This document shows positions 1-64,000 of a stretch of DNA of 64,000 nt, in pieces (the stretch's first letter is position 1; every line of letters starts with the position of its first letter). This DNA is from Maricaulis salignorans (lineage in GTDB: Bacteria; Pseudomonadota; Alphaproteobacteria; Caulobacterales; Aquidulcibacteraceae). Position numbers and translations under genes: made by a program. The stretch is from positions 1 to 64,000 of the forward strand of contig CAMDDL010000001.1 in NCBI GenBank assembly GCA_945891505.1. The letters run 5' to 3'. The notes below the pieces were generated by a model, which ran no database searches, was not told the origin of the DNA, and saw only the letters and a program-made list of their open reading frames with translations.

Positions 1-1103
1 AGGACACCTAGGAGCTGATTGAGAAGACCAAACAATTGGCCTTCATGGGCAGCAATACCGACGCCCACCGCCTGATCAATCACATGCTTGTCGCCAAAGG
101 CCTCGCGGCTGATTTCGCTGCCATCTGCCGCGCTATAGGCAATCTCGACGCGGCTGATGCGGTCACCAGCTGAGGAGCGCGCCATCCAATTGGGATTTCT
201 GGCGTTCGGCGGCGTGATGGTGACAGGTGGGGCCAGTCTCGCTGCCCGAGCACTTGCAGCAATGTCGTCGACATTGGCAACGTAATAAGGGGCGTCATGC
301 CCGTGGTGGGAGAAGGCCTGCGCGGTGGCCTCGCGCTCCGCCGTCCGACTTTGGGTCCAGTCCTTGGAGACAGCCGCCGTTCCTGTCCAATCGCGCACCA
401 TATCAAAGCCCTTGCCCCAAACATTGGTCCAAGGCAGGCCGGTGAGCAGCAGAAAGAGCGCAAAGAAGGATACCCACATGCCGGTGACGGCATGCAAGTC
501 GCGCCAAAAGACTTTCGGGCCGGCCTTAAGGCGCGGGATCAAGACACCGTGCAGCCCTTGCGCCGTTCGAGGCCACCACAGATAAAGCCCCGTCACCACC
601 ATCACAATCGCCCAAGAGGCCGCCAGCTCAACAATCAGCGAGCCATTATCCCCCATCAGCAATTCTCCGTGTATAGTTCGAACAACCGCCATCAAGCGCG
701 CTTCGCGGGGGATGGCTTTAAGGACCTGCAGGTTTGTCGGGTGCACATAGACGATGGTGTCTTCGCCGCCCTTGGTAACCAGAACTTGGGCGGCATCCTT
801 GGGTCCATGAGGTAAGCTATAGGATTTAAGGCTGGAGCCCTCAACGTGCTTGAGGGCTACCTGCACCTGCTGGCTGACCGGGGCACTCGGCCCGGTCATC
901 ACAAGATTGGTATAGGGCCGATCTAAAGCGGCCTCTATCTGGGGTTTGAACAGATAGAGGCTGCCGGTGATCGACAACAGGATGATGAAAGGAATGCAGA
1001 AAAGCCCGGCATAAAAATGCCAGCGCCACAACATGCGATATAGGCGGGCTCGTCTTTCTGGTGCCGATGGAGCCGTTTGGATTGGGGCTGAAACATCTGT
1101 CAT
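1..1103 (-). CDS. PepSY-associated TM helix protein (3' end cut by window edge)
   Basis: Inner-membrane protein of the PepSY/PiuB type, often found beside TonB-dependent metal or siderophore receptors, where some members reduce or handle the imported metal. The visible part is 367 codons. It has a WRWHFYAGLF-type first helix (His29), a second helix ending GLYLWWPR near residues 155-180, and a third starting LHAVTGMWVSFF. The conserved His residues at the membrane edges (H29, the TIHGELL His and the LHAVTG His) resemble those proposed to bind haem or metal in this family. ATG at 1103 follows an AGGAG that overlaps the receptor stop, so it is cotranscribed with the receptor 9 bp upstream. The reading frame is still open at base 1, so the C-terminus is missing. 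Family assignment is firm; substrate is inferred. Confidence 0.85.
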   Translation of the reverse strand, partial: MTDVSAPIQTAPSAPERRARLYRMLWRWHFYAGLFCIPFIILLSITGSLYLFKPQIEAALDRPYTNLVMTGPSAPVSQQVQVALKHVEGSSLKSYSLPHGPKDAAQVLVTKGGEDTIVYVHPTNLQVLKAIPREARLMAVVRTIHGELLMGDNGSLIVELAASWAIVMVVTGLYLWWPRTAQGLHGVLIPRLKAGPKVFWRDLHAVTGMWVSFFALFLLLTGLPWTNVWGKGFDMVRDWTGTAAVSKDWTQSRTAEREATAQAFSHHGHDAPYYVANVDDIAASARAARLAPPVTITPPNARNPNWMARSSAGDRISRVEIAYSAADGSEISREAFGDKHVIDQAVGVGIAAHEGQLFGLLNQLLGV

Positions 1104-1112
1104 TTAAGGCTC

Positions 1113-3419
1113 CTAAAGTTTCAGCTTCATGTCGAACACGAAGGTCCGTTGTGGCAGGGGATGAGAGACATAGGCTTGGTCATTATTGAGATTATCCACG
1201 CCTAGATTGAGTTGGACTTTGTCGTTCAGGTCATAAGTCAGACGTGTATCGACAAGGAAATACTCGGTCTGGAACCCATAGACACTGCCTTCGCGGCCAA
1301 ACAAATCTGAGGTTGGGGTCGTTGCCTGCCGCCAACCTAATAAGGCGCGCAATTTGGGGCTCAATTTGTAACGCAAATTGCCGCTCGACCGCCATTCGGG
1401 AATGCGGGGGAAACGATTGCCAACCGTTTCGGGATTGGACAGATTGCGAACGGTCGTGGCGTCCATCTTGCTGACGCTCGCGTTCAGATCGAGACCATTG
1501 ACCCAAAGGTCCTTGGCTTCAAAGATAAGCTCCACACCAGATTGCGTCACCAGATCAACATTCTTGAAGCTAGAAACGACGGTCCCGAATTGATTGAGGC
1601 CACTGAAGGAGAAGATGGCGTCCTCAATATCTTGATAGAAAGCACTGGCCGTAATCTGCACAGGACCGACCTTGCCTCGACCCATCAAAGTGATGTCAGT
1701 CGAGCGTTCAGGGCGCAAATTCGGATCAAAGCTTTGTGGATCGATTTCACGCGTGACGTCGTCGATCCGCCCTTGAAACAATTCACCCACAGTCGGGAAG
1801 CGGGTCGCACCACCCAACGAAAGTTGTACTACGACGCCCTCCGTGACTTCAGCTTGGATCGAAGCTTTTGGGCTGAACGCACTGTCCGTCCGGGTTGGAT
1901 ATGCATCGGCCAGCAGCACCGTTCCAGATTGGCGTGCAATTGAGCCGTCAAAAGCACGCCACCGGTCGTAACGGCCGCCAAGTGTTAGGGTGACCGTTTC
2001 TGTTACGTCGATTGCATCTTCGACCCACAGGCCAAGCGACTCCGTCTTGCCAGCGGTTGAGGACGCAAAGGTCCGCCCTGTTGCCGCGTTCCAATTGGTG
2101 ACGTTGAACGTGTTTTGCGCCGTCTCATAGAGATTGGCATTGAGGCCAAAGCCGACATTGTGATTGCCAAAGCTCTGGTCAAATGTGATGTCAGCAGCAT
2201 ACCAGCCCGGATTGTCCTGCACTTGATAAGTACCGACGCCATTAGATTGGCCCGTTAGATAATCGCGCGAGGTCTTGGTATTCCAGATCGGCATCCAATA
2301 GCGCGAAAAATTGCTGCGGATATCCCACCCCGCCAAAGCACCTGTAAGCTTAAGGCCTGCAAGATATTCGGTACGTTCAAATTCTGAGGAGGTAAGTCCC
2401 GTGGCATTCCAAATTTGGTTGTTAAAGCGCACGCGGCCTTGGCCGACAGGTGCCCCATTGGCATTCTTTAAGAAGGTGCGGGTGTCGCGCAGGGCTTGGT
2501 CTGTCGTCCACCCAAACAGCATGGCATCGGCCGTCCAGCCTGGTGCAAAGTCATAGGCGACCCGAAGGCGGGCTTGATTTTGGACTACGTCAACTGGAGA
2601 GGCCGCTCCAAAAACCGGCGTTGCAAGCTCTGGGTCCACAAAGGCGCCGGTAACAGTCGTTGCCGCAGCTGTGCCAGTTGCAGGGGTGAGGAGGTTGTAA
2701 GTCATGGACTGGCCGACATTGTCGAACCGACGGAAGCCAGCGCGAAGCCGCAGCTTGCCGTCTTTGGTCACATAGGTACCACCGCCCTCAACGCTATAGC
2801 CTGTAAAGGTTTCATCAAAGCCATATTCTTCAAATGGCATGATCATGGTTTGGGCGTTGAGATAGGCCCCAGTCTTCTTGGGTTCGTCAGTGGTGACCGA
2901 GACTACTCCACCCATAGAATTGCCGCCATAGCGGGCAGAGTAAGGGCCATAGACAATGTCAAACTGGCGCACATCTGCTGGGCCAACTACATTCCATTTC
3001 GGTGGAAAGGAGAACGAGTTCCCGAGGAAGTTGGAGACCAGAAAGCCATCCACCATCACAATGGTCCGCGCGCTTTGAACTGTATTGGCCCCGCGCAGGG
3101 CCACCACCGCATTATCATCGCCTGCAAAGCGTTTGCGGACGAAGAAGTTCGGCGCATATTTCATCAAGTCTTCGACATTGATGGCATTGACCGCTTCAAA
3201 GTCCGCTTTGCCGAGCGAGACAGACAAGCCTCGCGGCACGACTGTGATCGGGGTGTCTCGCTGGCCGACAACGATGATGGTTTCGGTTGGCTTTTCGGAA
3301 TCCGAGGCCGGAGAATCCTGCGCCAAGAGTGCGCTCGGAGTGGACAGGTAAGTTGCGGCCAATAGGGCCTTTAAAAAGAGCATATTGCGCCCACGCGGCG
3401 CTTTTTTGAGGGGGGTCAT
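1113..3419 (-). CDS. TonB-dependent outer-membrane receptor
   Basis: Outer-membrane active transporter powered by TonB-ExbBD. The ATG at 3419 gives 768 aa; an in-frame TTG at 3449 would add ten residues. A hydrophobic signal segment (LFLKALLAATYLSTPSALLAQ) is followed by a TonB-box-like ETIIVVGQ, then the plug domain (VEDLMKYAPNFFVRKR, VALRGANTVQSARTIVMVDG, YGPYSARYGGNSMGGVVSV) and a 22-strand-type barrel with the DNLNNDQAYV element near the end. It ends in MKLKL, with a hydrophobic last residue. It lies between a DUF2946 gene upstream and a PepSY gene downstream, all on one strand. DUF2946 proteins commonly accompany TonB-dependent copper receptors, so copper uptake is the leading guess. An iron chelate is the alternative. 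Confidence 0.92.
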   Translation of the reverse strand: MTPLKKAPRGRNMLFLKALLAATYLSTPSALLAQDSPASDSEKPTETIIVVGQRDTPITVVPRGLSVSLGKADFEAVNAINVEDLMKYAPNFFVRKRFAGDDNAVVALRGANTVQSARTIVMVDGFLVSNFLGNSFSFPPKWNVVGPADVRQFDIVYGPYSARYGGNSMGGVVSVTTDEPKKTGAYLNAQTMIMPFEEYGFDETFTGYSVEGGGTYVTKDGKLRLRAGFRRFDNVGQSMTYNLLTPATGTAAATTVTGAFVDPELATPVFGAASPVDVVQNQARLRVAYDFAPGWTADAMLFGWTTDQALRDTRTFLKNANGAPVGQGRVRFNNQIWNATGLTSSEFERTEYLAGLKLTGALAGWDIRSNFSRYWMPIWNTKTSRDYLTGQSNGVGTYQVQDNPGWYAADITFDQSFGNHNVGFGLNANLYETAQNTFNVTNWNAATGRTFASSTAGKTESLGLWVEDAIDVTETVTLTLGGRYDRWRAFDGSIARQSGTVLLADAYPTRTDSAFSPKASIQAEVTEGVVVQLSLGGATRFPTVGELFQGRIDDVTREIDPQSFDPNLRPERSTDITLMGRGKVGPVQITASAFYQDIEDAIFSFSGLNQFGTVVSSFKNVDLVTQSGVELIFEAKDLWVNGLDLNASVSKMDATTVRNLSNPETVGNRFPRIPEWRSSGNLRYKLSPKLRALLGWRQATTPTSDLFGREGSVYGFQTEYFLVDTRLTYDLNDKVQLNLGVDNLNNDQAYVSHPLPQRTFVFDMKLKL

Positions 3420-3484
3420 AATAGGGTTTCCAAGTCGAGAAATAGGCAAGCCGATGGAGGACCATCAGCGCGGCTTAAGGGATC

Positions 3485-3922
3485 TCAAACTTGGATAGGT
3501 GGCCCTGTTTTGGGTGGAGGTGGGGCGGCAAGGCCTAAGCCCGGGGCGACAAAGCTTGGTTGAATGGCTGTAGGCGAAACAGCGCCCTCAAATTGCACGG
3601 CCATGCTGGCCGCCTGCGGGGCGGCAAGTGGCACACCTTGGCCGGCAAAGGCGCACTTAGAGCCTTCATGGTCAGACGGCAGGCCCTGATGGTCGTTGGC
3701 AAGGGCTTCATCGCCGTGGGTAACAATCTGTCCACCCTCATCCATAAAGGCGGTAACATTGCCATCAGACGTACATAGGACGATGGGCGTGAGGCCGGCC
3801 GCTAAAGCTTGGGGTGCCACCATATAGCCAACGGGGATGGCGACCTTGATGGCGATCGCGAGCATCCCCGCCAACAGATGGAGCCTCTTCAACCAAGACA
3901 AGGAGGCAGAAACAGGACGCAT
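3485..3922 (-). CDS. DUF2946-like small exported protein
   Basis: Protein of 145 aa with one N-terminal hydrophobic segment (about residues 14-40, LAGMLAIAIKVAIPVGYMVAP). A short conserved stretch PIVLCTSDGN and a C-terminal PPPPKTGPP tail are typical of the DUF2946 family. That family has no established biochemical role but is recurrently linked to copper-related TonB receptors. The remaining Cys (KCAFAGQG) and several His residues could bind metal; this is inference. The gene starts 65 bp upstream of the receptor on the same strand, so it is probably the first gene of a three-gene unit with the receptor and the PepSY protein. The family call rests on pattern and context rather than a search. 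Confidence 0.7.
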   Translation of the reverse strand: MRPVSASLSWLKRLHLLAGMLAIAIKVAIPVGYMVAPQALAAGLTPIVLCTSDGNVTAFMDEGGQIVTHGDEALANDHQGLPSDHEGSKCAFAGQGVPLAAPQAASMAVQFEGAVSPTAIQPSFVAPGLGLAAPPPPKTGPPIQV

Positions 3923-3998
3923 AGCCTGTCGCTAGGCAGGTTGGCGCAAAATGTCCAGCCCGATTGGCACTGAATAGTGCCGCCTCAGGGCCAAGAGA

Positions 3999-4952
3999 TT
4001 AGGCGGATATCACCCGTAAGCTCGGGTCCAGATTGCGGCCTCGCCAGCGCATTCGCCAGCATAAATGCGGGCCGGTGGCGCGACCCTTAGAGCCGACATA
4101 GCCGATCAAAGTGCTCGGTGTGACACGTTGTCCCACCTCAACCGCTAGCGCACTTTGATGCAAATAGGTGGTGATCAGGCCTTGGCCGTGATCAATGGCC
4201 ACCATGCCGCCTTCAAAATGCATGTCAGGCTCTGCTAACACGACAAAGCCGCTGGCGGGGGCATAAATCGGCGTACCTCGGGGCGCACCAAGGTCAATGC
4301 CGAAATGTGGCCTCTGGCTATTGCCATTCAGCATGCGCGTAGCACCCCAAGGGCTGGTTATCCGCACATCGTCTAAGGGCCAGCGGAAGGCTTCTTCAAA
4401 GCCGCGGGCGATTGGGTTGTTGCTATCAAACGCTGCCCGTTTCAAGGCTGCATCGGCCTCAATCCGGGCAAGGGCGTCGGCAGGGGGGTCGATGGTGGCA
4501 GAGGGCAGACCGCTAACGCTAGTAACTTTATAGGCGCGTGGCGCAACTTCAAGGCCGAACTGGGCAACCGTGTTGCCCATCGAAATCATAATCAAAGCCT
4601 GCGACGGGGCGTCGCGGTCAAAGCCCATGACAAAGCGACCGTCGCTATCAGCATTGGTCGTAATGCCACTGGCATCAATTTGGGCACCGGGCAGTGTGGT
4701 GCCAATCACCAAACCCGATTGTTGCGGGGTACCGTTAAAGCTGAAGGGAAGGGGTGAATGCTGGGATTCAGGCGATCGAGCGAAGGCGCGGTTACACCCG
4801 CTGCTTAAGCCAGTCAGGCCAAATAGGCCTCCGAATACAAGGGTTCGTCTGGCGAGATTGGTCGAGAAATTTAGGCGCGCGCGTTCACTTGCTTCCAGCG
4901 CGTCGTCGCTGCTGCTGCATCCACATAGGCTTCCTGCAGTTCGACTGACCAA
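3999..4952 (-). CDS. M23-family (LytM-like) peptidase, predicted lipoprotein
   Basis: Predicted peptidoglycan endopeptidase or LytM-type activator. After an arginine pair and a hydrophobic run, the sequence reaches a lipobox LSSGC, so it should be a periplasmic lipoprotein. The C-terminal M23 domain carries HFGIDLGAPRGTP (H-x3-D zinc ligands). The usual H-x-H motif reads GPHLCWRM, so the second His, normally a zinc ligand, is Cys. The only standard start I find is TTG at 4952, which overlaps the upstream DUF2093 gene by 82 bp and puts about 35 residues before the signal sequence. The true start is therefore uncertain. The DUF2093-M23 pairing is common in alphaproteobacteria. Domain call is firm; catalytic competence is open because of the His-to-Cys change. 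Confidence 0.85.
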   Translation of the reverse strand: MVSRTAGSLCGCSSSDDALEASERARLNFSTNLARRTLVFGGLFGLTGLSSGCNRAFARSPESQHSPLPFSFNGTPQQSGLVIGTTLPGAQIDASGITTNADSDGRFVMGFDRDAPSQALIMISMGNTVAQFGLEVAPRAYKVTSVSGLPSATIDPPADALARIEADAALKRAAFDSNNPIARGFEEAFRWPLDDVRITSPWGATRMLNGNSQRPHFGIDLGAPRGTPIYAPASGFVVLAEPDMHFEGGMVAIDHGQGLITTYLHQSALAVEVGQRVTPSTLIGYVGSKGRATGPHLCWRMRWRGRNLDPSLRVISA

Positions 4953-5092
4953 TAACGTAAATCCTCAAGCGTGATGGGCTTCCCCGTCACCGCACAGCGC
5001 ACAAACTTCCCGGGTCGCAGAATGGTGAGTTCGGGCGTCCCATAATGAACTTGGGCGGCACCTTCGCCAAAAGATTTGAGATGATCAAGCAT
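4871..5092 (-). CDS. DUF2093 domain protein
   Basis: Small cytosolic protein of about 73 aa, restricted to alphaproteobacteria and of unknown function. The conserved core is visible: VHYGTPELTILRPGKFVRCAVTG, then ITLEDLRYWSVELQEAYVD, matching the family pattern RPG-x-FVRCAVTG...LRYWSV..QEAY. I take ATG at 5092 because family members usually begin close to an MLD motif; GTG at 5101 is an in-frame alternative. The 3' end overlaps the M23 peptidase reading frame, suggesting translational coupling. No catalytic residues can be assigned. Confidence 0.85.
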   Translation of the reverse strand: MLDHLKSFGEGAAQVHYGTPELTILRPGKFVRCAVTGKPITLEDLRYWSVELQEAYVDAAAATTRWKQVNARA

Positions 5093-5277
5093 GCGTATCA
5101 CTTTAGGCGAACTTTACTTGTGGTGCTAGTGTTTGAAGCAATGGGGGCGCGCGTTTGGTGTGGGGTGACTGGAATATACAGACTTTGCCCTAATCCGCGC
5201 CAACATCCTGAAAATCTATCCCACTAGCGGCGGACGCGATTAGACTGAGTCAATCAGAAGCTTCTCGCGCAAACGAA

Positions 5278-5306
5278 AAACGCGCGAGCTTTTGGCCCGC
5301 GCGTTT
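5278..5306 (-). terminator. Rho-independent terminator of gltA
   Basis: A 9-bp perfect stem AAACGCGCG/CGCGCGTTT with an 11-nt loop that can close further lies 20 bp past the gltA stop. Read on the minus strand, the right arm runs into TTTTTCGTTT, giving the U-tract expected of an intrinsic terminator. Confidence 0.8.
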
Positions 5307-5325
5307 CTCTTTCAAGGAGTAAAAT

Positions 5326-6630
5326 TTAGCGATTGATGATGGGCACGTAATCGCGTTGTACGGCGCCGGTATAGAGCTGGCGTGGGCGACCAATCTTTTG
5401 AGCGGGGTCGCTGTTCATTTCGTCCCATTGAGCGATCCAGCCCGTGGTGCGAGCCAGAGCAAACAGCACGGTGAACATTTCAACTGGGAAGCCCATCGCC
5501 TTCAAGGTGATGCCCGAATAGAAGTCGATGTTAGGATAGAGCTTGCGGCTGACGAAATACTCATCATTCAGCGCGATCTTTTCAAGTTCCATAGCCACCT
5601 TCAGCAATGGATCGTCCTTCACGCCAACTTCGGCCAGCACTTCGTGGCAGGCTTGCTGCATCACTTTCGCGCGGGGGTCGTAGTTTTTGTAGACGCGGTG
5701 GCCAAAGCCCATCAGACGCACGCCAGAGTTTTTGTCTTTCACTTGCGCAACGAAAGCTGGGATATTGTCCACGTGGCCAATTTCTTTCAGCATGTTCAAG
5801 GCTGCTTCGTTGGCACCGCCATGGGCAGGGCCCCACAAGCAGGCGATACCAGCGGCGATACAGGCAAAGGGGTTAGCGCCCGATGAGCCTGCCAAGCGAA
5901 CGGTTGAGGTCGAAGCATTTTGCTCGTGGTCGGCATGGAGAATGAAGATTTTCTCCATCGCTTTGGCCAGAACAGGGTTGACGACATAGTCTTCAGCCGG
6001 CACGGCGAAGCACATGCGCAGGAAGTTTGCCGCATAGCTCAACTCATTGCGCGGGGTCACAAACGGCTGGCCCAGCCAGTATTTATAAGCACGGGCGGCG
6101 ATGGTTGGGATCTTGGCGATCAAGCGATGCTGGGTGATCTTGCGCTGGACAGGGTCATCAATGTTCAAGCTGTCGTGGTAGAAGGCCGACAAGGCCCCCA
6201 CGGTGCCGACCATAACGGCCATTGGGTGCGCGTCACGGCGGAAGCCTTCAAAGAAGCGGTCGAACTGGGCGTGCAGCATCGTGTGATAGGTGATGTCGTG
6301 TTTGAACTTATCAAACTCACCTTGGTTCGGCAGATGGCCTTCCAACAACAAAAAGGCCACTTCTAGAAAGTTGGACCGCTCTGCCAATTGGTCGATTGGA
6401 TAGCCGCGGTGCAGCAAAATGCCTTCATCGCCATCGATAAAGGTGATTTGGCTCTCGCAAGAAGCGGTTGACGTGAAAGCTGGATCGTAGGTGAAGGCAC
6501 CCGTCTCTGCATAGAGTTTACGGATATCGATCACATCAGGGCCGGTCGCACCGCCATAAATTGGCAAGTCAATCGTCTTGCCTTCGAAATCAAGTTTAGC
6601 GGTACCCTTTGGTTCAGCTTTGCTTTCCAT
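5326..6630 (-). CDS. gltA: Citrate synthase (type II, hexameric)
   Basis: Condenses acetyl-CoA with oxaloacetate to citrate, the entry step of the TCA cycle, in the cytosol. The 434-aa length fits the bacterial hexameric form. Hallmarks are the [14 protein letters not shown] segment, [11 protein letters not shown] (active-site His), [14 protein letters not shown] (oxaloacetate-binding His/Arg) and NIDFYSG (catalytic Asp). I chose ATG at 6630, preceded by AGAGGG, over an in-frame start at 6672 that would add 14 unconserved residues. It lies 51 bp downstream of gltX on the same strand and is closed by a clear terminator. Confidence 0.98.
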
Positions 6631-6681
6631 GTTTATGCCCTCTTGTATTTTACTCGTAACCACAGTTTCCACGACAGAAGT

Positions 6682-8121
6682 TTACATTACGTCTCCAAGA
6701 CGCGCTAAGCTTTCAGTTCTACCCAATAGCTCTAAGGCGATTGCCAAATCTGGTGCTGGAAGGCCACCGGTCAGCGCAGCGCGAAGGGGTGGCCCAATTT
6801 TGCCAAAGCCGATGCCTTCGGACTCAGCAAACTTATCCAACGCAGCTTTGATGTCTGTATGATGCCAAATCGCTACATCCGCCAACACCGGGTGCATGCG
6901 ACCGATCCGTGCGACAGCTTCTTCAGAGAGTGTCTTTTGTGTCTTTTCATCACGGGCCATCGGCCGTTTCGCAAGGATAAACCCAAACTGCTCTACAAGC
7001 TCTGGCAGCGTTTTTGCGCGGTCTTTCAGATAGGCCACGGCAGCGGCAAGTTCTTCGTCTGACTTGTCGATATCTGGCTGGCCGGCCCGTGCGACTTGCT
7101 CACGTAGGAGGGTCACCAAGCGCTGGTCATCAGCAAGGCGCATGAAATGGGCGTTCACGCTGCCCATTTTGGCAAAGTCGAGGCGCGAAGGGCTTTTGCC
7201 CAAGCCTTCAAGGTCAAACAGCTCCAAGGCTTCCTCGGTGCTGACAATATCCAAATCACCCTTGGACCAGCCAAGGCGTAACAGATAGGCCCGCATCGCT
7301 TCTGGCAGATAACCCATGTCGCGATATTCTTCGACTCCCAAGGCACCATGGCGCTTTGATAGCTTCTTGCCATCATCGCCATGGATCAGGGGAATGTGGG
7401 CATAGGTAGGAACCTGCCAGCCAAAGGCATGGATCAAGGCAGTTTGGCGCGCGGCATTGGTTAAATGGTCATCGCCCCGGATCACATGGGTTACGCCCAT
7501 GTCGTGATCATCGACCACGACGGCCAGCATATAAGTTGGCGTGTGATCGGAGCGGAGCAGGATGAAATCGTCAATCTCACGCCCGGCGGTCACGACCGTG
7601 CCTTGCACTTTATCGTGCACGCGGATGAACTCATTCTCGCTGGGTGCGCGCAGACGGGTCACATAGGGTGCACCTGCAGGAGGTGCTGCCCGATCTGGAT
7701 TGCGCCAAGGCGAGCGGAAGGCGAGGCCTTGGGCCCGTGCCGCTTCTTTTAGGGACGTCTCTTCTTCGCCGCTTAAGTAACAACGGAAGGCCTTGCCCGC
7801 TTCGACAAGGCTTTCGGCAGCTTCCCGGTGGCGGCTGGCTCGGGCAAATTGAAACAAGGGCTCGCCGTCTGCGTCTAACTCAAGCCACGCAAGACCTTGG
7901 AGAATCGCTTCGACGGCTGCGTCGGTCGAACGCTCCCGGTCGGTATCTTCAATCCGCAACAGGAATTTGCCACCTGCTTTTCGTGCATAAAGCCAGTTGA
8001 ATAATGCCGTTCTTGCCCCTCCAATGTGGAGGAAGCCCGTTGGCGATGGCGCAAACCGCGTCACAACATCGCGGCCAGTGGCTTCGTGTGTGTGAACTGT
8101 CGTTTCGGTAGGAGCACGCAT
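6682..8121 (-). CDS. gltX: Glutamyl-tRNA synthetase
   Basis: Class I aminoacyl-tRNA synthetase that charges tRNA-Glu and, in organisms that use GatCAB, often also tRNA-Gln. At 479 aa it is normal for bacterial GltX. The HIGH signature is PSPTGFLHIGG near residue 27; the KMSKS equivalent is KKLSKRHG near residue 247; the RGDDHLTNAARQ and FNWLYAR segments are also typical. The gene precedes gltA on the minus strand. Its ATG at 8121 overlaps, head to head, the first ATG of comEC on the opposite strand, so its promoter should lie inside the comEC 5' region unless comEC starts later. No good ribosome site is seen. A GatCA pair elsewhere in the window suggests indirect tRNA-Gln charging. Confidence 0.97.
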   Translation of the reverse strand: MRAPTETTVHTHEATGRDVVTRFAPSPTGFLHIGGARTALFNWLYARKAGGKFLLRIEDTDRERSTDAAVEAILQGLAWLELDADGEPLFQFARASRHREAAESLVEAGKAFRCYLSGEEETSLKEAARAQGLAFRSPWRNPDRAAPPAGAPYVTRLRAPSENEFIRVHDKVQGTVVTAGREIDDFILLRSDHTPTYMLAVVVDDHDMGVTHVIRGDDHLTNAARQTALIHAFGWQVPTYAHIPLIHGDDGKKLSKRHGALGVEEYRDMGYLPEAMRAYLLRLGWSKGDLDIVSTEEALELFDLEGLGKSPSRLDFAKMGSVNAHFMRLADDQRLVTLLREQVARAGQPDIDKSDEELAAAVAYLKDRAKTLPELVEQFGFILAKRPMARDEKTQKTLSEEAVARIGRMHPVLADVAIWHHTDIKAALDKFAESEGIGFGKIGPPLRAALTGGLPAPDLAIALELLGRTESLARLGDVM

Positions 8122-10327
8122 GATGGCTTGGGCTTTTGAAAAAGAGGCAAATCAAGGAACGGAACAGGCCAAGAAACGTGGCCTCCGCCGCCTCATAACA
8201 CGCCATTGTGAAGGTGAAAGGTGTCTACGCAGGTGGATGCAGGATCGGTTACAGGAAATCCGCGATCAGGACCGCGATCGACTGGTTTTGTGGCTGCCTG
8301 TTGGCTTTGCCTTTGGTGCTGGTGCCACCTGTTCGGTGCGCGCAGATGATCCAGCCCTTGTCTGGGTGATCCTCACATTTCTGGCTTTGGGCATATGGCT
8401 TGTTTGTAGCCTGATAGCGCAGCGAACTGCTGACCAGCGTCTTGCCACGGCAATCTATTCGCTGGGACTTTTCAGTCTGTTTGCTGCGGCTTGTCTGGGC
8501 GGTGGTGCGTCGGGTCTGTTGCGAGCAGAAGCGGCCAAAGCACCGCGCGTTTCCGATGTCAAAACGCCCTATGTCCTCACTGGCTATGTGGAGCAAATTG
8601 ATCGGACACAACGGGGGACTTGGCAGGCGAAGATCGTGGTTGAAACGCTTTCTCGCACGCGGGTTGAAGCTCAGCCAAAATCAGTTCGCATTGCTTTGGC
8701 CCAAGACGAACCGCCAAAGCCGGGTCAAAAGATCCGGTGCCAAGCGATCTTGAGGCCGCCGCCAGGAGCCGTCGTCCCCGGCGCTAATGATCATGCGCGG
8801 CGAGCTTGGTTTCAAGGCTTGGGCGGGGTCGGCTACGCGCTTCGCCCCTGCAGAGTAATCGATACGTCCCCGCCTTAGACCCAATCGATCCGATTTCGCT
8901 TAGCCCTGTGGCGGGCACAAGCGGCCCGCTCGATTGTAGAAGCCACAGACAGCGATGGTGCTGGATTTTTGGCGGCAGTTACCACCGGTGACCGGGCCTG
9001 GTTGAGTGAGGCAGATGTCGAAGCTTTGCAGGCTTCTGGCTTGTCGCATGTGATTTCGGTCTCTGGCCTGCATGTCGGATTGCTCGGCGGTCTGGTCTAT
9101 CTGGTGGTTTGGAAGCTCGCCGCGTTGGTCCCGGTGCTCGCCCTACGGCTAGATGCCCGCAAGATCGCCGCGGTGTTCGCCTTTGGTACCGGGGCTTATT
9201 GTGTGTTCACGGGATCTGAGGCACCGGCCGTGCGAGCCTTCATTATGTCGGGTATTGCTTTCGGGGCGATCTTGTTGAACCGCAAAGCCATTTCGATGCG
9301 CGGGCTCGCCATCGCCGCAATCTGCGTCTTGGTCGCTCTGCCCGAGAGCGCGATAGACCCCGGCTTCCAGATGAGCTTTCTGGCGACAGCAGCTTTGGTG
9401 GCCCTCTGGGAGATTTGGGACCGAAGGCGCGACGGTACGCCAGAGATTGGCCTCTTACAACATGGGGCCATGTGGCTTGGCGGGGCGGCAGCAACCAGTG
9501 TCGTCGCAGGCCTTGCTACCGCGCCCATTTCAGCTGCCACCTTTGGACGCGTGTCGGTCTGGTCGCTGCCTGCCAATGTGTTGGCCGCACCCATCCTTGA
9601 TTTCTGGGTCGCCCCATTTTCACTCCTCGCGGCAGGTCTTGCGCCCTTTGGTCTTGATGACTGGGCTTGGCAGGCAGCGGCAGAAGGATTGAGTATCACG
9701 CTCAAGATCGAGCACTTTATTGCGGACCTACCCGGAGCGGATGCGCGCGTTGCTTGGACCGATTCAACAGCGCCCTTGATCCTGATTGTCGCGATTTTGT
9801 GGCTGACACTTTGGCGTTCGTGGCTGCGACTTCTTTCGATTGCAGCAATCTTAGTTGGACTGGCGATTTGGGCTTTAAGCCCAAAACCGGTTGCGTGGAT
9901 CGGGCCAGAAGGACGAGCCATTCTGGCCACACCAGCTGGCGAAGCAGCCAGCCTTTGCCACACATCAGGCGGACGATTTGATGCCACGCGTCTATTGGAT
10001 AAAGCTGGCGTCAGCCCCGCTGAAGCTGCGCGCTTATTGCCTGAGGGCGAACATCGTCTCGCACGAACTTGCGCCGTAGGTGCCGGCGATTGGCAAGGGC
10101 GCTACGTCTATTCAGGCCGGGGGCGCGGTGTTCTTGCCGTGAGTTTTGATGGTCACTCGCATGCCTTTGGACGGGGCGATATTCCCGGCGGCAGCCTTTT
10201 GATGCGAGATGGTTGGCGGCTTTACTTCTATCCCGCGCCGCCAAGGCAAGGAATGTGGGCTCATGAAGGGCGTCCAGAAACGGCGGCGCTAGCTGGGGAT
10301 ACGCTGCTTCTTGACCGCGAAGAATAA
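8120..10327 (+). pseudogene. comEC: ComEC/Rec2 competence channel, interrupted by in-frame TAG
   Basis: ComEC forms the inner-membrane channel that carries single-stranded DNA into the cell during natural transformation. Two open segments in the same frame (8120-8878 and the frame continuing to 10327) together cover a DUF4131 N-terminal region with two hydrophobic helices, then the Competence domain (GLSHVISVSGLHVGLLGG, about ten membrane helices) and a C-terminal DUF4131-like tail. The usual metallo-beta-lactamase domain is absent, as in many alphaproteobacteria. A single TAG at 8876-8878 falls just after CRVIDTSPP; the next codons (TQSIRFRLALWRAQAARS..) continue ComEC-like sequence without a frame change. 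Total would be about 735 aa. AGGAG lies 5 nt before the 8120 ATG; ATG 8240 is an alternative start. This is a nonsense mutation, a read-through case or a sequencing error. From the ATG at 8969 the second half alone would lack the N-terminal domain. Confidence 0.85.
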
Positions 10328-10354
10328 AGACCTGAGCGATGGGCGCTCAGGTCT
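10328..10354 (-). terminator. Terminator between convergent comEC and alpha/beta hydrolase
   Basis: An 11-bp perfect stem AGACCTGAGCG/CGCTCAGGTCT with a 5-nt loop begins right after the comEC stop. On the minus strand it is followed by TTTATTCTT, so it best serves the hydrolase gene. The strong stem may also slow plus-strand transcription from comEC. Confidence 0.75.
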
Positions 10355-10377
10355 CCAATCCATCGGAAAGTTTTTTC

Positions 10378-11049
10378 TTAGCGGCGAGGGGGAGGCGCAA
10401 TCTTGCGCGGCTCTGCCAAACGGCGGTCGAGATAAGTGGCTGCCCGATCGCGCAAGATATCGAGTTCATTACGATAGAAGTGGTCAGCCCCTTCGATCAT
10501 TTCCCACTCAACCAATTCGCCCTTTTGGGTGCGGATCTTGGAGGCAGAGCGTTCAAGGTCTGCTGGTGGAGAAACTTGGTCGTTGGAGCCGTAGAACATC
10601 ATGCCCGATGACGGGCAGGGTGCCAAGAACGAGAGATCATAGTGGTTAGCGGGGGTTGCAACGGTGATGAAGCCATCAATTTCAGGACGACGCATCAAGA
10701 GTTGCAGGGCGATGTAGGAACCAAAGGAATAGCCCGCAACCCACGTTACCGGAGCGACTGGGTTCTGGCCTTGCAACCAATCCAGTGCGCTAGCCGCATC
10801 CGACAATTCGCCTTGACCATTGTCGAAATTGCCTTGGCTTCGCCCCACGCCACGGAAATTGAAGCGAAGCGTGGAGAAACCACGCTCAACAAACAACTTG
10901 TGCAGCATGACGGTGACGCGGTCTTGCATCGACCCGCCGGCCTTGGGGTGGTTGTGAAGGATCAATGCGATCGGTGCATTTTCCGATTCAGCTTGATTGT
11001 AACGGGCTTCAAGACGCCCAGCGGCGCCAGTAAGGATAAGTTCTGCCAT
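10378..11049 (-). CDS. Alpha/beta hydrolase (dienelactone hydrolase-like)
   Basis: Cytosolic serine hydrolase of 223 aa with unknown substrate. It shows the oxyanion region LILHNHPKAGGSM, the FNFRGVGRSQG turn, the nucleophile elbow AGYSFGSYIAL, an Asp-containing GSNDQVSPP and a final His in EGADHFYR, giving a plausible Ser-Asp-His triad. Proteins of this exact type are common in alphaproteobacteria and usually unannotated. It is transcribed away from iscR; the two share a 152-bp intergenic region. The C-terminal PRKIAPPPRR is low complexity and probably unstructured. Confidence 0.85.
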   Translation of the reverse strand: MAELILTGAAGRLEARYNQAESENAPIALILHNHPKAGGSMQDRVTVMLHKLFVERGFSTLRFNFRGVGRSQGNFDNGQGELSDAASALDWLQGQNPVAPVTWVAGYSFGSYIALQLLMRRPEIDGFITVATPANHYDLSFLAPCPSSGMMFYGSNDQVSPPADLERSASKIRTQKGELVEWEMIEGADHFYRNELDILRDRAATYLDRRLAEPRKIAPPPRR

Positions 11050-11062
11050 GATGCTCAGTTTA

Positions 11063-11087
11063 ATTCTTGACCTACGGGGTCGGGAAT
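11063..11087 (+). promoter_or_regulatory. Candidate type 1 IscR operator overlapping a -35 element
   Basis: The 25-nt site has half-sites CTTGACC and GGTCGGG separated by TACGG. This keeps the GAC-N-N5-N-GTC spacing and the flanking SYY/RRS pattern of the E. coli type 1 IscR consensus. Its left arm contains TTGACC, a possible -35 box (11067-11072). It lies about 115 bp upstream of the iscR ATG, where autorepression by [2Fe-2S]-IscR would be expected. The match is by eye against a consensus from another class, so it is suggestive only. Confidence 0.5.
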
Positions 11088-11201
11088 ACTAGGTCCAGTA
11101 AAGGACCGGAACGGGCTCGTATCATAGGCCCGTATCAAAAAGCCAAGATTTTCCACAATGGCGCTGTAAAGTGTCCAAAAAGCGCCGAAAGGACTGTCGA
11201 A

Positions 11202-11678
11202 ATGGAATTGTCGACCAAGGGACGTTATGCCGTGATGGCTATGGTAGATTTGGCGCTGAACAGCACAGAAACCGGCTCCTCGGCGCGATCTGTCAATCTG
11301 GGCGAGATCGCGGAGCGGCAGGAAATCAGCCAGTCCTATCTGGAACAATTGTTTGCGCGCCTGCGCCGTCGCGGTCTCGTCGAAAGCGCGCGTGGTCCGG
11401 GCGGCGGTTATCGCTTGGCCTCATTGCCTGAGGAAATCTCGATTGGCGCGATCATGCAGGCGGTGGAAGAGCCGTTAAAAGTAACGCGCTGCGACGCCCA
11501 TACGCGCGCTGGCTGCCTCAGTGGCAATCGTCGCTGCATGACCCATGATTTGTGGGACGAGCTATCCCGCCATATCAGCCAATTCTTGGGCGCGGTGACT
11601 TTGGCTGATATCTTGGCCCGTCAACTGCCCGGCAAGGCGGACGAACTTGCGCGCTATAACCGTGCGGCCGCTGAATAA
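11202..11678 (+). CDS. iscR: Rrf2-family Fe-S regulator IscR
   Basis: Transcription factor that senses iron-sulfur status through a [2Fe-2S] cluster and controls the downstream Suf genes. The 158-aa product starts at ATG 11202 (MELSTKGRYAVMAM, the canonical Rrf2 start), preceded by AAAGGA; a longer frame from 11067 would run through the promoter and is rejected. The winged helix (SQSYLEQLFARLRRRGLV) is followed by GPGGGYRLA. The cluster ligands Cys97, Cys105 and Cys112 plus His115 (C-x2-H) match the three-Cys one-His set of IscR, though the spacings (x7, x6) are longer than in E. coli. The stop overlaps the ATG of the desulfurase (TAATG), so the two are coupled. Confidence 0.93.
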   Translation: MELSTKGRYAVMAMVDLALNSTETGSSARSVNLGEIAERQEISQSYLEQLFARLRRRGLVESARGPGGGYRLASLPEEISIGAIMQAVEEPLKVTRCDAHTRAGCLSGNRRCMTHDLWDELSRHISQFLGAVTLADILARQLPGKADELARYNRAAAE

Positions 11679-12829
11679 TGGATCGCCTATACGCAGATCA
11701 TAATGCCACTTCGCCGCTTCGACGCGAAGCTCGCGAAGCGATGCTGCGTGCAATTGATCTTGGCGGCAACCCTTCCTCCGTGCATGGCGAAGGCCGGGCC
11801 GCTAAGCGCGCCCTAGAAGATGCGCGAGAAAGCTTGGCCCGTATCCTTGAATGCGGGGCCGACGCGGTGACCTTCACCAGCGGGGCGACCGAGGCGTTGC
11901 ATCTTGCAATGGAAAGCGCGAAGGCCATGGGCTTTGGACCTGTCTATGTGTCATCTGTCGAGCATGATGCTGTTTGGTCCTATGCCGTCAAATTGTGGCC
12001 AGAGGCACAGCTAATCCCGGTCAATAAAGGCGCTCTTCTTGATATTGCGTGGTTAGGCCAAGAACTAGACAACCAAGGCGGCCAGCCGCTTGTGATTGCG
12101 CAAGGTGCCAATAATGAAACTGGGGCGACCCAGCCCCTAAATATGATCTCAACCCGTGTTCGGGCAGCAGGCGGTGCGTTGTTATGCGACGCTGTTCAGC
12201 TATTGGGTAAAGTTTCAGTCGCTCAATTTGCCGGGCTAGCAGATTGGCTAGTTGTTTCGTCTCACAAGATTGGTGGACCTATGGGGGCGGGTGCCTTGAT
12301 CGCAGCCCCGGGGATTGATGTGTTCAATGGTCGTGCTGGGGGTGGTCAAGAACGCGGTGCGCGCAGTGGGACCGAGAACGTTGCCGCCGTTGTAGGCTTT
12401 GCAGCTGCTGCCACGATCGCCTGCCCAGATGATGCCGTTCACGCTTTTCAGGATTTGACCTCCCAAGCCCGTCACGCTTTTGAGTTGCCGGTGGCAACAG
12501 CTCTGTCAGGGGTCGAATTTGTCAGCCAAACCGTCCGGCGTCTCAGCAATACGTCGTGTTTGCTGGTGGATGGCTGGGAAGGCGCTCGTCAAGTTATGGC
12601 GATGGATTTAGCGGGTGCAGCGGTTTCTGCAGGTTCCGCCTGCTCGTCTGGCAAAGTCAAAATGTCGCGGATTCTGAAAGCCTGTGGCTATAGCGACAAC
12701 GCTGCGTCCTCATCACTCCGCGCCAGTTTTGGTTGGTCTAGCCGTATCGAAGATGGGGCGCGACTGGCCGAACTCTATCTAGAAGCCGCAGCCCGCGCCG
12801 GCCGCAAAGTTACCACCCAAGTCGCCTGA
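11678..12829 (+). CDS. Cysteine desulfurase, class I (NifS/IscS-like)
   Basis: PLP enzyme that removes sulfur from cysteine and passes it as persulfide to Fe-S assembly. At 383 aa it carries the N-terminal [10 protein letters not shown] motif, the PLP lysine in [12 protein letters not shown], the RSGTEN substrate loop and the catalytic Cys in SAGSACSSG. It is the first of two desulfurases in this operon; the second is SufS-type. This iscR-nifS-sufB order is typical of alphaproteobacterial Suf operons, where the division of labour between the two enzymes is unclear. It starts inside the iscR stop and ends 16 bp before sufB. Confidence 0.92.
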
Positions 12830-12845
12830 AAGGCACCAAAACGTA

Positions 12846-14312
12846 ATGCCCGCAGTAAAAGAAACCATCGAAACCGTTGAAAGCATTGCTGACTATGAGC
12901 ATGGCTTTATCACAGATATCGAAATGGAAATGGCCCCCAAGGGCCTTAATACCGATATTGTGCGCTATATTTCGGCGAAAAAGGGTGAGCCGCAATGGAT
13001 GCTAGACTGGCGATTGGCGGCCTATGAGCGTTGGCTGACCATGCAAGAGCCAAGCTGGGCGATGGTCAAGTATCCGACCATCGACTTCCAAGATTCCTAT
13101 TATTACGCCGCCCCAAAAGCCAAAATAGAACTCGACAGCCTCGACGATCTTGATCCAGAGATTTTGGAGACCTATAAAAAGCTGGGTATCCCTTTGCGGG
13201 AGCAAGAGGTTTTGGCCGGCGTCAAGGGCGCGCCGCGCATCGCGGTGGACGCGGTCTTCGACAGCGTTTCGGTGGCCACCACCTTCCGCGCAGAATTGGC
13301 CAAGTCAGGTGTGATCTTCTGCTCGATGTCCGAGGCGATCAAGGAATATCCAGACCTTGTGCGGCAATATCTGAGCACCGTAGTGCCCGTGACCGACAAT
13401 TTTTACGCCACACTCAATAGTGCCGTGTTTTCTGACGGTACCTTTGTCTACATCCCGCCCGGCGTGCGCTGCCCGATGGAATTGTCGACCTATTTCCGCA
13501 TCAATGCGGCAGACACAGGTCAGTTTGAACGTACGTTGATCATCGCCGATAAGGGCGCATATGTCTCGTATCTCGAGGGCTGTACCGCGCCAATGCGTGA
13601 TGAAAACCAACTCCATGCGGCGGTGGTGGAACTGGTTGTGCTCGACGATGCGGAGATCAAATATTCAACGGTCCAGAATTGGTATCCCGGCGACAAGAAT
13701 GGCGTTGGCGGGATCTATAATTTCGTGACCAAGCGCGCGGATTGCCGGGGCGCTCGCTCCAAGGTCAGCTGGACCCAAGTTGAGACAGGCTCTGCTGTCA
13801 CCTGGAAGTATCCGTCTTGCATCTTGCGCGGCGATGACAGCCAAGGCGCTTTTTACTCCATCGCGATCACCAATGGCCATCAACAAGCCGATACAGGCAC
13901 GAAGATGATCCATTTGGGCAGAAATACCCGCTCGCGCATCGTCTCAAAGGGTATCTCGGCAGGTAAAAGCAACAACACGTATCGCGGTCTGGTGAGTGCG
14001 CACGCCAAAGCTAAAGGCGCACGCAATTTCACCCAATGCGACAGCCTTCTGATCGGCGACCAATGCGGGGCCCATACGGTGCCCTATGTGGAAGCTAAAA
14101 CGCCCTATGCGACCTTTGAACATGAAGCTACCACGACGCGCTTGAGCGAGGACCAGCTATTTTATTGCCGCCAACGTGGCCTACCGACTGAAGATGCGGT
14201 CGCACTTCTGGTGAATGGCTTTGTGCGGGAAGTCCTGCAGGAACTGCCAATGGAGTTTGCGGTCGAGGCGCAAAAGCTTGTCGCCATTAGCCTTGAGGGG
14301 AGTGTTGGGTGA
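12846..14312 (+). CDS. sufB: Fe-S cluster assembly scaffold SufB
   Basis: Core scaffold subunit of the SufBCD complex, on which nascent Fe-S clusters form. The 488-aa length and sequence are typical: [21 protein letters not shown], the [11 protein letters not shown] segment, [11 protein letters not shown] and the conserved C-terminal Cys of [19 protein letters not shown], together with the [15 protein letters not shown]-type motif. Its TGA overlaps the ATG of a small membrane protein (TGATG). In most related genomes sufC follows directly; here four extra genes intervene. Confidence 0.97.
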
Positions 14313-14557
14313 TGGGGAACTGGAGCGCGAGAAGCGTTGTCATTACTTTCATTGGAGTCGCGGGTGGACAATCTGGCGCCGCGCTGTTGTTTCACATGAT
14401 CAATGGAGATCTCAACTGGCCTTTAGATGGGCAACAAATGCCGGGAGTGTGGCTGGGAATGTTTTTCGCGGTTTGCTTACTGGCAGGCATGTTCGGTCTG
14501 GCAAAACTGGTTCGCTATTTCCAAAAACCAAAAGATCAAGGTGAAGTAACGATATGA
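14312..14557 (+). CDS. Small two-helix membrane protein, unknown
   Basis: Protein of 81 aa that I do not recognise. It has two hydrophobic segments (about residues 8-31, VVITFIGVAGGQSGAALLF, and 44-68, VWLGMFFAVCLLAGMFGLAKL) joined by a short polar loop, ending in a charged tail. It should be an integral inner-membrane hairpin. ATG 14312 overlaps the sufB stop (an in-frame GTG lies 3 nt earlier), and its own stop overlaps the antitoxin start (ATGA). It is therefore translated as part of the Suf message. No catalytic or binding motifs are visible, and a role with SufB or with the following TA pair is not established. Confidence 0.65.
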   Translation: MGNWSARSVVITFIGVAGGQSGAALLFHMINGDLNWPLDGQQMPGVWLGMFFAVCLLAGMFGLAKLVRYFQKPKDQGEVTI

Positions 14558-14817
14558 CCACGATCACGTTTGACTTGCCAGACGATCAAGCCTCCATTCT
14601 GCGCGCAAAAGCTGCTGCTTGGAAAATGTCGTTTGAACAGGTTCTTCAAGAAGCAGTCGCTCATTTCTTGCTCAGCGATGATGTTAACAATGAGCCTATC
14701 GATTTGACTCCGGAAGAAATTTCCGGCGTCGCGCGCGGCCTTGAGGACCTCGCGAACGGACGCACGTCGACTCATGAGGAGGTCATGGCTGAATTGAAGA
14801 AGCTGCGAGCAAGATGA
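14554..14817 (+). CDS. Type II antitoxin of a ParE/RelE-type module
   Basis: Protein of 87 aa that begins with a short strand TITFDLPDD followed by helices (ASILRAKAAAWKMSFEQVLQEAVAHFL), like small DNA-binding antitoxins, and ends in a basic, helical toxin-wrapping region (EEVMAELKKLRAR). The start overlaps the upstream stop (ATGA), and its TGA overlaps the toxin start (ATGATG), the usual antitoxin-first arrangement. It should neutralise the next gene product and may bind DNA. It has no obvious promoter of its own, since the gene lies inside the Suf operon. The antitoxin call rests mainly on size and pairing. Confidence 0.75.
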   Translation: MTTITFDLPDDQASILRAKAAAWKMSFEQVLQEAVAHFLLSDDVNNEPIDLTPEEISGVARGLEDLANGRTSTHEEVMAELKKLRAR

Positions 14818-15095
14818 TGGATGTCATTTGGTCCAGTGAAGCAAAGGCAGATTTCTATGAGGGCGTACTCTGGTTGGACGCGCGAAACCCGGAAGCAGCA
14901 GATCGGTTTGAACATGACGTACAAAAATCTGTGGCAATCTTGTCGCTACATCCCGGTTTAGGTCGACCAACAACCACAGAAGGGGTGCGTATCTTCAGTC
15001 TGCCAAAATGGCATCGGCGCATCGCTTATCAACACTTAGGCAATTTCCTCCTTATCACCAACATCCGCGACACCAGACAGGAAGCAAAAGATTAA
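14814..15095 (+). CDS. ParE/RelE-superfamily toxin
   Basis: Protein of 93 aa with the pattern of the RelE/ParE fold: an initial strand DVIWSSEAKADF, a helix with AADRFEHDVQKSVAILSLHPGLGRPTT, then GVRIFSLPKWHRRIAYQHLGNFLLITNIRDTR. The LHPGLGRP-x-GVR and RIAY motifs favour the ParE branch, whose members poison DNA gyrase, over mRNA-cleaving RelE. Activity is inferred. The stop codon directly abuts the ATG of the VOC gene. Carriage in an essential operon behind sufB would tie toxin and antitoxin supply to Fe-S demand. Confidence 0.85.
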   Translation: MMDVIWSSEAKADFYEGVLWLDARNPEAADRFEHDVQKSVAILSLHPGLGRPTTTEGVRIFSLPKWHRRIAYQHLGNFLLITNIRDTRQEAKD

Positions 15096-15473
15096 ATGAC
15101 CACCATCGCCGCCATCGACCATGTTCAAATCGCCATCCCGCCGGGTGGTGAGGCTGTTGCGCGTGCATTTTATGCTGACATCTTGGGCCTGACCGAAGTG
15201 CCTAAGCCTGCTTCGATGGCCGTTCGTGGTGGCGCTTGGTACCAGTCGGGCGGGGTCAAGGTTCACTTAGGCGTTGAACAGGACTTTCGCGCCAATGACA
15301 AAGCCCATGTGGCTTTCCGAGTGACCGATGTTGCAGGCCTAGCCGATAAGGCCCACGCACACGGGTTTAGGGTCAAACATGATGACGAATTACCCGGTCA
15401 TGTGCGGGCATTTCTCTATGACCCGTTTGGCAATCGGATTGAAATTCTAAAGCCGATCGGGGAGGGCGCGTGA
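15096..15473 (+). CDS. VOC/glyoxalase-family protein
   Basis: Single-domain vicinal-oxygen-chelate protein of 125 aa. It starts IDHVQIAIPPGGEAVARAFYADILGL and ends HVRAFLYDPFGNRIEIL. Candidate metal ligands are His9 of DHVQ, the VHLG His and the final IE-Glu. It could be a glyoxalase, a dioxygenase or a small-molecule resistance protein; the substrate cannot be read from sequence. It begins immediately after the toxin stop and is the last of four genes placed between sufB and sufC. A 94-bp gap to sufC follows with no gene I would call. Confidence 0.87.
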   Translation: MTTIAAIDHVQIAIPPGGEAVARAFYADILGLTEVPKPASMAVRGGAWYQSGGVKVHLGVEQDFRANDKAHVAFRVTDVAGLADKAHAHGFRVKHDDELPGHVRAFLYDPFGNRIEILKPIGEGA

Positions 15474-15567
15474 TGGCGGTTCCCAATCTTTTTAGCCGTC
15501 AACAACCCCATCCATCCTTCCTCCTATCTGTGGCCATCGGCCCAAAAAAACTTTGAAAGACCCTCTC

Positions 15568-16314
15568 ATGTTGAACATCAACAATCTGCAAGTCGAAGTC
15601 GGCGGCACGCCCATCATTAAAGGCCTCACGCTTCAGGTGCCGGCAGGCGAAGTGCACGCCATCATGGGCCCTAACGGAGCCGGCAAGTCGACCTTGTCTT
15701 ATGCCCTAACTGGCCGCGACGGCTATGAAGTTGTCGGTGGTACCGCGACCCTCAATGGCGAAGACTTATTGGCCCTCGCCCCAGAAGAGCGCGCGGCAAA
15801 AGGGCTGTTCCTGTCATTTCAATATCCGCTCGAAATCCCTGGCGTTCCCACTCTGACGTTCCTGCGCACCGCGCTGAACGCTCAGCGCAAGGCGCGCGGC
15901 GAGGGCGAAATCAGCGTGCCTGACTTTATGAAGCTGTCGCGCGATGTTGCCAAGAGATTGGGTGTTACGCCTGAGATGATGAAGCGGCCTTTGAATGTCG
16001 GCTTTTCGGGTGGCGAAAAGAAGCGGATGGAAATCTATCAGATGGCGCTTCTCGACCCCCGCTTCATGATCTTGGACGAGACCGACTCCGGTCTGGATAT
16101 TGACGCCCTCAAGGTCGTTTCCGAAGGTGTGAATGCCCTGCGTGGACCGGATAAAGGCATGCTGGTCATCACCCATTATCAGCGCTTGCTAGACCATATT
16201 AAGCCAGACCGGGTGCATGTGTTGGCCGGTGGTCGTATCGTGGATAGTGGCGGGCCGGAATTGGCGCTCGCGCTCGAGGCAGACGGCTATGATCGCTACA
16301 AGGATGCCGCTTAA
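15568..16314 (+). CDS. sufC: Fe-S assembly ATPase SufC
   Basis: ABC-type ATPase of the SufBCD complex, driving conformational change during cluster assembly; soluble, not a transporter. Walker A is GPNGAGKST, the signature motif FSGGEKKRMEI, Walker B LDETDSGLDIDAL and the H-loop VITHYQ. The ATG at 15568 gives 248 aa; an in-frame TTG at 15553 is less likely. It overlaps sufD by one base (TAATG). It is the first Suf gene after the four-gene insertion, and the ribosome site (GAAAGA) is weak. Confidence 0.96.
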   Translation: MLNINNLQVEVGGTPIIKGLTLQVPAGEVHAIMGPNGAGKSTLSYALTGRDGYEVVGGTATLNGEDLLALAPEERAAKGLFLSFQYPLEIPGVPTLTFLRTALNAQRKARGEGEISVPDFMKLSRDVAKRLGVTPEMMKRPLNVGFSGGEKKRMEIYQMALLDPRFMILDETDSGLDIDALKVVSEGVNALRGPDKGMLVITHYQRLLDHIKPDRVHVLAGGRIVDSGGPELALALEADGYDRYKDAA

Positions 16315-17498
16315 TGGCCTTGGCTGAACTGAGACTTCTGGCCGGAGAAGAGGCTTTGTTGAACGCCCTGCCGTCGACCGAAGCGGGGCAAGCGGCGAAA
16401 GCACATCTGGCTGCTGCAGGCCTACCGAACCGCCGGGTTGAGGCGTTTAAGTGGACCGATGTGCGCGCGGCACTCGCTGACGGCATACCTGAGGCGGATG
16501 GGTCTGCTGGCTTGATACCAGCATGCCTGCAAGATGCATTGGTTTTGGATTTCGCAGCCGAAGGGTTTGGCCTTGAAGGTGAGAAAGATCAGGGTCTGAT
16601 CATCGAGACCGAAGATAGTCTAGAACTTGAAGGGGGCGGCCCCCTCGCCACGCTAGCAGCAGGCTTTGCGCCGCGCGCTGTGGTGTTGCGCGTTACCCAA
16701 AGCCAAAGCCGCCCCGTCGTGTTGCGCCGTCATCCCGGTGCGCCGATGCGTGTGCGTTTGGAGTTGGAAGCAGGCTCCCGATTGACCTTGATCGATACAG
16801 GGTTAGCGACGGCTGGTCTGTCGACTGGCCTTCTAGAAATTGACATTGCCGAAGATGCGGAATTGGTCCGCTATAGTCTGCAGAATGGCGGCACTGGCGC
16901 GATTGACTTGACGCATACGGCAGTGACTGTCGCAGATAGAGGGCGCTACCACGCTATCGCCTTGATGTTTGGCGGCAAGCTTGCCCGAGCTGAGACTCAA
17001 GTGGTGTTAGCGGGCGAGGGCGCGAGCTGTTTGATCCATGGTGCCTATCTGCTGTCAGGCAGCACCCATGCGGACATGACCACAAAGGTCGTCCATGCAG
17101 GTCCAAACGGGCAGACGCGCGAATTGTTCAAAGGGGCCGTTCAGGACCGCGCGCGGGGTGTTTTCCAAGGCAAAATCCTGGTTGAGCGCGCCGCCCAAAA
17201 GACCGATGCCCGACAAAACCACCACGCTCTGATGTTGAGTGAGGGGGCAGAAATTGATGCAAAGCCTGAGCTCGAAATCTATGCCGACGATGTTCAATGC
17301 GCCCATGGCAATACGATTGGGGCATTAGATGATCAGGCCCTGTTCTATATGCGCCAGCGCGGCATACCTGAGGCCCAAGCGAAGGCCTTGCTGGTAGAAG
17401 CCTTTGTAACCGACGTTTTTGATGCGATTGAGCATGAGGGCGTTCGTGACTGGTTTTCGGGTCTGGCGCGGTCGTGGTTAGAGGCGAGTTCGTCATGA
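16314..17498 (+). CDS. sufD: Fe-S assembly protein SufD
   Basis: SufB paralogue that pairs with SufB on the SufC dimer and is needed for iron acquisition into the cluster. The 394-aa protein has a divergent N-terminal half and a conserved beta-helix core with GRYHAIALMFGGKLARAE, RGVFQGKILVERAAQKTDA, the HNHALMLSEGAEIDAKPELEI stretch interrupted only slightly, and the C-terminal DVQCAHGNTIGALDDQALFYMRQRG split across the usual motif. It is translationally coupled to sufC (TAATG) and to sufS, whose ATG sits inside its TGA. Confidence 0.94.
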   Translation: MALAELRLLAGEEALLNALPSTEAGQAAKAHLAAAGLPNRRVEAFKWTDVRAALADGIPEADGSAGLIPACLQDALVLDFAAEGFGLEGEKDQGLIIETEDSLELEGGGPLATLAAGFAPRAVVLRVTQSQSRPVVLRRHPGAPMRVRLELEAGSRLTLIDTGLATAGLSTGLLEIDIAEDAELVRYSLQNGGTGAIDLTHTAVTVADRGRYHAIALMFGGKLARAETQVVLAGEGASCLIHGAYLLSGSTHADMTTKVVHAGPNGQTRELFKGAVQDRARGVFQGKILVERAAQKTDARQNHHALMLSEGAEIDAKPELEIYADDVQCAHGNTIGALDDQALFYMRQRGIPEAQAKALLVEAFVTDVFDAIEHEGVRDWFSGLARSWLEASSS

Positions 17499-18739
17499 AC
17501 GCGCAAACCCCCGTCACGCCAACCGTGTTTGATGTCGCCAAAGTACGGGCGGAATTCCCGATCCTGACGCGCACAATCCATGGCAAGCCCTTGGTCTATC
17601 TTGATAGCGCGGCCAGTGCACAAAAGCCTGAAAGCGTCATCTCGGCAATGGCCGACTTCCAGCGCACCTCTTACGCCAATGTGCACCGCGGCCTGCATAC
17701 CTTAGCGAACGAAGCGACCCAAGCATTTGAAGATGCCCGCGCCAAAGTCGCGCGCTTCATCCATGCTGGGAGTGCGGATGAGATTGTCTTTACCAAGAGC
17801 GCAACCGAAGCCATCAATCTGGTGGCTGCCGGGATCAGTCAAAGCCTAAAGCCGGGCGACGAGATTTTGATCTCTGAGATGGAGCATCATGCCAACATCG
17901 TGCCTTGGCACATGGCGGCCCAGCGTTCTGGGGCGGTCTTGAAATGGGCTGCGATCACGCCGCAAGGCGCGCTGGATATGGACTCACTCGCAGCCCTTAT
18001 TGGTCCGCGCACGAAAATGGTCGCGATCAGCCATATGTCGAATGTGTTGGGCAGCGTGCAGGATGTTGCGACCGTCGTTGCGCTTGCTCATCAAGCTGGG
18101 GCGCAAGTTCTGATTGATGGCTGTCAGGGTGTTGTGCACCAAAGCGTCGATGTTCAAGCCATTGGTGCCGATTTTTACGCCTTCTCCGCGCACAAGATTT
18201 ATGGGCCAACTGGCATTGGTGTGCTGCACGGCACACCAGAGGCCCTCGACCGCTTGCCACCTTGGCAAGGCGGCGGTGAGATGATTGAGATCGTCTCGAA
18301 AGAGCTGATCACCTACAATGTGCCGCCATTCCGGTTTGAAGCGGGCACGCCTGCCATCACCGAAGCTGTGGGTTTAGGGGCTGCAGTCGATTGGATGATG
18401 GCGCAAGATCAAAGCGCGCTGCATGCCCATGAACAAGCCTTGTTAGACCATGCGTTAGCATCCTTGCGCGGCATCAATGGCATCAGCCTTTATGGCACAG
18501 CACCGGGCAAGGGTGGCATCATTGCCTTCAACGTCGATGGGGCCCACCCCCATGATGTCGCCCAAGTGTTGGACCGTTATGGTGTCGCCGTCCGGGCGGG
18601 TCATCACTGCGCCCAACCCCTCATGAAGGTCCTCGGCGTTACCGCCACCGCACGGGCGAGCTTTGCTGCCTATACCAGTTTCGAAGATGTCGACGCCTTT
18701 GTTGAAGCGCTTGCAAAAGCGCGCGATTTTTTGCTGTAA
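17495..18739 (+). CDS. sufS: Cysteine desulfurase SufS (class II)
   Basis: PLP-dependent group II desulfurase supplying sulfur to SufBCD. ATG 17495 overlaps the sufD stop (ATGA), giving 414 aa; the seven-residue-longer frame is unlikely. Landmarks are YLDSAASAQKP, the EMEHHANIVPW His cluster, PLP lysine in FSAHKIYGPTGIG, and the catalytic Cys in RAGHHCAQPLM. No sufE or sufU gene is visible in the window, so the sulfur acceptor is unknown here. It follows sufD and precedes the DUF59 gene by 9 bp. Confidence 0.96.
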   Translation: MNAQTPVTPTVFDVAKVRAEFPILTRTIHGKPLVYLDSAASAQKPESVISAMADFQRTSYANVHRGLHTLANEATQAFEDARAKVARFIHAGSADEIVFTKSATEAINLVAAGISQSLKPGDEILISEMEHHANIVPWHMAAQRSGAVLKWAAITPQGALDMDSLAALIGPRTKMVAISHMSNVLGSVQDVATVVALAHQAGAQVLIDGCQGVVHQSVDVQAIGADFYAFSAHKIYGPTGIGVLHGTPEALDRLPPWQGGGEMIEIVSKELITYNVPPFRFEAGTPAITEAVGLGAAVDWMMAQDQSALHAHEQALLDHALASLRGINGISLYGTAPGKGGIIAFNVDGAHPHDVAQVLDRYGVAVRAGHHCAQPLMKVLGVTATARASFAAYTSFEDVDAFVEALAKARDFLL

Positions 18740-18748
18740 GGTCACCCC

Positions 18749-19153
18749 ATGAGCGATGAAACCACCACCTCACGAGATATGCTGGATGTGTCCAGTCCAC
18801 CCATCGTCCAGCCCGATCGGGAACCGTCCGATTTGCCGCCTGAAGAAATCGCCCGCTTGACGGACGATCTGATCGACGCGTTCAAGACGGTCTATGACCC
18901 AGAAATTCCGGTCGATGTCTATGAATTGGGCTTGATCTATAAGGTTGATCTGAAGGCCGGCGGCCATGTTGATATCGACATGACTTTGACAGCGCCTGCT
19001 TGCCCTGTGGCCGGCGAACTCCCAATTATGGTAGAAGATGCTGCAAAGACGGTGAATGGGATCAATTCGGCCAAGGCGATTGTTACCTTTGATCCGCCTT
19101 GGACCCAAGCGCGCATGAGCGATGAAGCCCGTTTGGCTTTGAATATGTTATAG
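18749..19153 (+). CDS. SUF-system DUF59/MIP18 protein (SufT-like)
   Basis: Auxiliary Fe-S maturation factor of the MIP18/DUF59 family, 134 aa. The N-terminal 40 residues are acidic and variable; the conserved domain runs from VYDPEIPVDVYELGLIY through the hallmark MTLTAPACPVAGEL (conserved Cys) to FDPPWTQARMSDEAR. Family members assist cluster delivery to specific apo-proteins, particularly under iron limitation. It lies between sufS and sufA and is cotranscribed. The gene name sufT is used for such proteins, but orthology is not tested here. Confidence 0.9.
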   Translation: MSDETTTSRDMLDVSSPPIVQPDREPSDLPPEEIARLTDDLIDAFKTVYDPEIPVDVYELGLIYKVDLKAGGHVDIDMTLTAPACPVAGELPIMVEDAAKTVNGINSAKAIVTFDPPWTQARMSDEARLALNML

Positions 19154-19159
19154 GTGGCC

Positions 19160-19552
19160 ATGATGAATACGCCTGAGCTCGTCCCAACCCGCACCCGTCG
19201 CCCGCGTCCGCAAGTGGTGAGCCTGACAGACGCCGCCGCTGAGCGCGTGCGCGATGTGATGGCCAAGTCTGAGAAGCCATACCTGCGTGTCGGCATCAAA
19301 AATGGTGGCTGCGCAGGCATGGAATATGTCATGGCCTATGCCGACGCCCCAGACGCGCTTGACGAAGTGGTGGAAGATAAGGGCGTAAAAATCTTGGTCG
19401 CGTCCAATGCGATTTTGTTCTTGGTCGGCTCGGTCGTCGACGTGGAAAACACGAAGTTGCATTCAAAGTTCGTTTTCAAAAACCCCAATGAAACCGATGC
19501 CTGTGGCTGTGGTGAGAGCGTGACCATCGTACCGGCCGCTGCTGAGGCCTGA
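19160..19552 (+). CDS. sufA: A-type Fe-S carrier (SufA/IscA-like)
   Basis: HesB/IscA-family carrier that accepts clusters from SufBCD and hands them to targets. The three conserved Cys are present: GGCAGMEY and the C-terminal CGCGES pair. Length about 130 aa. ATGs at 19160 and 19163 and a GTG at 19154 are possible starts; AGGTGG upstream favours the ATGs. It is the last classical suf gene, with a TfoX-like gene starting 2 bp after its stop. Confidence 0.94.
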   Translation: MMNTPELVPTRTRRPRPQVVSLTDAAAERVRDVMAKSEKPYLRVGIKNGGCAGMEYVMAYADAPDALDEVVEDKGVKILVASNAILFLVGSVVDVENTKLHSKFVFKNPNETDACGCGESVTIVPAAAEA

Positions 19553-19554
19553 TT

Positions 19555-19911
19555 TTGGCGAAGAAGGCGAAAGCCAATCCAGAACTCGATGCCCTTATCG
19601 CCACCGCACAGGACTTGTTCAGCGGCTTAGGCGATATTCGGGTGCGCAAGATGTTTGGGGGTGCCGGGGTCTATTATGACGGCCGCATGTTTGCCTTGCT
19701 GGCCGATAACGAAATCTACCTAAAGGCTGACCGGATCAATAATCCGAAATTTAATGCCCATGACTGCCCGCCCTTTCACTATGACAAAGGGACGGGAGAG
19801 ATCATGACCATGTCCTACCGGGCGATGCCAGAGACTGCCTTTGATGATGCTGACGAAGCCTTAGCTTGGGCGAAATTGGGCATTGAGGCCGCTGCCCGCG
19901 CGCAAAAGTAG
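19555..19911 (+). CDS. TfoX N-terminal domain protein
   Basis: Protein of 118 aa matching the N-terminal domain of TfoX/Sxy: RVRKMFGGAGVYYDGRMFALLADNEIYLKAD, then FHYDKGTGEIMTMSYRAMPE. In gamma-proteobacteria TfoX promotes competence gene expression with CRP; standalone N-domain proteins in alphaproteobacteria have no proven role. It starts with TTG 2 bp after sufA, with GAGG in position, so it is probably the tail gene of the Suf operon. Its co-occurrence with a damaged comEC 10 kb away may be coincidence. Confidence 0.88.
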   Translation: MAKKAKANPELDALIATAQDLFSGLGDIRVRKMFGGAGVYYDGRMFALLADNEIYLKADRINNPKFNAHDCPPFHYDKGTGEIMTMSYRAMPETAFDDADEALAWAKLGIEAAARAQK

Positions 19912-19985
19912 AGACAAGCGCCATAGACCTATCCGCCATCCAGCGTATCGAACAGGCTACCGCGCGCGGCTGGCCAGCCGCTCGA

Positions 19986-20666
19986 ATGGACATAATTGAG
20001 GGGTGGCATGTTTTCTCAGGTCTAGGCTATGTAGGTCGCACCAATTCTTGTTGGCCGCTGACTTACGAGGGCAGTTCGGTGGAATCCTCTATCGATCGGG
20101 TCGAGTCCTACTATCGCGCTCTAGGCCTAGCCCCACAATTCAAACTGGTGACCGGTGGAACCGATCCATTAGATATAAGCGATAGGCTAGCTCGGCGCGG
20201 CTATCGCACCGTCAGTCAGGTGGCTGTGATGACCCGTGAAGGGCCGATGGCTGCGCCTGAACACTTGGTGGATATTGAGCCAAGGGTTACGGCAGACTTC
20301 ATCCAGATTGTTTCAGAAACAAGCCATTCTGGCGGCGATGGGCAAGAGCGGGTGGATATTCTGTGCCGCGTCCCAAACCCCTCTGCTTTTGGAATCGTCC
20401 GGCAAAACGGGGTTTTGGCGGCGGCAGGCTTATGTACCTTTGCGGGCGATAGCGCGGGCATTGCTGCCATGCGCACGCAAGCTGATTTCCGAAATCAAGG
20501 CCTTGCTCGTTCGATCCTGCGTGCGGTCACAGGGCGCGCTTATGAGGCTGGCTATCGGCTGTTCTGGTTGCAAGTTGAAACCAATAATGCCCCCGCTCTC
20601 CATCTCTACGAAAGCGAAGGCTTTGCCACTGCCTATCAGTATCAGACCGTGCGCCTAGAGCGTTAA
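19986..20666 (+). CDS. GNAT-family N-acetyltransferase, start uncertain
   Basis: Acetyl-CoA-dependent N-acetyltransferase, probably acting on a small molecule or protein N-terminus. The GNAT core is at the C-terminal side: AGIAAMRTQADFRNQGLARSILRAV (the R/Q-x-x-G-x-G/A loop) and LQVETNNAPALHLYESEGF. The first usual start is ATG 19986. In the same frame, however, family-like sequence continues upstream as DLSAIQRIEQATARGWPAA, back to an ATA codon at 19923, with the first stop at 19884-19886. Relatives typically begin a few residues before such an IERATARAWPA motif. The original start may thus have mutated to ATA, or an unusual start is used. It lies 74 bp after the TfoX gene on the same strand. 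Confidence 0.85.
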   Translation: MDIIEGWHVFSGLGYVGRTNSCWPLTYEGSSVESSIDRVESYYRALGLAPQFKLVTGGTDPLDISDRLARRGYRTVSQVAVMTREGPMAAPEHLVDIEPRVTADFIQIVSETSHSGGDGQERVDILCRVPNPSAFGIVRQNGVLAAAGLCTFAGDSAGIAAMRTQADFRNQGLARSILRAVTGRAYEAGYRLFWLQVETNNAPALHLYESEGFATAYQYQTVRLER

Positions 20667-20783
20667 AGTCAAAGCGCGTTTTAATTTAACATGCACCACC
20701 TTGCGCTACCCCTTGCCACCCCTAACATATGGGCGTCCTTTGGAGCGCGCATATGGCGATACAAAGATTGTATGGAGGCTTAG

Positions 20784-21380
20784 ATGGCTTTGAACACACG
20801 TTTTGCCGCTTTGGCACTGGTTGGCGTTGCCGCTATATCGGTTTCGGGCTGTGGCTATAACACCATTCCAACTCAGGAAGAGGCCGCAAAGGCTGCTTGG
20901 GCAGAAGTTCAGACCCAATATCAACGCCGCTCCGATCTGGTTCCAAATTTAGTTGCGACTGTTAAAGGCGCTGCTGAGCAGGAAAAAGGCGTTTTGACGG
21001 CTGTTACCGAAGCGCGCGCTTCTGCCACCCAGCCAAGGTTTGACGCTTCAACCATTACTGACCCTCAAAAATTCCAAGAGTTTCAAGCGGCCCAAGGGCA
21101 ATTGTCCGCTGCTTTGGGACGTTTAATGAGCATTCAGGAAAACTACCCAGAGCTTCGTTCGTTGGAAGGCTTTACTGCCCTGCAATCGCAACTTGAGGGC
21201 ACGGAAAACCGCATCGCGATTGCGCGACGCGACTATAATGCCGCCGTGCAGACCTATAACACCACCTTGCGGACTTTCCCGAGCGTGGTTTGGGCTAAGA
21301 CTGCGTTCTCGTCCTCACAGCCCATGCAGCTGTTCCAAGCTACGGCAGGCTCTGAAAAACCGCCCGAAGTGAAGTTCTAA
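20784..21380 (+). CDS. LemA family lipoprotein
   Basis: LemA-type protein of 198 aa: N-terminal hydrophobic segment with a lipobox VSGC, then a long coiled-coil region with the family motifs GYNTIPTQEEAAKAAWAEV, QRRSDLVPNLVATVKG and RRDYNAAVQTYNTTLRTFP. LemA proteins are anchored by the N-terminus and form helical bundles; their function is not settled. GGAGG stands 5 nt before the ATG. It is followed after 4 bp by two TPM-domain genes, a conserved three-gene arrangement. Confidence 0.95.
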   Translation: MALNTRFAALALVGVAAISVSGCGYNTIPTQEEAAKAAWAEVQTQYQRRSDLVPNLVATVKGAAEQEKGVLTAVTEARASATQPRFDASTITDPQKFQEFQAAQGQLSAALGRLMSIQENYPELRSLEGFTALQSQLEGTENRIAIARRDYNAAVQTYNTTLRTFPSVVWAKTAFSSSQPMQLFQATAGSEKPPEVKF

Positions 21381-21384
21381 GCGC

Positions 21385-22263
21385 GTGACCACCTCCGCCG
21401 TGCTGCGGCCTACAATTGGTGCCCTGCACCGGTTTGGGCTTGGCGTTTTGCTAGCACTCAGCTTCATGGTCGTTTGCTTGGCGGCGAACCCCGCTTGGGC
21501 GGCCGATCCTAAATTCCCGGTTCTAACAGGACGGGTTGTAGATGATGCCAATATCATTCCCGAAGAGATGGAAGGCGAACTGATTGCGCAATTAGAAGCG
21601 TTAGAGGCTAAATCCTCAGACCAACTTGTTGTGGTGACCGTCCCCAGCCTGCAAGGCTTTGAGATTGAGGAATATGGCTACAAGCTTGGTCGGGCTTGGC
21701 AAATTGGGCAAGGCGAACGCCTCAACAATGGGGTGATCCTGTTGGTGGCCCCAACTGAGCGCAAAGTACGGATTGAAGTGGGCTATGGCCTAGAAGGTGT
21801 CCTGACGGACTATTTTTCTAGCCAAATCATTCGCGAAACGATCGTGCCAGCCTTCAAAGCTGGTGACATGCCTGGTGGCATTGTTGCCGGTGCAGAGGCG
21901 ATCGAGCAGATTTTGACAACCGATCCAGTCGAACTAGAAGCCCGGGCTACGCGCGGCCAAAAGGCAGAGGCTAACGATACAAGCGGCGATCCAATGGGGG
22001 TGATTTTGGTGATCATCTTCTTGATTGTTTTCATCTGGCTCTTGATCCCTCAGCGACGTCAGACACGGTTCCGTCGCCATTCCCCTTGGGGTAGCGGCCC
22101 AATCATCCTGCATGATTGGGATAATGATGACGATGATCGGCGCGGTGGCGGTGGCTTCTGGGGCGGTGGCTCTGGCGGTGGCGGTTTTGGTGGTGGCGGC
22201 GGCGGTGGCTTCTCCGGCGGCGGTGGAAGCTTTGGTGGAGGCGGGGCGTCAGGCTCATGGTAA
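21385..22263 (+). CDS. TPM-domain membrane protein with Gly-rich tail (YgcG-like)
   Basis: Exported, membrane-anchored protein of 292 aa. It has a signal peptide ending NPAWAAD, a TPM domain (VVDDANIIPEE, SSDQLVVVTVPSLQG, RLNNGVILLVAPTERKVRIEVGYGLEG), one transmembrane helix near residues 208-226 (MGVILVIIFLIVFIWLLI), an acidic DWDNDDDD stretch and a glycine-rich C-terminus. Start is GTG 21385. TPM proteins are tied to membrane-protein quality control or repair in some species; the role here is inferred from family only. Its 3' end overlaps the next gene. Confidence 0.93.
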   Translation: MTTSAVLRPTIGALHRFGLGVLLALSFMVVCLAANPAWAADPKFPVLTGRVVDDANIIPEEMEGELIAQLEALEAKSSDQLVVVTVPSLQGFEIEEYGYKLGRAWQIGQGERLNNGVILLVAPTERKVRIEVGYGLEGVLTDYFSSQIIRETIVPAFKAGDMPGGIVAGAEAIEQILTTDPVELEARATRGQKAEANDTSGDPMGVILVIIFLIVFIWLLIPQRRQTRFRRHSPWGSGPIILHDWDNDDDDRRGGGGFWGGGSGGGGFGGGGGGGFSGGGGSFGGGGASGSW

Positions 22264-22976
22264 AACACGCGCACTTACACTTATCCGCCGACGATAAGGC
22301 GGCAGTCGCGCAAGCGATTGAAGCTGCCGAGACTAAGACTTCTGGCGAAATCTTTGTCGTGGTCTCTGGGCGCACGGCGGATTATCGGTGGATCATGCTG
22401 TTTTATGGGGCCTTGGTTGCCATTCTGGTGCCCTTGGTCTTGATGGCTTTCGGCATAAACCCCTTGGCGATTGGCAGTGCGTTTACGCACTGGCAGGCCG
22501 GGGGATGGAATATCGGGCTTGGCGCGACTCCAGCCGATGAGTCCGCAACCGGCATGATTTTTATCCTCGCACTTCAGGCAATCCTATTTCTGCTGGTTTC
22601 GGCCCTCGATCTTCGGCCAGGTTTCGCCGCCAAACTCACGCCCGCGTGGATCAAGCGCCAACAGGTTCATCGTGCGGCTCGCGATCAGTTTCTTGGACAT
22701 GGCCTCAATCAAACCTCAGGCAAAACCGGAGTTTTGATTTTTGTGAGCTTGGCGGAACATCAAGCGGAGATCATTGCTGACACGGGTATCTACAGCAAAG
22801 TATTGCGCGATGTTTGGCGCGACGTGATCGGCAAACTGGTCACCGCCGCGCGCGATCAAGCCTTAGCTCGCGGCCTCATCGCTGCCATCGAAGACTGTTC
22901 AACAATTCTGGCCGAACACTTCCCACGCCAAGACAACGATGTCGACGAATTGCCCAACAAAGTCATCATCATTTGA
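22257..22976 (+). CDS. Second TPM-domain membrane protein
   Basis: Protein of 239 aa with an N-terminal TPM-like start (AIEAAETKTSGEIFVVVSG), two central membrane helices (about residues 45-68 and 100-117) and a C-terminal segment continuing the domain (GKTGVLIFVSLAEHQAEIIADTGIYSKV). This split layout is typical of the DUF2207-neighbouring TPM proteins that follow LemA and YgcG. The ATG lies inside the last codons of the previous gene (7-bp overlap), so the pair is translationally coupled. It probably works with the LemA and TPM partners at the membrane. Confidence 0.88.
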   Translation: MVKHAHLHLSADDKAAVAQAIEAAETKTSGEIFVVVSGRTADYRWIMLFYGALVAILVPLVLMAFGINPLAIGSAFTHWQAGGWNIGLGATPADESATGMIFILALQAILFLLVSALDLRPGFAAKLTPAWIKRQQVHRAARDQFLGHGLNQTSGKTGVLIFVSLAEHQAEIIADTGIYSKVLRDVWRDVIGKLVTAARDQALARGLIAAIEDCSTILAEHFPRQDNDVDELPNKVIII

Positions 22977-22987
22977 TGCGCTACTGC

Positions 22988-23599
22988 CTAAGCTTTGTCG
23001 TCTAACGCCTTCAGATAAATCGAATTTTTAGGCGCGGCGAACAAGCGCTGAACCATTGGCTCAAAGGCTTCCAGTGGCATTGTGTCATAGGCTGGATCAA
23101 AGGCGTTTTGGTCATGCCGGTGGCAGAAGCGCGCCGTATGCTCAAAATGGGGATGATTGCGATAGCCTTCGCGCATATCGCGGTCGAGGCCTAGATGATG
23201 GAAGAAGTAATAGCCTTGGAAAATGCCGTGATTGGCCACCATCCAATGATTGGCTTCACTGACAAAGGGCTTGAGGATGGCAGCAGCGATATCGGGGTGA
23301 TTATAGCTTCCCAACGTGTCGCCAATATCGTGGAGAAGCGCGCACACGACATACTCTTCGTCCATGCCATCGCGGTGGGCCAGGGTGGCCGATTGCAGCG
23401 AATGGGTCAGCCGATCAATCGGAAAGCCACCATAATCGCCATCCAACAGCCTCAGATGCGCCAGAACCCGGTCCGCCAAGCCTTTATTGAAGCCCTTGGC
23501 ATGAGTGGCAATGATTGCCCAATCTTCCTGAGTGCCTTCCATCATGGATTTGAACTGCGCTTGGTCGCTATGAAGATCTGAGTGATGGCCGTCTGCCAT
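22988..23599 (-). CDS. HD-domain phosphohydrolase-like protein
   Basis: Predicted metal-dependent hydrolase of 203 aa. The HD signature ALLHDIGDTLG lies near residue 87, with further candidate metal ligands in THSLQSATLAH and ANHGIFQGYYFFHHLG. This pattern resembles the PhnZ-like mixed-valence di-iron HD oxygenases, but also simple HD phosphohydrolases. Without a search I cannot tell which. It is a single gene convergent with the TPM gene (11 bp gap). Confidence 0.8.
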   Translation of the reverse strand: MADGHHSDLHSDQAQFKSMMEGTQEDWAIIATHAKGFNKGLADRVLAHLRLLDGDYGGFPIDRLTHSLQSATLAHRDGMDEEYVVCALLHDIGDTLGSYNHPDIAAAILKPFVSEANHWMVANHGIFQGYYFFHHLGLDRDMREGYRNHPHFEHTARFCHRHDQNAFDPAYDTMPLEAFEPMVQRLFAAPKNSIYLKALDDKA

Positions 23600-23662
23600 G
23601 GTGGTGCCTCCCGTTATATTTCAGGCAGGTTCACCTTCTTTTGGCATTTAAGCAAGGGGGTA

Positions 23663-24562
23663 TCAGCCTGCCCGTCTTGCGAGCCAAACGCCCACCAGCA
23701 CCAAAGCCCCGCCCATCATCTGAATGGGGGTCAGGCTTTCGTGCAGCCACGCCCAACCGAGGAAGCCAACCAACACAGGCTGCAACAGGATCAGGACCGA
23801 AGCGATATGGGTTGGCACCATGCCAAAACCGACAGCCAATAGGCCTTGCCCCGCCACTTGCGCCAACACGCCTAAGACCAGAAGCGGCCACCATTGCGCG
23901 CTAAAGGATTGACCAGTGGCAGGCGGCAATAAGGGTTCACCCGATGCTAGAGTCACCACCAAGCACAGCACCATGGCAAAGCCGGATGAAAAGAACATAA
24001 TGGTGCCTGCACCCCATTGGCTCCGCATGCGAGCGATGGTGATGAGGTAAAGTCCGTACCAGATTGAAGTTAGAGCAGATAATCCATCTCCCGCCAAGCG
24101 CTCGGGATTGGTGGCTGGGGCCCCACCTGATAGCAAAAGCGAGCCGACTAAAGCGATCACAACCGCGATCCAATAAGCTTTGTTCGGCAGCGCCCGTGTC
24201 GTCAACCAAGTCACGGCAACCACCACGATAGGGGTTAGGTTCGACAAAAAAGTGGCATTGGCAGCGCTCGTCCGCACAATGCCCGCGTGCCAAGTGGCCA
24301 GATCGCCAGCAAACAGAAACCCGGCAAGTGCCAACAAACCGATCGGCAAAGCCGTGCGCTTGCCGTCATTCTCCTGTGGTTTGGCTTCCAAATAGGCCCA
24401 AAGTGCCAAGAGCGGCAACGCAAAGGTAAGGCGCCAAAAGGCGCTGGCTTGGGGACCTACAGGCGACAGCTTCACCATGATAGGCGCAAGCGCGATGCAA
24501 GAGGCACCCGCAGCTAGCGCCACAGTCCCCAAGAATAACTTTTGTGCATCGGTTTGGGCCAA
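23663..24562 (-). CDS. EamA/DMT-family transporter
   Basis: Inner-membrane exporter of the drug/metabolite transporter superfamily with ten predicted helices in two EamA repeats (first SPVGPQASAFWRLTFALPLL, second HIASVLILLQPVLVGFLGWAW). TTG 24562 is chosen as start, giving 299 aa, because TAGGAA precedes it and the longer frame (from 24673) would overlap gluQ by about 100 bp with non-membrane sequence. Its start lies 10 bp after the gluQ stop, so it is probably cotranscribed with gluQ. The substrate is unknown. Confidence 0.88.
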   Translation of the reverse strand: MAQTDAQKLFLGTVALAAGASCIALAPIMVKLSPVGPQASAFWRLTFALPLLALWAYLEAKPQENDGKRTALPIGLLALAGFLFAGDLATWHAGIVRTSAANATFLSNLTPIVVVAVTWLTTRALPNKAYWIAVVIALVGSLLLSGGAPATNPERLAGDGLSALTSIWYGLYLITIARMRSQWGAGTIMFFSSGFAMVLCLVVTLASGEPLLPPATGQSFSAQWWPLLVLGVLAQVAGQGLLAVGFGMVPTHIASVLILLQPVLVGFLGWAWLHESLTPIQMMGGALVLVGVWLARRAG

Positions 24563-24572
24563 GCGCGGGTTC

Positions 24573-25397
24573 CTACAGGCCAAGGCTGGTTCGAATCTCA
24601 GCCGGGCTTGTGCCGCGTTCACGCAGGCTGCGCAATGTGACGGACTGATTACGCTTGGCAAAACGCTTTCCATCGGCGTCGAGGATTAGTCGATGGTGGC
24701 GATAAATCGGCGTTGGTAGGCCGAGAAGTTTCTGCAGGACGACGTGGATGTGGGCGGCTTCGGCCAGATCTTCGCCCCGAATGACATGGGTGACGCCTTG
24801 GCTGGCATCATCCAACACGCTGGCGAGGTGATAGCTCGACGCAAACTCCTTCCGCGCCAGCACAATATCGCCCAATTGCCCGGGATTGGCTTTGACCCAA
24901 GTCCCATTGGCTTCAAAGCCTAGAGTGTCCCAATTCTTGCCGAGCAAGTCCTGACTGCGTTGCAGGGATAATCGCCACGCAAACGGCTTTCCAGAAGCCA
25001 ATAAGGCAGCCTCGTCTTGCGGCGGCAATGGGGCAACAGGTTCCGGCCCTGAAAAGCTGTGCGGGGCTGAGGCAATGCCGTCCATAAGCTCCTTGCGCGT
25101 TTTAAAGCAGCGATAGAGGACGCCCAAGTCCTTCAGTCGTTCAAGGGCTGCTTCGTAGTCGGCCATATGATCGCTTTGTCGACGAACGGGTACCTCCCAC
25201 GCGAGGCCGAGCCAAGCTAGGTCCTCATAGATGGCTTCCTCAAACTCGGGCCGACACCGCGTCAGATCGGTATCCTCGATCCGCAGAAGGAACCTGCCTT
25301 GTGCCGATTGAGCGGCGTCAAGGGCTGTCCAAGCTGAGAAGGCATGACCCAAGTGGAGATAGCCAGTGGGTGAGGGGGCAAAACGGGTGGCAAACAT
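24573..25397 (-). CDS. gluQ: Glutamyl-Q tRNA(Asp) synthetase
   Basis: GltX paralogue without the anticodon-binding domain. It attaches glutamate to queuosine at the wobble position of tRNA-Asp. At 274 aa it has the HIGH motif PSPTGYLHLGHA, LRIEDTDLTRCRPEFEE, RGEDLAEAAHIHVVLQKLLGL (typical GluQ-RS form) and a KMSKS relative, GKRFAKRNQ. ATG 25397 (MFATRFAPSPTG) is the family start; a longer frame from 25475 is rejected. It diverges from the esterase gene at 25456. Confidence 0.95.
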   Translation of the reverse strand: MFATRFAPSPTGYLHLGHAFSAWTALDAAQSAQGRFLLRIEDTDLTRCRPEFEEAIYEDLAWLGLAWEVPVRRQSDHMADYEAALERLKDLGVLYRCFKTRKELMDGIASAPHSFSGPEPVAPLPPQDEAALLASGKPFAWRLSLQRSQDLLGKNWDTLGFEANGTWVKANPGQLGDIVLARKEFASSYHLASVLDDASQGVTHVIRGEDLAEAAHIHVVLQKLLGLPTPIYRHHRLILDADGKRFAKRNQSVTLRSLRERGTSPAEIRTSLGL

Positions 25398-25455
25398 GCC
25401 TGCTCTATGCCGTGGGGCGGCTGTCTTTGGCAATTGGCTTTTGCTAACATAGGCC

Positions 25456-26106
25456 ATGGCAGAAAAAATCCTCACCGGCCCGCGTCGCGCCCCAACATCA
25501 GGTCAAAGCCCAAAGGGCCTTGTCGTAACCTTGCATGGCTATGGTTCAAATGGGGAGGATCTGATTTCGCTTGCGCCCTATTGGGATCGACTTTTGTCGG
25601 ATGTGCAATTCAGCTCGCCCAACGCCCCCGCACATGTGCCGGGCTTTGGTGAGATGTATCAGTGGTTTGCGATTGAGAGTATGGATCCAATCCATCTAGC
25701 CAAGGGCGCACGCGAAGCAGCCCCGGTGCTGGAGGCTTTTCTCGAAGCAGAGATGGCACGCTTTGGCGTCACCAAAGCGCAGACAGCCTTGGTAGGATTC
25801 AGCCAAGGGACGATGATGGCGCTACAGGTGGGGCTTGCTTCGCAAGAGCCCTATGCAGGCATATTGGGTTTTTCAGGTGCTTTGGTTGGCAATCCTGAGG
25901 TTGCGTCCAAGCCCCCCGTTTTGTTGATCCATGGCGATCAAGATGACGTGGTCCCCTTGGCGGCCAGTCAAATGGCGAAACAGTTCTTGAAGGCGGCTGG
26001 GCTGGATGCGCGTCTGCATGTCTCGCCACGGGCGGCGCACACAATTGCCATGGACGGTCTACAGCTTGGCGGCGCGTTTCTGGCCCGGGTACTTAACGGG
26101 GCTTAG
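25456..26106 (+). CDS. Carboxylesterase/phospholipase-type alpha/beta hydrolase
   Basis: Cytosolic serine esterase of 216 aa in the YpfH/acyl-protein-thioesterase-like family. It shows LVVTLHGYGSNGEDLISLAPYW at the oxyanion region, nucleophile elbow VGFSQGTMMALQ, the acid in IHGDQDDVVP and the catalytic His in RAAHTIAMDG. Natural substrate unknown; short-chain esters or lysophospholipids are usual. It is transcribed alone; 219 bp without a supported gene follow before the HNH gene. Confidence 0.92.
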   Translation: MAEKILTGPRRAPTSGQSPKGLVVTLHGYGSNGEDLISLAPYWDRLLSDVQFSSPNAPAHVPGFGEMYQWFAIESMDPIHLAKGAREAAPVLEAFLEAEMARFGVTKAQTALVGFSQGTMMALQVGLASQEPYAGILGFSGALVGNPEVASKPPVLLIHGDQDDVVPLAASQMAKQFLKAAGLDARLHVSPRAAHTIAMDGLQLGGAFLARVLNGA

Positions 26107-26325
26107 CCGCACGCCCCGTATCTGGGTCGTCATCGTCCGTCACTGACAACGCAACTGCATCGACACAAATCGATATCGCATCTGTCATGTTTTCTTTGCA
26201 GTGAATCGGGTAGTGCTGTTGTCCAGAGCAGGAGGAAGCCGTTTTCAACAGGCCACACCACACATGTCTCGCAGTCGGCGGTGCCGGACCTATTAGGTTT
26301 GCTTTCCTGCAACAGGGAGGCGACG

Positions 26326-26925
26326 ATGGATATTGATCAGTTTGAGTTGGTTTCTGCCCCCCAGCCGTTTAAGACCCAGTCGAGGTTAGCAGGCTTTCCT
26401 GCTTTGGTCCTGAACGCCGATTATCGACCACTGTCTTATTATCCGTTGTCAGTCTGGTCTTGGCAGGACGCGGTCAAGGCCGTCTATATGGACCGGGTTG
26501 AAGTGGTGGCGGAATATGATCATGCCGTCCACAGCCCCAGCTTTGAAATGCGATTGCCAAGCGTCATTTCGCTCAAAGAATATGTCCAGCAAGATCGCGC
26601 ACCGGCCTTCACGCGCTTCAACCTATTCCTGCGTGACGGGTTTAAATGCGCCTATTGCCATGCCACGGATGATCTGACTTTTGACCATGTAATTCCCCGT
26701 TCCAAAGGTGGGAAAACAACGTGGGAAAACATCGTTACGGCTTGCTCACCCTGCAACTTGCGAAAGGGTGGGCGCAGTTTGCGTGAAGCGGGTATGACGC
26801 CTCGCAAGCCGCCGCGTAGGCCCTCGATGCATGAGTTGCAGGCTATGGGCCGCAAGTTCCCGCCGCACCATTTACACGAGAGTTGGGTCGATTGGCTCTA
26901 TTGGGATGTGGTGCTGGAGGCTTAA
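26326..26925 (+). CDS. HNH endonuclease
   Basis: Chromosomally conserved HNH nuclease of 199 aa. ATG 26326 is preceded by AGGGAGG, better than the frame start at 26281. An N-terminal domain (ALVLNADYRPLSYYPLSVWSW) leads into the HNH module: CAYCHATDDLTFDHVIPRSKGG, WENIVTACSPCNLRKG, with two CxxC zinc pairs around the H-N-H core. It is an orphan with no methylase nearby, and this family is found in most alphaproteobacteria, so it is likely a housekeeping repair or RNA/DNA processing enzyme rather than a restriction enzyme. Confidence 0.93.
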   Translation: MDIDQFELVSAPQPFKTQSRLAGFPALVLNADYRPLSYYPLSVWSWQDAVKAVYMDRVEVVAEYDHAVHSPSFEMRLPSVISLKEYVQQDRAPAFTRFNLFLRDGFKCAYCHATDDLTFDHVIPRSKGGKTTWENIVTACSPCNLRKGGRSLREAGMTPRKPPRRPSMHELQAMGRKFPPHHLHESWVDWLYWDVVLEA

Positions 26926-26955
26926 TCAGGCCTGCGTGACATCATTGTAATCTTG

Positions 26956-26973
26956 CGCGCACCCAATTGCGCG
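26956..26973 (+). terminator. Possible weak terminator after the HNH gene
   Basis: A stem CGCGCA/TGCGCG with a 6-nt loop, extendable by a G-T pair, is followed by TGTTCCCTCTTT, only moderately U-rich. It lies 30 bp past the HNH stop. Confidence 0.4.
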
Positions 26974-27052
26974 TGTTCCCTCTTTCGATCAGGCACTTAA
27001 GCTCCTATGTCGAGTAAAAGGCCGCCTTCGTGCAGGCTGAAGGAATGACTTG

Positions 27053-28096
27053 ATGAAGCGCCCTTTCGGTCCAACCAGTGCAATCGCCCGCGAAACTTTG
27101 CGCCGTGGGATGGGCCGTGTGCGTGAAGCGGGGCCTTTACTGCGTAAAGGCCGCTTAGCGGGCCTTGGCTTACTTGGCGTTTTGATTGGTTTTATACAAA
27201 GTGTCATCGAACTGGCGATGCGCGAGGCCTATGAGGCCCTCGATCGACGTCATGAGGCGCAGATTAAAAAGGGTAGTGACACGATGGGACGGCGACGCGA
27301 ATGGCGGGAAGAGGATGACGACGAAGACCGCAAGGTCTATAGACGCAAAATGGAAGATGCACGCCGCCGCTTTGAACTTGAGATTCGCGCCGCGCGGGAT
27401 GTCCAGCGCGAACAGCGCCGTGCCCAAGGCCGCATCAAGACGACTTGGACCTTGGCCGCAATTGGCGCTGGGATTTTCTTGGCTGCAGTCATTGGTGACG
27501 TACTCAACCCTCTCGCTGGCATTGGCTTTGGCATCATGGTGGGTGGCGCGATCTCGTGGGCGGGCTCGTTATTCCTTCATCGCATTGGCAAGCCTGCAGC
27601 CGGAGCCGCCGCAACGCCTGTGCCCGCCCGCCCTGAAATTGAAGCGCCAACGGTAAGCGAAAATGCCATGCCGCAAGGCCGCACCGAATTGGTGCAGCAA
27701 GTCTTAGCCGATGCGGCAACAGCCTTGCGTGCCCTCGATGGGACAATGCCACGCTTGCGCCATCCAGACTCAGTGGCTTCCGTGGCGCGCATTGTTGCGG
27801 TGGGAAATCGTTTGATGATGATGGTTGCAGCAAATCCGGAGAAGCTCGCCATCGCCCAACGCGTCTTCACTTATTATTGTCCGGAGACAGTCAAAGTCGC
27901 TGAAGCGCTGGCCAAGCTTGAAACCGATCCTGCCCCAGATATGGAGCGGATTGGCGGCACCCAGACGATTTTGAAGAAGCTGGAAGTGCTGTTTGAGCGG
28001 ACGGAGCTGGAGCTTAAGGCCGACGAAGGCAAGGAATTAGATATTGATCTGAAGCTGTTGGACCAGTCGATCGAGTCCGACCTTCGCTATCAATAG
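27053..28096 (+). CDS. XpaC-like protein (5-bromo-4-chloroindolyl phosphate hydrolysis family)
   Basis: Protein of 347 aa. N-terminal basic region with a hydrophobic helix (RLAGLGLLGVLIGFIQSVIEL), a highly charged coiled-coil segment (residues about 78-125), then two membrane helices (TLAAIGAGIFLAAVIGDVL and AGIGFGIMVGGAISWAG). The cytosolic C-terminal domain is typical of XpaC: YYCPETVKVAEALAKLE, IGGTQTILKKLEVLFE, ELDIDLKLLDQSIESD. The family name is historical; the same C-terminal pattern accompanies tellurite-resistance TelA proteins, though no telA is nearby. ATG 27053 follows AAGGA at 8 nt. Confidence 0.82.
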   Translation: MKRPFGPTSAIARETLRRGMGRVREAGPLLRKGRLAGLGLLGVLIGFIQSVIELAMREAYEALDRRHEAQIKKGSDTMGRRREWREEDDDEDRKVYRRKMEDARRRFELEIRAARDVQREQRRAQGRIKTTWTLAAIGAGIFLAAVIGDVLNPLAGIGFGIMVGGAISWAGSLFLHRIGKPAAGAAATPVPARPEIEAPTVSENAMPQGRTELVQQVLADAATALRALDGTMPRLRHPDSVASVARIVAVGNRLMMMVAANPEKLAIAQRVFTYYCPETVKVAEALAKLETDPAPDMERIGGTQTILKKLEVLFERTELELKADEGKELDIDLKLLDQSIESDLRYQ

Positions 28097-28103
28097 GGTC
28101 GCC

Positions 28104-28682
28104 TCAGACCTTTTGACAGACTGCGATCGCAACCCGACATCCGGCCTTAATCACAGCTTCTAAGACCGGATGGCCAAACGCCTCTTTGGCCCCTTCGGCG
28201 ATTGCTTGATCCTTGTGGGCGATTTCTTCGTCGCGAAACCGACTGATCATGGCAGATAGCTCAGGCTCTTGATCACCCAATTCCTCAATCTGCTCGCGGT
28301 AGTGATCTTCGATCACTTCTTCGACGGCAGCCGTACAAGCGTGCGCGGCCTTCTCACCCATGAGAGCCGTCACAACGCCAAGGCCAAAGCCTGCTGCTCC
28401 CCAAATGGGGCCTAGAAGGGTTGGGCGGACTTTGCGCTCTAGCAGTAATTTGTCGAACGCGGCCTTGTGGACGGCCTCATCTGCTTCTTGCTCGGCAAGT
28501 TGGGCAGCAATCCGTCGAGCACCGGGCAAGCGCGAGAACACGGCGCGCTGGCCTTCATAAATGCATGTCGCGCCAAACTCCCCCGCATGGTCGACGCGCA
28601 GCATCTCTGCAACACGGTCTTGTGCGAAGCGGCGACCGGGCGCGGCGGGTCGGCTGGAGCGGGCAGTGGTGGCGTCAGACAT
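28104..28682 (-). CDS. coq7: Coq7-type demethoxyubiquinone hydroxylase
   Basis: Di-iron hydroxylase acting late in ubiquinone synthesis, membrane-associated. At 192 aa it matches the Coq7 form rather than flavin-dependent UbiF. Iron ligands are visible as the Glu in HAGEFGATCIYEGQ, the E-x2-H of DEAVHKAAF, the Glu of EEVIEDHY and the final E-x2-H of RDEEIAHKD. The start overlaps the 3' end of dsbB (8 bp), so both are coupled. Ubiquinone is also the electron acceptor of DsbB, a sensible pairing. Confidence 0.95.
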   Translation of the reverse strand: MSDATTARSSRPAAPGRRFAQDRVAEMLRVDHAGEFGATCIYEGQRAVFSRLPGARRIAAQLAEQEADEAVHKAAFDKLLLERKVRPTLLGPIWGAAGFGLGVVTALMGEKAAHACTAAVEEVIEDHYREQIEELGDQEPELSAMISRFRDEEIAHKDQAIAEGAKEAFGHPVLEAVIKAGCRVAIAVCQKV

Positions 28683-29211
28683 CAGACTTCTCCTTCAAGC
28701 CGCGGGGATAAAAGACACTCAAGCCCGAATAGATCGCTAGCTTGAGCGAGATCAACATGTTCCAACCTGCCATCGACAGGCCAAGGAATATCCAAGCCGC
28801 CTCGTCGCACCCAACGACATGTAAGGGCTGGTTTAGGGCACCCAGAAGGTCGGTCGGCACCGCCCCGCTGCTGGCTGCAGTACAGGAAGGCAGGCCAGGC
28901 CACCATTTATATTCAACGCCCATGTGAAAGCCTGCCACAATCGCGCCGCCCACAAACGCAAAGGTCAAAAGCAGGTTCAACGCCCGATTTGTCATCTCTG
29001 CGCCATCCATACGGCGGGCGAGAAGGGCGAGGGCGGCGATGGCTGCAGCAATCCAATAGGCTTCGCGCTGGTGCAAACATAAAGCGCAAGGTGCCAATCC
29101 GCCAAAGCGCTCAAACCCATGCGCAATCGCTAACATGGACAAGCTGGAAGCTAACGCAATCCAAGGCCATTGAGCCAAAATGAAGCTAAAGAAGGGGCGT
29201 ATTCGCATCAT
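28675..29211 (-). CDS. dsbB: Disulfide bond formation protein B
   Basis: Four-helix inner-membrane protein that reoxidises DsbA and passes electrons to quinone. First redox pair CALC (CALCLHQREAYW) in the first periplasmic loop; the second Cys pair lies in the second loop (LPSCTAASSG and VVGCDEAAW). 178 aa, as usual. It precedes coq7 with overlap, and a DsbA-like lipoprotein with CGFC is encoded at 30.5-31.4 kb. Confidence 0.93.
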   Translation of the reverse strand: MMRIRPFFSFILAQWPWIALASSLSMLAIAHGFERFGGLAPCALCLHQREAYWIAAAIAALALLARRMDGAEMTNRALNLLLTFAFVGGAIVAGFHMGVEYKWWPGLPSCTAASSGAVPTDLLGALNQPLHVVGCDEAAWIFLGLSMAGWNMLISLKLAIYSGLSVFYPRGLKEKSDV

Positions 29212-29272
29212 AATGATATAGGCCGTTCCTCACGCTTCGAACAGTTCAGCCCGCACCACATATACATGCGGC

Positions 29273-29941
29273 CTATTGTCCTATCATATTGCCCAGCCAG
29301 GGCAGATGCTCTTGTACCAAAGTTGCAGCAAAGCCTGCTCCGGCGAAGAGGCCCCAAACCATCACGACCAAAAAGATCGACCAAGCAAGGCCTAACAGGC
29401 TGCCTGCTAGCGTAAACAGACCGTCTGTTTGCAGAAGGCCTACGGCAATCAAGGTAATGGCAAGCGACGGGATCGTATTGGTGATCGGCAACATGATGGT
29501 GACGGAAGCGACCGCACAAATCGCGCCAACCAGACGCTCTGCCAAACCGCTGGCCAAGAAGGTGAGGCGGGGCTTTGAAAAGACTGTAGTCCAGCGCAGA
29601 CGTTTGTCGGCAAAGTCGGCAATCGATTCAATCCAAGCCGACTTCACGCGTGATTCGAGCGCCCGCTTGGGCAGCCAAACCTCTTGCGAACCCAGCGCCA
29701 TTTGCATGGCCAATAAGAAGATCGGGATCGCAATCACCTGTGCACCCGGCAGGCCCGGCACCAAACAAGGAATAGCAAACAATAAGATCAACAGGCCAAA
29801 GGCGCGTTCGTCTAATTGATCGACAATATCGCCAATCAAAGCCCCATCCGGTCCTGCAACCTTTTTGAGGCCGACAATGGCATCGATAAAACTCGCAGGT
29901 GGCTCTTGCGTGTCAGACGCGGGGGGCGGGGTAGAGGTCAT
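29273..29941 (-). CDS. ExoD-family membrane protein
   Basis: Predicted inner-membrane protein of 222 aa in the exopolysaccharide-synthesis ExoD family. Key segments are GLLILLFAIPCLVPGLPGAQVIAIPI, LGSQEVWLPKRALESRV, and two later hydrophobic blocks around residues 140-205 (SVTIMLPITNTIPSLAITLIAVGLLQTDGL). ATG 29941 starts at MTSTPPP; the in-frame extension to 30055 has no family character and nearly reaches the tRNA. ExoD affects exopolysaccharide and alkali tolerance in rhizobia, but the biochemical role is unknown. Confidence 0.88.
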   Translation of the reverse strand: MTSTPPPASDTQEPPASFIDAIVGLKKVAGPDGALIGDIVDQLDERAFGLLILLFAIPCLVPGLPGAQVIAIPIFLLAMQMALGSQEVWLPKRALESRVKSAWIESIADFADKRLRWTTVFSKPRLTFLASGLAERLVGAICAVASVTIMLPITNTIPSLAITLIAVGLLQTDGLFTLAGSLLGLAWSIFLVVMVWGLFAGAGFAATLVQEHLPWLGNMIGQ

Positions 29942-30094
29942 CGGCTGTCTATACGCCCAGCCTCTGAGATTGCCAATCAGGATTGGGCACTTGGCCCACG
30001 GGCTCAGAGTTTCGCGGGCGTCCCCCAAAAGAAGTTGCAGAAAATCTGATTGCATTCACAGGCAAGCCCGTTTAGGTACATCCCTCCCAACCGT

Positions 30095-30179
30095 GCCCCG
30101 GTGGTGGAATTGGTAGACGCGCTGGACTCAAAATCCAGTTCCGAGAGGAGTGTCGGTTCGAGTCCGACCCGGGGCACCA
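30095..30179 (+). tRNA. tRNA-Leu (anticodon CAA)
   Basis: 85-nt class II tRNA with acceptor stem GCCCCGG/CCGGGGC, D-loop TGGTAGACGC, anticodon stem CTGGA/TCCAG with loop CTCAAAA (anticodon CAA, decoding UUG), a long variable arm CCGAGAGGAGTGTC and T-loop GGTTCGAGTCC. The 3' CCA is encoded. Confidence 0.97.
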
Positions 30180-30343
30180 TTGGTTTTCCAAGACAATTTG
30201 ATCATTGTTTGTGCTGCTTCATGCCGCACCTGTCGCGCCCAACCGCGCACCCAAACCCCATCCAATTTGACTCAATCTTCATCCAATTCCGCAAGGCAAG
30301 TCTAAGGCTTTGCTGAGATCATAGAGCGTCACAGGAGAGTGCT

Positions 30344-30541
30344 ATGGATGTCTCGTCGTTGATGAATGCTAAGATGCAGGCGCAAGCTGCCCAGTTGCAG
30401 ATGGCGGCATTGCGGGCGGTGCAGGAAACGCCGGGCCAAGAGCGGGCTTTATCGACGCTGTCTCAAGCAATTGTTCAAACACAGGATGCTTTTGCGGTCA
30501 GTGCCGCAAAAGCCATCAGTGGGATTGATATTCTGGTTTAG
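30344..30541 (+). CDS. Small conserved-looking protein, unknown
   Basis: 65-aa protein I cannot name. A strong ribosome site (AGGAGA, 6 nt before ATG) supports it. It begins MDVSSLMNAKMQAQ and is predicted as a helix rich in Ala and Gln, then ends QTQDAFAVSAAKAISGIDILV. The short MDVSSL start with a helical body recalls YjfB-type putative motility proteins, but the similarity is weak. It is downstream of tRNA-Leu and convergent with, and overlapping by 4 bp, the DsbA-like gene. Confidence 0.7.
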   Translation: MDVSSLMNAKMQAQAAQLQMAALRAVQETPGQERALSTLSQAIVQTQDAFAVSAAKAISGIDILV

Positions 30542-31386
30542 CCCTTCTTGGGGCCACTGGCTGGGGGTGGGTTTGATACGTCCACACCTGCTGTCGCGAG
30601 CGCATTTTCAAGCTCTTCTTGATTAAAGCCTGAAACCAGCTTGCCATTGATCACAAAGCCCGGCGTGCCACCAATACTCAGATTGGTCGCTTGATCGCGC
30701 ATCCCGGTGATCGTGGCCTCAACCTGGGGCTTCTCCATGTCGGCTTTCAGCTTCTCAACACTTAGCCCAACTGAGGCTGCGATCTGGAAGATCTGTTCTG
30801 GGTTGAGGTCGCCTTGAGCTGTCATCAAGGCATTATGCATTTGCAGATATTTGCCTTGATTGTGTGCGGCGATCGCCGCTTTAGCCGCAGTACTTGAGTT
30901 TTCAGACAGGATCGGCAGCTCTTTGAAGATCACGCGCACATCCTTGCGCGTTTGCATCAGATTAGACACCCAGCCTTGGGCCGCGTGACAAAAGCCGCAT
31001 TTATAGTCAAAAAACTCAATCACCGTGATCTTTGCATTGGCTGGGCCAAAGCTGAATTGGGCATGATCGCTCTTCAAGGATTTGAAGGCCGCAGCGACTT
31101 TTTCGTTCTGAACGCGCGCTTGCTTGGTTTCAAAGGCACGCTGGGCTTCCAGCAGAATTTCAGGATTGGCGACAAGCTCATCGCGAATTAGGGCGCGGAC
31201 GGCGGTTTGTTGTTCGGCGGTCAAGGACTTCAGAACGTCTGCATTAACAGGCGCTGGCGTAACCTGCGCGGCGGTCGCTTTGGCTTCACCGGTTTCTGCA
31301 GCTTTTTCAGCCGGCTTAGAACAACTGGTGATACCAAATGCGGTGACAGAAAGTGCCAGCAACGAGACAAATGAATGAGGGCGCAT
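30538..31386 (-). CDS. DsbA-family thioredoxin-like lipoprotein
   Basis: Periplasmic thiol-disulfide protein of 282 aa. The N-terminus has a signal segment with lipobox GITSC; a helical linker (DVLKSLTAEQQTAVRALIRDEL) precedes the DsbA-type thioredoxin domain with redox motif FDYKCGFCHAAQG and the cis-Pro loop SIGGTPGFVIN. The CGFC dipeptide differs from the oxidising CPHC of E. coli DsbA. ATG 31386 is preceded by GGAGA at 5 nt. It follows the M48 protease gene on the same strand with a 53-bp gap. DsbB at 29 kb is a likely partner. Confidence 0.92.
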   Translation of the reverse strand: MRPHSFVSLLALSVTAFGITSCSKPAEKAAETGEAKATAAQVTPAPVNADVLKSLTAEQQTAVRALIRDELVANPEILLEAQRAFETKQARVQNEKVAAAFKSLKSDHAQFSFGPANAKITVIEFFDYKCGFCHAAQGWVSNLMQTRKDVRVIFKELPILSENSSTAAKAAIAAHNQGKYLQMHNALMTAQGDLNPEQIFQIAASVGLSVEKLKADMEKPQVEATITGMRDQATNLSIGGTPGFVINGKLVSGFNQEELENALATAGVDVSNPPPASGPKKG

Positions 31387-31439
31387 CAGCGTCTCCAAGA
31401 AAGATGAATGAATTTCTATCAGATTTTATCGACTAACTC

Positions 31440-32987
31440 TTAATGCTTTGCGTGCGTGTCTGCGCCGCCGTGGGCGTGAGTGGCCCCATCAGTATGGATT
31501 ACGCGCTGAAGGCCAAAGGAGCTTTCACGCGCAAAGCTGGTTGCCACCAAGGGCGCCTCGGGCAAGGCAGTGAAAGGACGGGGATCATTGCCCCGGCGAT
31601 TAGCCTTCGTGGCCAAGGGTAGGGTGATGGTTGAAATATCGAAAGCGCGCCGCCATTCGGGCGTTGACCGTACCAAATTGCGCATTGCAAGGTCGGAGAA
31701 GCGATGCGCACGTAAAAGATCGCCCAGATTATAAGCTTCCTCTGCGGTCGCAAGTCGGGCGAGGCCGACCTGTCCGTTGCGGTCAGCCACGACCGCCAGT
31801 TGGTTCCAAGCAAAAGCGTTTGACGGTTCCAAACGCAAGGCAGCTTTCAAACTTGCTTCCGCCTCAACCCGCAAGTCCGCCCGCTCTGTCGCCAAAAGCG
31901 AACGCGCAAGGCCAATGAGAAGCAGCGCCTCATTAGTCGCCAGAGCAACCGCGCGCCGGTTAGGCTCAATAGAGGCCTCTGCCTTGCCATTCTCATAATA
32001 GATTTGCCCCAAAAGTTCGTGAAAGAACGGGTTATCGGGCTGCTCCGCGATCAGTTTCTGGGTTTCTCGGACTGCCGTTGTCAGGTCCGGTGCCCGGAAG
32101 GCGGCCACTGCACGGGCATAGCGCGCGTAAATGGATTGATCCGACGCTGGGTATTTTACAAAGGTGCGCGCTGGCGTGTAGAGGAAGGCTTGGATCTTTG
32201 CCTGCATCATTTTCATACGATCAAGATCGGCAGGGCTGTCCACAGCATCGCGATTGGTTTGCTCGTTCACCCGGTTTTGCAGCGCCTGAATGCGATCTCC
32301 TGAGAGCGGGTGAGACCGGAAATAGGGCTCGCGGCGGGAGTCTGACAAAATTTCATTATAGCGAAACTTGGTGAAAAACTCGAGTAAGCCCCGACCTGAC
32401 TGCCCGGACTTTTCAAGAAACGTCACCGCTGCCTGATCTGCGCTGCTTTCCTGCACGCGGGTGAAGGTGAAGAAACTTAGCATAGCAAATTGTTGCGAGC
32501 TGGCCAAAAGGGCGGCACCGGCATCAGGTGCACCTGCCGCAATCGCTAATAGCCCCAGCGCTATTGTTACATAAGCTGGGCGCATGGCCTCGCGGATATT
32601 GGCGTCGGAACGCGCTAAATGCCCGCCAGAGATATGTCCGGTCTCGTGCGCAATCACGCCTTTTAATTGGTTTGGCGTTTCAGTTTCTAAGATCAGGCCG
32701 GTATGTAGAAAGACGTTCTGGCCGTTGGTGACAAAGGCGTTGAGCGTCTTGTCGCCGACAATATAGATTTTCACATCATTGGGAGCGAGACCTGCCGCTT
32801 CGAAAATCGGGTTTGAGTAATCGCGCAACGTCCGTTCAATTTCTGCGTCGCGGACCAAGGATTGTGCTTGGGCTTGAAACGGTGCGAACGAGATGGTCAT
32901 GGCAATGGCCAGCGCCCGAAAGGGTAATAGCCTTTGCGCGCGTGTGCGGGGGGAGGGGCTAGGCTTTAGGTTGGCGTTGACTATCAT
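31440..32987 (-). CDS. M48-family metalloprotease with TPR repeats (BepA-like)
   Basis: Periplasmic zinc protease-chaperone of 515 aa, similar to BepA/YfgC, which repairs or degrades stalled outer-membrane assembly intermediates. A signal peptide ends FQAQAQS; the protease domain has VIAHETGHISGGH (HExxH) and the third ligand in ESSADQAAV; TPR helices fill about residues 280-440. The C-terminus carries an unusual histidine-rich stretch HTDGATHAHGGADTHAKH. It is upstream of the DsbA-like lipoprotein on the same strand, in line with envelope folding work. Confidence 0.92.
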   Translation of the reverse strand: MIVNANLKPSPSPRTRAQRLLPFRALAIAMTISFAPFQAQAQSLVRDAEIERTLRDYSNPIFEAAGLAPNDVKIYIVGDKTLNAFVTNGQNVFLHTGLILETETPNQLKGVIAHETGHISGGHLARSDANIREAMRPAYVTIALGLLAIAAGAPDAGAALLASSQQFAMLSFFTFTRVQESSADQAAVTFLEKSGQSGRGLLEFFTKFRYNEILSDSRREPYFRSHPLSGDRIQALQNRVNEQTNRDAVDSPADLDRMKMMQAKIQAFLYTPARTFVKYPASDQSIYARYARAVAAFRAPDLTTAVRETQKLIAEQPDNPFFHELLGQIYYENGKAEASIEPNRRAVALATNEALLLIGLARSLLATERADLRVEAEASLKAALRLEPSNAFAWNQLAVVADRNGQVGLARLATAEEAYNLGDLLRAHRFSDLAMRNLVRSTPEWRRAFDISTITLPLATKANRRGNDPRPFTALPEAPLVATSFARESSFGLQRVIHTDGATHAHGGADTHAKH

Positions 32988-33146
32988 AGTTCTGGACCAA
33001 TCACCCTTTTCATTCGTTTCAAACCATCGACATCAGTTTAGCACCAAACTGTTTTCATGGATAATAGGGCAATTTCGCGGCAGTGGGATGAACCAGAGCT
33101 GAAACGGCTAAAGAAGATTGCAAGAGGACTTCATGCTAGACGAAAA

Positions 33147-33174
33147 GGGCCAGACTCCCAACGGAATCTGGCCC
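33147..33174 (-). terminator. Rho-independent terminator of rne
   Basis: An 8-bp stem GGGCCAGA/TCTGGCCC is extended past one mismatch by TCC/GGA around a CAAC loop. On the minus strand it is followed by CTTTTCG. It lies 36 bp past the rne stop. Confidence 0.8.
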
Positions 33175-33209
33175 CTTTGTGATCCAGTTTTGGTTCAAAT
33201 TGCCTTGCT

Positions 33210-35717
33210 TTAGTTCCCAAACAGCTTCTGCGCATTGCGTGACCACCAGCCACTCTTGCGAGGTGCTGCTGGCGTTGAGTCTGTGGCAGGCTCAGGAGCT
33301 TCCACGACAGCTGTAGGTTCGGTCTCGACTGGAGTAGCTTCCTCAGCAGCCACAACTGCCTCAACCGGAGCAACTGCCTCCTCTATCGCTTTTGCAGCCG
33401 CCTTTGCGCCGCGAGGAGCGCGCTTTGCTGGTGCTCTCTTTGCCGGTGCTGCCGCTTCGGCGACAATTGGTTCGACCTCCGCAGGGGTTTCAGCGACCGC
33501 GACTTCAAGCGGAACCTCGGCTACATCGTCGGCAGGCTTCTTCCGTGTTGGACGCTTACGTTTAGCCGGGGCTTCGGAAACGGGTAGGGGCTCAACCGCA
33601 GGAATAGCCGTCAAATCGCCAACTGGTGCATCTGCCTCAGCGCCATCGACATGGATGGTCTCCATGCCCGCAATCTCAGGCGCGGATTCAACGACTTCGC
33701 TCTCTGGCTGACCGTCCGTTTGGCCCAAGCGCAAGGCTTCACCTTCACGTCTGCGACGACCACCGCGGCGTCCACGACGGCGGCGGCGGCGGGCTTGAGC
33801 CTCAGCCGGGGTCTCGCCTTCTGGGCCGGCCTCATCGTCGCCTTCACTTTCATCCGCGCCAGAGCCTTCAGCGGGCTCTCCGGCTTCGCCTTCAGGGCTT
33901 CGAGCTGAAGTCTCGCCTTCGCCTGCCTCGTCACGACGGCCGCCACGACGCCGACGACGACGACGCTTGCCGCCTTCACGCGGGCCTTCACTGTCCTGAC
34001 CTTCTTTGGCGCTTACACGTTCTTCACCGTCGCCATCGGCTTCGGTTTGATCTTCCTCTTCATCGTCTTCGATGACTTCATCATCTTCGTCGATTGGATC
34101 GTCGATCTTCACATAAACCGGGACGAAATCATCTTCGAGCAATTCTTCGCCAAGCTCAACGATTTCAAAGCGGTATTGGCCAGGTGTCATGTCCGACTCG
34201 GCGAATACGCGCACAACTAGGCCGCGCTCTTGAACCAGACGTGTGAGGTGGTCGCGCTTTTCATTCAGCAGATAAAGTGCCGTTGCGATATCGGCATGCA
34301 GGGCGACTTCACAATCCTTGCGGTTGGCGACAGCGGCCTCAACCGACCGCAGCGCTTGCAAGCTCGCAGATTCTGGCGAGCGGACGCGCCCAGTGCCATC
34401 GCATGTCGGGCAAATGTGGCTAGACCCTTCCAGCACACCAGTCCGGCGACGCTGGCGGGAAATTTCCAACAGACCAAAGCCCGAGATTTTACCCATTTGG
34501 ACACGCGCGCGGTCAAAGCGCAGCGCATCTTTCATCTTCTTTTCAACCGCACGGTCGTTGCGGTTTTCTTCCATGTCGATGAAGTCAAGCACAACGAGCC
34601 CGGCCAAATCGCGCAATCGCATTTGGCGTGCAGCTTCTTCGGCAGCTTCAAGATTGGTCTTTAGAGCAGTGGATTCAATCGAGCGCTCCCGCGTAGAGCG
34701 GCCGGAGTTTACGTCAATCGCGACGAGAGCTTCGGTCTGGTTGATCACAATGTAGCCGCCAGAGCGCAATTGCACGATTGGCGAGTGGATGCTTTCAAGC
34801 TGGCTCTCCACCTTCATGCGCGAGAACAAAGGCGTCGCGGCCTTATATTGCTGCACTTTCTTGGCGTGGCTTGGCATCAACATTTTGATGAAGTCTTTGG
34901 CTTCGCGGTACGCTTCTTCGCCTTCAACCAGGATTGCGTCGACATCTTTGTCATAGAGGTCGCGAACCGCGCGCTTCACCAGATTATCTTCTTCGTGGAT
35001 CAAAGATGGCGCAATCGACTTCATGGTGCGCTCGCGAATATCGTCCCACAGACGCAGAAGATATTCATAGTCGCGCTTGATCTCGATCTTGGTGCGCTTG
35101 GCCCCCGCAGTACGGATGATCAAGCCCATGCCCTTTGGCACTTCAAGTTCCGAGATGACAGATTTCAGTCGCTTGCGGTCACCCACGGCTGTGATTTTGC
35201 GCGAAATGCCGCCACCACGTGGGGTGTTAGGCATCAGCACACAATAGCGCCCGGCGAGCGACAAATATGTGGTGAGTGCAGCGCCTTTATTGCCGCGCTC
35301 TTCTTTAACTGCTTGCACCAACATGATCTGGCGACGGCGAATCACTTCTTGTATTTTGTAGCGACGTTGGGCCGCGCGGCGTGCGCGAACCTGTTCGTCG
35401 TCGCCGTCACCTTCTTCGTCAAGGGCTGCTTGTTCGGCTTCTTCGGCGAGCAAAGCTTCGCGGTCCGCAGCCGGGATCTGATAATAGTCGGGGTGAATTT
35501 CACCAAAGGCAAGGAAGCCATGGCGATTACCGCCATATTCGACGAAACCCGCCTGCAAGGATGGTTCTACCCGCGTAACTTTTGCAAGATAGATGTTGCC
35601 ACGAATTTGCTTTTTAGAGGCAGATTCAAAGTCGAAGTCGTCGATTTGGTTTCCAGCGAGCACGACAACCCGGGTCTCCTCCGGGTGAGCCGCGTCGATC
35701 AGCATTGTTTTGGACAT
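33210..35717 (-). CDS. rne: Ribonuclease E/G
   Basis: Endoribonuclease that starts mRNA decay and processes stable RNAs; core of the degradosome. The 835-aa protein starts at ATG 35717 (MSKTMLIDAAHPEETRV). The S1 domain is interrupted by an acidic then basic insert (about residues 75-130), as in other alphaproteobacteria. The catalytic part has the GGYIVINQTEALVAIDVNSG and LVVLDFIDMEENRND motifs and the Zn-link CPTCDGTGR. The C-terminal half is disordered, with alternating acidic and Arg-rich blocks (RRRRRRRGGRR, RRRRRRGRRGGRRRR) that bind RNA. The end, KSGWWSRNAQKLFGN, resembles the GWW-type tail that binds PNPase in Caulobacter. A terminator follows the stop. Confidence 0.97.
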   Translation of the reverse strand: MSKTMLIDAAHPEETRVVVLAGNQIDDFDFESASKKQIRGNIYLAKVTRVEPSLQAGFVEYGGNRHGFLAFGEIHPDYYQIPAADREALLAEEAEQAALDEEGDGDDEQVRARRAAQRRYKIQEVIRRRQIMLVQAVKEERGNKGAALTTYLSLAGRYCVLMPNTPRGGGISRKITAVGDRKRLKSVISELEVPKGMGLIIRTAGAKRTKIEIKRDYEYLLRLWDDIRERTMKSIAPSLIHEEDNLVKRAVRDLYDKDVDAILVEGEEAYREAKDFIKMLMPSHAKKVQQYKAATPLFSRMKVESQLESIHSPIVQLRSGGYIVINQTEALVAIDVNSGRSTRERSIESTALKTNLEAAEEAARQMRLRDLAGLVVLDFIDMEENRNDRAVEKKMKDALRFDRARVQMGKISGFGLLEISRQRRRTGVLEGSSHICPTCDGTGRVRSPESASLQALRSVEAAVANRKDCEVALHADIATALYLLNEKRDHLTRLVQERGLVVRVFAESDMTPGQYRFEIVELGEELLEDDFVPVYVKIDDPIDEDDEVIEDDEEEDQTEADGDGEERVSAKEGQDSEGPREGGKRRRRRRRGGRRDEAGEGETSARSPEGEAGEPAEGSGADESEGDDEAGPEGETPAEAQARRRRRRGRRGGRRRREGEALRLGQTDGQPESEVVESAPEIAGMETIHVDGAEADAPVGDLTAIPAVEPLPVSEAPAKRKRPTRKKPADDVAEVPLEVAVAETPAEVEPIVAEAAAPAKRAPAKRAPRGAKAAAKAIEEAVAPVEAVVAAEEATPVETEPTAVVEAPEPATDSTPAAPRKSGWWSRNAQKLFGN

Positions 35718-36216
35718 AGATGTAAGCTCCAGCGCGCTGGCTCGGCCGCAGGGCAACGCAGTGGCGTCGTCTCCCGGTCAATGAGCGCGAATTATAAAAG
35801 GTTGTTGGTGAAAGTCGGCGCTGAACGAAGCGCGATGGGAGAGCAGCACCCAGATCCCGGCCATAAGGCCTATGCGAATGGCGCGTTTGCGCCATAGCTT
35901 CGCTTAAGATCAATGTCTCTAAAAACAGAGTGGCGCGCACTGTCATCGCCGCGGAGCGTCCCGACTTAAAATATGCCCAAAGGCATATCGAATGAACTGG
36001 TTGAGACTTGGCTTTCAAATGCGCAAATCTGGTTCCAAAAAAAACAACACGACACAGATCAAAATTCGATCCATTCCGCATCGAGGTTTACACTGCCTCA
36101 CTTCGCACTGAAAGGGAAGCGCGACTTACTCCCTGATTCCACATTGGACAGGTCCGGTGGGTTACAGGTATCTTGCAAAGGCTTATTTCCGCACAGATTC
36201 GGCAGTCGGACCCTTT
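35718..36216. promoter_or_regulatory. Divergent rne/amidase control region with hairpins in the rne leader
   Basis: This 499-bp gene-free stretch separates the divergent rne and amidase starts. On the rne side there is a perfect 7-bp hairpin ATGGCGC/GCGCCAT with a 4-nt loop at 35878-35895. Another 7-bp hairpin, ATATGCC/GGCATAT at 35971-35988, is followed on the minus strand by TTTTAAG. A 12-nt palindrome CCAGCGCGCTGG lies close to the rne start. Long structured leaders that let RNase E control its own mRNA are known in E. coli; an equivalent here is inference. ORFs in this stretch lack coding character. Confidence 0.4.
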
Positions 36217-37539
36217 ATGAAGCCATTGTCTTATCAAACAGTGATAGCCGCCGTGATCCGATGGTTTCGGGTGCAGCGGACTTTCGCGTGGCGCTTAGCT
36301 GCAGTGCTGATGCTGGCGCTGGGATTAGCCTCTTTTTCTTTTGAGTGGCGGGCACCGCTGACAAAGGATAGTCCTGAGTTTGCCCAAGCGCACGCCCAAA
36401 CGCGCGGCTTGCCCCGTGTGAGTGCGATCACCACGACTCAGGCAGCCGAAGCCACGATCGTCACCATTCGCTTGGACCAAGCGATCAAATATCGTTTCTT
36501 TGCCCTGCCAACACCCTCGCCGCGCCTTGTCATCGATATGGCGCGCGTGAATTGGGGCCTCGGAAATGGTAAGGCTGGTACCTTGATCGGCGAGGGCGGT
36601 GTCTCGCAGATCCGTTTTGCCGACAAGTCGCAATCAGAATCGCGCATCGTGCTGGACCTAACGGGTCCGATGCGGGTGCGGAAGCACGAGATTGTCGGCG
36701 TTTTGGGCGGTCGACAGCTGCGGCTCGAATTGGTGCCGACGAATCCCAACACTTTTGCCACCACCGCACCTTTGCCGAAGCCGCGCGCGGCCGAGAAGGT
36801 CAATGGCGCGCTGACGCCAATCCGACCCAATCCTTCAGGGCGCCGATTTGTGATCGTGATTGATCCTGGCCATGGGGGTAAGGACCCAGGCGCTACCGGG
36901 GTTTCAGGCACCTTATATGAAAAGGAAGTGACCCTCGCTAGTGCCAAGCTGTTGCGTGATTACTTGCGGCGCGATCGCCGGTTTGAGGTGATCTTGACGC
37001 GTGATTCCGATATGTTCCTTACCTTGGAGCGCCGGATTTTGACCGCCCGCGACAAGCGTGCCGATCTTTTCATCTCCTTGCATGCAGACTCTGCCCCGGC
37101 CGGCTCTCGTGCCGTGGGGGCGACGGTTTACACTTTGTCCGAAGCAGGCGGTCAGCGCGCGCGTCAGCTTCTGAACAATGACAATTGGTCGATTGCCCAG
37201 CCGAACCAGACCCAAGATAAATCGGTGATGGAAATCTTGCGCGACTTGACCCAGCGGGACACCAAGAATCAATCCGCTATTTTGGGGCAGTCGTTGATTA
37301 GCGAGATCCGCAATATCGGCCCAGTTACCCAAACCTCGCACCGGCGGGCAGGCTTCTTTGTATTGCTGTCGCCCCGGGTGCCAGCAGTCCTTTTAGAGAT
37401 GGGCTTCATGTCGCATCCCGAAGACGAAGCCCGCTTGGGCAATGCTCAGTTCCGCAGCCGTCAGATGGCGGCAACCGCAAAATCCATCAGTACCTATTTT
37501 GATCGGGTGCAGGTGATCAGCGGCGGGGCAGACAAATAG
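36217..37539 (+). CDS. N-acetylmuramoyl-L-alanine amidase with AMIN domain
   Basis: Periplasmic zinc amidase that cleaves stem peptides from peptidoglycan at division (AmiC-like). ATG 36217 gives 440 aa with an N-terminal hydrophobic export segment (RLAAVLMLALGLASFSF). An AMIN targeting domain follows (TIVTIRLDQAIKYRFFALPTPSPRLVIDMARV split over the family pattern) and a C-terminal Amidase_3 domain: IVIDPGHGGKDPGATG, LYEKEVTLASAKLLRDYL, LFISLHADSAP and VPAVLLEMGFMSHPEDE (catalytic Glu). GTG 36157 is an alternative start. It lies 155 bp before mrcA and probably acts with it in wall remodelling. Confidence 0.94.
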   Translation: MKPLSYQTVIAAVIRWFRVQRTFAWRLAAVLMLALGLASFSFEWRAPLTKDSPEFAQAHAQTRGLPRVSAITTTQAAEATIVTIRLDQAIKYRFFALPTPSPRLVIDMARVNWGLGNGKAGTLIGEGGVSQIRFADKSQSESRIVLDLTGPMRVRKHEIVGVLGGRQLRLELVPTNPNTFATTAPLPKPRAAEKVNGALTPIRPNPSGRRFVIVIDPGHGGKDPGATGVSGTLYEKEVTLASAKLLRDYLRRDRRFEVILTRDSDMFLTLERRILTARDKRADLFISLHADSAPAGSRAVGATVYTLSEAGGQRARQLLNNDNWSIAQPNQTQDKSVMEILRDLTQRDTKNQSAILGQSLISEIRNIGPVTQTSHRRAGFFVLLSPRVPAVLLEMGFMSHPEDEARLGNAQFRSRQMAATAKSISTYFDRVQVISGGADK

Positions 37540-37694
37540 GAATGATATCTGCTCTGCCTGCGGCAGCCCAACTGGCAAAGGGCGCTTTAACTTGTGCCTC
37601 AAGCAGGCCATACTAATCCCCGCTATTGAGGGATGTGGTGCAAGGGCCCCAAGCCCTAATGGGCGCATACTCGACCGAGAAAGATTAAGCGACG

Positions 37695-40109
37695 ATGCGT
37701 TTTTTGAAGATCATTGCACTGACCGCTCTGGTCGCGATCGCCACGGGCGTGATCGGTGCTGTGATATTGGTCAATATGGCGCTGCAAGGCCTCCCAGACC
37801 ACCAGAAACTGGCAAATTACCAACCAGCAGTTTCTAGCACGATCTATTCCTCAGATGGTCGTCAGATTGGGCTATTTGCGCGTCAGAACCGCTCTTACAT
37901 CCCCATTGAGCAAGTACCCGATCATGTGATTGCCGCCTTCATGGCGGCCGAAGACAAGGACTTTTACTCCCATTCTGGCGTGGACCTCATGGGGGTTGCG
38001 CGCGCTGTCCTGTTTAATATCAGCAATCTTGGCGAGCGGCGGATGCAAGGGGCTTCGACCATAACGCAACAGGTTGCCGAAAATGTGTTGCTGTTAGATG
38101 ATGCGCGTGGCTCTACCTTGGACAAGATTTTATCGAAGGTGCGCGAAGGTTTGGTTTCCATACGGATCGAAGAAGTCCTGACTAAGGACCAGATCATGGA
38201 GGTCTACGTCAATCAGATCTTTTTGGGCTTTAGATCTTATGGCGTCCAAGCCGCCGCCCAAACTTATTTTGGTAAGGACGTGCGCGATCTAACCATTGCT
38301 CAAGCCGCCTATCTGGGTGCCCTACCAAAGGGGCCGAACAATTATAATCCGCAACGCCATATGGATCGTGCGTTAGCCCGGCGCAATTGGGTGATTGGAC
38401 GCATGGCAGACAATGGTTTCATCACCACCCAGCAAGCCGCAGGAGCGCGCGCGGAGCCTTTGATTGTTAATCCTAATCCGCGTGGCAGTTGGACAGATCC
38501 CGATGCGGGGGAGTTTGTGGAAGAAGTTCGGCGTGATTTGATCCGCCGCTTTGGTAAGGACGCGCCCTATTCGCGCGGCTTTATTGTTCGCTCTACTGTC
38601 GATTTAGATAAGCAGAAATATGCGCGCGAAGCGCTGACCGCGAGCCTTAACCGATTAGACCCGCGCAGGACGCGCGGTTTCGCGGGGGCTGTTGGTATGA
38701 TGAATGTGGGCGGAGATTGGCCCACGCGTCTGACCAAAGCGCGCTATTGGCGGCCAGATCCTCGCGCTGTTTTTGCCCTTGTGCTCGATAATGCCCAATC
38801 ATTTGGCCTCACCAATGGGACCAAGGTTCCCATTCCGCAGGCGGATAAGGATTGGGCGCTGCGCTCGTCCAAGCCCTTGGCAGACGGCGCCTTGGTTTGG
38901 TTGGGTCGGCGTGATGATGGCACGCTGCAATTGCAGCGTCATCAGGGTATCCAAGGGGCACTGGTATCTATCGATGTCCAGACAGGCTCCGTGATCGCTA
39001 TGGCGGGCGGGATGGATGTGGAAGATTCAGGCTTTAACCGCGCTACCCAAGCCAAGCGCCAGCCCGGATCATCTTTTAAGCCAATCATTTACGCGGCAGC
39101 GTTGGAGCAAGGCCTAACGCCTGAAACCAAGATTTCGGATGAAAGAATCCGCGGTGGTGGCTGGAGTCCTGAAAACGCTGACCGTCGTTTTTACGGTGTG
39201 ATGACCTTGAGCCAAGCATTGGTTATGTCGCGCAATACGGTGACGGTGCGCATCGCTCGCCGCATCGGCATGCGACGTGTAGCCGATTATGCGCGGCGCT
39301 TTGGCGTCTATGATGATCTGCCGAATGACTTAACCATGGCGCTGGGGGCCGGGGAAACAACGGTGCTGCGTCTTACATCGGCATTTGCCGTGTTCCCCAA
39401 TGGTGGTCGCTATGTCCCACCAGTGTTCTACGACCGCTTGCAGGATCCACGTGGCCGCACCGTCTGGCGTTCAGACCGGCGCTCCTGCCCGGCTTGCGAC
39501 ACCGCGTTGAATCCTGATGCGGGGCCGCCCCAAATCGACCCATGGGGCGTGCAAGTGATTTCCCCGCGCACAGCTTGGGAAATGACTGGCATTTTGCGCG
39601 ACGTGGTCTTGAAAGGCACCGGGCGCGGCGTGGATTTCGGGCGCCCAGTTGCTGGTAAGACCGGGACCACCAGCGACTACAAGGATGCTTGGTTCGTCGG
39701 TTTCTCGCCTTCCATCGCAACAGGCGTTTATGTCGGCTACGATTTGCCTCGCACGATTTATCAAGGCGCATCTGGCGGCCCAGTCGCTGGGCCGATCTTC
39801 AAGCAATATATGATGAAGGCTCATGAAGGCCGACCGGTCGAGGATTTCACTGCTTCGCCCGAAGTCACGCGCGAAATCGAAGCCGAAGAGCGGATGAATA
39901 TTCTGGCGGAATTACAAACCAATCCGGCTGGTGCTGCCGCTAGCCTGGCGCAGATGCGCAGTGGCCGGACCGATGGAGCGCGAGTCGATACAAGGCCTGG
40001 AAGTTCAATCGTGATTGATGACACCCCACTCGCACGTGCGTCTCCCTCCAAGAAGGCCGCCCCGCAACCCGCCCCAGAAGCTACCCCGAAGGCCGAAAAA
40101 GAAGGCTGA
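37695..40109 (+). CDS. mrcA: Penicillin-binding protein 1A
   Basis: Bifunctional class A PBP: glycosyltransferase polymerises lipid II and transpeptidase cross-links it. 804 aa. One N-terminal transmembrane helix, then the GT51 domain with catalytic Glu86 in AAEDKDFYSHSGVD and MQGASTITQQVAEN; an OB-like insert; then the transpeptidase with SxxK at Ser459-Lys462 (GSSFKP), SRN near residue 515 and KTGT at 655-658. The C-terminal 60 residues are Pro/Lys-rich and probably disordered. It sits between the amidase and prfB on the plus strand. Confidence 0.96.
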   Translation: MRFLKIIALTALVAIATGVIGAVILVNMALQGLPDHQKLANYQPAVSSTIYSSDGRQIGLFARQNRSYIPIEQVPDHVIAAFMAAEDKDFYSHSGVDLMGVARAVLFNISNLGERRMQGASTITQQVAENVLLLDDARGSTLDKILSKVREGLVSIRIEEVLTKDQIMEVYVNQIFLGFRSYGVQAAAQTYFGKDVRDLTIAQAAYLGALPKGPNNYNPQRHMDRALARRNWVIGRMADNGFITTQQAAGARAEPLIVNPNPRGSWTDPDAGEFVEEVRRDLIRRFGKDAPYSRGFIVRSTVDLDKQKYAREALTASLNRLDPRRTRGFAGAVGMMNVGGDWPTRLTKARYWRPDPRAVFALVLDNAQSFGLTNGTKVPIPQADKDWALRSSKPLADGALVWLGRRDDGTLQLQRHQGIQGALVSIDVQTGSVIAMAGGMDVEDSGFNRATQAKRQPGSSFKPIIYAAALEQGLTPETKISDERIRGGGWSPENADRRFYGVMTLSQALVMSRNTVTVRIARRIGMRRVADYARRFGVYDDLPNDLTMALGAGETTVLRLTSAFAVFPNGGRYVPPVFYDRLQDPRGRTVWRSDRRSCPACDTALNPDAGPPQIDPWGVQVISPRTAWEMTGILRDVVLKGTGRGVDFGRPVAGKTGTTSDYKDAWFVGFSPSIATGVYVGYDLPRTIYQGASGGPVAGPIFKQYMMKAHEGRPVEDFTASPEVTREIEAEERMNILAELQTNPAGAAASLAQMRSGRTDGARVDTRPGSSIVIDDTPLARASPSKKAAPQPAPEATPKAEKEG

Positions 40110-40203
40110 CGAGACAAACTGACACCAATTTTTGGCCGGTCTGGACCTTCAGGCCGGCCTTGCTTATGTCCGCCATCTGCGTGGATTGATTTGGAGAGAC
40201 CTT

Positions 40204-41325
40204 ATGCGCGCCGAACTTGAAGCGCTTAGTCGTGACATCAGTAAATCTGTTGCGCTCTTGCGTCGCCGGTTGGACTGGGATGTTGCCTTGCGCCGCTTGG
40301 ACGAACTCGATGCGTTGAGCGAGAGGCCGGACCTGTGGGATAATCCACAACAAGCCCAAAGCTTGATGCGCGAGCGCAACCGTATCCAAGCCTCTGTCGA
40401 GGCTGTCCGGCAATTAGAGCGTGACCTAACCGACAATGTTGAGCTGGCTGAAATGGCTGAAGCCGAAGGCGACGAAGACATGATCGAGGAGGCCCGTAAA
40501 GGCCTGGTTGAGGCGAAGATACGCGCGGATCGTGCTGAACTAGAAGCGCTTTTGTCGGGTGAAGCTGATGGCAACGATGCCTATCTTGAAATCAATGCGG
40601 GCGCTGGTGGCACGGAAAGTCAAGATTGGGCCAGCATCTTGCGCCGCATGTACGTCCGTTGGGCGCAATCACGCGGCATGAGTGTCGAGGAAATTGAAGA
40701 AAGTGTCGGTGAAGAGGCTGGCATTAAATCCTCGACCCTTTTGATCAAGGGTGAGAATGCTTTTGGCTGGCTTAAGACAGAATCAGGCGTGCATCGACTG
40801 GTTCGGATTTCACCGTTCGATAGTGCCGCCAAGCGACATACCAGTTTCTCCAGCGTCTGGGTTTATCCGGTGGTCGACGATACCATTGTGATCGATATTC
40901 AGGACAAAGATGTGCGCATTGATACGTATCGCGCGTCCGGTGCTGGCGGTCAGCATATTAACAAAACTGACTCCGCTGTTCGGATCACCCACTTGCCCAC
41001 CGGCATTGCTTGTGCCTCGCAGCAAGAGCGTAGCCAGCATAAGAACCGTGATATTGCTTGGAAAATGCTGCGCGCGCGGCTTTATGAGATGGAATTGCAA
41101 AAGCGCGAAGCCGCCGCCAATGCGCTGGAGGACCAAAAGACGGATATTGGCTGGGGCCATCAAATCCGCTCCTATGTACTGCAGCCCTATCAGATGGTGA
41201 AGGACTTGCGCACCGGGGCCGAGACGTCAGACATATCGGGTGTGCTAGATGGCGACCTAGATATGTTTATGGCCGCCTCGCTTGCGCAACGTGTTGGGGT
41301 CGCAACCGACCCAGACCAAGAATAA
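40204..41325 (+). CDS. prfB: Peptide chain release factor 2
   Basis: Recognises UAA and UGA stops and triggers peptide release. The 373-aa frame is continuous: ATG 40204 with GGAGAG upstream, the codon-reading SPF tripeptide (VRISPFDSA), and the catalytic GGQ in [14 protein letters not shown]. There is no in-frame UGA near the N-terminus, so the programmed +1 frameshift of many bacterial prfB genes is not used. It lies 94 bp after mrcA and 6 bp before hrpB. Confidence 0.97.
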
Positions 41326-41331
41326 GCGGCT

Positions 41332-43797
41332 ATGTTGGCGGCGATTCCGCCAGATTTGCCGATCGTTGCCGTGTTAGACCGCCTGTTGGAGGTTCTGCGC
41401 ACCCAGTCTTCTGCGGTTTTGGTGGCACCACCCGGGGCAGGTAAAACCACCTCTGTGCCCTTAGCCCTGCTCGATCAGCCGTGGGCTGCGGGCAAAAAGA
41501 TCTTGATGCTCGCACCAAGGCGCTTGGCAGCGCGGGCCGCCGCCGCACGTATGGCGGACTTGCTAGGCGAGACTTTAGGCGACACCGTTGGCTATCAGGT
41601 ACGGCTGGATAAGAAGATCACAGCACGGACCCGGATTGAAGTTATCACTGAAGGCATCCTCACAAGGCGTATGCTGACGGACCCTGAATTGAGTGATGTA
41701 GCCGCAGTGATCTTCGATGAAGTTCATGAGCGCAATCTTGAGGGCGATTTAGGTCTAGCGCTCGCGCTCGATATTCAAGCGGGACTGCGTGAGGATTTGC
41801 GCCTGATTGCCATGTCGGCAACAATTGAGGGTGGGCGATTGGCAGCGCAGTTGGGTGGTGCCGAATTGATCGAGAGCGCCGGTAGGCTCTACCCGATTGA
41901 GACCCTCTATGTTGGCCGATCCCACGATCAACCAATTGAAATACAAGCGGCCAACATGGCGCTGAAGGCTTTTTCGAAAGGGCCGGGGGATGTTTTAGTT
42001 TTCTTGCCCGGCACCGCCGAAATCAACCGCGCCCTTGAAGCCATTCAGGCCAAAGCAGAGGCTTTATCCTGCACGGTCATTGCTTTGCACGGCTCCCTAA
42101 GCCCAGCTGAACAGGATCAAGCGCTTCGGCTTCAAGCTGGCGGGCGGCGCAAAATCATTCTTTCAACAGCAATTTCGGAGACCAGTCTCACCATTGAAGG
42201 CGTGCAGATTGTTGTCGATGCTGGACTATCGCGTAGAGCAGCCTTTGAACCCGATAGTGGTTTGACCCGCTTGGTGACGGTGCGCGCCAGTCGCGCCGCG
42301 TGCGATCAACGTCGCGGGCGGGCAGGTCGAACGGCACCAGGCCAGTGCTATCGTTTATGGGAAGAGGCGGAGATGGGTGCGTTTCCAGCCTATGATCGGC
42401 CGGAAATTTTGGAAGCAGACCTCGCCCCTTTGGTCTTGACCTTGTCGTCTTTTGGCGTGTCAGAGCCTTCAAGCCTGAAGTGGTTGGACCCACCTCCCGT
42501 GCCAGCCCTACAAGAAGCCACCAAGCTTCTCATCGACTTGGAAGCGCTTGAGCCACAGGCTGGTCAAGCCCCGCGCCTGACCCCACATGGCAAGAAATTG
42601 GTGGGCTTTGGCTTGCCACCGCGATTGGCACATATGATCGTGCGGGCCGGGGAAATTGGATTTGGAAGTACGGCTGCGCATTTGGCTGCTTTGTTGAGTG
42701 AGCGTGGGCTTGGCGGCACGTCCATTGATCTTGAACAGCGCCTCATCTCGTTTGCACGCGACCGTACTCCGCGAGCAACAAAAGCCCGTGCGCAAGCACT
42801 TGGCTGGGCGCGGCAAGTCGGGGCGCAGGAGTCACCCGTCGCAGAATTGGCAGGCAGAGCACTTGCGCTTGCTTTTCCCGAACGTGTCGCCAAGGCGCGA
42901 GATCGGCGGGGCGGATTTATCTTGGCCAATGGCAGTGGCGGGGAGTTGCCCGCGCACGAAGCTTTAGCAACAGCAGAATTTCTCGCCATTGGTACCCTAC
43001 AAGGCAAAGCGGCCAATGCGCGCATTGGGGAAGCGGCACGGCTCGACCGATCCGATCTTGAAGAGCTCTTTTCAGCCCAGATCGTAACCCGAACCCAGAC
43101 ACAATTTGATCGTACGCGCGGGACAATGCAGGGTCGCCATCAACGCCGCCTCGGCGCGCTTTTCCTCGAAGAGCGCCCAGTTTCCTTGACTGCGGATCAG
43201 ATTGAAGCAGGCCTGCTCGACGCTGTACGCAGCCTTGGCATTGACAAGCTCACTTGGTCTGATCGCGCACAATCCTATGTTCAACGCCTAAACTGGCTGT
43301 ACGCGCGTGATCCAGACCAATGGCCACAGGGCAAACCCGGTGCCTTAGAAGACACTCTTGAGGCTTGGTTGGCACCAGCATTGAACGGGGTGAAAACTTT
43401 GTCGGATGTCGATGTAGCTCAAGCCCTAGAGAACACATTGTCTTGGCCAGAGCGGCAGGCTCTGGCCCAAGCCGCCCCAACTCACTTTGAGACACCACTC
43501 GAAACTCGCCACATGATTGATTATTCGGCTGAGCAGGGGCCGACCGTGGCGGTACGCGTGCAGGAATTGTTTGGGCTTGAACGTCACCCCATGTTGGCGG
43601 GTGGGCAAGTGCCTTTGGTCTTCCAATTGCTTTCCCCTGCTCACCGCCCGATTGCCGTGACTTCAAATTTGCCGGAGTTCTGGAAGGCCGGTTGGCACGA
43701 TGTCCGCAAAGACATGAAGGCGCGCTATCCCCGACATGTCTGGCCGGATGATCCCGCAACTGCGCAACCCACGGCGCGGGCCAAGCCGCGCACTTGA
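41332..43797 (+). CDS. hrpB: ATP-dependent RNA helicase HrpB
   Basis: DEAH/DExH-box helicase of 821 aa. Walker A VAPPGAGKTTSVPLALL, motif II FDEVHERNLEGDL, motif III MSATIEGG, motif VI QRRGRAGRTAPGQCYRLW, a helicase-associated HA2 segment (LTPHGKKLVGFGLPPRLAHMI), and the HrpB C-terminal domain with WPERQALAQAAPTHFETP. Its cellular substrate is unknown in bacteria. ATG is 6 bp past the prfB stop, so they are cotranscribed. Confidence 0.95.
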   Translation: MLAAIPPDLPIVAVLDRLLEVLRTQSSAVLVAPPGAGKTTSVPLALLDQPWAAGKKILMLAPRRLAARAAAARMADLLGETLGDTVGYQVRLDKKITARTRIEVITEGILTRRMLTDPELSDVAAVIFDEVHERNLEGDLGLALALDIQAGLREDLRLIAMSATIEGGRLAAQLGGAELIESAGRLYPIETLYVGRSHDQPIEIQAANMALKAFSKGPGDVLVFLPGTAEINRALEAIQAKAEALSCTVIALHGSLSPAEQDQALRLQAGGRRKIILSTAISETSLTIEGVQIVVDAGLSRRAAFEPDSGLTRLVTVRASRAACDQRRGRAGRTAPGQCYRLWEEAEMGAFPAYDRPEILEADLAPLVLTLSSFGVSEPSSLKWLDPPPVPALQEATKLLIDLEALEPQAGQAPRLTPHGKKLVGFGLPPRLAHMIVRAGEIGFGSTAAHLAALLSERGLGGTSIDLEQRLISFARDRTPRATKARAQALGWARQVGAQESPVAELAGRALALAFPERVAKARDRRGGFILANGSGGELPAHEALATAEFLAIGTLQGKAANARIGEAARLDRSDLEELFSAQIVTRTQTQFDRTRGTMQGRHQRRLGALFLEERPVSLTADQIEAGLLDAVRSLGIDKLTWSDRAQSYVQRLNWLYARDPDQWPQGKPGALEDTLEAWLAPALNGVKTLSDVDVAQALENTLSWPERQALAQAAPTHFETPLETRHMIDYSAEQGPTVAVRVQELFGLERHPMLAGGQVPLVFQLLSPAHRPIAVTSNLPEFWKAGWHDVRKDMKARYPRHVWPDDPATAQPTARAKPRT

Positions 43798-43827
43798 CCT
43801 TCCTAGCGGGGCGCGTGAGGAAGGGGC

Positions 43828-44808
43828 ATGACCTTACCCACTTTCGCTGATGTGCTAGAAGCAGATCGCCGCATCCGCCCCCTCGCTTTGGTAACCCCTT
43901 TGCTGCGCGCTGATGCGCTGGATCAAGCAAGCGGTGGCCAAATCTTTGTTAAAGCCGATTGCTTGCAACCGCGCGGTGCTTTCAAGATGCGCGGTGCCGC
44001 CAATGCGATGTTGAAGATTCCAGTTCAGGATCGAGCCAAAGGCGTCGTTGCCTTCTCATCTGGCAATCACGCCCAAGGGATTGCTTATGTCGCCAAGCAT
44101 TTGGGGATGTCGGCAACCATTGTGGTGCCATCCGATGCGCCGAAGGGAAAGCTCGAGTCCGTAGAGGCCGACGGCGGCAAGATTGTAACCTATGACCGCG
44201 TTCTTGAGAGCCGCGAGGCCATTGGCGCAGCACTCGCTGAAGAGACAGGCGCTACCCTGATTCCACCGTTTGATCATCCCGATGTGATTGCCGGGCAGGG
44301 AACCTGCGGCCTCGAAATCATCAATCAAGTCAGAGAATTAGGGTTGGAACTTGATGCGTTGGTTAGTTGTGCCAGTGGTGGTGGTTTGGCGGCGGGCATT
44401 GGCCTTGCTTTAGAAGCGCTATCGCCCAAAACCCAATTGATTGGGGCAGAGCCTGTCTCGCACGATGATCTGTCGCGCTCGCTCGCCTTGGGTCACCGCG
44501 TCGCCAATGAGCCGGGCACCCGCACCATCCAAGATGCTTTAATGACTCAAATCCCTGGTGAATTGACGTTTCCAATTCTTGCCCGCGTTGGGACCAAAGG
44601 CGTCGCCGTCAGTGACGATGAAGTCTTACACGCAATGGCATTTGCTTTCAAATATCTGAGGATCGTTCTCGAGCCAGGTGGGGCAGCGGCACTGGCAGCT
44701 GTCTTGTCCGGCAAGGTGGCGGGCAAAGGCCAAGTAATTGCCGTGACTGGCAGCGGCGGCAATGTCGATCCTGAGATTTTCATGCGTGCATTGGCGATCC
44801 GGGTTTAG
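43828..44808 (+). CDS. Threonine/serine dehydratase-like PLP enzyme
   Basis: Fold-type II PLP enzyme of 326 aa without an ACT regulatory domain, so of the catabolic threonine dehydratase or serine racemase kind. PLP lysine is in QPRGAFKMRGAANAML, SSGNHAQGIAYVAK is the substrate loop, SGGGLAAGIGLAL the phosphate-binding glycine loop, and GSGGNVDPE closes the site. It starts 30 bp after hrpB. Converts Thr to 2-oxobutyrate or Ser to pyruvate; which one is not decidable here. Confidence 0.9.
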   Translation: MTLPTFADVLEADRRIRPLALVTPLLRADALDQASGGQIFVKADCLQPRGAFKMRGAANAMLKIPVQDRAKGVVAFSSGNHAQGIAYVAKHLGMSATIVVPSDAPKGKLESVEADGGKIVTYDRVLESREAIGAALAEETGATLIPPFDHPDVIAGQGTCGLEIINQVRELGLELDALVSCASGGGLAAGIGLALEALSPKTQLIGAEPVSHDDLSRSLALGHRVANEPGTRTIQDALMTQIPGELTFPILARVGTKGVAVSDDEVLHAMAFAFKYLRIVLEPGGAAALAAVLSGKVAGKGQVIAVTGSGGNVDPEIFMRALAIRV

Positions 44809-44818
44809 AACGGCTTTT

Positions 44819-46084
44819 TCAACTTTGCGCAGAGGCCTGATCAGCCCGGAACTGACGCGCGCTGGTCGCCGCGATCCCGGTGGCGATGAGCAAGCAAAAG
44901 GCTGCTAAGCTTAAGGCAAGACCCGGTAGAGTGGGTTCTCTTACAGGCGCGATTGACCATGCAAATATAGCGGTAAAGACAAGTGGGCCGACCATGCTGG
45001 TCGCTGCTTGAACCGCACCGACGGCCCCCTGCAAGCGCCCTTGTTCGTCCGGGCCGATCTGCCGTGTCAGTAAGGACTGGATGGCTGCTCCATAAATGCC
45101 AGCCAAGGACGCAATCGGGACTGAAGCCCAAAGAATGTATTGATTGGGTGCCCATGCATAAAGCCCATAGCCAACAGCGCCCAACAACAGCCCCACAATC
45201 AGAGTCGAAACCTCGCCAATACGGCGGATAATCCTGCCGACTAGGGCTGCTTGAACAATCATGGACGACAGGCCAACCAATCCCAAGGTGAGGCCTGCCA
45301 CATCAGACTCCCACCCGTAACGATAAAAGCCATAAAGGACAAAGGTGGCTGGGTAGACGACTTGGGCGAAGTCGCACAGACCGCGGATCAAGGCGAGTTT
45401 CAAGATTTTCGGGTTTGATCCCAAAAATTGCAGCGAGTCGATCGGATTGGCGCTATTCCATCGAAAGGGCCTGCGATTTTCCGGCGACAGGGATTCCTTG
45501 AGCATAAACAGCCCAAATAGACCGTTCGCTGTGCAGAGCCCGGCTGCGACAAAAAATGGGAGCCGCAAGTCAATCTGCCCGAGGTAGCCACCAATGGCCG
45601 GGCCTAAAATAAAGCCCAAACCAAAAGCGGCACCCAACATGCCAAACTTTTGCGCCCGCGTTTCCACCGGTTCGCTGTCGGCCACATAGGCATTGGCAGC
45701 AGAACCCACGGCGCTGACAGCCCCAGAGAGAACCCGCGATAAAAGCAGGATCCAAAAGGTTGGCGCAAAAGCCGTCATTAGATTGGCAAGTGCTTGTCCA
45801 AAGTTCGAAATCAACAAAATGGGTTTGCGTCCTATTTGGTCGGACATCGCACCTAAGATTGGCATACTGATGAACTGCATCAGAGCCCAGAAAAAACCAA
45901 AAATCCCAATCATGTGGGCCGCTTCACCCACGTCTCCGCCCGTCATGTCCTTCAACAGATTCGGCAAGACAGGAACAATCATGCCCAACGCCAGCATATC
46001 CAACGTAATGGTAATAAAAACAAAGATAAAGCCGGATGAAGTGCGCTTCTCTGGCACTGCATCGATAGGGGTAGGTGGGGTCAT
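44819..46084 (-). CDS. MFS transporter, TetA-like
   Basis: Twelve-helix major facilitator exporter of 421 aa from ATG 46084 (MTPPTPIDAVPEKR); the longer frame to 46246 runs through the control region. MFS signature in loop 2-3: GAMSDQIGRKPILLIS; motif C-like GAAFGLGFILGPAIGGYLG in helix 5, the antiporter pattern. The closest familiar subgroup is TetA/TCR, but chromosomal members export many compounds and no resistance should be assumed. Convergent with the dehydratase gene (10-bp gap). Confidence 0.92.
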   Translation of the reverse strand: MTPPTPIDAVPEKRTSSGFIFVFITITLDMLALGMIVPVLPNLLKDMTGGDVGEAAHMIGIFGFFWALMQFISMPILGAMSDQIGRKPILLISNFGQALANLMTAFAPTFWILLLSRVLSGAVSAVGSAANAYVADSEPVETRAQKFGMLGAAFGLGFILGPAIGGYLGQIDLRLPFFVAAGLCTANGLFGLFMLKESLSPENRRPFRWNSANPIDSLQFLGSNPKILKLALIRGLCDFAQVVYPATFVLYGFYRYGWESDVAGLTLGLVGLSSMIVQAALVGRIIRRIGEVSTLIVGLLLGAVGYGLYAWAPNQYILWASVPIASLAGIYGAAIQSLLTRQIGPDEQGRLQGAVGAVQAATSMVGPLVFTAIFAWSIAPVREPTLPGLALSLAAFCLLIATGIAATSARQFRADQASAQS

Positions 46085-46329
46085 GGGGTTGTGTGGCAGA
46101 AAATTCGTGCAGCGACCATAGGTGACGCATAAAAAAGCGTCATGCACACGCTGTATGCAGTGCCGTGTCATGACAGCTTCATTTCTATCTGCTAACCTAA
46201 GATCAGTTAGAGATCGTGTTGGAATCGCGTTTATATCATTTGGCATTCAAAAATTTGAACCGCTCAAGATACAGCAGCATGTCATGAAGTTGAATGCGCA
46301 AGGCTGAGTTAAGAATACTGGAGCATCTT

Positions 46330-46488
46330 ATGAAAGAAGTCGCACAATCGTTGGCTTTATGGATCGTTTTGGCCAGTCTCGTTATGTTCGTATCGCGGAC
46401 AGAGGCTCAAAGCAGCTACCCTCAGCAAGCAAGCACCTGCATCGAAGGTCTCATCTTAACCGATATCAGCACTTATTCGTGTCGATAA
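46330..46488 (+). CDS. Small secreted peptide, unknown
   Basis: 52-aa ORF with a good ribosome site (GGAG, 7 nt before ATG 46330) and a clear signal peptide: short charged start MKEV, hydrophobic core LALWIVLASLVMFV, cleavage after TEA. The mature part would be about 26 residues, with Cys at two places (STCIEG and TYSCR), able to form a disulfide. I know no family. A longer frame from 46294 adds 12 residues without a better ribosome site. It is isolated, 245 bp from the MFS gene and 270 bp before gatC. Confidence 0.5.
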   Translation: MKEVAQSLALWIVLASLVMFVSRTEAQSSYPQQASTCIEGLILTDISTYSCR

Positions 46489-46603
46489 GGCGGAGAGGAA
46501 CAATCTGCGCCTTCACCGCTCTTTATCAGCCCTTTTGCCTCTCGACATTTTTTCGTTCGTCCCAAGGTTTTTAGCTTTCCGTCCTGATTGATTGAACCGT
46601 TAC

Positions 46604-46609
46604 TATAAT
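46604..46609 (+). promoter_or_regulatory. Candidate -10 box for gatCA
   Basis: A perfect TATAAT stands in the 270-bp gap between the small peptide gene and gatC. No good -35 lies at 16-18 nt, so the site is tentative; the 46489-46758 gap otherwise shows no gene. Confidence 0.3.
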
Positions 46610-46758
46610 CCCCTGCGTTGGACGGGGGATAACTAAATGGCGATCACGCCTCCTATGCTGCTTCTCCCTGCCATCGAATAGCGTGCTTACTGGCCTGAAT
46701 CCTTGCTCTTGGCGGCATGAGCCGTTAGCGACAAGTCGACAACAAGGACCTTCAACCC

Positions 46759-47046
46759 ATGGCAGTAGACGCAAATACCGTGCGGCGTGTCGCCCGATTG
46801 GCACGCATTCACGAACCTGATTCCCGCCTTGAAAGCTTAGCTGGCGAATTGAACACGATCCTCGGCTGGATCGAGATGCTCAATGAAGTTGATGTTGAAG
46901 GCGTTGAGCCGATGACAAGCGCCGTGGAAACAACGCTGCCGCTACGCGATGATGTTGTGACGGACGGCGGCAATTCGCAAAAAATCGTCGCCAATGCGCC
47001 TCGTAGTGCAGATGGATTCTTTGTGGTTCCAAAGGTGGTTGAATAA
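46759..47046 (+). CDS. gatC: Asp/Glu-tRNA amidotransferase subunit C
   Basis: Smallest subunit of GatCAB, stabilising GatA. 95 aa with the family pattern VRRVARLARIHEP, ELNTILGWIEMLNEVDVEGVEPM and the C-terminal NAPRSADGFFVVPKVVE. gatA starts directly after its stop. GatCAB converts Glu-tRNA-Gln to Gln-tRNA-Gln, fitting the GltX found upstream. Confidence 0.96.
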   Translation: MAVDANTVRRVARLARIHEPDSRLESLAGELNTILGWIEMLNEVDVEGVEPMTSAVETTLPLRDDVVTDGGNSQKIVANAPRSADGFFVVPKVVE

Positions 47047-48525
47047 ATGACCAAATTGACTGAGCTGACCCTAGCCGCAGCCCGCGACGGCTTGGCGTCG
47101 AAGGCCTTTTCCGCTGTCGAACTGGCCACAGCGTTTAATGCCGCGATCGAAGCCACCAATCCGCACCTCAATGCCTATGTTGTCACCACGCCTGAGAAAG
47201 CGCTGGAAATGGCTGCTGCGTCTGATGCGCGCTTGAAGGATGGCAAGGCTGGCCGCTTGGAAGGCATTCCCCTGGGCATCAAGGATTTGTTCTGCACAGA
47301 AGGTGTGCGCGCAACCGCCTGTTCCAACATTCTAGGTGAGTTCAAGCCAACTTATGAAAGCACCGTCACCAGCCAGTTATGGCGCGATGGTGCGGTGATG
47401 TTGGGCAAGCTCAATATGGATGAGTTTGCCATGGGCTCGTCCAATGAGACCAGCCGCTTTGGCCCTGTCGTTAATCCGTGGAAGCGTCAGGACGGGGCCA
47501 ATGCTTCATTGACCCCCGGCGGCTCTTCTGGCGGGTCTGCTGCAGCAGTTGCCGCAGACTTGTGCTTAGGTGCGACGGCAACCGACACCGGCGGCTCGAT
47601 CCGCCAGCCTGCGGCCTTCACGGGCACCGTTGGGATCAAGCCAACCTATGGCCGCGCAAGCCGCTTTGGCATTGTTGCCTTCGCCAGCTCGCTCGATCAA
47701 GCTGGTCCAATTGCCAAGACGGTTTTGGACAGCGCGATCTTGTTGGAGTCGATGTGCGGTCACGACCCTAAGGACTCCACCAGCCTGCAAATCCCCGTGC
47801 CTGATTTTGCTGCCGCTGTCGCCCGTGGCGTCAAAGGTTTGAAGATTGGGGTACCCAAGGAATACCGGGTCGATGGCATGCCAGAGGCAATCGAAAAGCT
47901 GTGGAGCGATGGCATCGCTTGGCTGAAAGATGCAGGCGCGGAAATCGTCGATGTTTCTCTGCCACATACCAAATATGCTTTGCCCTGCTATTATATCGTA
48001 GCCCCAGCCGAAGCTTCTTCCAACCTTGCGCGCTATGATGGCATGCGCTTTGGCGCACGCGTCGAGGGTGAAACCTTGACCGAAGTCTATGAGCAAAGCC
48101 GGGCGCAAGGCTTTGGCAATGAAGTTAAGCGGCGCATTCTGATTGGTACTTATGTGCTGTCTGCTGGCTATTATGATGCCTATTATCTGCGTGCCCAACG
48201 GGTCCGCACGAAGATTGCCGAAGACTTCCGGTTGGCTTGGCAGAAGTGCGATGCGCTTTTGACCCCAACCGCGCCATCTGCGGCGTTTGGCTTGGGCGAA
48301 AAGAGTGATGACCCTATTCAGATGTATCTGAATGACGTCTTCACCGTGACAGCCAACCTCGCCGGGCTGCCCGGAATTTCAGTGCCTGCGGCGCTGGATT
48401 CTCAAGGTCTCCCCTTGGGGCTGCAAGTCATTGGGCGGGCCTTGGATGAAGAGACGGTGTTTGCGGTTGCCGGTGTCCTCGAAGCACAATCAGGTTTCAA
48501 CGCTAAGGCGAAATCTTGGTGGTAA
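47047..48525 (+). CDS. gatA: Asp/Glu-tRNA amidotransferase subunit A
   Basis: Amidase subunit of GatCAB that releases ammonia from glutamine. 492 aa with the Ser-cisSer-Lys triad: Lys in [11 protein letters not shown], cis-Ser in [15 protein letters not shown], and the nucleophile Ser in [12 protein letters not shown]. gatB, often next in this cluster, is not adjacent; a flavoprotein gene follows 53 bp later. gatB must lie elsewhere. Confidence 0.97.
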
Positions 48526-48578
48526 ATCCTTTCGCAAGCCTCTAAGAACCTCGAGGTTTGATTCAGGAAGGGCCAATC

Positions 48579-49973
48579 ATGGAAACCGATTATCTGATTG
48601 TTGGGGCGGGGGCGGTTGGTCTTGCCTTTGCCGATACATTGTTGGCAGAGACTGACGCCCACATCACTATCGTTGATCGCCACGGTAAACCCGGTGGGCA
48701 TTGGAACGATGCCTATAGTTTTGTCTCCTTGCACCAGCCTTCCGCCTTTTATGGGGTGAATTCGCTGCCGCTTGGCCATGATCGCATCGATGAAACGGGG
48801 GTTAATCAAGGTCTTTATGAGCTTGCGTCGGGCCCTGAAGTCAGTGGCTATTTTGAGAAGGTGATGAACCAGCGCCTGTTGGCGAGCGGTCGTGTCCAGT
48901 ATTTTCCCATGTCGAATTACAAAGGGGACGGCCGGTTTGTATCCTTGTTGTCGGGCAAGGAAACCCAAGTTCATATCCGCAAGAAGACTGTCGATGCCAC
49001 CTATTTCGGGACCACGGTTCCTTCGACCCACAAGCCGCAATTTGATGTTGAGCCCGGCGTTGATTTTGTGCCGCTCAACGAGTTGCCGCACCTGTGGAAG
49101 CGCAGCCAAAGGATGCCAAAGCATTTTGTGATCGTTGGCGCTGGCAAGACCGCGATGGACGCCGCCTGCTGGCTGTTGGCTTCCGGTGCTGACCCTGACT
49201 CCATCAGTTGGATCATGCCGCGCGATTCTTGGCTGCTCAATCGCCTGAAGACTCAACCCGGTATCGACTTTTTTGAGGAAACGCTCGCGGGCCAAGCCGA
49301 CATGATGGAAGCTTGTGCGTTGGCGACCGATGTCGACGATTTGTTCGACCGCTTGGAAGCATGCGGTGTCATGCTGCGGATTGATCCAAGTGTCCGTCCG
49401 ACAATTCACCGCTATGCCACCGTCTCGACCGGTGAGGTGGCGCAGCTGGCCCGCATCAAGCATGTGATCCGCAAAGGCCGAGTTACCTCGATTAGCCCGA
49501 CCTCGGTTGTACTTGAGGGCGGGCAGGAGACGTTTGGCGAAGGAACCCTCTTCATCGACTGCTCCGCCAGTGCGGTGGAGGATCGCCCCGCTGTGCCCGT
49601 TTTCCAAGGCGATTTGATTGTGCCGCAAATGATCCGCCTTCCTCAGCCCGCATTCAGCGCGGCGCTGACCGCCTATGTTGAGGCCAATTACGAAGATGAT
49701 ACCACCAAGAATGGCCTATGTGGATCAATTCCCTTGCCGCGCACCTTGGAACTGTATCCCCGGGCGGTGCTGGGCAATATGATGAACCAATTGGCGTGGA
49801 GCCAAGACCCCAAACTGCGTGAATGGATTCGTGAGTCGCGTTTGGATGGGTTTGGCAAAGTCATTGCCGCTGTTGATCCAACCGACATGTCGAAAGTGGC
49901 GATCTTGAAGAAGTTCCGCAGCTTTGCCATGCCAGCGGCTGCCAACCTCACCAAATTGATCCCGCCATCTTGA
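48579..49973 (+). CDS. FAD/NAD(P)-binding oxidoreductase
   Basis: Flavoprotein of 464 aa. It starts METDYLIVGAGAVGLAFAD (FAD GxGxxG), has the characteristic GGHWNDAYSFVSLHQPSAFYG stretch split here by one residue from the usual form, and a second Rossmann motif FVIVGAGKTAMDAACWL. The layout is that of class B flavin monooxygenases or related NAD(P)H-dependent enzymes; substrate unknown. ATG 48579 follows GGAAGG. The HMG-CoA-synthase-like gene begins 83 bp downstream on the same strand, a probable functional pair. Confidence 0.85.
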   Translation: METDYLIVGAGAVGLAFADTLLAETDAHITIVDRHGKPGGHWNDAYSFVSLHQPSAFYGVNSLPLGHDRIDETGVNQGLYELASGPEVSGYFEKVMNQRLLASGRVQYFPMSNYKGDGRFVSLLSGKETQVHIRKKTVDATYFGTTVPSTHKPQFDVEPGVDFVPLNELPHLWKRSQRMPKHFVIVGAGKTAMDAACWLLASGADPDSISWIMPRDSWLLNRLKTQPGIDFFEETLAGQADMMEACALATDVDDLFDRLEACGVMLRIDPSVRPTIHRYATVSTGEVAQLARIKHVIRKGRVTSISPTSVVLEGGQETFGEGTLFIDCSASAVEDRPAVPVFQGDLIVPQMIRLPQPAFSAALTAYVEANYEDDTTKNGLCGSIPLPRTLELYPRAVLGNMMNQLAWSQDPKLREWIRESRLDGFGKVIAAVDPTDMSKVAILKKFRSFAMPAAANLTKLIPPS

Positions 49974-50056
49974 AAACGGCACGACCTCGCGCCAAAGTGG
50001 ACTGATACAAGAACGAATAACACTGCTGAATAACACTGCTTGGGGGAGATGGCGCG

Positions 50057-51517
50057 ATGATTGGGATTACAGCCTTTGGAGCCTATGTGCCGCGCCTGCG
50101 CTTGCAGAAGAAAGCGATGGCTCAGACCAATGCGTGGCTCGCGCCTAATTTGATGGGTAAGGCGAAGGGTGAGCGTGCCTTTGGTAATTGGGACGAGGAT
50201 GCCATCACTTTTGCGGTGGAAGCCGCCCGCGATGCCTTAGGGCCAGACGATGATCGCTCGCACATCAAGGCACTCTATTTTGCCTCCACCACCGCCCCCT
50301 TCGCTGACCGCTTGAACGCTGGCATTGTGCAAGCGGCTTTGACGCTGGAACCCACGATCCAAGCCGCCGACATCTCGGGCACGCAGAAAGCCGGCATGAC
50401 GGCATTGGCCCAAGCCCTTTGTGTTGCTAATGGGGCACCTGAGGGTGCAAATCCTAGTCTTTTAGTGGCAGCAGGTGATCGGCGTGTGCCAAAGGCCGTC
50501 TCTGCGCAAGAATTTGACTATGGCGATGGCGGCGCGGCCATGGTGGTGGGTCGTCACAATGTGCTGGCCGAATGGGTGGGCGGGGCTGCCAGCACGGTTG
50601 ATTTCGTTGATCATTTTCGTGGGGCAGACGAGGCCTTTGATTATCAATGGGAAGAGCGCTGGATCCGCGACGAAGGCTATATGAAGATTGTGCCGCCGGT
50701 TTTGACCCGGGCTTTGGCCAGTGCGGGGCTTGAGGCCGCCGCCGTCGACCACTTCATTCTGCCCAGCACGTTTAAGGGCATAGCAGAGGGCATCGCCAAG
50801 CGCTTGGGTCTCAAGGCTGAAGCAGTATGCGATAATCTGGGTACAATCGTGGGCGAAACGGGCTGTGCCCACGCGCTTTTGATGTTGGCTGGCGTTCTGG
50901 AAAAGGCGCAAGCTGGGCAGACGATTTTGGTGGCGCAATTCGGGCAGGGCTGTGAGGCGCTGGTCTTTAAAGTGACCGACGCAATCACCCAATTCAAACC
51001 CCGTGTGGGGTTATCTGGCTGGCTCGCCTACCGGAAGGAAGAGACCAGTTATATGAAATATCTGGTCTTCAATGGCTTGGTTGAGTGGGATAAGGGCATG
51101 CGGGCGGAGAAAGATAACAAGACCGCTTTGACCACGCTGTATCGCTATAATGACGGCATTTTGGGCCTCGTTGGCGGTAAATGTCAGGTCACTGGCACAG
51201 TGCAATATCCGCGTACTCGCATTTCCGTTGCCCCGAATTCGCCCGAAGTCGACAGCCAAGAACCCTATAAATTTGCCGAACGCGCTGCAAAAGTGCTGAC
51301 CTACTCAGCGGACTATCTGACCTATTCGATGAACCCACCCAATCATTACGGCCAGATCGACTTTGAAGGCGGCGGCCGGATCTTTATGGACATCGCCGAT
51401 GTTGAGCCCGGCGAGATCGATAGCGGCACCGAGGTTCGCATGGCGTTTCGCGTCAAAGAGTGGGACGACCGACGCGGCTTTACCCGCTACTTCTGGAAAG
51501 CGGTGCCGGTACGGTGA
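50057..51517 (+). CDS. HMG-CoA synthase-like thiolase-fold protein fused to DUF35/OB domain
   Basis: Protein of 486 aa. Residues 1-330 have the thiolase fold of HMG-CoA synthases (MIGITAFGAYVPRLRL, GNWDEDAITFAVEAARDAL, GDGGAAMVVGR, LGTIVGETGCAHALLMLAGVLE). Residues about 345-486 resemble a DUF35 OB-fold domain (GKCQVTGTVQYPR, VEPGEIDSGTEVRMAFRV). At the place where the nucleophilic Cys is expected the sequence reads ISGTQKAGMTAL, so Gln appears to replace Cys, and the DUF35 zinc ribbon has lost most Cys (only GKC remains). It may thus be a decarboxylase, a carrier-type subunit or inactive. It follows the flavoprotein and is convergent with the next gene. Confidence 0.8.
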   Translation: MIGITAFGAYVPRLRLQKKAMAQTNAWLAPNLMGKAKGERAFGNWDEDAITFAVEAARDALGPDDDRSHIKALYFASTTAPFADRLNAGIVQAALTLEPTIQAADISGTQKAGMTALAQALCVANGAPEGANPSLLVAAGDRRVPKAVSAQEFDYGDGGAAMVVGRHNVLAEWVGGAASTVDFVDHFRGADEAFDYQWEERWIRDEGYMKIVPPVLTRALASAGLEAAAVDHFILPSTFKGIAEGIAKRLGLKAEAVCDNLGTIVGETGCAHALLMLAGVLEKAQAGQTILVAQFGQGCEALVFKVTDAITQFKPRVGLSGWLAYRKEETSYMKYLVFNGLVEWDKGMRAEKDNKTALTTLYRYNDGILGLVGGKCQVTGTVQYPRTRISVAPNSPEVDSQEPYKFAERAAKVLTYSADYLTYSMNPPNHYGQIDFEGGGRIFMDIADVEPGEIDSGTEVRMAFRVKEWDDRRGFTRYFWKAVPVR

Positions 51518-51523
51518 GGCGTT

Positions 51524-52090
51524 TTACTTCTTAGTCGGTGAGAAAGTTGGGATATTCTCGGTGAAGCCAAATACCACGACATCCAAAGGCATAGAACCAT
51601 AGTCGGCATTCTTGCAGCCCAGCTCCTTTGTCGCTTTTTTCCGAAGAGTCCATTGCACTTGCCAATTTGTCTTGCCGACAAGGGGGAAAATTTCATTGCC
51701 GCCGAGCCCAGGTAAAACCTCAGTTTTGAGGGCGGCTTCTGAATTGTCGCTTGGTCGATAGGACAGGAGAATCTCTTTGTCACACTGATTTGGATTGCGC
51801 CAAGACACCACGAGCCGCCGATCCGGGTTGACGAGGAATTCTTGCGGGGCTTCCTTGAGGATCTTTGTCTTCCGGCTCGTGCTTAATGAGTCGGGCAGAT
51901 AGACTTGTTCGAACTGCCCGGCGGACTTTTGACGGTCGAGCAAAAGCAGCGCCTTAGTCGTCCAATAAATGCATACAATGACAAGCCCAAGTGCGATCCA
52001 ACCAACGGTTTCACCAGGGGTTGGCAGGCGTGACTGGTCCGAGTCCACGCGCGTGATTTTTATCCTAGCCCTGAAGTCAAATTCCGGCAC
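51524..52090 (-). CDS. Hypothetical single-pass membrane protein
   Basis: Protein of 188 aa that I do not recognise. A short polar N-terminus is followed by one transmembrane helix near residues 28-50 (TVGWIALGLVIVCIYWTTKAL), then a soluble domain of mostly strand-like sequence with one Cys pair (NQCDKEI and ELGCKNADYG) that could be a periplasmic disulfide. It is convergent with the HMG-CoA-synthase-like gene (6 bp apart). No neighbours suggest a role. Codon choice looks normal for the window. Confidence 0.7.
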   Translation of the reverse strand: MPEFDFRARIKITRVDSDQSRLPTPGETVGWIALGLVIVCIYWTTKALLLLDRQKSAGQFEQVYLPDSLSTSRKTKILKEAPQEFLVNPDRRLVVSWRNPNQCDKEILLSYRPSDNSEAALKTEVLPGLGGNEIFPLVGKTNWQVQWTLRKKATKELGCKNADYGSMPLDVVVFGFTENIPTFSPTKK

Positions 52091-52289
52091 AAATTACTCC
52101 TTAAGTAGGCATAACATAGGTTTAAAGGCGGGCGCTTACAAGGCCATTTGAGTGGCGCCACAAGTGTCCCGACGAAATTTAGCACGCGGGAGAGTTTCCT
52201 TTTCGTCTGGACCCATTTTGGTTGAAACTGAGTGTCACCAAAATGGCTCGTCTAGGATTAGCGCGACATCTACACAAACGCGTGCAAAA

Positions 52290-52314
52290 GGACCGCGTGA
52301 GCCACGAGCTGCGC
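52290..52314 (+). repeat. 25-bp inverted repeat, copy 1
   Basis: GGACCGCGTGAGCCACGAGC and five further bases, a perfect reverse complement of 52985-53009. It also contributes to the local hairpin at 52307-52340. Confidence 0.85.
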
Positions 52315-52984
52315 ATGTCACCGCGTACAGATGCGCAGCTAGTGCTGCGCGCTCCATCCCCCCAACACCCATAGCCCCGCGCGGAAAACCACCGGGGGCG
52401 CACCTTGTTGCCCGAAGGCAGAGGGGCCGGGGCGCGTGGTGTGCGCCAGATAGGGTGGGCCAGATTAATGGACTGGCCCGGAATACGACGCAAACCATGC
52501 GCCCCGGCTGAAATAAGTACGCGTGCCCAAGGGAAGATCATGAGCCCTCCTCTGTGGTGACATTTCCCCCGCCTGTACATGAAGATTTCATCTTAAGCGC
52601 GTTTTGATCCAAAGGATCAAAGTTGCGCGGCAACAAAAATGAAACGATCCCGCGAGTTTTGTTTCAAGCCTATTGAAAGACTTGACCTCCGGCTTCACAC
52701 GGCAGTCGGTCTTGAGCACACCGGGCATAAGGACAGCTAATCCTTATGAAAACAAGAGGCAGCCACGTCTGCCCCGATTAACCCCGCTTACCCATCCCCA
52801 ACCGGTGTCGCCGCTGCAGCAACAACGCCCTCTCGTCGGAGATGGGCCTAGGTTATGGGAGGTTTGGTGGGTGGGGGATAAGTTTTTATCTGTGCCTTTG
52901 CCACAGCCCCCCTTAGGAGCGATGGGAGATCACAGGTTCGGGCAAGTTGCTCGCTCTCCGCTATCACTGCGGTGGAGATTACAA

Positions 52985-53009
52985 GCGCAGCTCGTGGCTC
53001 ACGCGGTCC
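52985..53009 (-). repeat. 25-bp inverted repeat, copy 2
   Basis: Perfect reverse complement of 52290-52314. It lies 2 bp beyond the trpC stop codon, so it is in the 3' end of the trp transcript. Confidence 0.85.
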
Positions 53010-53011
53010 CC

Positions 53012-53803
53012 TCAACCCACCGACAATATCCCCCGCGTTGCCGCGCAAACATCATCCTGCCGCATCAGGCTTTCGCCGATCAGGAACGCCTTGGCACCCG
53101 CCGCTTGCAACAGAGCAATGTCGGCGCGGGTGTTGATGCCGCTTTCGGCTACGAGGAGCCGCGAAGGCGGGATCATGGTCGAAAGGCGGGCGGTCGTCGA
53201 CAGATCTGTGACGAAGGTCTTGAGGTTGCGATTATTGACGCCAATCAGTTCCGCATCGAGCTTCAAGGCGCGTTCCATCTCGGCTTCGTCATGGGTCTCG
53301 ATCAGGGCATCCATGCCGTAATGCTTGGCAGCGGCAACCAGATCAGCGGCGCGTTTATCGTCCAGAGCGGCCATGATGACGAGGATCGCATCGGCACCAT
53401 AAGCGCGGCTTTCGGCGATCTGCCAAGGGTCGACCATGAAGTCCTTGCGCAGGCAGGGCAGGTTAGTGGCCGCACGCGCAGCGACCAGAAAGCTCTCATG
53501 GCCTTGGAAGCTAGGCGCATCGGTGAGGACGGAGAGGCAAGCCGCGCCGCCCTGTTCGTAAGCTTGAGCCAATTGCGCGGGTACAAAGTCTGCGCGGATC
53601 AGGCCCTTTGACGGGCTGGCCTTTTTGATCTCGGCGATCAGGGCAGGGCGGGTCTCAGCGGCCCTTTTCAGGGCGGTGGTAAAGCCACGTGGCGCGCTGT
53701 GCTCGGATGCCAAGGCCTCCAGTGCCGCGATGGATTGGAGGGGCTTACGGGCAGCCACTTCGTCGCGCTTATAGGCGATGATTTTGGAGAGGGTGTCGCT
53801 CAT
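53012..53803 (-). CDS. trpC: Indole-3-glycerol phosphate synthase
   Basis: Closes the indole ring in tryptophan synthesis, converting CdRP to indole-3-glycerol phosphate. 263 aa, monofunctional (no fused TrpF). Typical motifs are [38 protein letters not shown] and VAESGI. Its ATG overlaps the trpD stop (ATGA). The gene ends the ppiD-trpEGDC cluster; trpF, trpB and trpA are not in the window. Confidence 0.97.
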
Positions 53804-54825
53804 GATGGCGTCCGATTGGTAAAGGCGATCAGCTGATCCAGCTTGGTGAGCGCAGCTTTGGAGTCGAGACTTGCTGTGGCGCGCGCCAAAGCCTCTGTGA
53901 GGTCTGAGGTTGCAGCACTGGCCACCAGGGCTGCAGCGGCATTCAACAGCACCACGTCGCGGTAAGGGCCGGTCTCGCCCTGCAACAGCGCACGCAACGC
54001 CACGGCATTGTGCGCCGCATCGCCACCCTTGAGGGCCTCAAGCGGCGCTGTGTTAAGACCGAGGTCACCCGGATGGATCTCAAGCTCGGACAGGGTCTTG
54101 TCCTTCAGAGCTGTGACTTGCGTGGGGCCAGATAGCGACAATTCATCCAAGCCGCCGTGGCCATGGACGACCCAAGCGCTTTCACAGCCAAGGCTCAACA
54201 GGGCTTGCGCCATCGGACGGCGCTTGTCATCGGCGAAGACGCCAACCAATTGGCGCTGTGCGCCTGCCGGATTAGAAAGGGGGCCTAATAGATTGAAAAT
54301 GGTGCGGAAACCGAGTTCACGGCGGGCGGGGCCAACATGACGCATGGCGGGGTGATGGGCTTGGGCAAAGAGGAAGACGAGGCCGACTTCATCGAGGGCG
54401 GCGGCGCATTGATCAGGCGTCAGCTCTAGCTTGACACCCAAAGCCTCTAAGACGTCGGCGGCCCCTGACTTGGAGCTCATGGCGCGATTGCCATGCTTGG
54501 CGACCTTTTGCCCGCAGCCCGCCAGAACAAAGGACACAGCGGTCGAGATGTTGAGGGTGTGAGACCCATCACCACCTGTGCCACAGACATCTAGGCACGC
54601 AAGGGAAGTGTCGACCCGTGTCATGGCCCCACGCATCGCTTGCGCGCCAGAGGCGATCATGTCGCTGGTTAGGATCAGTCGCTCTAGGCCCATCAAGAAG
54701 GCCCCAATTTGAGCTTGGGTCGCTTCCCCGCTCAAGATGGCGGCAAAGGCTTGGTCCAGCATGGCCTGGGGCGGCGCGTCGCCATCGCGCAAGAGCGCCA
54801 AAGCTGGTTTGATCGCCTCACTCAC
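53800..54825 (-). CDS. trpD: Anthranilate phosphoribosyltransferase
   Basis: Transfers the phosphoribosyl group of PRPP to anthranilate. 341 aa with the PRPP-binding [36 protein letters not shown], and [19 protein letters not shown]. It overlaps trpG upstream and trpC downstream by 4 bp each, so the four trp genes are translationally coupled. Confidence 0.97.
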
Positions 54826-55406
54826 GATTGGCTGGCTTTGGTTGACTGCAAGAAGCGCTGGATCAGCGCGTGGCCGTGCTCAGAGGCAATGCTTTCAGGA
54901 TGGAATTGGACACCAAAGATCGGCTTGGCCACATGGCTCATGCCCATGATCTCACCATCAGCCGTCCAAGCATCGACGCGCAAGGAATTGGGCAAGCTTT
55001 CGCGCTCAACCGACAAGGAGTGATAGCGGGTTACCTCAAACTGCTCGGGCAGGCCTTCAAACAGACCCGTATCGGCGTGCGTGATTGTGGAGGTCTTGCC
55101 GTGCATGATCGTCTTGGCGCGCAACACGGTGCCGCCATACGCTTGGCCAATCGCTTGGTGCCCTAGGCAGACTCCAAGCAACGGAATGTCGTCGGGCAGG
55201 GCCTTGATGAGGTCGAGGCAAATGCCCGCTTCATTGGGGGTGCAAGGACCCGGTGAAATGATGATGCCGTCCCCGGCTTGGGCGATCGCATCTTCCACGC
55301 TGATGCGGTCATTACGAACAACATGCGTTTCAGCACCCAATTCCTCGACATAATGGACGAGATTGTAGGTGAAGCTGTCGTAATTATCGATGAGCAGGAT
55401 TTTCAT
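54822..55406 (-). CDS. trpG: Anthranilate synthase component II (glutamine amidotransferase)
   Basis: Class I amidotransferase of 194 aa supplying ammonia to TrpE; may double as PabA for folate. Nucleophile Cys in LGVCLGHQAIGQAYGG, His-Glu in GVQFHPESIASEHG. Start DNYDSFTYNLVHYVEELG is canonical. It overlaps trpE and trpD by 4 bp. Confidence 0.97.
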   Translation of the reverse strand: MKILLIDNYDSFTYNLVHYVEELGAETHVVRNDRISVEDAIAQAGDGIIISPGPCTPNEAGICLDLIKALPDDIPLLGVCLGHQAIGQAYGGTVLRAKTIMHGKTSTITHADTGLFEGLPEQFEVTRYHSLSVERESLPNSLRVDAWTADGEIMGMSHVAKPIFGVQFHPESIASEHGHALIQRFLQSTKASQS

Positions 55407-56965
55407 GCTTGGGCATCCTTCTCGCCATAGCGACCTGCATCCTCGGCCGCGCGCAACAAGGCCTTCGCCTTATTGACGCACTCATTGTGCTCACTCAACG
55501 GAATGGAGTCGAGGACAACCCCAGCGCCGGCTTGGGCATGGAGGACGCCGTCTTTCAAAACGCCCGTTCGAAGCGCAATGCACAAGTCCATATCGCCACC
55601 GGCAGAGAAATAGCCGACGCCGCCCGCATAGACACCACGACCATGGGGCTCTAGCTCGGCAATGATCTCCATCGCCCGCACTTTTGGGGCGCCAGAAACA
55701 GTGCCTGCTGGAAAGCCTGCGAGCAAAGCATCCAGCGCATCAAGGCCCGGCTTTAAGCTGCCCTCAACATTGGAGACGATGTGCATGACATGGCTATAGC
55801 GCTCGACCTTGAAACTCTCTGTAACGCGAACCCCGCCACGGCCAATACCGACAGGGCCATCATTGCCACCTGGTTTAGAGCGGGAGACGCGACCAACATC
55901 GTTGCGACCAAGGTCGAGCAGCATGAGATGTTCGGCCCGCTCTTTGGGGTCATTCAAAAGCTCTTCTGCCAAAGCTTCATCGAGGGCAGGGGTGGCCCCA
56001 CGTGGTTTGGTCCCAGCTATCGGCCGCATTGTCACGGTGCCGTCGCGCAAGCGGACCAAGATTTCTGGGCTAGATCCCACAATATCAAAGCCGTCCATCC
56101 GTAACAGAAACAGGAAGGGCGATGGGTTAGTTCGCCGCAAAGACCGGTAGAGCGAAATCGCCGAACCCGAGAAGGGGGCGGAAAAACGCTGGCTCGGCAC
56201 CACTTGGAAGATATCACCAGCGCGAATGTAGTCCTTGGCCGTCTCCACCTTCGCCATATAGGCTCCAGGGCTCATGTTCGGGATCGCTTCGCCTAAGGGG
56301 CTGGGCTTGGCGACGTAAGACGGCACGCGCAAGGGCGAAGGGCCGTCCAATGTGGCCCAAGCTTGTTCTAGGCGCGCACGACCCTGTTCATAGGCGTCAC
56401 GGGCAGAAATCCCGGGCTTTGGACGCACAGGCGTCACCAAAAGCAATTCCTGCTTCACCCCGTCAAAGACGATCACAAGGCGCGGTCGAACCAGAAGCGC
56501 CTCGGGCACGCCAATGGGGTCAGGCGCTGTCTCAGGTAGTCGCTCGACCCGGCGCACGGTTTCATAGGCGAGATAGCCGAAGAGGCCTGCCGCAGGTGGC
56601 GGCAAATCACTTGGAAAGTCGAGGGCGCTTTCTGCGATCAAAGTGCGCAACGCCGCCAGTGGCTCTTCGCCACAAGGCACATAGTCGCCGACTTGGCCGG
56701 TTTCATCAATCACAGCCTTGGCCGCACCTGATTGATCGACCCGATAGATGAGGTCGGGGTCACAAGCAACGATGGAATAGCGCCCCCGTGTCTCCCCGCC
56801 TTCTACACTCTCAAACAAGCAAGAACCCAGACGGTCTGCGCCTAATTTGGCGATGGCCGAAACAGGTGTCTCTAGATCATCGATCCGTTTGGCACGTAAA
56901 GGCGTACCGCGCCCTTGCAGATAGGAAGCTTCAAACAGCTCAAAACTAGGTTCAATGGATAGCAC
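55403..56965 (-). CDS. trpE: Anthranilate synthase component I
   Basis: Converts chorismate and ammonia to anthranilate; the usual target of tryptophan feedback. 520 aa. N-terminal region with GSCLFESVEGGETRGRYS (equivalent of the LLES feedback site), then the chorismate-binding core: VVPSQRFSAPF, GSSPEILVRL, RPIAGTKPRG, HLMLLDLGRNDVGRV, SVEGSLKPGLDAL and GAPKVRAMEII. It starts 6 bp after the ppiD stop, so there is no room for a leader peptide or attenuator directly before it. Confidence 0.97.
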   Translation of the reverse strand: MLSIEPSFELFEASYLQGRGTPLRAKRIDDLETPVSAIAKLGADRLGSCLFESVEGGETRGRYSIVACDPDLIYRVDQSGAAKAVIDETGQVGDYVPCGEEPLAALRTLIAESALDFPSDLPPPAAGLFGYLAYETVRRVERLPETAPDPIGVPEALLVRPRLVIVFDGVKQELLLVTPVRPKPGISARDAYEQGRARLEQAWATLDGPSPLRVPSYVAKPSPLGEAIPNMSPGAYMAKVETAKDYIRAGDIFQVVPSQRFSAPFSGSAISLYRSLRRTNPSPFLFLLRMDGFDIVGSSPEILVRLRDGTVTMRPIAGTKPRGATPALDEALAEELLNDPKERAEHLMLLDLGRNDVGRVSRSKPGGNDGPVGIGRGGVRVTESFKVERYSHVMHIVSNVEGSLKPGLDALDALLAGFPAGTVSGAPKVRAMEIIAELEPHGRGVYAGGVGYFSAGGDMDLCIALRTGVLKDGVLHAQAGAGVVLDSIPLSEHNECVNKAKALLRAAEDAGRYGEKDAQA

Positions 56966-56971
56966 GTTCGC

Positions 56972-58900
56972 CTACGGCTGTTTGGCCGGCACTGCGGCTT
57001 TGCTGGCGGCGGCGGTTTCTTCGGTATCACCCAAGGCGCGGCCCATCATTTTGGTGAAGAGCTGGGCCTTTGCGCGATCCCGGGCGACCCGTTCTAAGGA
57101 CGCAATCAGGTCGCGCTGGACTGAGGCACGCACCGCAGTCTCGGCCTGAACCAAACGATCTGGAACCGTGCCTTCATCGTCCTTCAAGATGTCGTCGATC
57201 CGCACGACGGTGTATTCAACCCCGTTGGCGGTAGGCGCAAGGACCAGTTCACCCTTTTTCGCGGCAAACACAGCTTGGCTAAGCGCTTGGCCACCTTGGC
57301 CGCGCAAAAGCGGCTGGGTCTGCTTGGCGACGGGCAACTTATATTTCGCAGCCGCAGCTTCCATACTGGTCTTCTTCGCATCTGCCAAAATTTCCTTGGC
57401 TTTGGCTTCTGCCCGGACACGAATATCGCGACGAATCCACTCAGTCGTCAATTCGTTGCGGATTGCGGCGAATGGCGGTGGTGCAGCAACATTAATCGCA
57501 TCAATACGGACCGCGACATAACGATCACCGGGAACCGGGGCCAAGTCCGACGTATCGCCTTTGCCGCCCGAAAATGCATCTTTCAGGACCGTTGGCGCTT
57601 CGACAAACTCAGGGGCAGGCTGTCCTGTTGCAGCCAGATTACCATCCGCAATCACGTCTTTGATTTGGACCAGTTGGAAGCCTGCTTTAGCGGCAGCAGC
57701 TTCGAGAGTTGCCCCTTCCGTGATCGCCTTATCATAGGCCTCGGTCGCATCGGTCAGCAGTTCGCCGGCTGCGGTTTGGCGTAGTTGCGTGCGGATTTCG
57801 ACCGCAGAATCTTCAAACTTAGCCTCTTTGGCTGCCACAGCTTCGGTGACCTTGATCGCTGCGAAGGGTTGCAGCTTGGCTGCCACAACTTGCACATCGC
57901 CTTGCTTCATCTCGAAGGCAGCTTTGGCTACATTTTGATCGGGAATGCCGCCGATGGTCACGTTTGACAACACGACTGGTGAGGACAGGCCGAGTGATTT
58001 TGCAATGGCTGCGGGGTCTTCACCAGCACGCAAGCGGGATGCAGCTTGATCGGCCTTCACACGATCCGAGGCGACCAATTGAACCAAGCCGCGCTTTGCT
58101 GGCGATGAAAGACGTTCCTTGTTGCGGCCAAAAATCTCTTGAGCTTGGGCTTCATCCACCTTCACTTTGGCTTCGAAGTCAGCAAGACTTGCGACAACCA
58201 TCGTTAGCGTGCGTGTTTCGGGCCGCATCAATTGGGCTTTGCTCTCATCATAGAGCGCTTTCAATTGAGCGTCGTTTGGCTGGCGTGGACCGCCGACAAA
58301 ACCAGCAGGAACCGGAATAATAGTCACCATCCTGCGTTCTGTGCCATAGGCTAATGTCTGGCTGGCAAAGACGCGTGGGGCGCGGAAGCCTGAGCTAACG
58401 GCCAAAGTTAGACCTTGACGGGTCAGGTCAGAACGCACGCTGCCTTCGAACTCAACGGGGGTAAAGCCATTATCGCGCAAGGCCATCTGATAGGTATCTT
58501 GGCTAAAGCGGCGGGTGATTTGGTCTTGGAAGGCAGGGATTTTTGCAATCTCAGCCTGAACCACTGCGTTTGCCGCCTTAATGCCAAGGCCGTCGGTCAT
58601 CGCTGCAAAGGCGCGGCTGGCGACCATTTGTTCCAGTACTGCGCTATCCAGACCTTGAGCGCGCGCCTCTTCGGTTGAGACATCGCGTTTCGCATCGGCC
58701 TTCGCGCGCTTCAAAAGGCGATCAAACTCTTTGCGGTACTCGTCCTGCGTAATCGACTTGCCAGCCACCTTGGCAACCGCATCCGGAGTGCCCCCGGTGA
58801 AGATATCATTGATCCCCCAGATCCCGAACGAGATTACCAAAAGGCCAATGATGATGCCGGAGACCCATGAACGGGCAAATTTTCGAAACGCGGTGAGCAT
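56972..58900 (-). CDS. PpiD-like SurA-N/peptidyl-prolyl isomerase
   Basis: Inner-membrane-anchored periplasmic folding factor of 642 aa. One N-terminal helix (VSGIIIGLLVISFGIWGI), the SurA-N-like start DAVAKVAGKSITQDEYRKEFDRLL, a long middle, and a C-terminal domain with TPTANGVEYTVVRIDDI-like strands. The parvulin catalytic signature is weak, as in E. coli PpiD, so chaperone rather than isomerase activity is likely. It leads the trp operon and diverges from tpiA, an order seen in many alphaproteobacteria. Confidence 0.92.
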   Translation of the reverse strand: MLTAFRKFARSWVSGIIIGLLVISFGIWGINDIFTGGTPDAVAKVAGKSITQDEYRKEFDRLLKRAKADAKRDVSTEEARAQGLDSAVLEQMVASRAFAAMTDGLGIKAANAVVQAEIAKIPAFQDQITRRFSQDTYQMALRDNGFTPVEFEGSVRSDLTRQGLTLAVSSGFRAPRVFASQTLAYGTERRMVTIIPVPAGFVGGPRQPNDAQLKALYDESKAQLMRPETRTLTMVVASLADFEAKVKVDEAQAQEIFGRNKERLSSPAKRGLVQLVASDRVKADQAASRLRAGEDPAAIAKSLGLSSPVVLSNVTIGGIPDQNVAKAAFEMKQGDVQVVAAKLQPFAAIKVTEAVAAKEAKFEDSAVEIRTQLRQTAAGELLTDATEAYDKAITEGATLEAAAAKAGFQLVQIKDVIADGNLAATGQPAPEFVEAPTVLKDAFSGGKGDTSDLAPVPGDRYVAVRIDAINVAAPPPFAAIRNELTTEWIRRDIRVRAEAKAKEILADAKKTSMEAAAAKYKLPVAKQTQPLLRGQGGQALSQAVFAAKKGELVLAPTANGVEYTVVRIDDILKDDEGTVPDRLVQAETAVRASVQRDLIASLERVARDRAKAQLFTKMMGRALGDTEETAAASKAAVPAKQP

Positions 58901-59092
58901 GGAAGATCCTGATGAAAACTTACCTTAGCATAAGGATCGTTGGGAGAGGGGGCAAGGCAAGGCCTGCACAGCGCGGGCCTTGGACTGCAGGTCTCTATCT
59001 GGTGATTTGCAAAGTTCGAATCACCTGCCTATGCCAGACTGGAAATGATGTCTCAAAGATGGCGTCTACCCTTGCCTATGATGGAGAAAACT

Positions 59093-59842
59093 GTGGCAAA
59101 ACTATTGGTCGGAAACTGGAAAATGAATGGGGTTAAGGCGGCTCTAGAAGAGGCAGTCTTAATTGCTGCTGCGGCTAAGACTGTCCAGAGCCAAGCAATC
59201 CAATTGGCCATTTGTCCGCCAGCTACGTTGTTATCGCGGTTAAGTGACATGACCTCTGGCACGGGGCTTTTGACCGGAGCGCAAGATTGCCATGCAAAAG
59301 TCTCTGGTGCCCATACCGGCGATATCTCTGCGGCTATGATCAAGGATGCAGGCGGGCATTTTGTCATTGTTGGCCATTCGGAGCGCCGCGCGGACCATGG
59401 TGAGACCAGCGACCACGTCCGGACCAAAGCCCACACCGCGTTGGAAGCTGGCTTAGTTCCCATTATTTGCGTCGGCGAAACCCGTGTCGAACGTGAAGCT
59501 GGCCAAGCTGAAGCCTTGGTTTTGGCCCAAGTTGAAGGTTCAGTGCCAGAGAGTTTCCCAGAAGGTGGGCTCGTCATTGCCTATGAGCCCGTCTGGGCAA
59601 TCGGGACAGGCTTGGTTCCGAGCGCGGCTGATGTCTTGGCTATGCATGGTGCCATTCACAATAACTTAGTTGGTCGTTTTGGTGCCTTGGGAGCAAGCAT
59701 CCGGCTACTGTATGGCGGCTCGGTCAATGGGCAGAACGCCAGCGACTTGTTGCATCTCGCCCATGTTGATGGAGCTTTGGTAGGTGGCGCGAGCCTCACA
59801 GCGGCTGGCTTTTTGAAGATTTTGCACGCGATCCAAGAATGA
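59093..59842 (+). CDS. tpiA: Triosephosphate isomerase
   Basis: Interconverts DHAP and glyceraldehyde 3-phosphate. GTG 59093 is preferred (GGAG at 6 nt, giving MAKLLVGNWKMNG), length 249 aa; ATGs at 59078/59081 and 59045 are alternatives. Catalytic residues: Asn/Lys in GNWKMNG, His in VGHSERR, Glu in AYEPVWAIGTG; phosphate loop LYGGSVNGQNA. Divergent from ppiD. Confidence 0.96.
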   Translation: MAKLLVGNWKMNGVKAALEEAVLIAAAAKTVQSQAIQLAICPPATLLSRLSDMTSGTGLLTGAQDCHAKVSGAHTGDISAAMIKDAGGHFVIVGHSERRADHGETSDHVRTKAHTALEAGLVPIICVGETRVEREAGQAEALVLAQVEGSVPESFPEGGLVIAYEPVWAIGTGLVPSAADVLAMHGAIHNNLVGRFGALGASIRLLYGGSVNGQNASDLLHLAHVDGALVGGASLTAAGFLKILHAIQE

Positions 59843-59886
59843 ATTAATCATCGTAACGTCTTAGCAACAACCCTGTGTCAAAGGCT

Positions 59887-60894
59887 ATGTCCGGATTAAG
59901 GGGTGAAATTCCTTTGGATAAGCAAAGACTCGCAGCTGCGACCGTGCTGATTTATGATCCCGTGCGCGGCAACATGCTGATGACACGCTCAGTTTTGCAT
60001 GGGATTGGGTTCCGCCGCATCGAGGGGATGACCTCGCTGCGCGAATTGACCCGCCGTTTGCGCGACGTCGACATTTCTCTTTTGGTTATCGAAGCAACTG
60101 AATATCATAGCGATGTCGTTGAGCTTTTGCGCGCGCAGCGACTTGGCGAGTTGGGCATAAATCCCTTCATTCCCGTTATTGCGACGCTTTGGGCAGGCTC
60201 AACCGATTTGGTTGCTGATTTGATGAATGTTGGTTGTGATGATGTGCTGTTGCGGCCATTTTCTCAAATTCAGGCTTTGGAACGGGTGCGCGCCATTATT
60301 TCGGGGCGCAAACAATTTGTTGTGACCTCTGATTATGTCGGGCCTGATCGCGGTCGCTCATCAAAGAATCAAATGGCACCTGAGACTTTCGACCCGCCCA
60401 ACACGTTGCGCGACCGCGTTGTGATGAGCAATTTTGATCCTGTAGCCCAATCAGAAATACTGGCGGCCGCCCGGCGAAAAGTCGACCAAGATCGGTTGGC
60501 CAAGCTTGCTCGTCGCATTGCTATGGCCGCAGAAGTCATTATCCAAGCCCAAGGGCGAGGGGATGCAAACGCAGGCTTTGTTGTTGATTTGCTCGAAAGT
60601 TCTGCAGAACTTGTCCGTGCTGCTAAGCGTCTCGACATTGATGAAGTGCAAGAGATTGCCCTGGTGCTCGAAAATGTGGCCGCGCGAACCAGTGCACCGG
60701 GGCCAGAACGTGTCGAAAATGCCAATCTAACACGTCAACTCGCACTGGCCCTCTATGTCGCTTACGCGGTTGAGGGCGGAGATGCTTTTAAGGCGGAATT
60801 GGAGACCACTTTGGACAAAGTCCGGGGTCGGTTGGACAAGGCGAAAGAGCGTGCGAAACGCCGCCATACCCTGGCGCTGTCGTTGGTCTCTTGA
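59887..60894 (+). CDS. Degenerate response-regulator (receiver) protein
   Basis: 335 aa. Residues about 15-130 look like a receiver domain (VLIYDPVRGNMLMTRSVLHGIGF, SLLVIEATEYHSD, PVIATLWAGSTD, CDDVLLRPFS). The position of the phospho-acceptor Asp seems to hold Glu (VIEATE), and the conserved Lys is Arg (LLRPF), so it may signal without phosphorylation. A SDYVGPDRGR linker and a helical C-terminal domain (about 190-335) follow; the end is highly basic. GTG 59875 is an alternative start. It lies between tpiA and secG; function unknown. Confidence 0.82.
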   Translation: MSGLRGEIPLDKQRLAAATVLIYDPVRGNMLMTRSVLHGIGFRRIEGMTSLRELTRRLRDVDISLLVIEATEYHSDVVELLRAQRLGELGINPFIPVIATLWAGSTDLVADLMNVGCDDVLLRPFSQIQALERVRAIISGRKQFVVTSDYVGPDRGRSSKNQMAPETFDPPNTLRDRVVMSNFDPVAQSEILAAARRKVDQDRLAKLARRIAMAAEVIIQAQGRGDANAGFVVDLLESSAELVRAAKRLDIDEVQEIALVLENVAARTSAPGPERVENANLTRQLALALYVAYAVEGGDAFKAELETTLDKVRGRLDKAKERAKRRHTLALSLVS

Positions 60895-60973
60895 AGTTCG
60901 GCCTCGAAAGAGCGACATAGCAGCCCTAAGCGCAGGGTTTTGCGCCCCATCCATTCACCTTTAGGCCCGTTCC

Positions 60974-61432
60974 ATGTTCATCCAAGCTGTTCTCATTCTC
61001 CACCTGCTGATTTGTTTGGCGCTCATTGGTGCCATTTTGCTGCAGCGTTCGGAAGGCGGCGGGGCCTTGGGCATGGGCGGTGGTCCGTCCTCCATGATGT
61101 CAGGGCGTTCAGCCGCGAACTTTATGACGCGCACGACCACTTTGTTGGGTGCGGCGTTTCTGGTCACCAGCGTCACATTGACCATTATGAACAAATCCGC
61201 GACTAAACCTGCGGATTCCTTGATGCAGGATGGCCGCACCAAGGACGGTATTCCGACTAAGGGCATTGATCTGTCTGTGCCAGCGGCCCCGACAAACGCC
61301 ATCGCGCCTATTCCTGCAGCACCGGCTGGCGGCATCCCTGCTTCGGCACCATCCGCACCCCAGCCAGCGCCCTTATTCCCGGCTACACCGGCGGCACCTG
61401 CTACCGAGCCAACACCGGCAGAAAAAAAATAA
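60974..61432 (+). CDS. secG: Protein translocase subunit SecG
   Basis: Accessory subunit of the SecYEG channel. Two transmembrane helices: IQAVLILHLLICLALIGAILL and TTTLLGAAFLVTSVTLTIM, joined by the family loop QRSEGGGALGMGGG and ANFMTRTT. At 152 aa it is longer than E. coli SecG because of a Pro/Ala-rich C-terminal tail. Precedes pyrG by 72 bp. Confidence 0.96.
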   Translation: MFIQAVLILHLLICLALIGAILLQRSEGGGALGMGGGPSSMMSGRSAANFMTRTTTLLGAAFLVTSVTLTIMNKSATKPADSLMQDGRTKDGIPTKGIDLSVPAAPTNAIAPIPAAPAGGIPASAPSAPQPAPLFPATPAAPATEPTPAEKK

Positions 61433-61504
61433 GCGGCTAACCCCCATTTCTTTCCAGTGGCGCCTCTTCCCTTTTGCAGGCGTTGCGGCTTAGAACGACC
61501 TCCC

Positions 61505-63142
<1,638 letters not shown>

Positions 63143-63290
63143 GGCTGCCGGGTACGATTTGGCAGTTTAAAGAGCTTACATGAGGTTTGATCCAACAGGA
63201 TTGAACGCCCACTACGTTTTCGACCGGTCTGATTTCGCTTTACATCGCCAAATATAGCCTTAGGGTTGTGAGAATGGTGAGAGGTTTGTG

Positions 63291-64000
63291 ATGTCTGCAT
63301 ATAAGATTGAACCATTGCAGGATTGGGAATGGGGATATCGTGCTGCGGTGCGTCTCATGTGGCACCACCGTTGGGTAATGGTCCCGCTAACGCTGGCTGC
63401 ATTGGTCTTTGGCCATATTATTCCGGCGCAGCTTGACGGTTTGATGAGTGGCAACTTGTCATTTTCGTTGCCAGGGCTTGAATATCTCAAGCCACAGCAA
63501 ATCACAGATTTAATTACCAATAGTGCCATGATCATTGCGATGGTTACTTTATATCTCAAGTCAGCTGAAGTGGTCACAAGTTGGCGAACCGGGGGAATTG
63601 GGCTGCTTGTGATCATGTCGTCGGAGTTCGCTGCCTTTGTGGGTTATAGGACCATGAGGGCAGTCATGGAGGCACTCGAGCATCCTGCCGCGCAGGGATT
63701 GATCTATTTTGCAATGATTGCGCTTGTCATAGCCTATGTAAATTACACCTTCTGTCTAGCCGCTCAGGTTTTAATAGATGGGAAAATGAGTTTAGCCCGA
63801 TCCTATAAGGGTGTGGCGCGTCGTGAGTGGCGTCTTTGGTTTTCTATGCTTTTGCTGTTTGCTCTTGCAGTGCCGATTTGGGGCCTGAGCAGCATGGAAG
63901 AACTGATCGGTGAACATACTCCACAAGCTCTAACGCTGCTGCCTTACTTAGAGGGCGGCCTTAACTCCTTTGTTTGGGCGCTCTCGTCGATGGCTGCCGC
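63291..64000 (+). CDS. Unknown integral membrane protein (3' end cut by window edge)
   Basis: 236 codons are visible and the frame is open at the window end. GAGG stands 6 nt before the ATG. At least five hydrophobic segments (VMVPLTLAALVFGHII, AMIIAMVTLYL, IGLLVIMSSEFAAFVG, LIYFAMIALVIAYVNYTF, WFSMLLLFALAVPIWGL). A soluble stretch RSYKGVARREWRLWF between helices resembles some YciC-type membrane proteins, but I cannot assign a family. Confidence 0.75.
   Translation, partial: MSAYKIEPLQDWEWGYRAAVRLMWHHRWVMVPLTLAALVFGHIIPAQLDGLMSGNLSFSLPGLEYLKPQQITDLITNSAMIIAMVTLYLKSAEVVTSWRTGGIGLLVIMSSEFAAFVGYRTMRAVMEALEHPAAQGLIYFAMIALVIAYVNYTFCLAAQVLIDGKMSLARSYKGVARREWRLWFSMLLLFALAVPIWGLSSMEELIGEHTPQALTLLPYLEGGLNSFVWALSSMAA

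Follow-up and report, generated by a model that had tools for sequence, protein, structure and literature searches.

A putatively non-catalytic HMG-CoA-synthase-like/DUF35 fusion protein and its genomic partnership with a thiolase

What is the role of a protein with the fold of HMG-CoA synthase (HMGCS) in which glutamine occupies the position of the nucleophile, and with which partner does it act? The question is raised by a gene in the window, i.e. the whole 64,000-nucleotide stretch of Maricaulis salignorans DNA analysed here, whose 486-residue product joins an HMGCS-like part to a DUF35 part (Table 1). A preliminary description had proposed that, as in polyketide enzymes, the Cys-to-Gln change turns a condensing enzyme into a decarboxylase, that the loss of zinc-ribbon cysteines points the same way, to a changed function, and that the protein may form a two-enzyme route with the flavoprotein encoded upstream. 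In public records, members of the family are named '3-oxoacyl-[acyl-carrier-protein] synthase III C-terminal', 'OB-fold domain-containing protein', 'hydroxymethylglutaryl-CoA synthase' or 'hypothetical protein', and such names could mislead a reader into expecting a synthase activity for which the active site is unfit.

Table 1. Features of the fusion gene and its neighbours, in window coordinates
Feature	Position	Strand	Basis or remark
FAD/NAD(P)-binding flavoprotein	48579..49973	+	Neighbour only, outside the proposed system
HMGCS-like/DUF35 fusion gene	50057..51517	+	486 aa, ATG start; ORF and profile matches, dN/dS, model
HMG-CoA-synthase-like thiolase fold, residues 1-343 (predicted)	50057..51085	+	VIA match of model range 1-343 to 6esq_I
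Thr78, aligned in place of catalytic Glu82	50288..50290	+	Alignment and accessible text of PMC6392133
Gln110, aligned in place of nucleophile Cys114	50384..50386	+	Codon CAG; phmmer and MAFFT alignments to 6esq_I
Family signature DYQWEERWIRDEGY, residues 195-208	50639..50680	+	Many invariant residues; largely invariant in 47 rows
Pro236, aligned in place of active-site His	50762..50764	+	Alignments
Glu267, aligned in place of active-site Asn, inside GETGCAH motif	50855..50857	+	Alignments
DUF35 part, residues 368-486 (ribbon remnant and OB fold; predicted)	51158..51514	+	OB_ChsH2_C 409-465; 6esq_E 368-485
Degenerate zinc ribbon, residues 371-400	51167..51256	+	Cys pattern C-T-S-S
Small uncharacterised gene	51524..52090	-	Thiolase lies beyond it in L002 and L003; sequence beyond differs in window genome

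Fold, active-site positions and zinc ribbon

Pfam recognised only the C-terminal part of the KAS III fold (E 3.1e-8), together with a sub-cut-off ChsH2/DUF35 OB fold, the OB_ChsH2_C/DUF35 model reaching E 5.9e-6 and 26.6 bits at the C-terminus against a cut-off of 27.1; a profile built from 47 family rows matched the DUF35 chain 6esq_E at E 6e-13. The AlphaFold2 model obtained with the same 47 rows (pLDDT 91.7, pTM 0.93) has as its best solved match 6esq_I, the HMGCS subunit of an archaeal thiolase/HMGCS/DUF35 complex (VIA Z 45.6, 1.9 A, 335 residues). PhlA and then a MucABC chain are among the closest matches that follow, in a list beside which other folds are possible for the HMGCS-like model. 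The first residues of the signature DYQWEERWIRDEGY fall in the stretch 181-200, modelled with a pLDDT of about 70, which is what a loop ordered by a partner might show, and the signature is a possible partner or substrate contact.

The nearest relatives, found in Aquidulcibacter, related Hyphomonadaceae and Candidatus Phycosocius, share 89-98% identity with the window protein. Against seven close relatives the dN/dS of the gene is 0.017-0.032, the L006 pair being saturated at silent sites; the gene is under strong purifying selection, and a decaying pseudogene was rejected on these comparisons.

The archaeal HMGCS relies on Cys114 and Glu82 as key residues, according to the accessible text of PMC6392133. 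In the phmmer alignment to 6esq_I, Gln110 of the window protein stands opposite Cys114, and MAFFT agrees, which upholds the earlier assignment of Gln to the nucleophile position. Read from these alignments, all four catalytic positions (Glu, Cys, His and Asn) are replaced in the window protein, the losses of Glu, His and Asn going beyond what the preliminary description had seen. The GETGCAHAL loop falls opposite the Asn loop of 6esq_I (GNTYSG) and was discarded as the site of the true nucleophile.

The replacements extend across the family, represented by 64 sequences: the window, 56 of the 58 genome loci (the partial L057 and L058 were dropped from residue counts) and seven plasmid loci. Position 110 holds Gln in 56, Leu in six, Ala in two and Cys in none; Thr occupies position 78 in 60 sequences and Glu in none, while position 236 is Pro in 59 and His in none. 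Position 267 is more variable, with Glu in 39, Asp in 19, Asn and Tyr in two each, and His and Phe in one each. Twelve further, more divergent plasmid sequences carry at position 110 Arg (three), Thr (three), Gln (two), Ala, Pro, Gly or a gap (one each), again never Cys, with His at 236 in one and Asn at 267 in two. As a positive control, 31 homologues from phylum genomes were aligned, 25 of them non-family and six family rows (one being the window). All 25 non-family homologues, FabH-like and HMGCS-like, among them the FabH-like protein from the window's genome, have Cys in the 110 column and His in the 236 column; Asn stands in the 267 column in 22 and one column away in the other three. All six family rows have Gln at the nucleophile column. 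The deepest rows of the family tree, L099 and L100, carry Ala and Leu at position 110 and both lie on long branches, and the split of the family from HMGCS/PhlA has an SH-aLRT of only 90.

These residues bear on two enzymatic readings. That the protein might be an active HMG-CoA synthase with an unusual nucleophile is suggested by its best NCBIfam matches, which are HMGCS models: the archaeal HMGCS model NF003274 gives 166.3 bits (E 9e-49) and TIGR00748 120.6 bits, values below the respective cut-offs of 244 and 353.35. In the scan of four family members (window, L020, L097 and L099) no model scored above its own cut-off. The window protein has the fold of the synthase and lacks both the curated score and the catalytic Cys and Glu; with all four catalytic positions changed, synthase activity is scarcely credible.

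The second reading is the decarboxylase of the preliminary description. As in KSQ domains, Gln110 would replace the nucleophile and the protein would decarboxylate malonyl- or acyl-CoA alone, a proposal that fits the Gln found in the window protein and at the Cys position in 56/64 relatives, and the FabH C112Q structure 9ka5, in which the fold tolerates Gln there. KSQ decarboxylases, however, keep their His residues, and in the thiolase/HMGCS fold the enolate is stabilised by His and Asn. Here His is lost in 64/64 sequences, Pro236 taking its place in the window protein, and Asn in 62/64. Gln itself is swapped in 8/64 and, counting the gap, in 10/12 of the divergent sequences; its substitutes include Leu, Ala, Arg, Thr and Pro. 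As Gln is exchangeable and no relative examined keeps the Cys, a KSQ-like decarboxylase is improbable.

The zinc ribbon is indeed degenerate, as had been described: the window protein lacks the four-Cys ribbon of DUF35 and retains one of the four cysteines. A tree of 61 family rows, which leaves out eight near-duplicates (L015, L017, L026, L032, L034, L036, L038 and L039), shows the CCCC pattern kept in 41 rows and lost in 20. The losses amount to two changes, one in a clade of 19 rows (Aquidulcibacter/Phycosocius, the Caulobacter group, Bradyrhizobium, Pseudacidovorax and Variovorax) and one in a single Sphingomonas row, both inside Gln-bearing rows. Although all 20 ribbon-lost rows carry Gln, so do 33 of the 41 ribbon-intact rows (33 of the 53 Gln-bearing rows are intact), and a coupling of ribbon loss to Gln was rejected on this tree. 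Since the ribbon-intact rows are largely Gln rows too, the loss reads on the tree as a later, clade-specific event that does not mark the loss of the nucleophile, contrary to the argument that it points the same way.

Genomic partners of the fusion gene

The flavoprotein gene lies on the same strand, 83 bp from the HMGCS-like gene, and its product has no specific family model (best NCBIfam match 21 of 425 bits). It adjoins the HMGCS-like gene in 8/59 loci, namely the window and seven close relatives (Aquidulcibacter, Phycosocius and kin). Within the order sample, 32/150 genomes encode the flavoprotein and nine of these also the HMGCS-like gene (6.0 expected), seven of the nine being the window's genome and its congeners. 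Outside the window's genus the two overlap in 2/142 genomes (21 and 24 carriers; 3.5 expected), G020 and G144, where they lie on different contigs of draft assemblies, and congener G018 has the flavoprotein without the HMGCS-like gene. On the co-occurrence counts and G018, the flavoprotein was rejected as a partner outside the genus; it is a local neighbour without wider association, and a two-enzyme route with it, for which the adjacency in close relatives would speak, is very improbable. What stands of the changed function suggested earlier is that the original synthase active site has been lost; the decarboxylase, the ribbon argument and the flavoprotein pairing do not stand.

A two-gene partnership does exist, as the preliminary description had supposed, but its second member is a thiolase. 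A thiolase gene follows downstream on the same strand in 52/58 loci, less than 100 bp away in 41; in one of the 52 (L038) the contig ends after the first 91 residues of the thiolase. Of the six loci that lack it, five offer no more than 1,406 bp of downstream sequence; the sixth is L011, in which no thiolase was found within 8 kb of the HMGCS-like gene in the locus itself, as is also the case in the window. The first genome scan favours close relatives, because its patterns were taken from the window protein. Among plasmids, 19 of 48 listed places were fetched, picked for spread, and a thiolase with 27-75% identity to the query thiolase adjoins the gene in all 19. Next to the most divergent members the thiolase shares no more than 27-47% identity with the query, and it may or may not belong to the one thiolase family there.

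Co-occurrence across genomes follows the same pairing. The order sample has the HMGCS-like gene in 28/150 genomes (weakest accepted E 4e-114) and the thiolase in the same 28 (weakest 2e-162); in the phylum sample both are found in an identical set of 10/398. Together, 33 different genomes have both genes, five of them in both samples, and no sampled genome carries one gene alone at the thresholds used; in G104 and G336 each gene is present twice. The distances of the two proteins correlate (r 0.94, n=52, the L038 row being 91 residues long), a value that comes with no background set and is not evidence for contact. Neighbourhood and shared occurrence establish a functional link; they are no proof of contact.

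The thiolase retains its own catalytic residues, with Cys88, His294 and His344 kept in 60/60 sequences, and the same three never vary among 22 sequences, haloarchaeal ones included, that partly overlap with this set. The three thiolases that were scanned all exceed the PRK06157 cut-off, and the query thiolase matches 6esq_A at E 1e-51 as against only E 5e-18 for PhlC.

Some loci depart from the usual arrangement. In the haloarchaeal plasmids L114, L115 and L116 the thiolase is the upstream gene and overlaps by four bases a ribbon-bearing HMGCS-like gene with Thr at the nucleophile position, and the pair on a Haloferax gibbonsii plasmid adjoins phenylacetate catabolism genes. In two Caulobacteraceae loci (L008:1837-2232 and L009:9458-9853) a PIN-domain gene, VapC-like by eye and oppositely oriented, intervenes between the HMGCS-like gene and the thiolase.

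In the window's own genome the two genes are separated. The HMGCS-like gene occurs once, with a FabH-like gene on contig 9 as the one further match at E 0.01, and it comes after gatC, gatA and the flavoprotein gene, all read in the same direction. The thiolase gene sits on a different contig (G000:C13:6908-8098), between hydrolase-like and GST-like genes; it is 98% identical to that of L002 and keeps the neighbours that flank the thiolase in L002 and L006. No obvious catabolic operon was seen around either gene in this genome. The window (51524-54000) and L011 (9476-11030) have a rearrangement in common: after the small gene, trp genes replace the thiolase-side neighbourhood. G012 likewise has the two genes on different contigs, well inside both.

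In congener G018, neither the HMGCS-like gene nor the thiolase was found anywhere in the genome at the thresholds used. Two separate positions are empty in this congener (L101, G018:C15:24000-36000), with gatC-gatA-flavoprotein, the small gene (weak, partial matches) and the GST gene in place, and the hydrolase gene that precedes the thiolase also missing.

Operon company, known assemblies and proposed role

Most annotated plasmids surround the pair with genes for acyl-CoA ligases or CoA transferases, acyl-CoA dehydrogenases, enoyl-CoA hydratases or MaoC dehydratases and SDR dehydrogenases, and on Variovorax and Rhodococcus plasmids aromatic-ring dioxygenases are also nearby. The exceptions are L105 and L107, whose records are unannotated there, and Priestia, with a non-ribosomal peptide synthetase (NRPS) setting; no such catabolic genes were found near the pair on the Natrononativus plasmid. 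Such gene company is reminiscent of beta-oxidation acting on bulky acids and points to the cleavage of 3-oxoacyl-CoAs; since the operons differ enough, the substrate may vary across loci. Two deltaproteobacterial loci (L044:8001-10727 and L049:7998-10724) encode a 908-aa fusion of HMGCS-like, DUF35, SDR and SCP2 sterol-carrier domains, followed by the thiolase. The Priestia megaterium plasmid (L113:4992-7770) has an unfused HMGCS-like/thiolase/zinc-ribbon trio beside the NRPS, with Gly at the nucleophile position, which is probably a Phl/Muc-type acyltransferase.

The closest analogues are acyltransferase assemblies. PhlABC, the Friedel-Crafts C-acyltransferase known as PpATase in Pseudomonas protegens and CsATase in Chromobacterium sphagni, resembles the window system in its nucleophile-less HMGCS-like part, its DUF35 and its active-Cys thiolase. 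The accessible parts of PMC6392133 and PMC12955522 describe PhlA as devoid of the nucleophile (Gly115) and of the Glu (Cys83), the thiolase subunit PhlC as holding the active Cys88, the substrate as contacted by PhlC residues only, and activity as requiring the whole operon. PhlA and PhlB are, however, products of separate genes where the window family has one protein; PhlA has Gly at the dead site where the family mostly has Gln; PhlABC transfers acyl groups in antibiotic synthesis, whereas the family occurs in catabolic operons; and the family's thiolase is of the PRK06157 kind (in the three members scanned), which PhlC matches only at E 5e-18. A further multi-component acyltransferase, MucABC, is known here from PDB titles, and 9vbo_A is taken to be its MucA (Streptococcus macacae, 9vbo/9vbt). 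This HMGCS-like chain has Glu instead of Cys aligned at the site, belongs to an unfused system and is 21% identical to the window protein. The gene content of PhlABC/MucABC-type systems, with a nucleophile-less HMGCS-like part, a DUF35 and an active-Cys thiolase encoded together, is also that of the family, the genes lying on different contigs in the window genome.

The archaeal complex, which provides the best structural match (6esq_I), has the same three folds as the window system. In the sections of PMC12329534 available, DUF35 binds both folds and the CoA site is common to them. The archaeal HMGCS is active (Cys114, Glu82), whereas in the window protein the catalytic residues are all replaced and the DUF35 is fused to the HMGCS-like part. 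DUF35-held catabolic enzymes of the thiolase fold, in this respect like the window system, are also represented by BbsAB (benzoylsuccinyl-CoA thiolase) and by the steroid aldolases Ltp2-ChsH2 and Sal-Shy; Shy has a Cys3His1 ribbon, i.e. ribbon variation as in the window family. In contrast to the window system, the same portions of PMC12329534 describe no HMGCS-like subunit for these three, and the DUF35 of the steroid aldolases is attached to a hydratase.

The window protein is probably a non-catalytic HMGCS-DUF35 partner subunit of a dedicated thiolase, in a two-gene complex like the archaeal thiolase/HMGCS/DUF35 complex and PhlABC that serves beta-oxidation-like catabolism. By analogy with these assemblies, the fusion would do the work of both PhlA and PhlB as a single chain, and its DUF35 would bridge the HMGCS-like and thiolase folds in an assembly built like the two models. 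The dead synthase part would support this assembly and shape the shared CoA/acyl cavity, while Cys88 of the thiolase would perform the chemistry. Judged from the operon company of relatives, the reaction may be the CoA-dependent cleavage of bulky, branched or ring-derived 3-oxoacyl-CoAs.

The strongest rival holds that the fusion protein works as an enzyme in its own right, the old pocket having acquired a new active site in which, for example, Glu267, His272 and Asp105 provide acid-base catalysis on a CoA substrate then cleaved by the thiolase. Asp105 is invariant and His272 present in at least 90% of the 47 family rows, the DYQWEERW signature is largely invariant, and the HMGCS of the archaeal complex is a true second enzyme in the accessible text of PMC6392133. 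Of the 12 more divergent sequences, nine have Asp105 but only four have His272; the eight that lack His272 all still adjoin a thiolase, and position 267 varies as given above. A new activity of this kind is unlikely.

The reading as a non-catalytic partner subunit can be extended, tentatively and with considerable doubt, to a large class of two-component catabolic enzymes spanning Proteobacteria, actinobacteria and haloarchaea. The dead HMGCS domain would there be kept as a second acyl-CoA docking site, presenting the CoA substrate through a DUF35-lined cavity to the thiolase Cys, and the pair might carry out C-C cleavage or acyl transfer beyond the reach of an ordinary thiolase.

Separate parts of the picture were already known in 2010, when PMC2954200, in the portion consulted, reported DUF35 fused to thiolase-superfamily, SDR and SCP2 domains and located beside thiolases, and PhlA as inactive. 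In the literature searched, a scope outside which most subscription journals lie, no description was found of a fused Cys-less HMGCS-DUF35 family, of its constant thiolase partner or of its catabolic setting. The family raises the question of why a catalytically complete thiolase keeps a dead condensing domain as its constant partner, a puzzle that PhlA poses in one antibiotic pathway. Among the collected loci the dead site varies naturally between Gln, Leu, Ala, Arg, Thr and Pro, and the zinc ribbon is present in some and absent from others, in a widespread arrangement whose probable use is the breakdown of unusual carbon compounds.
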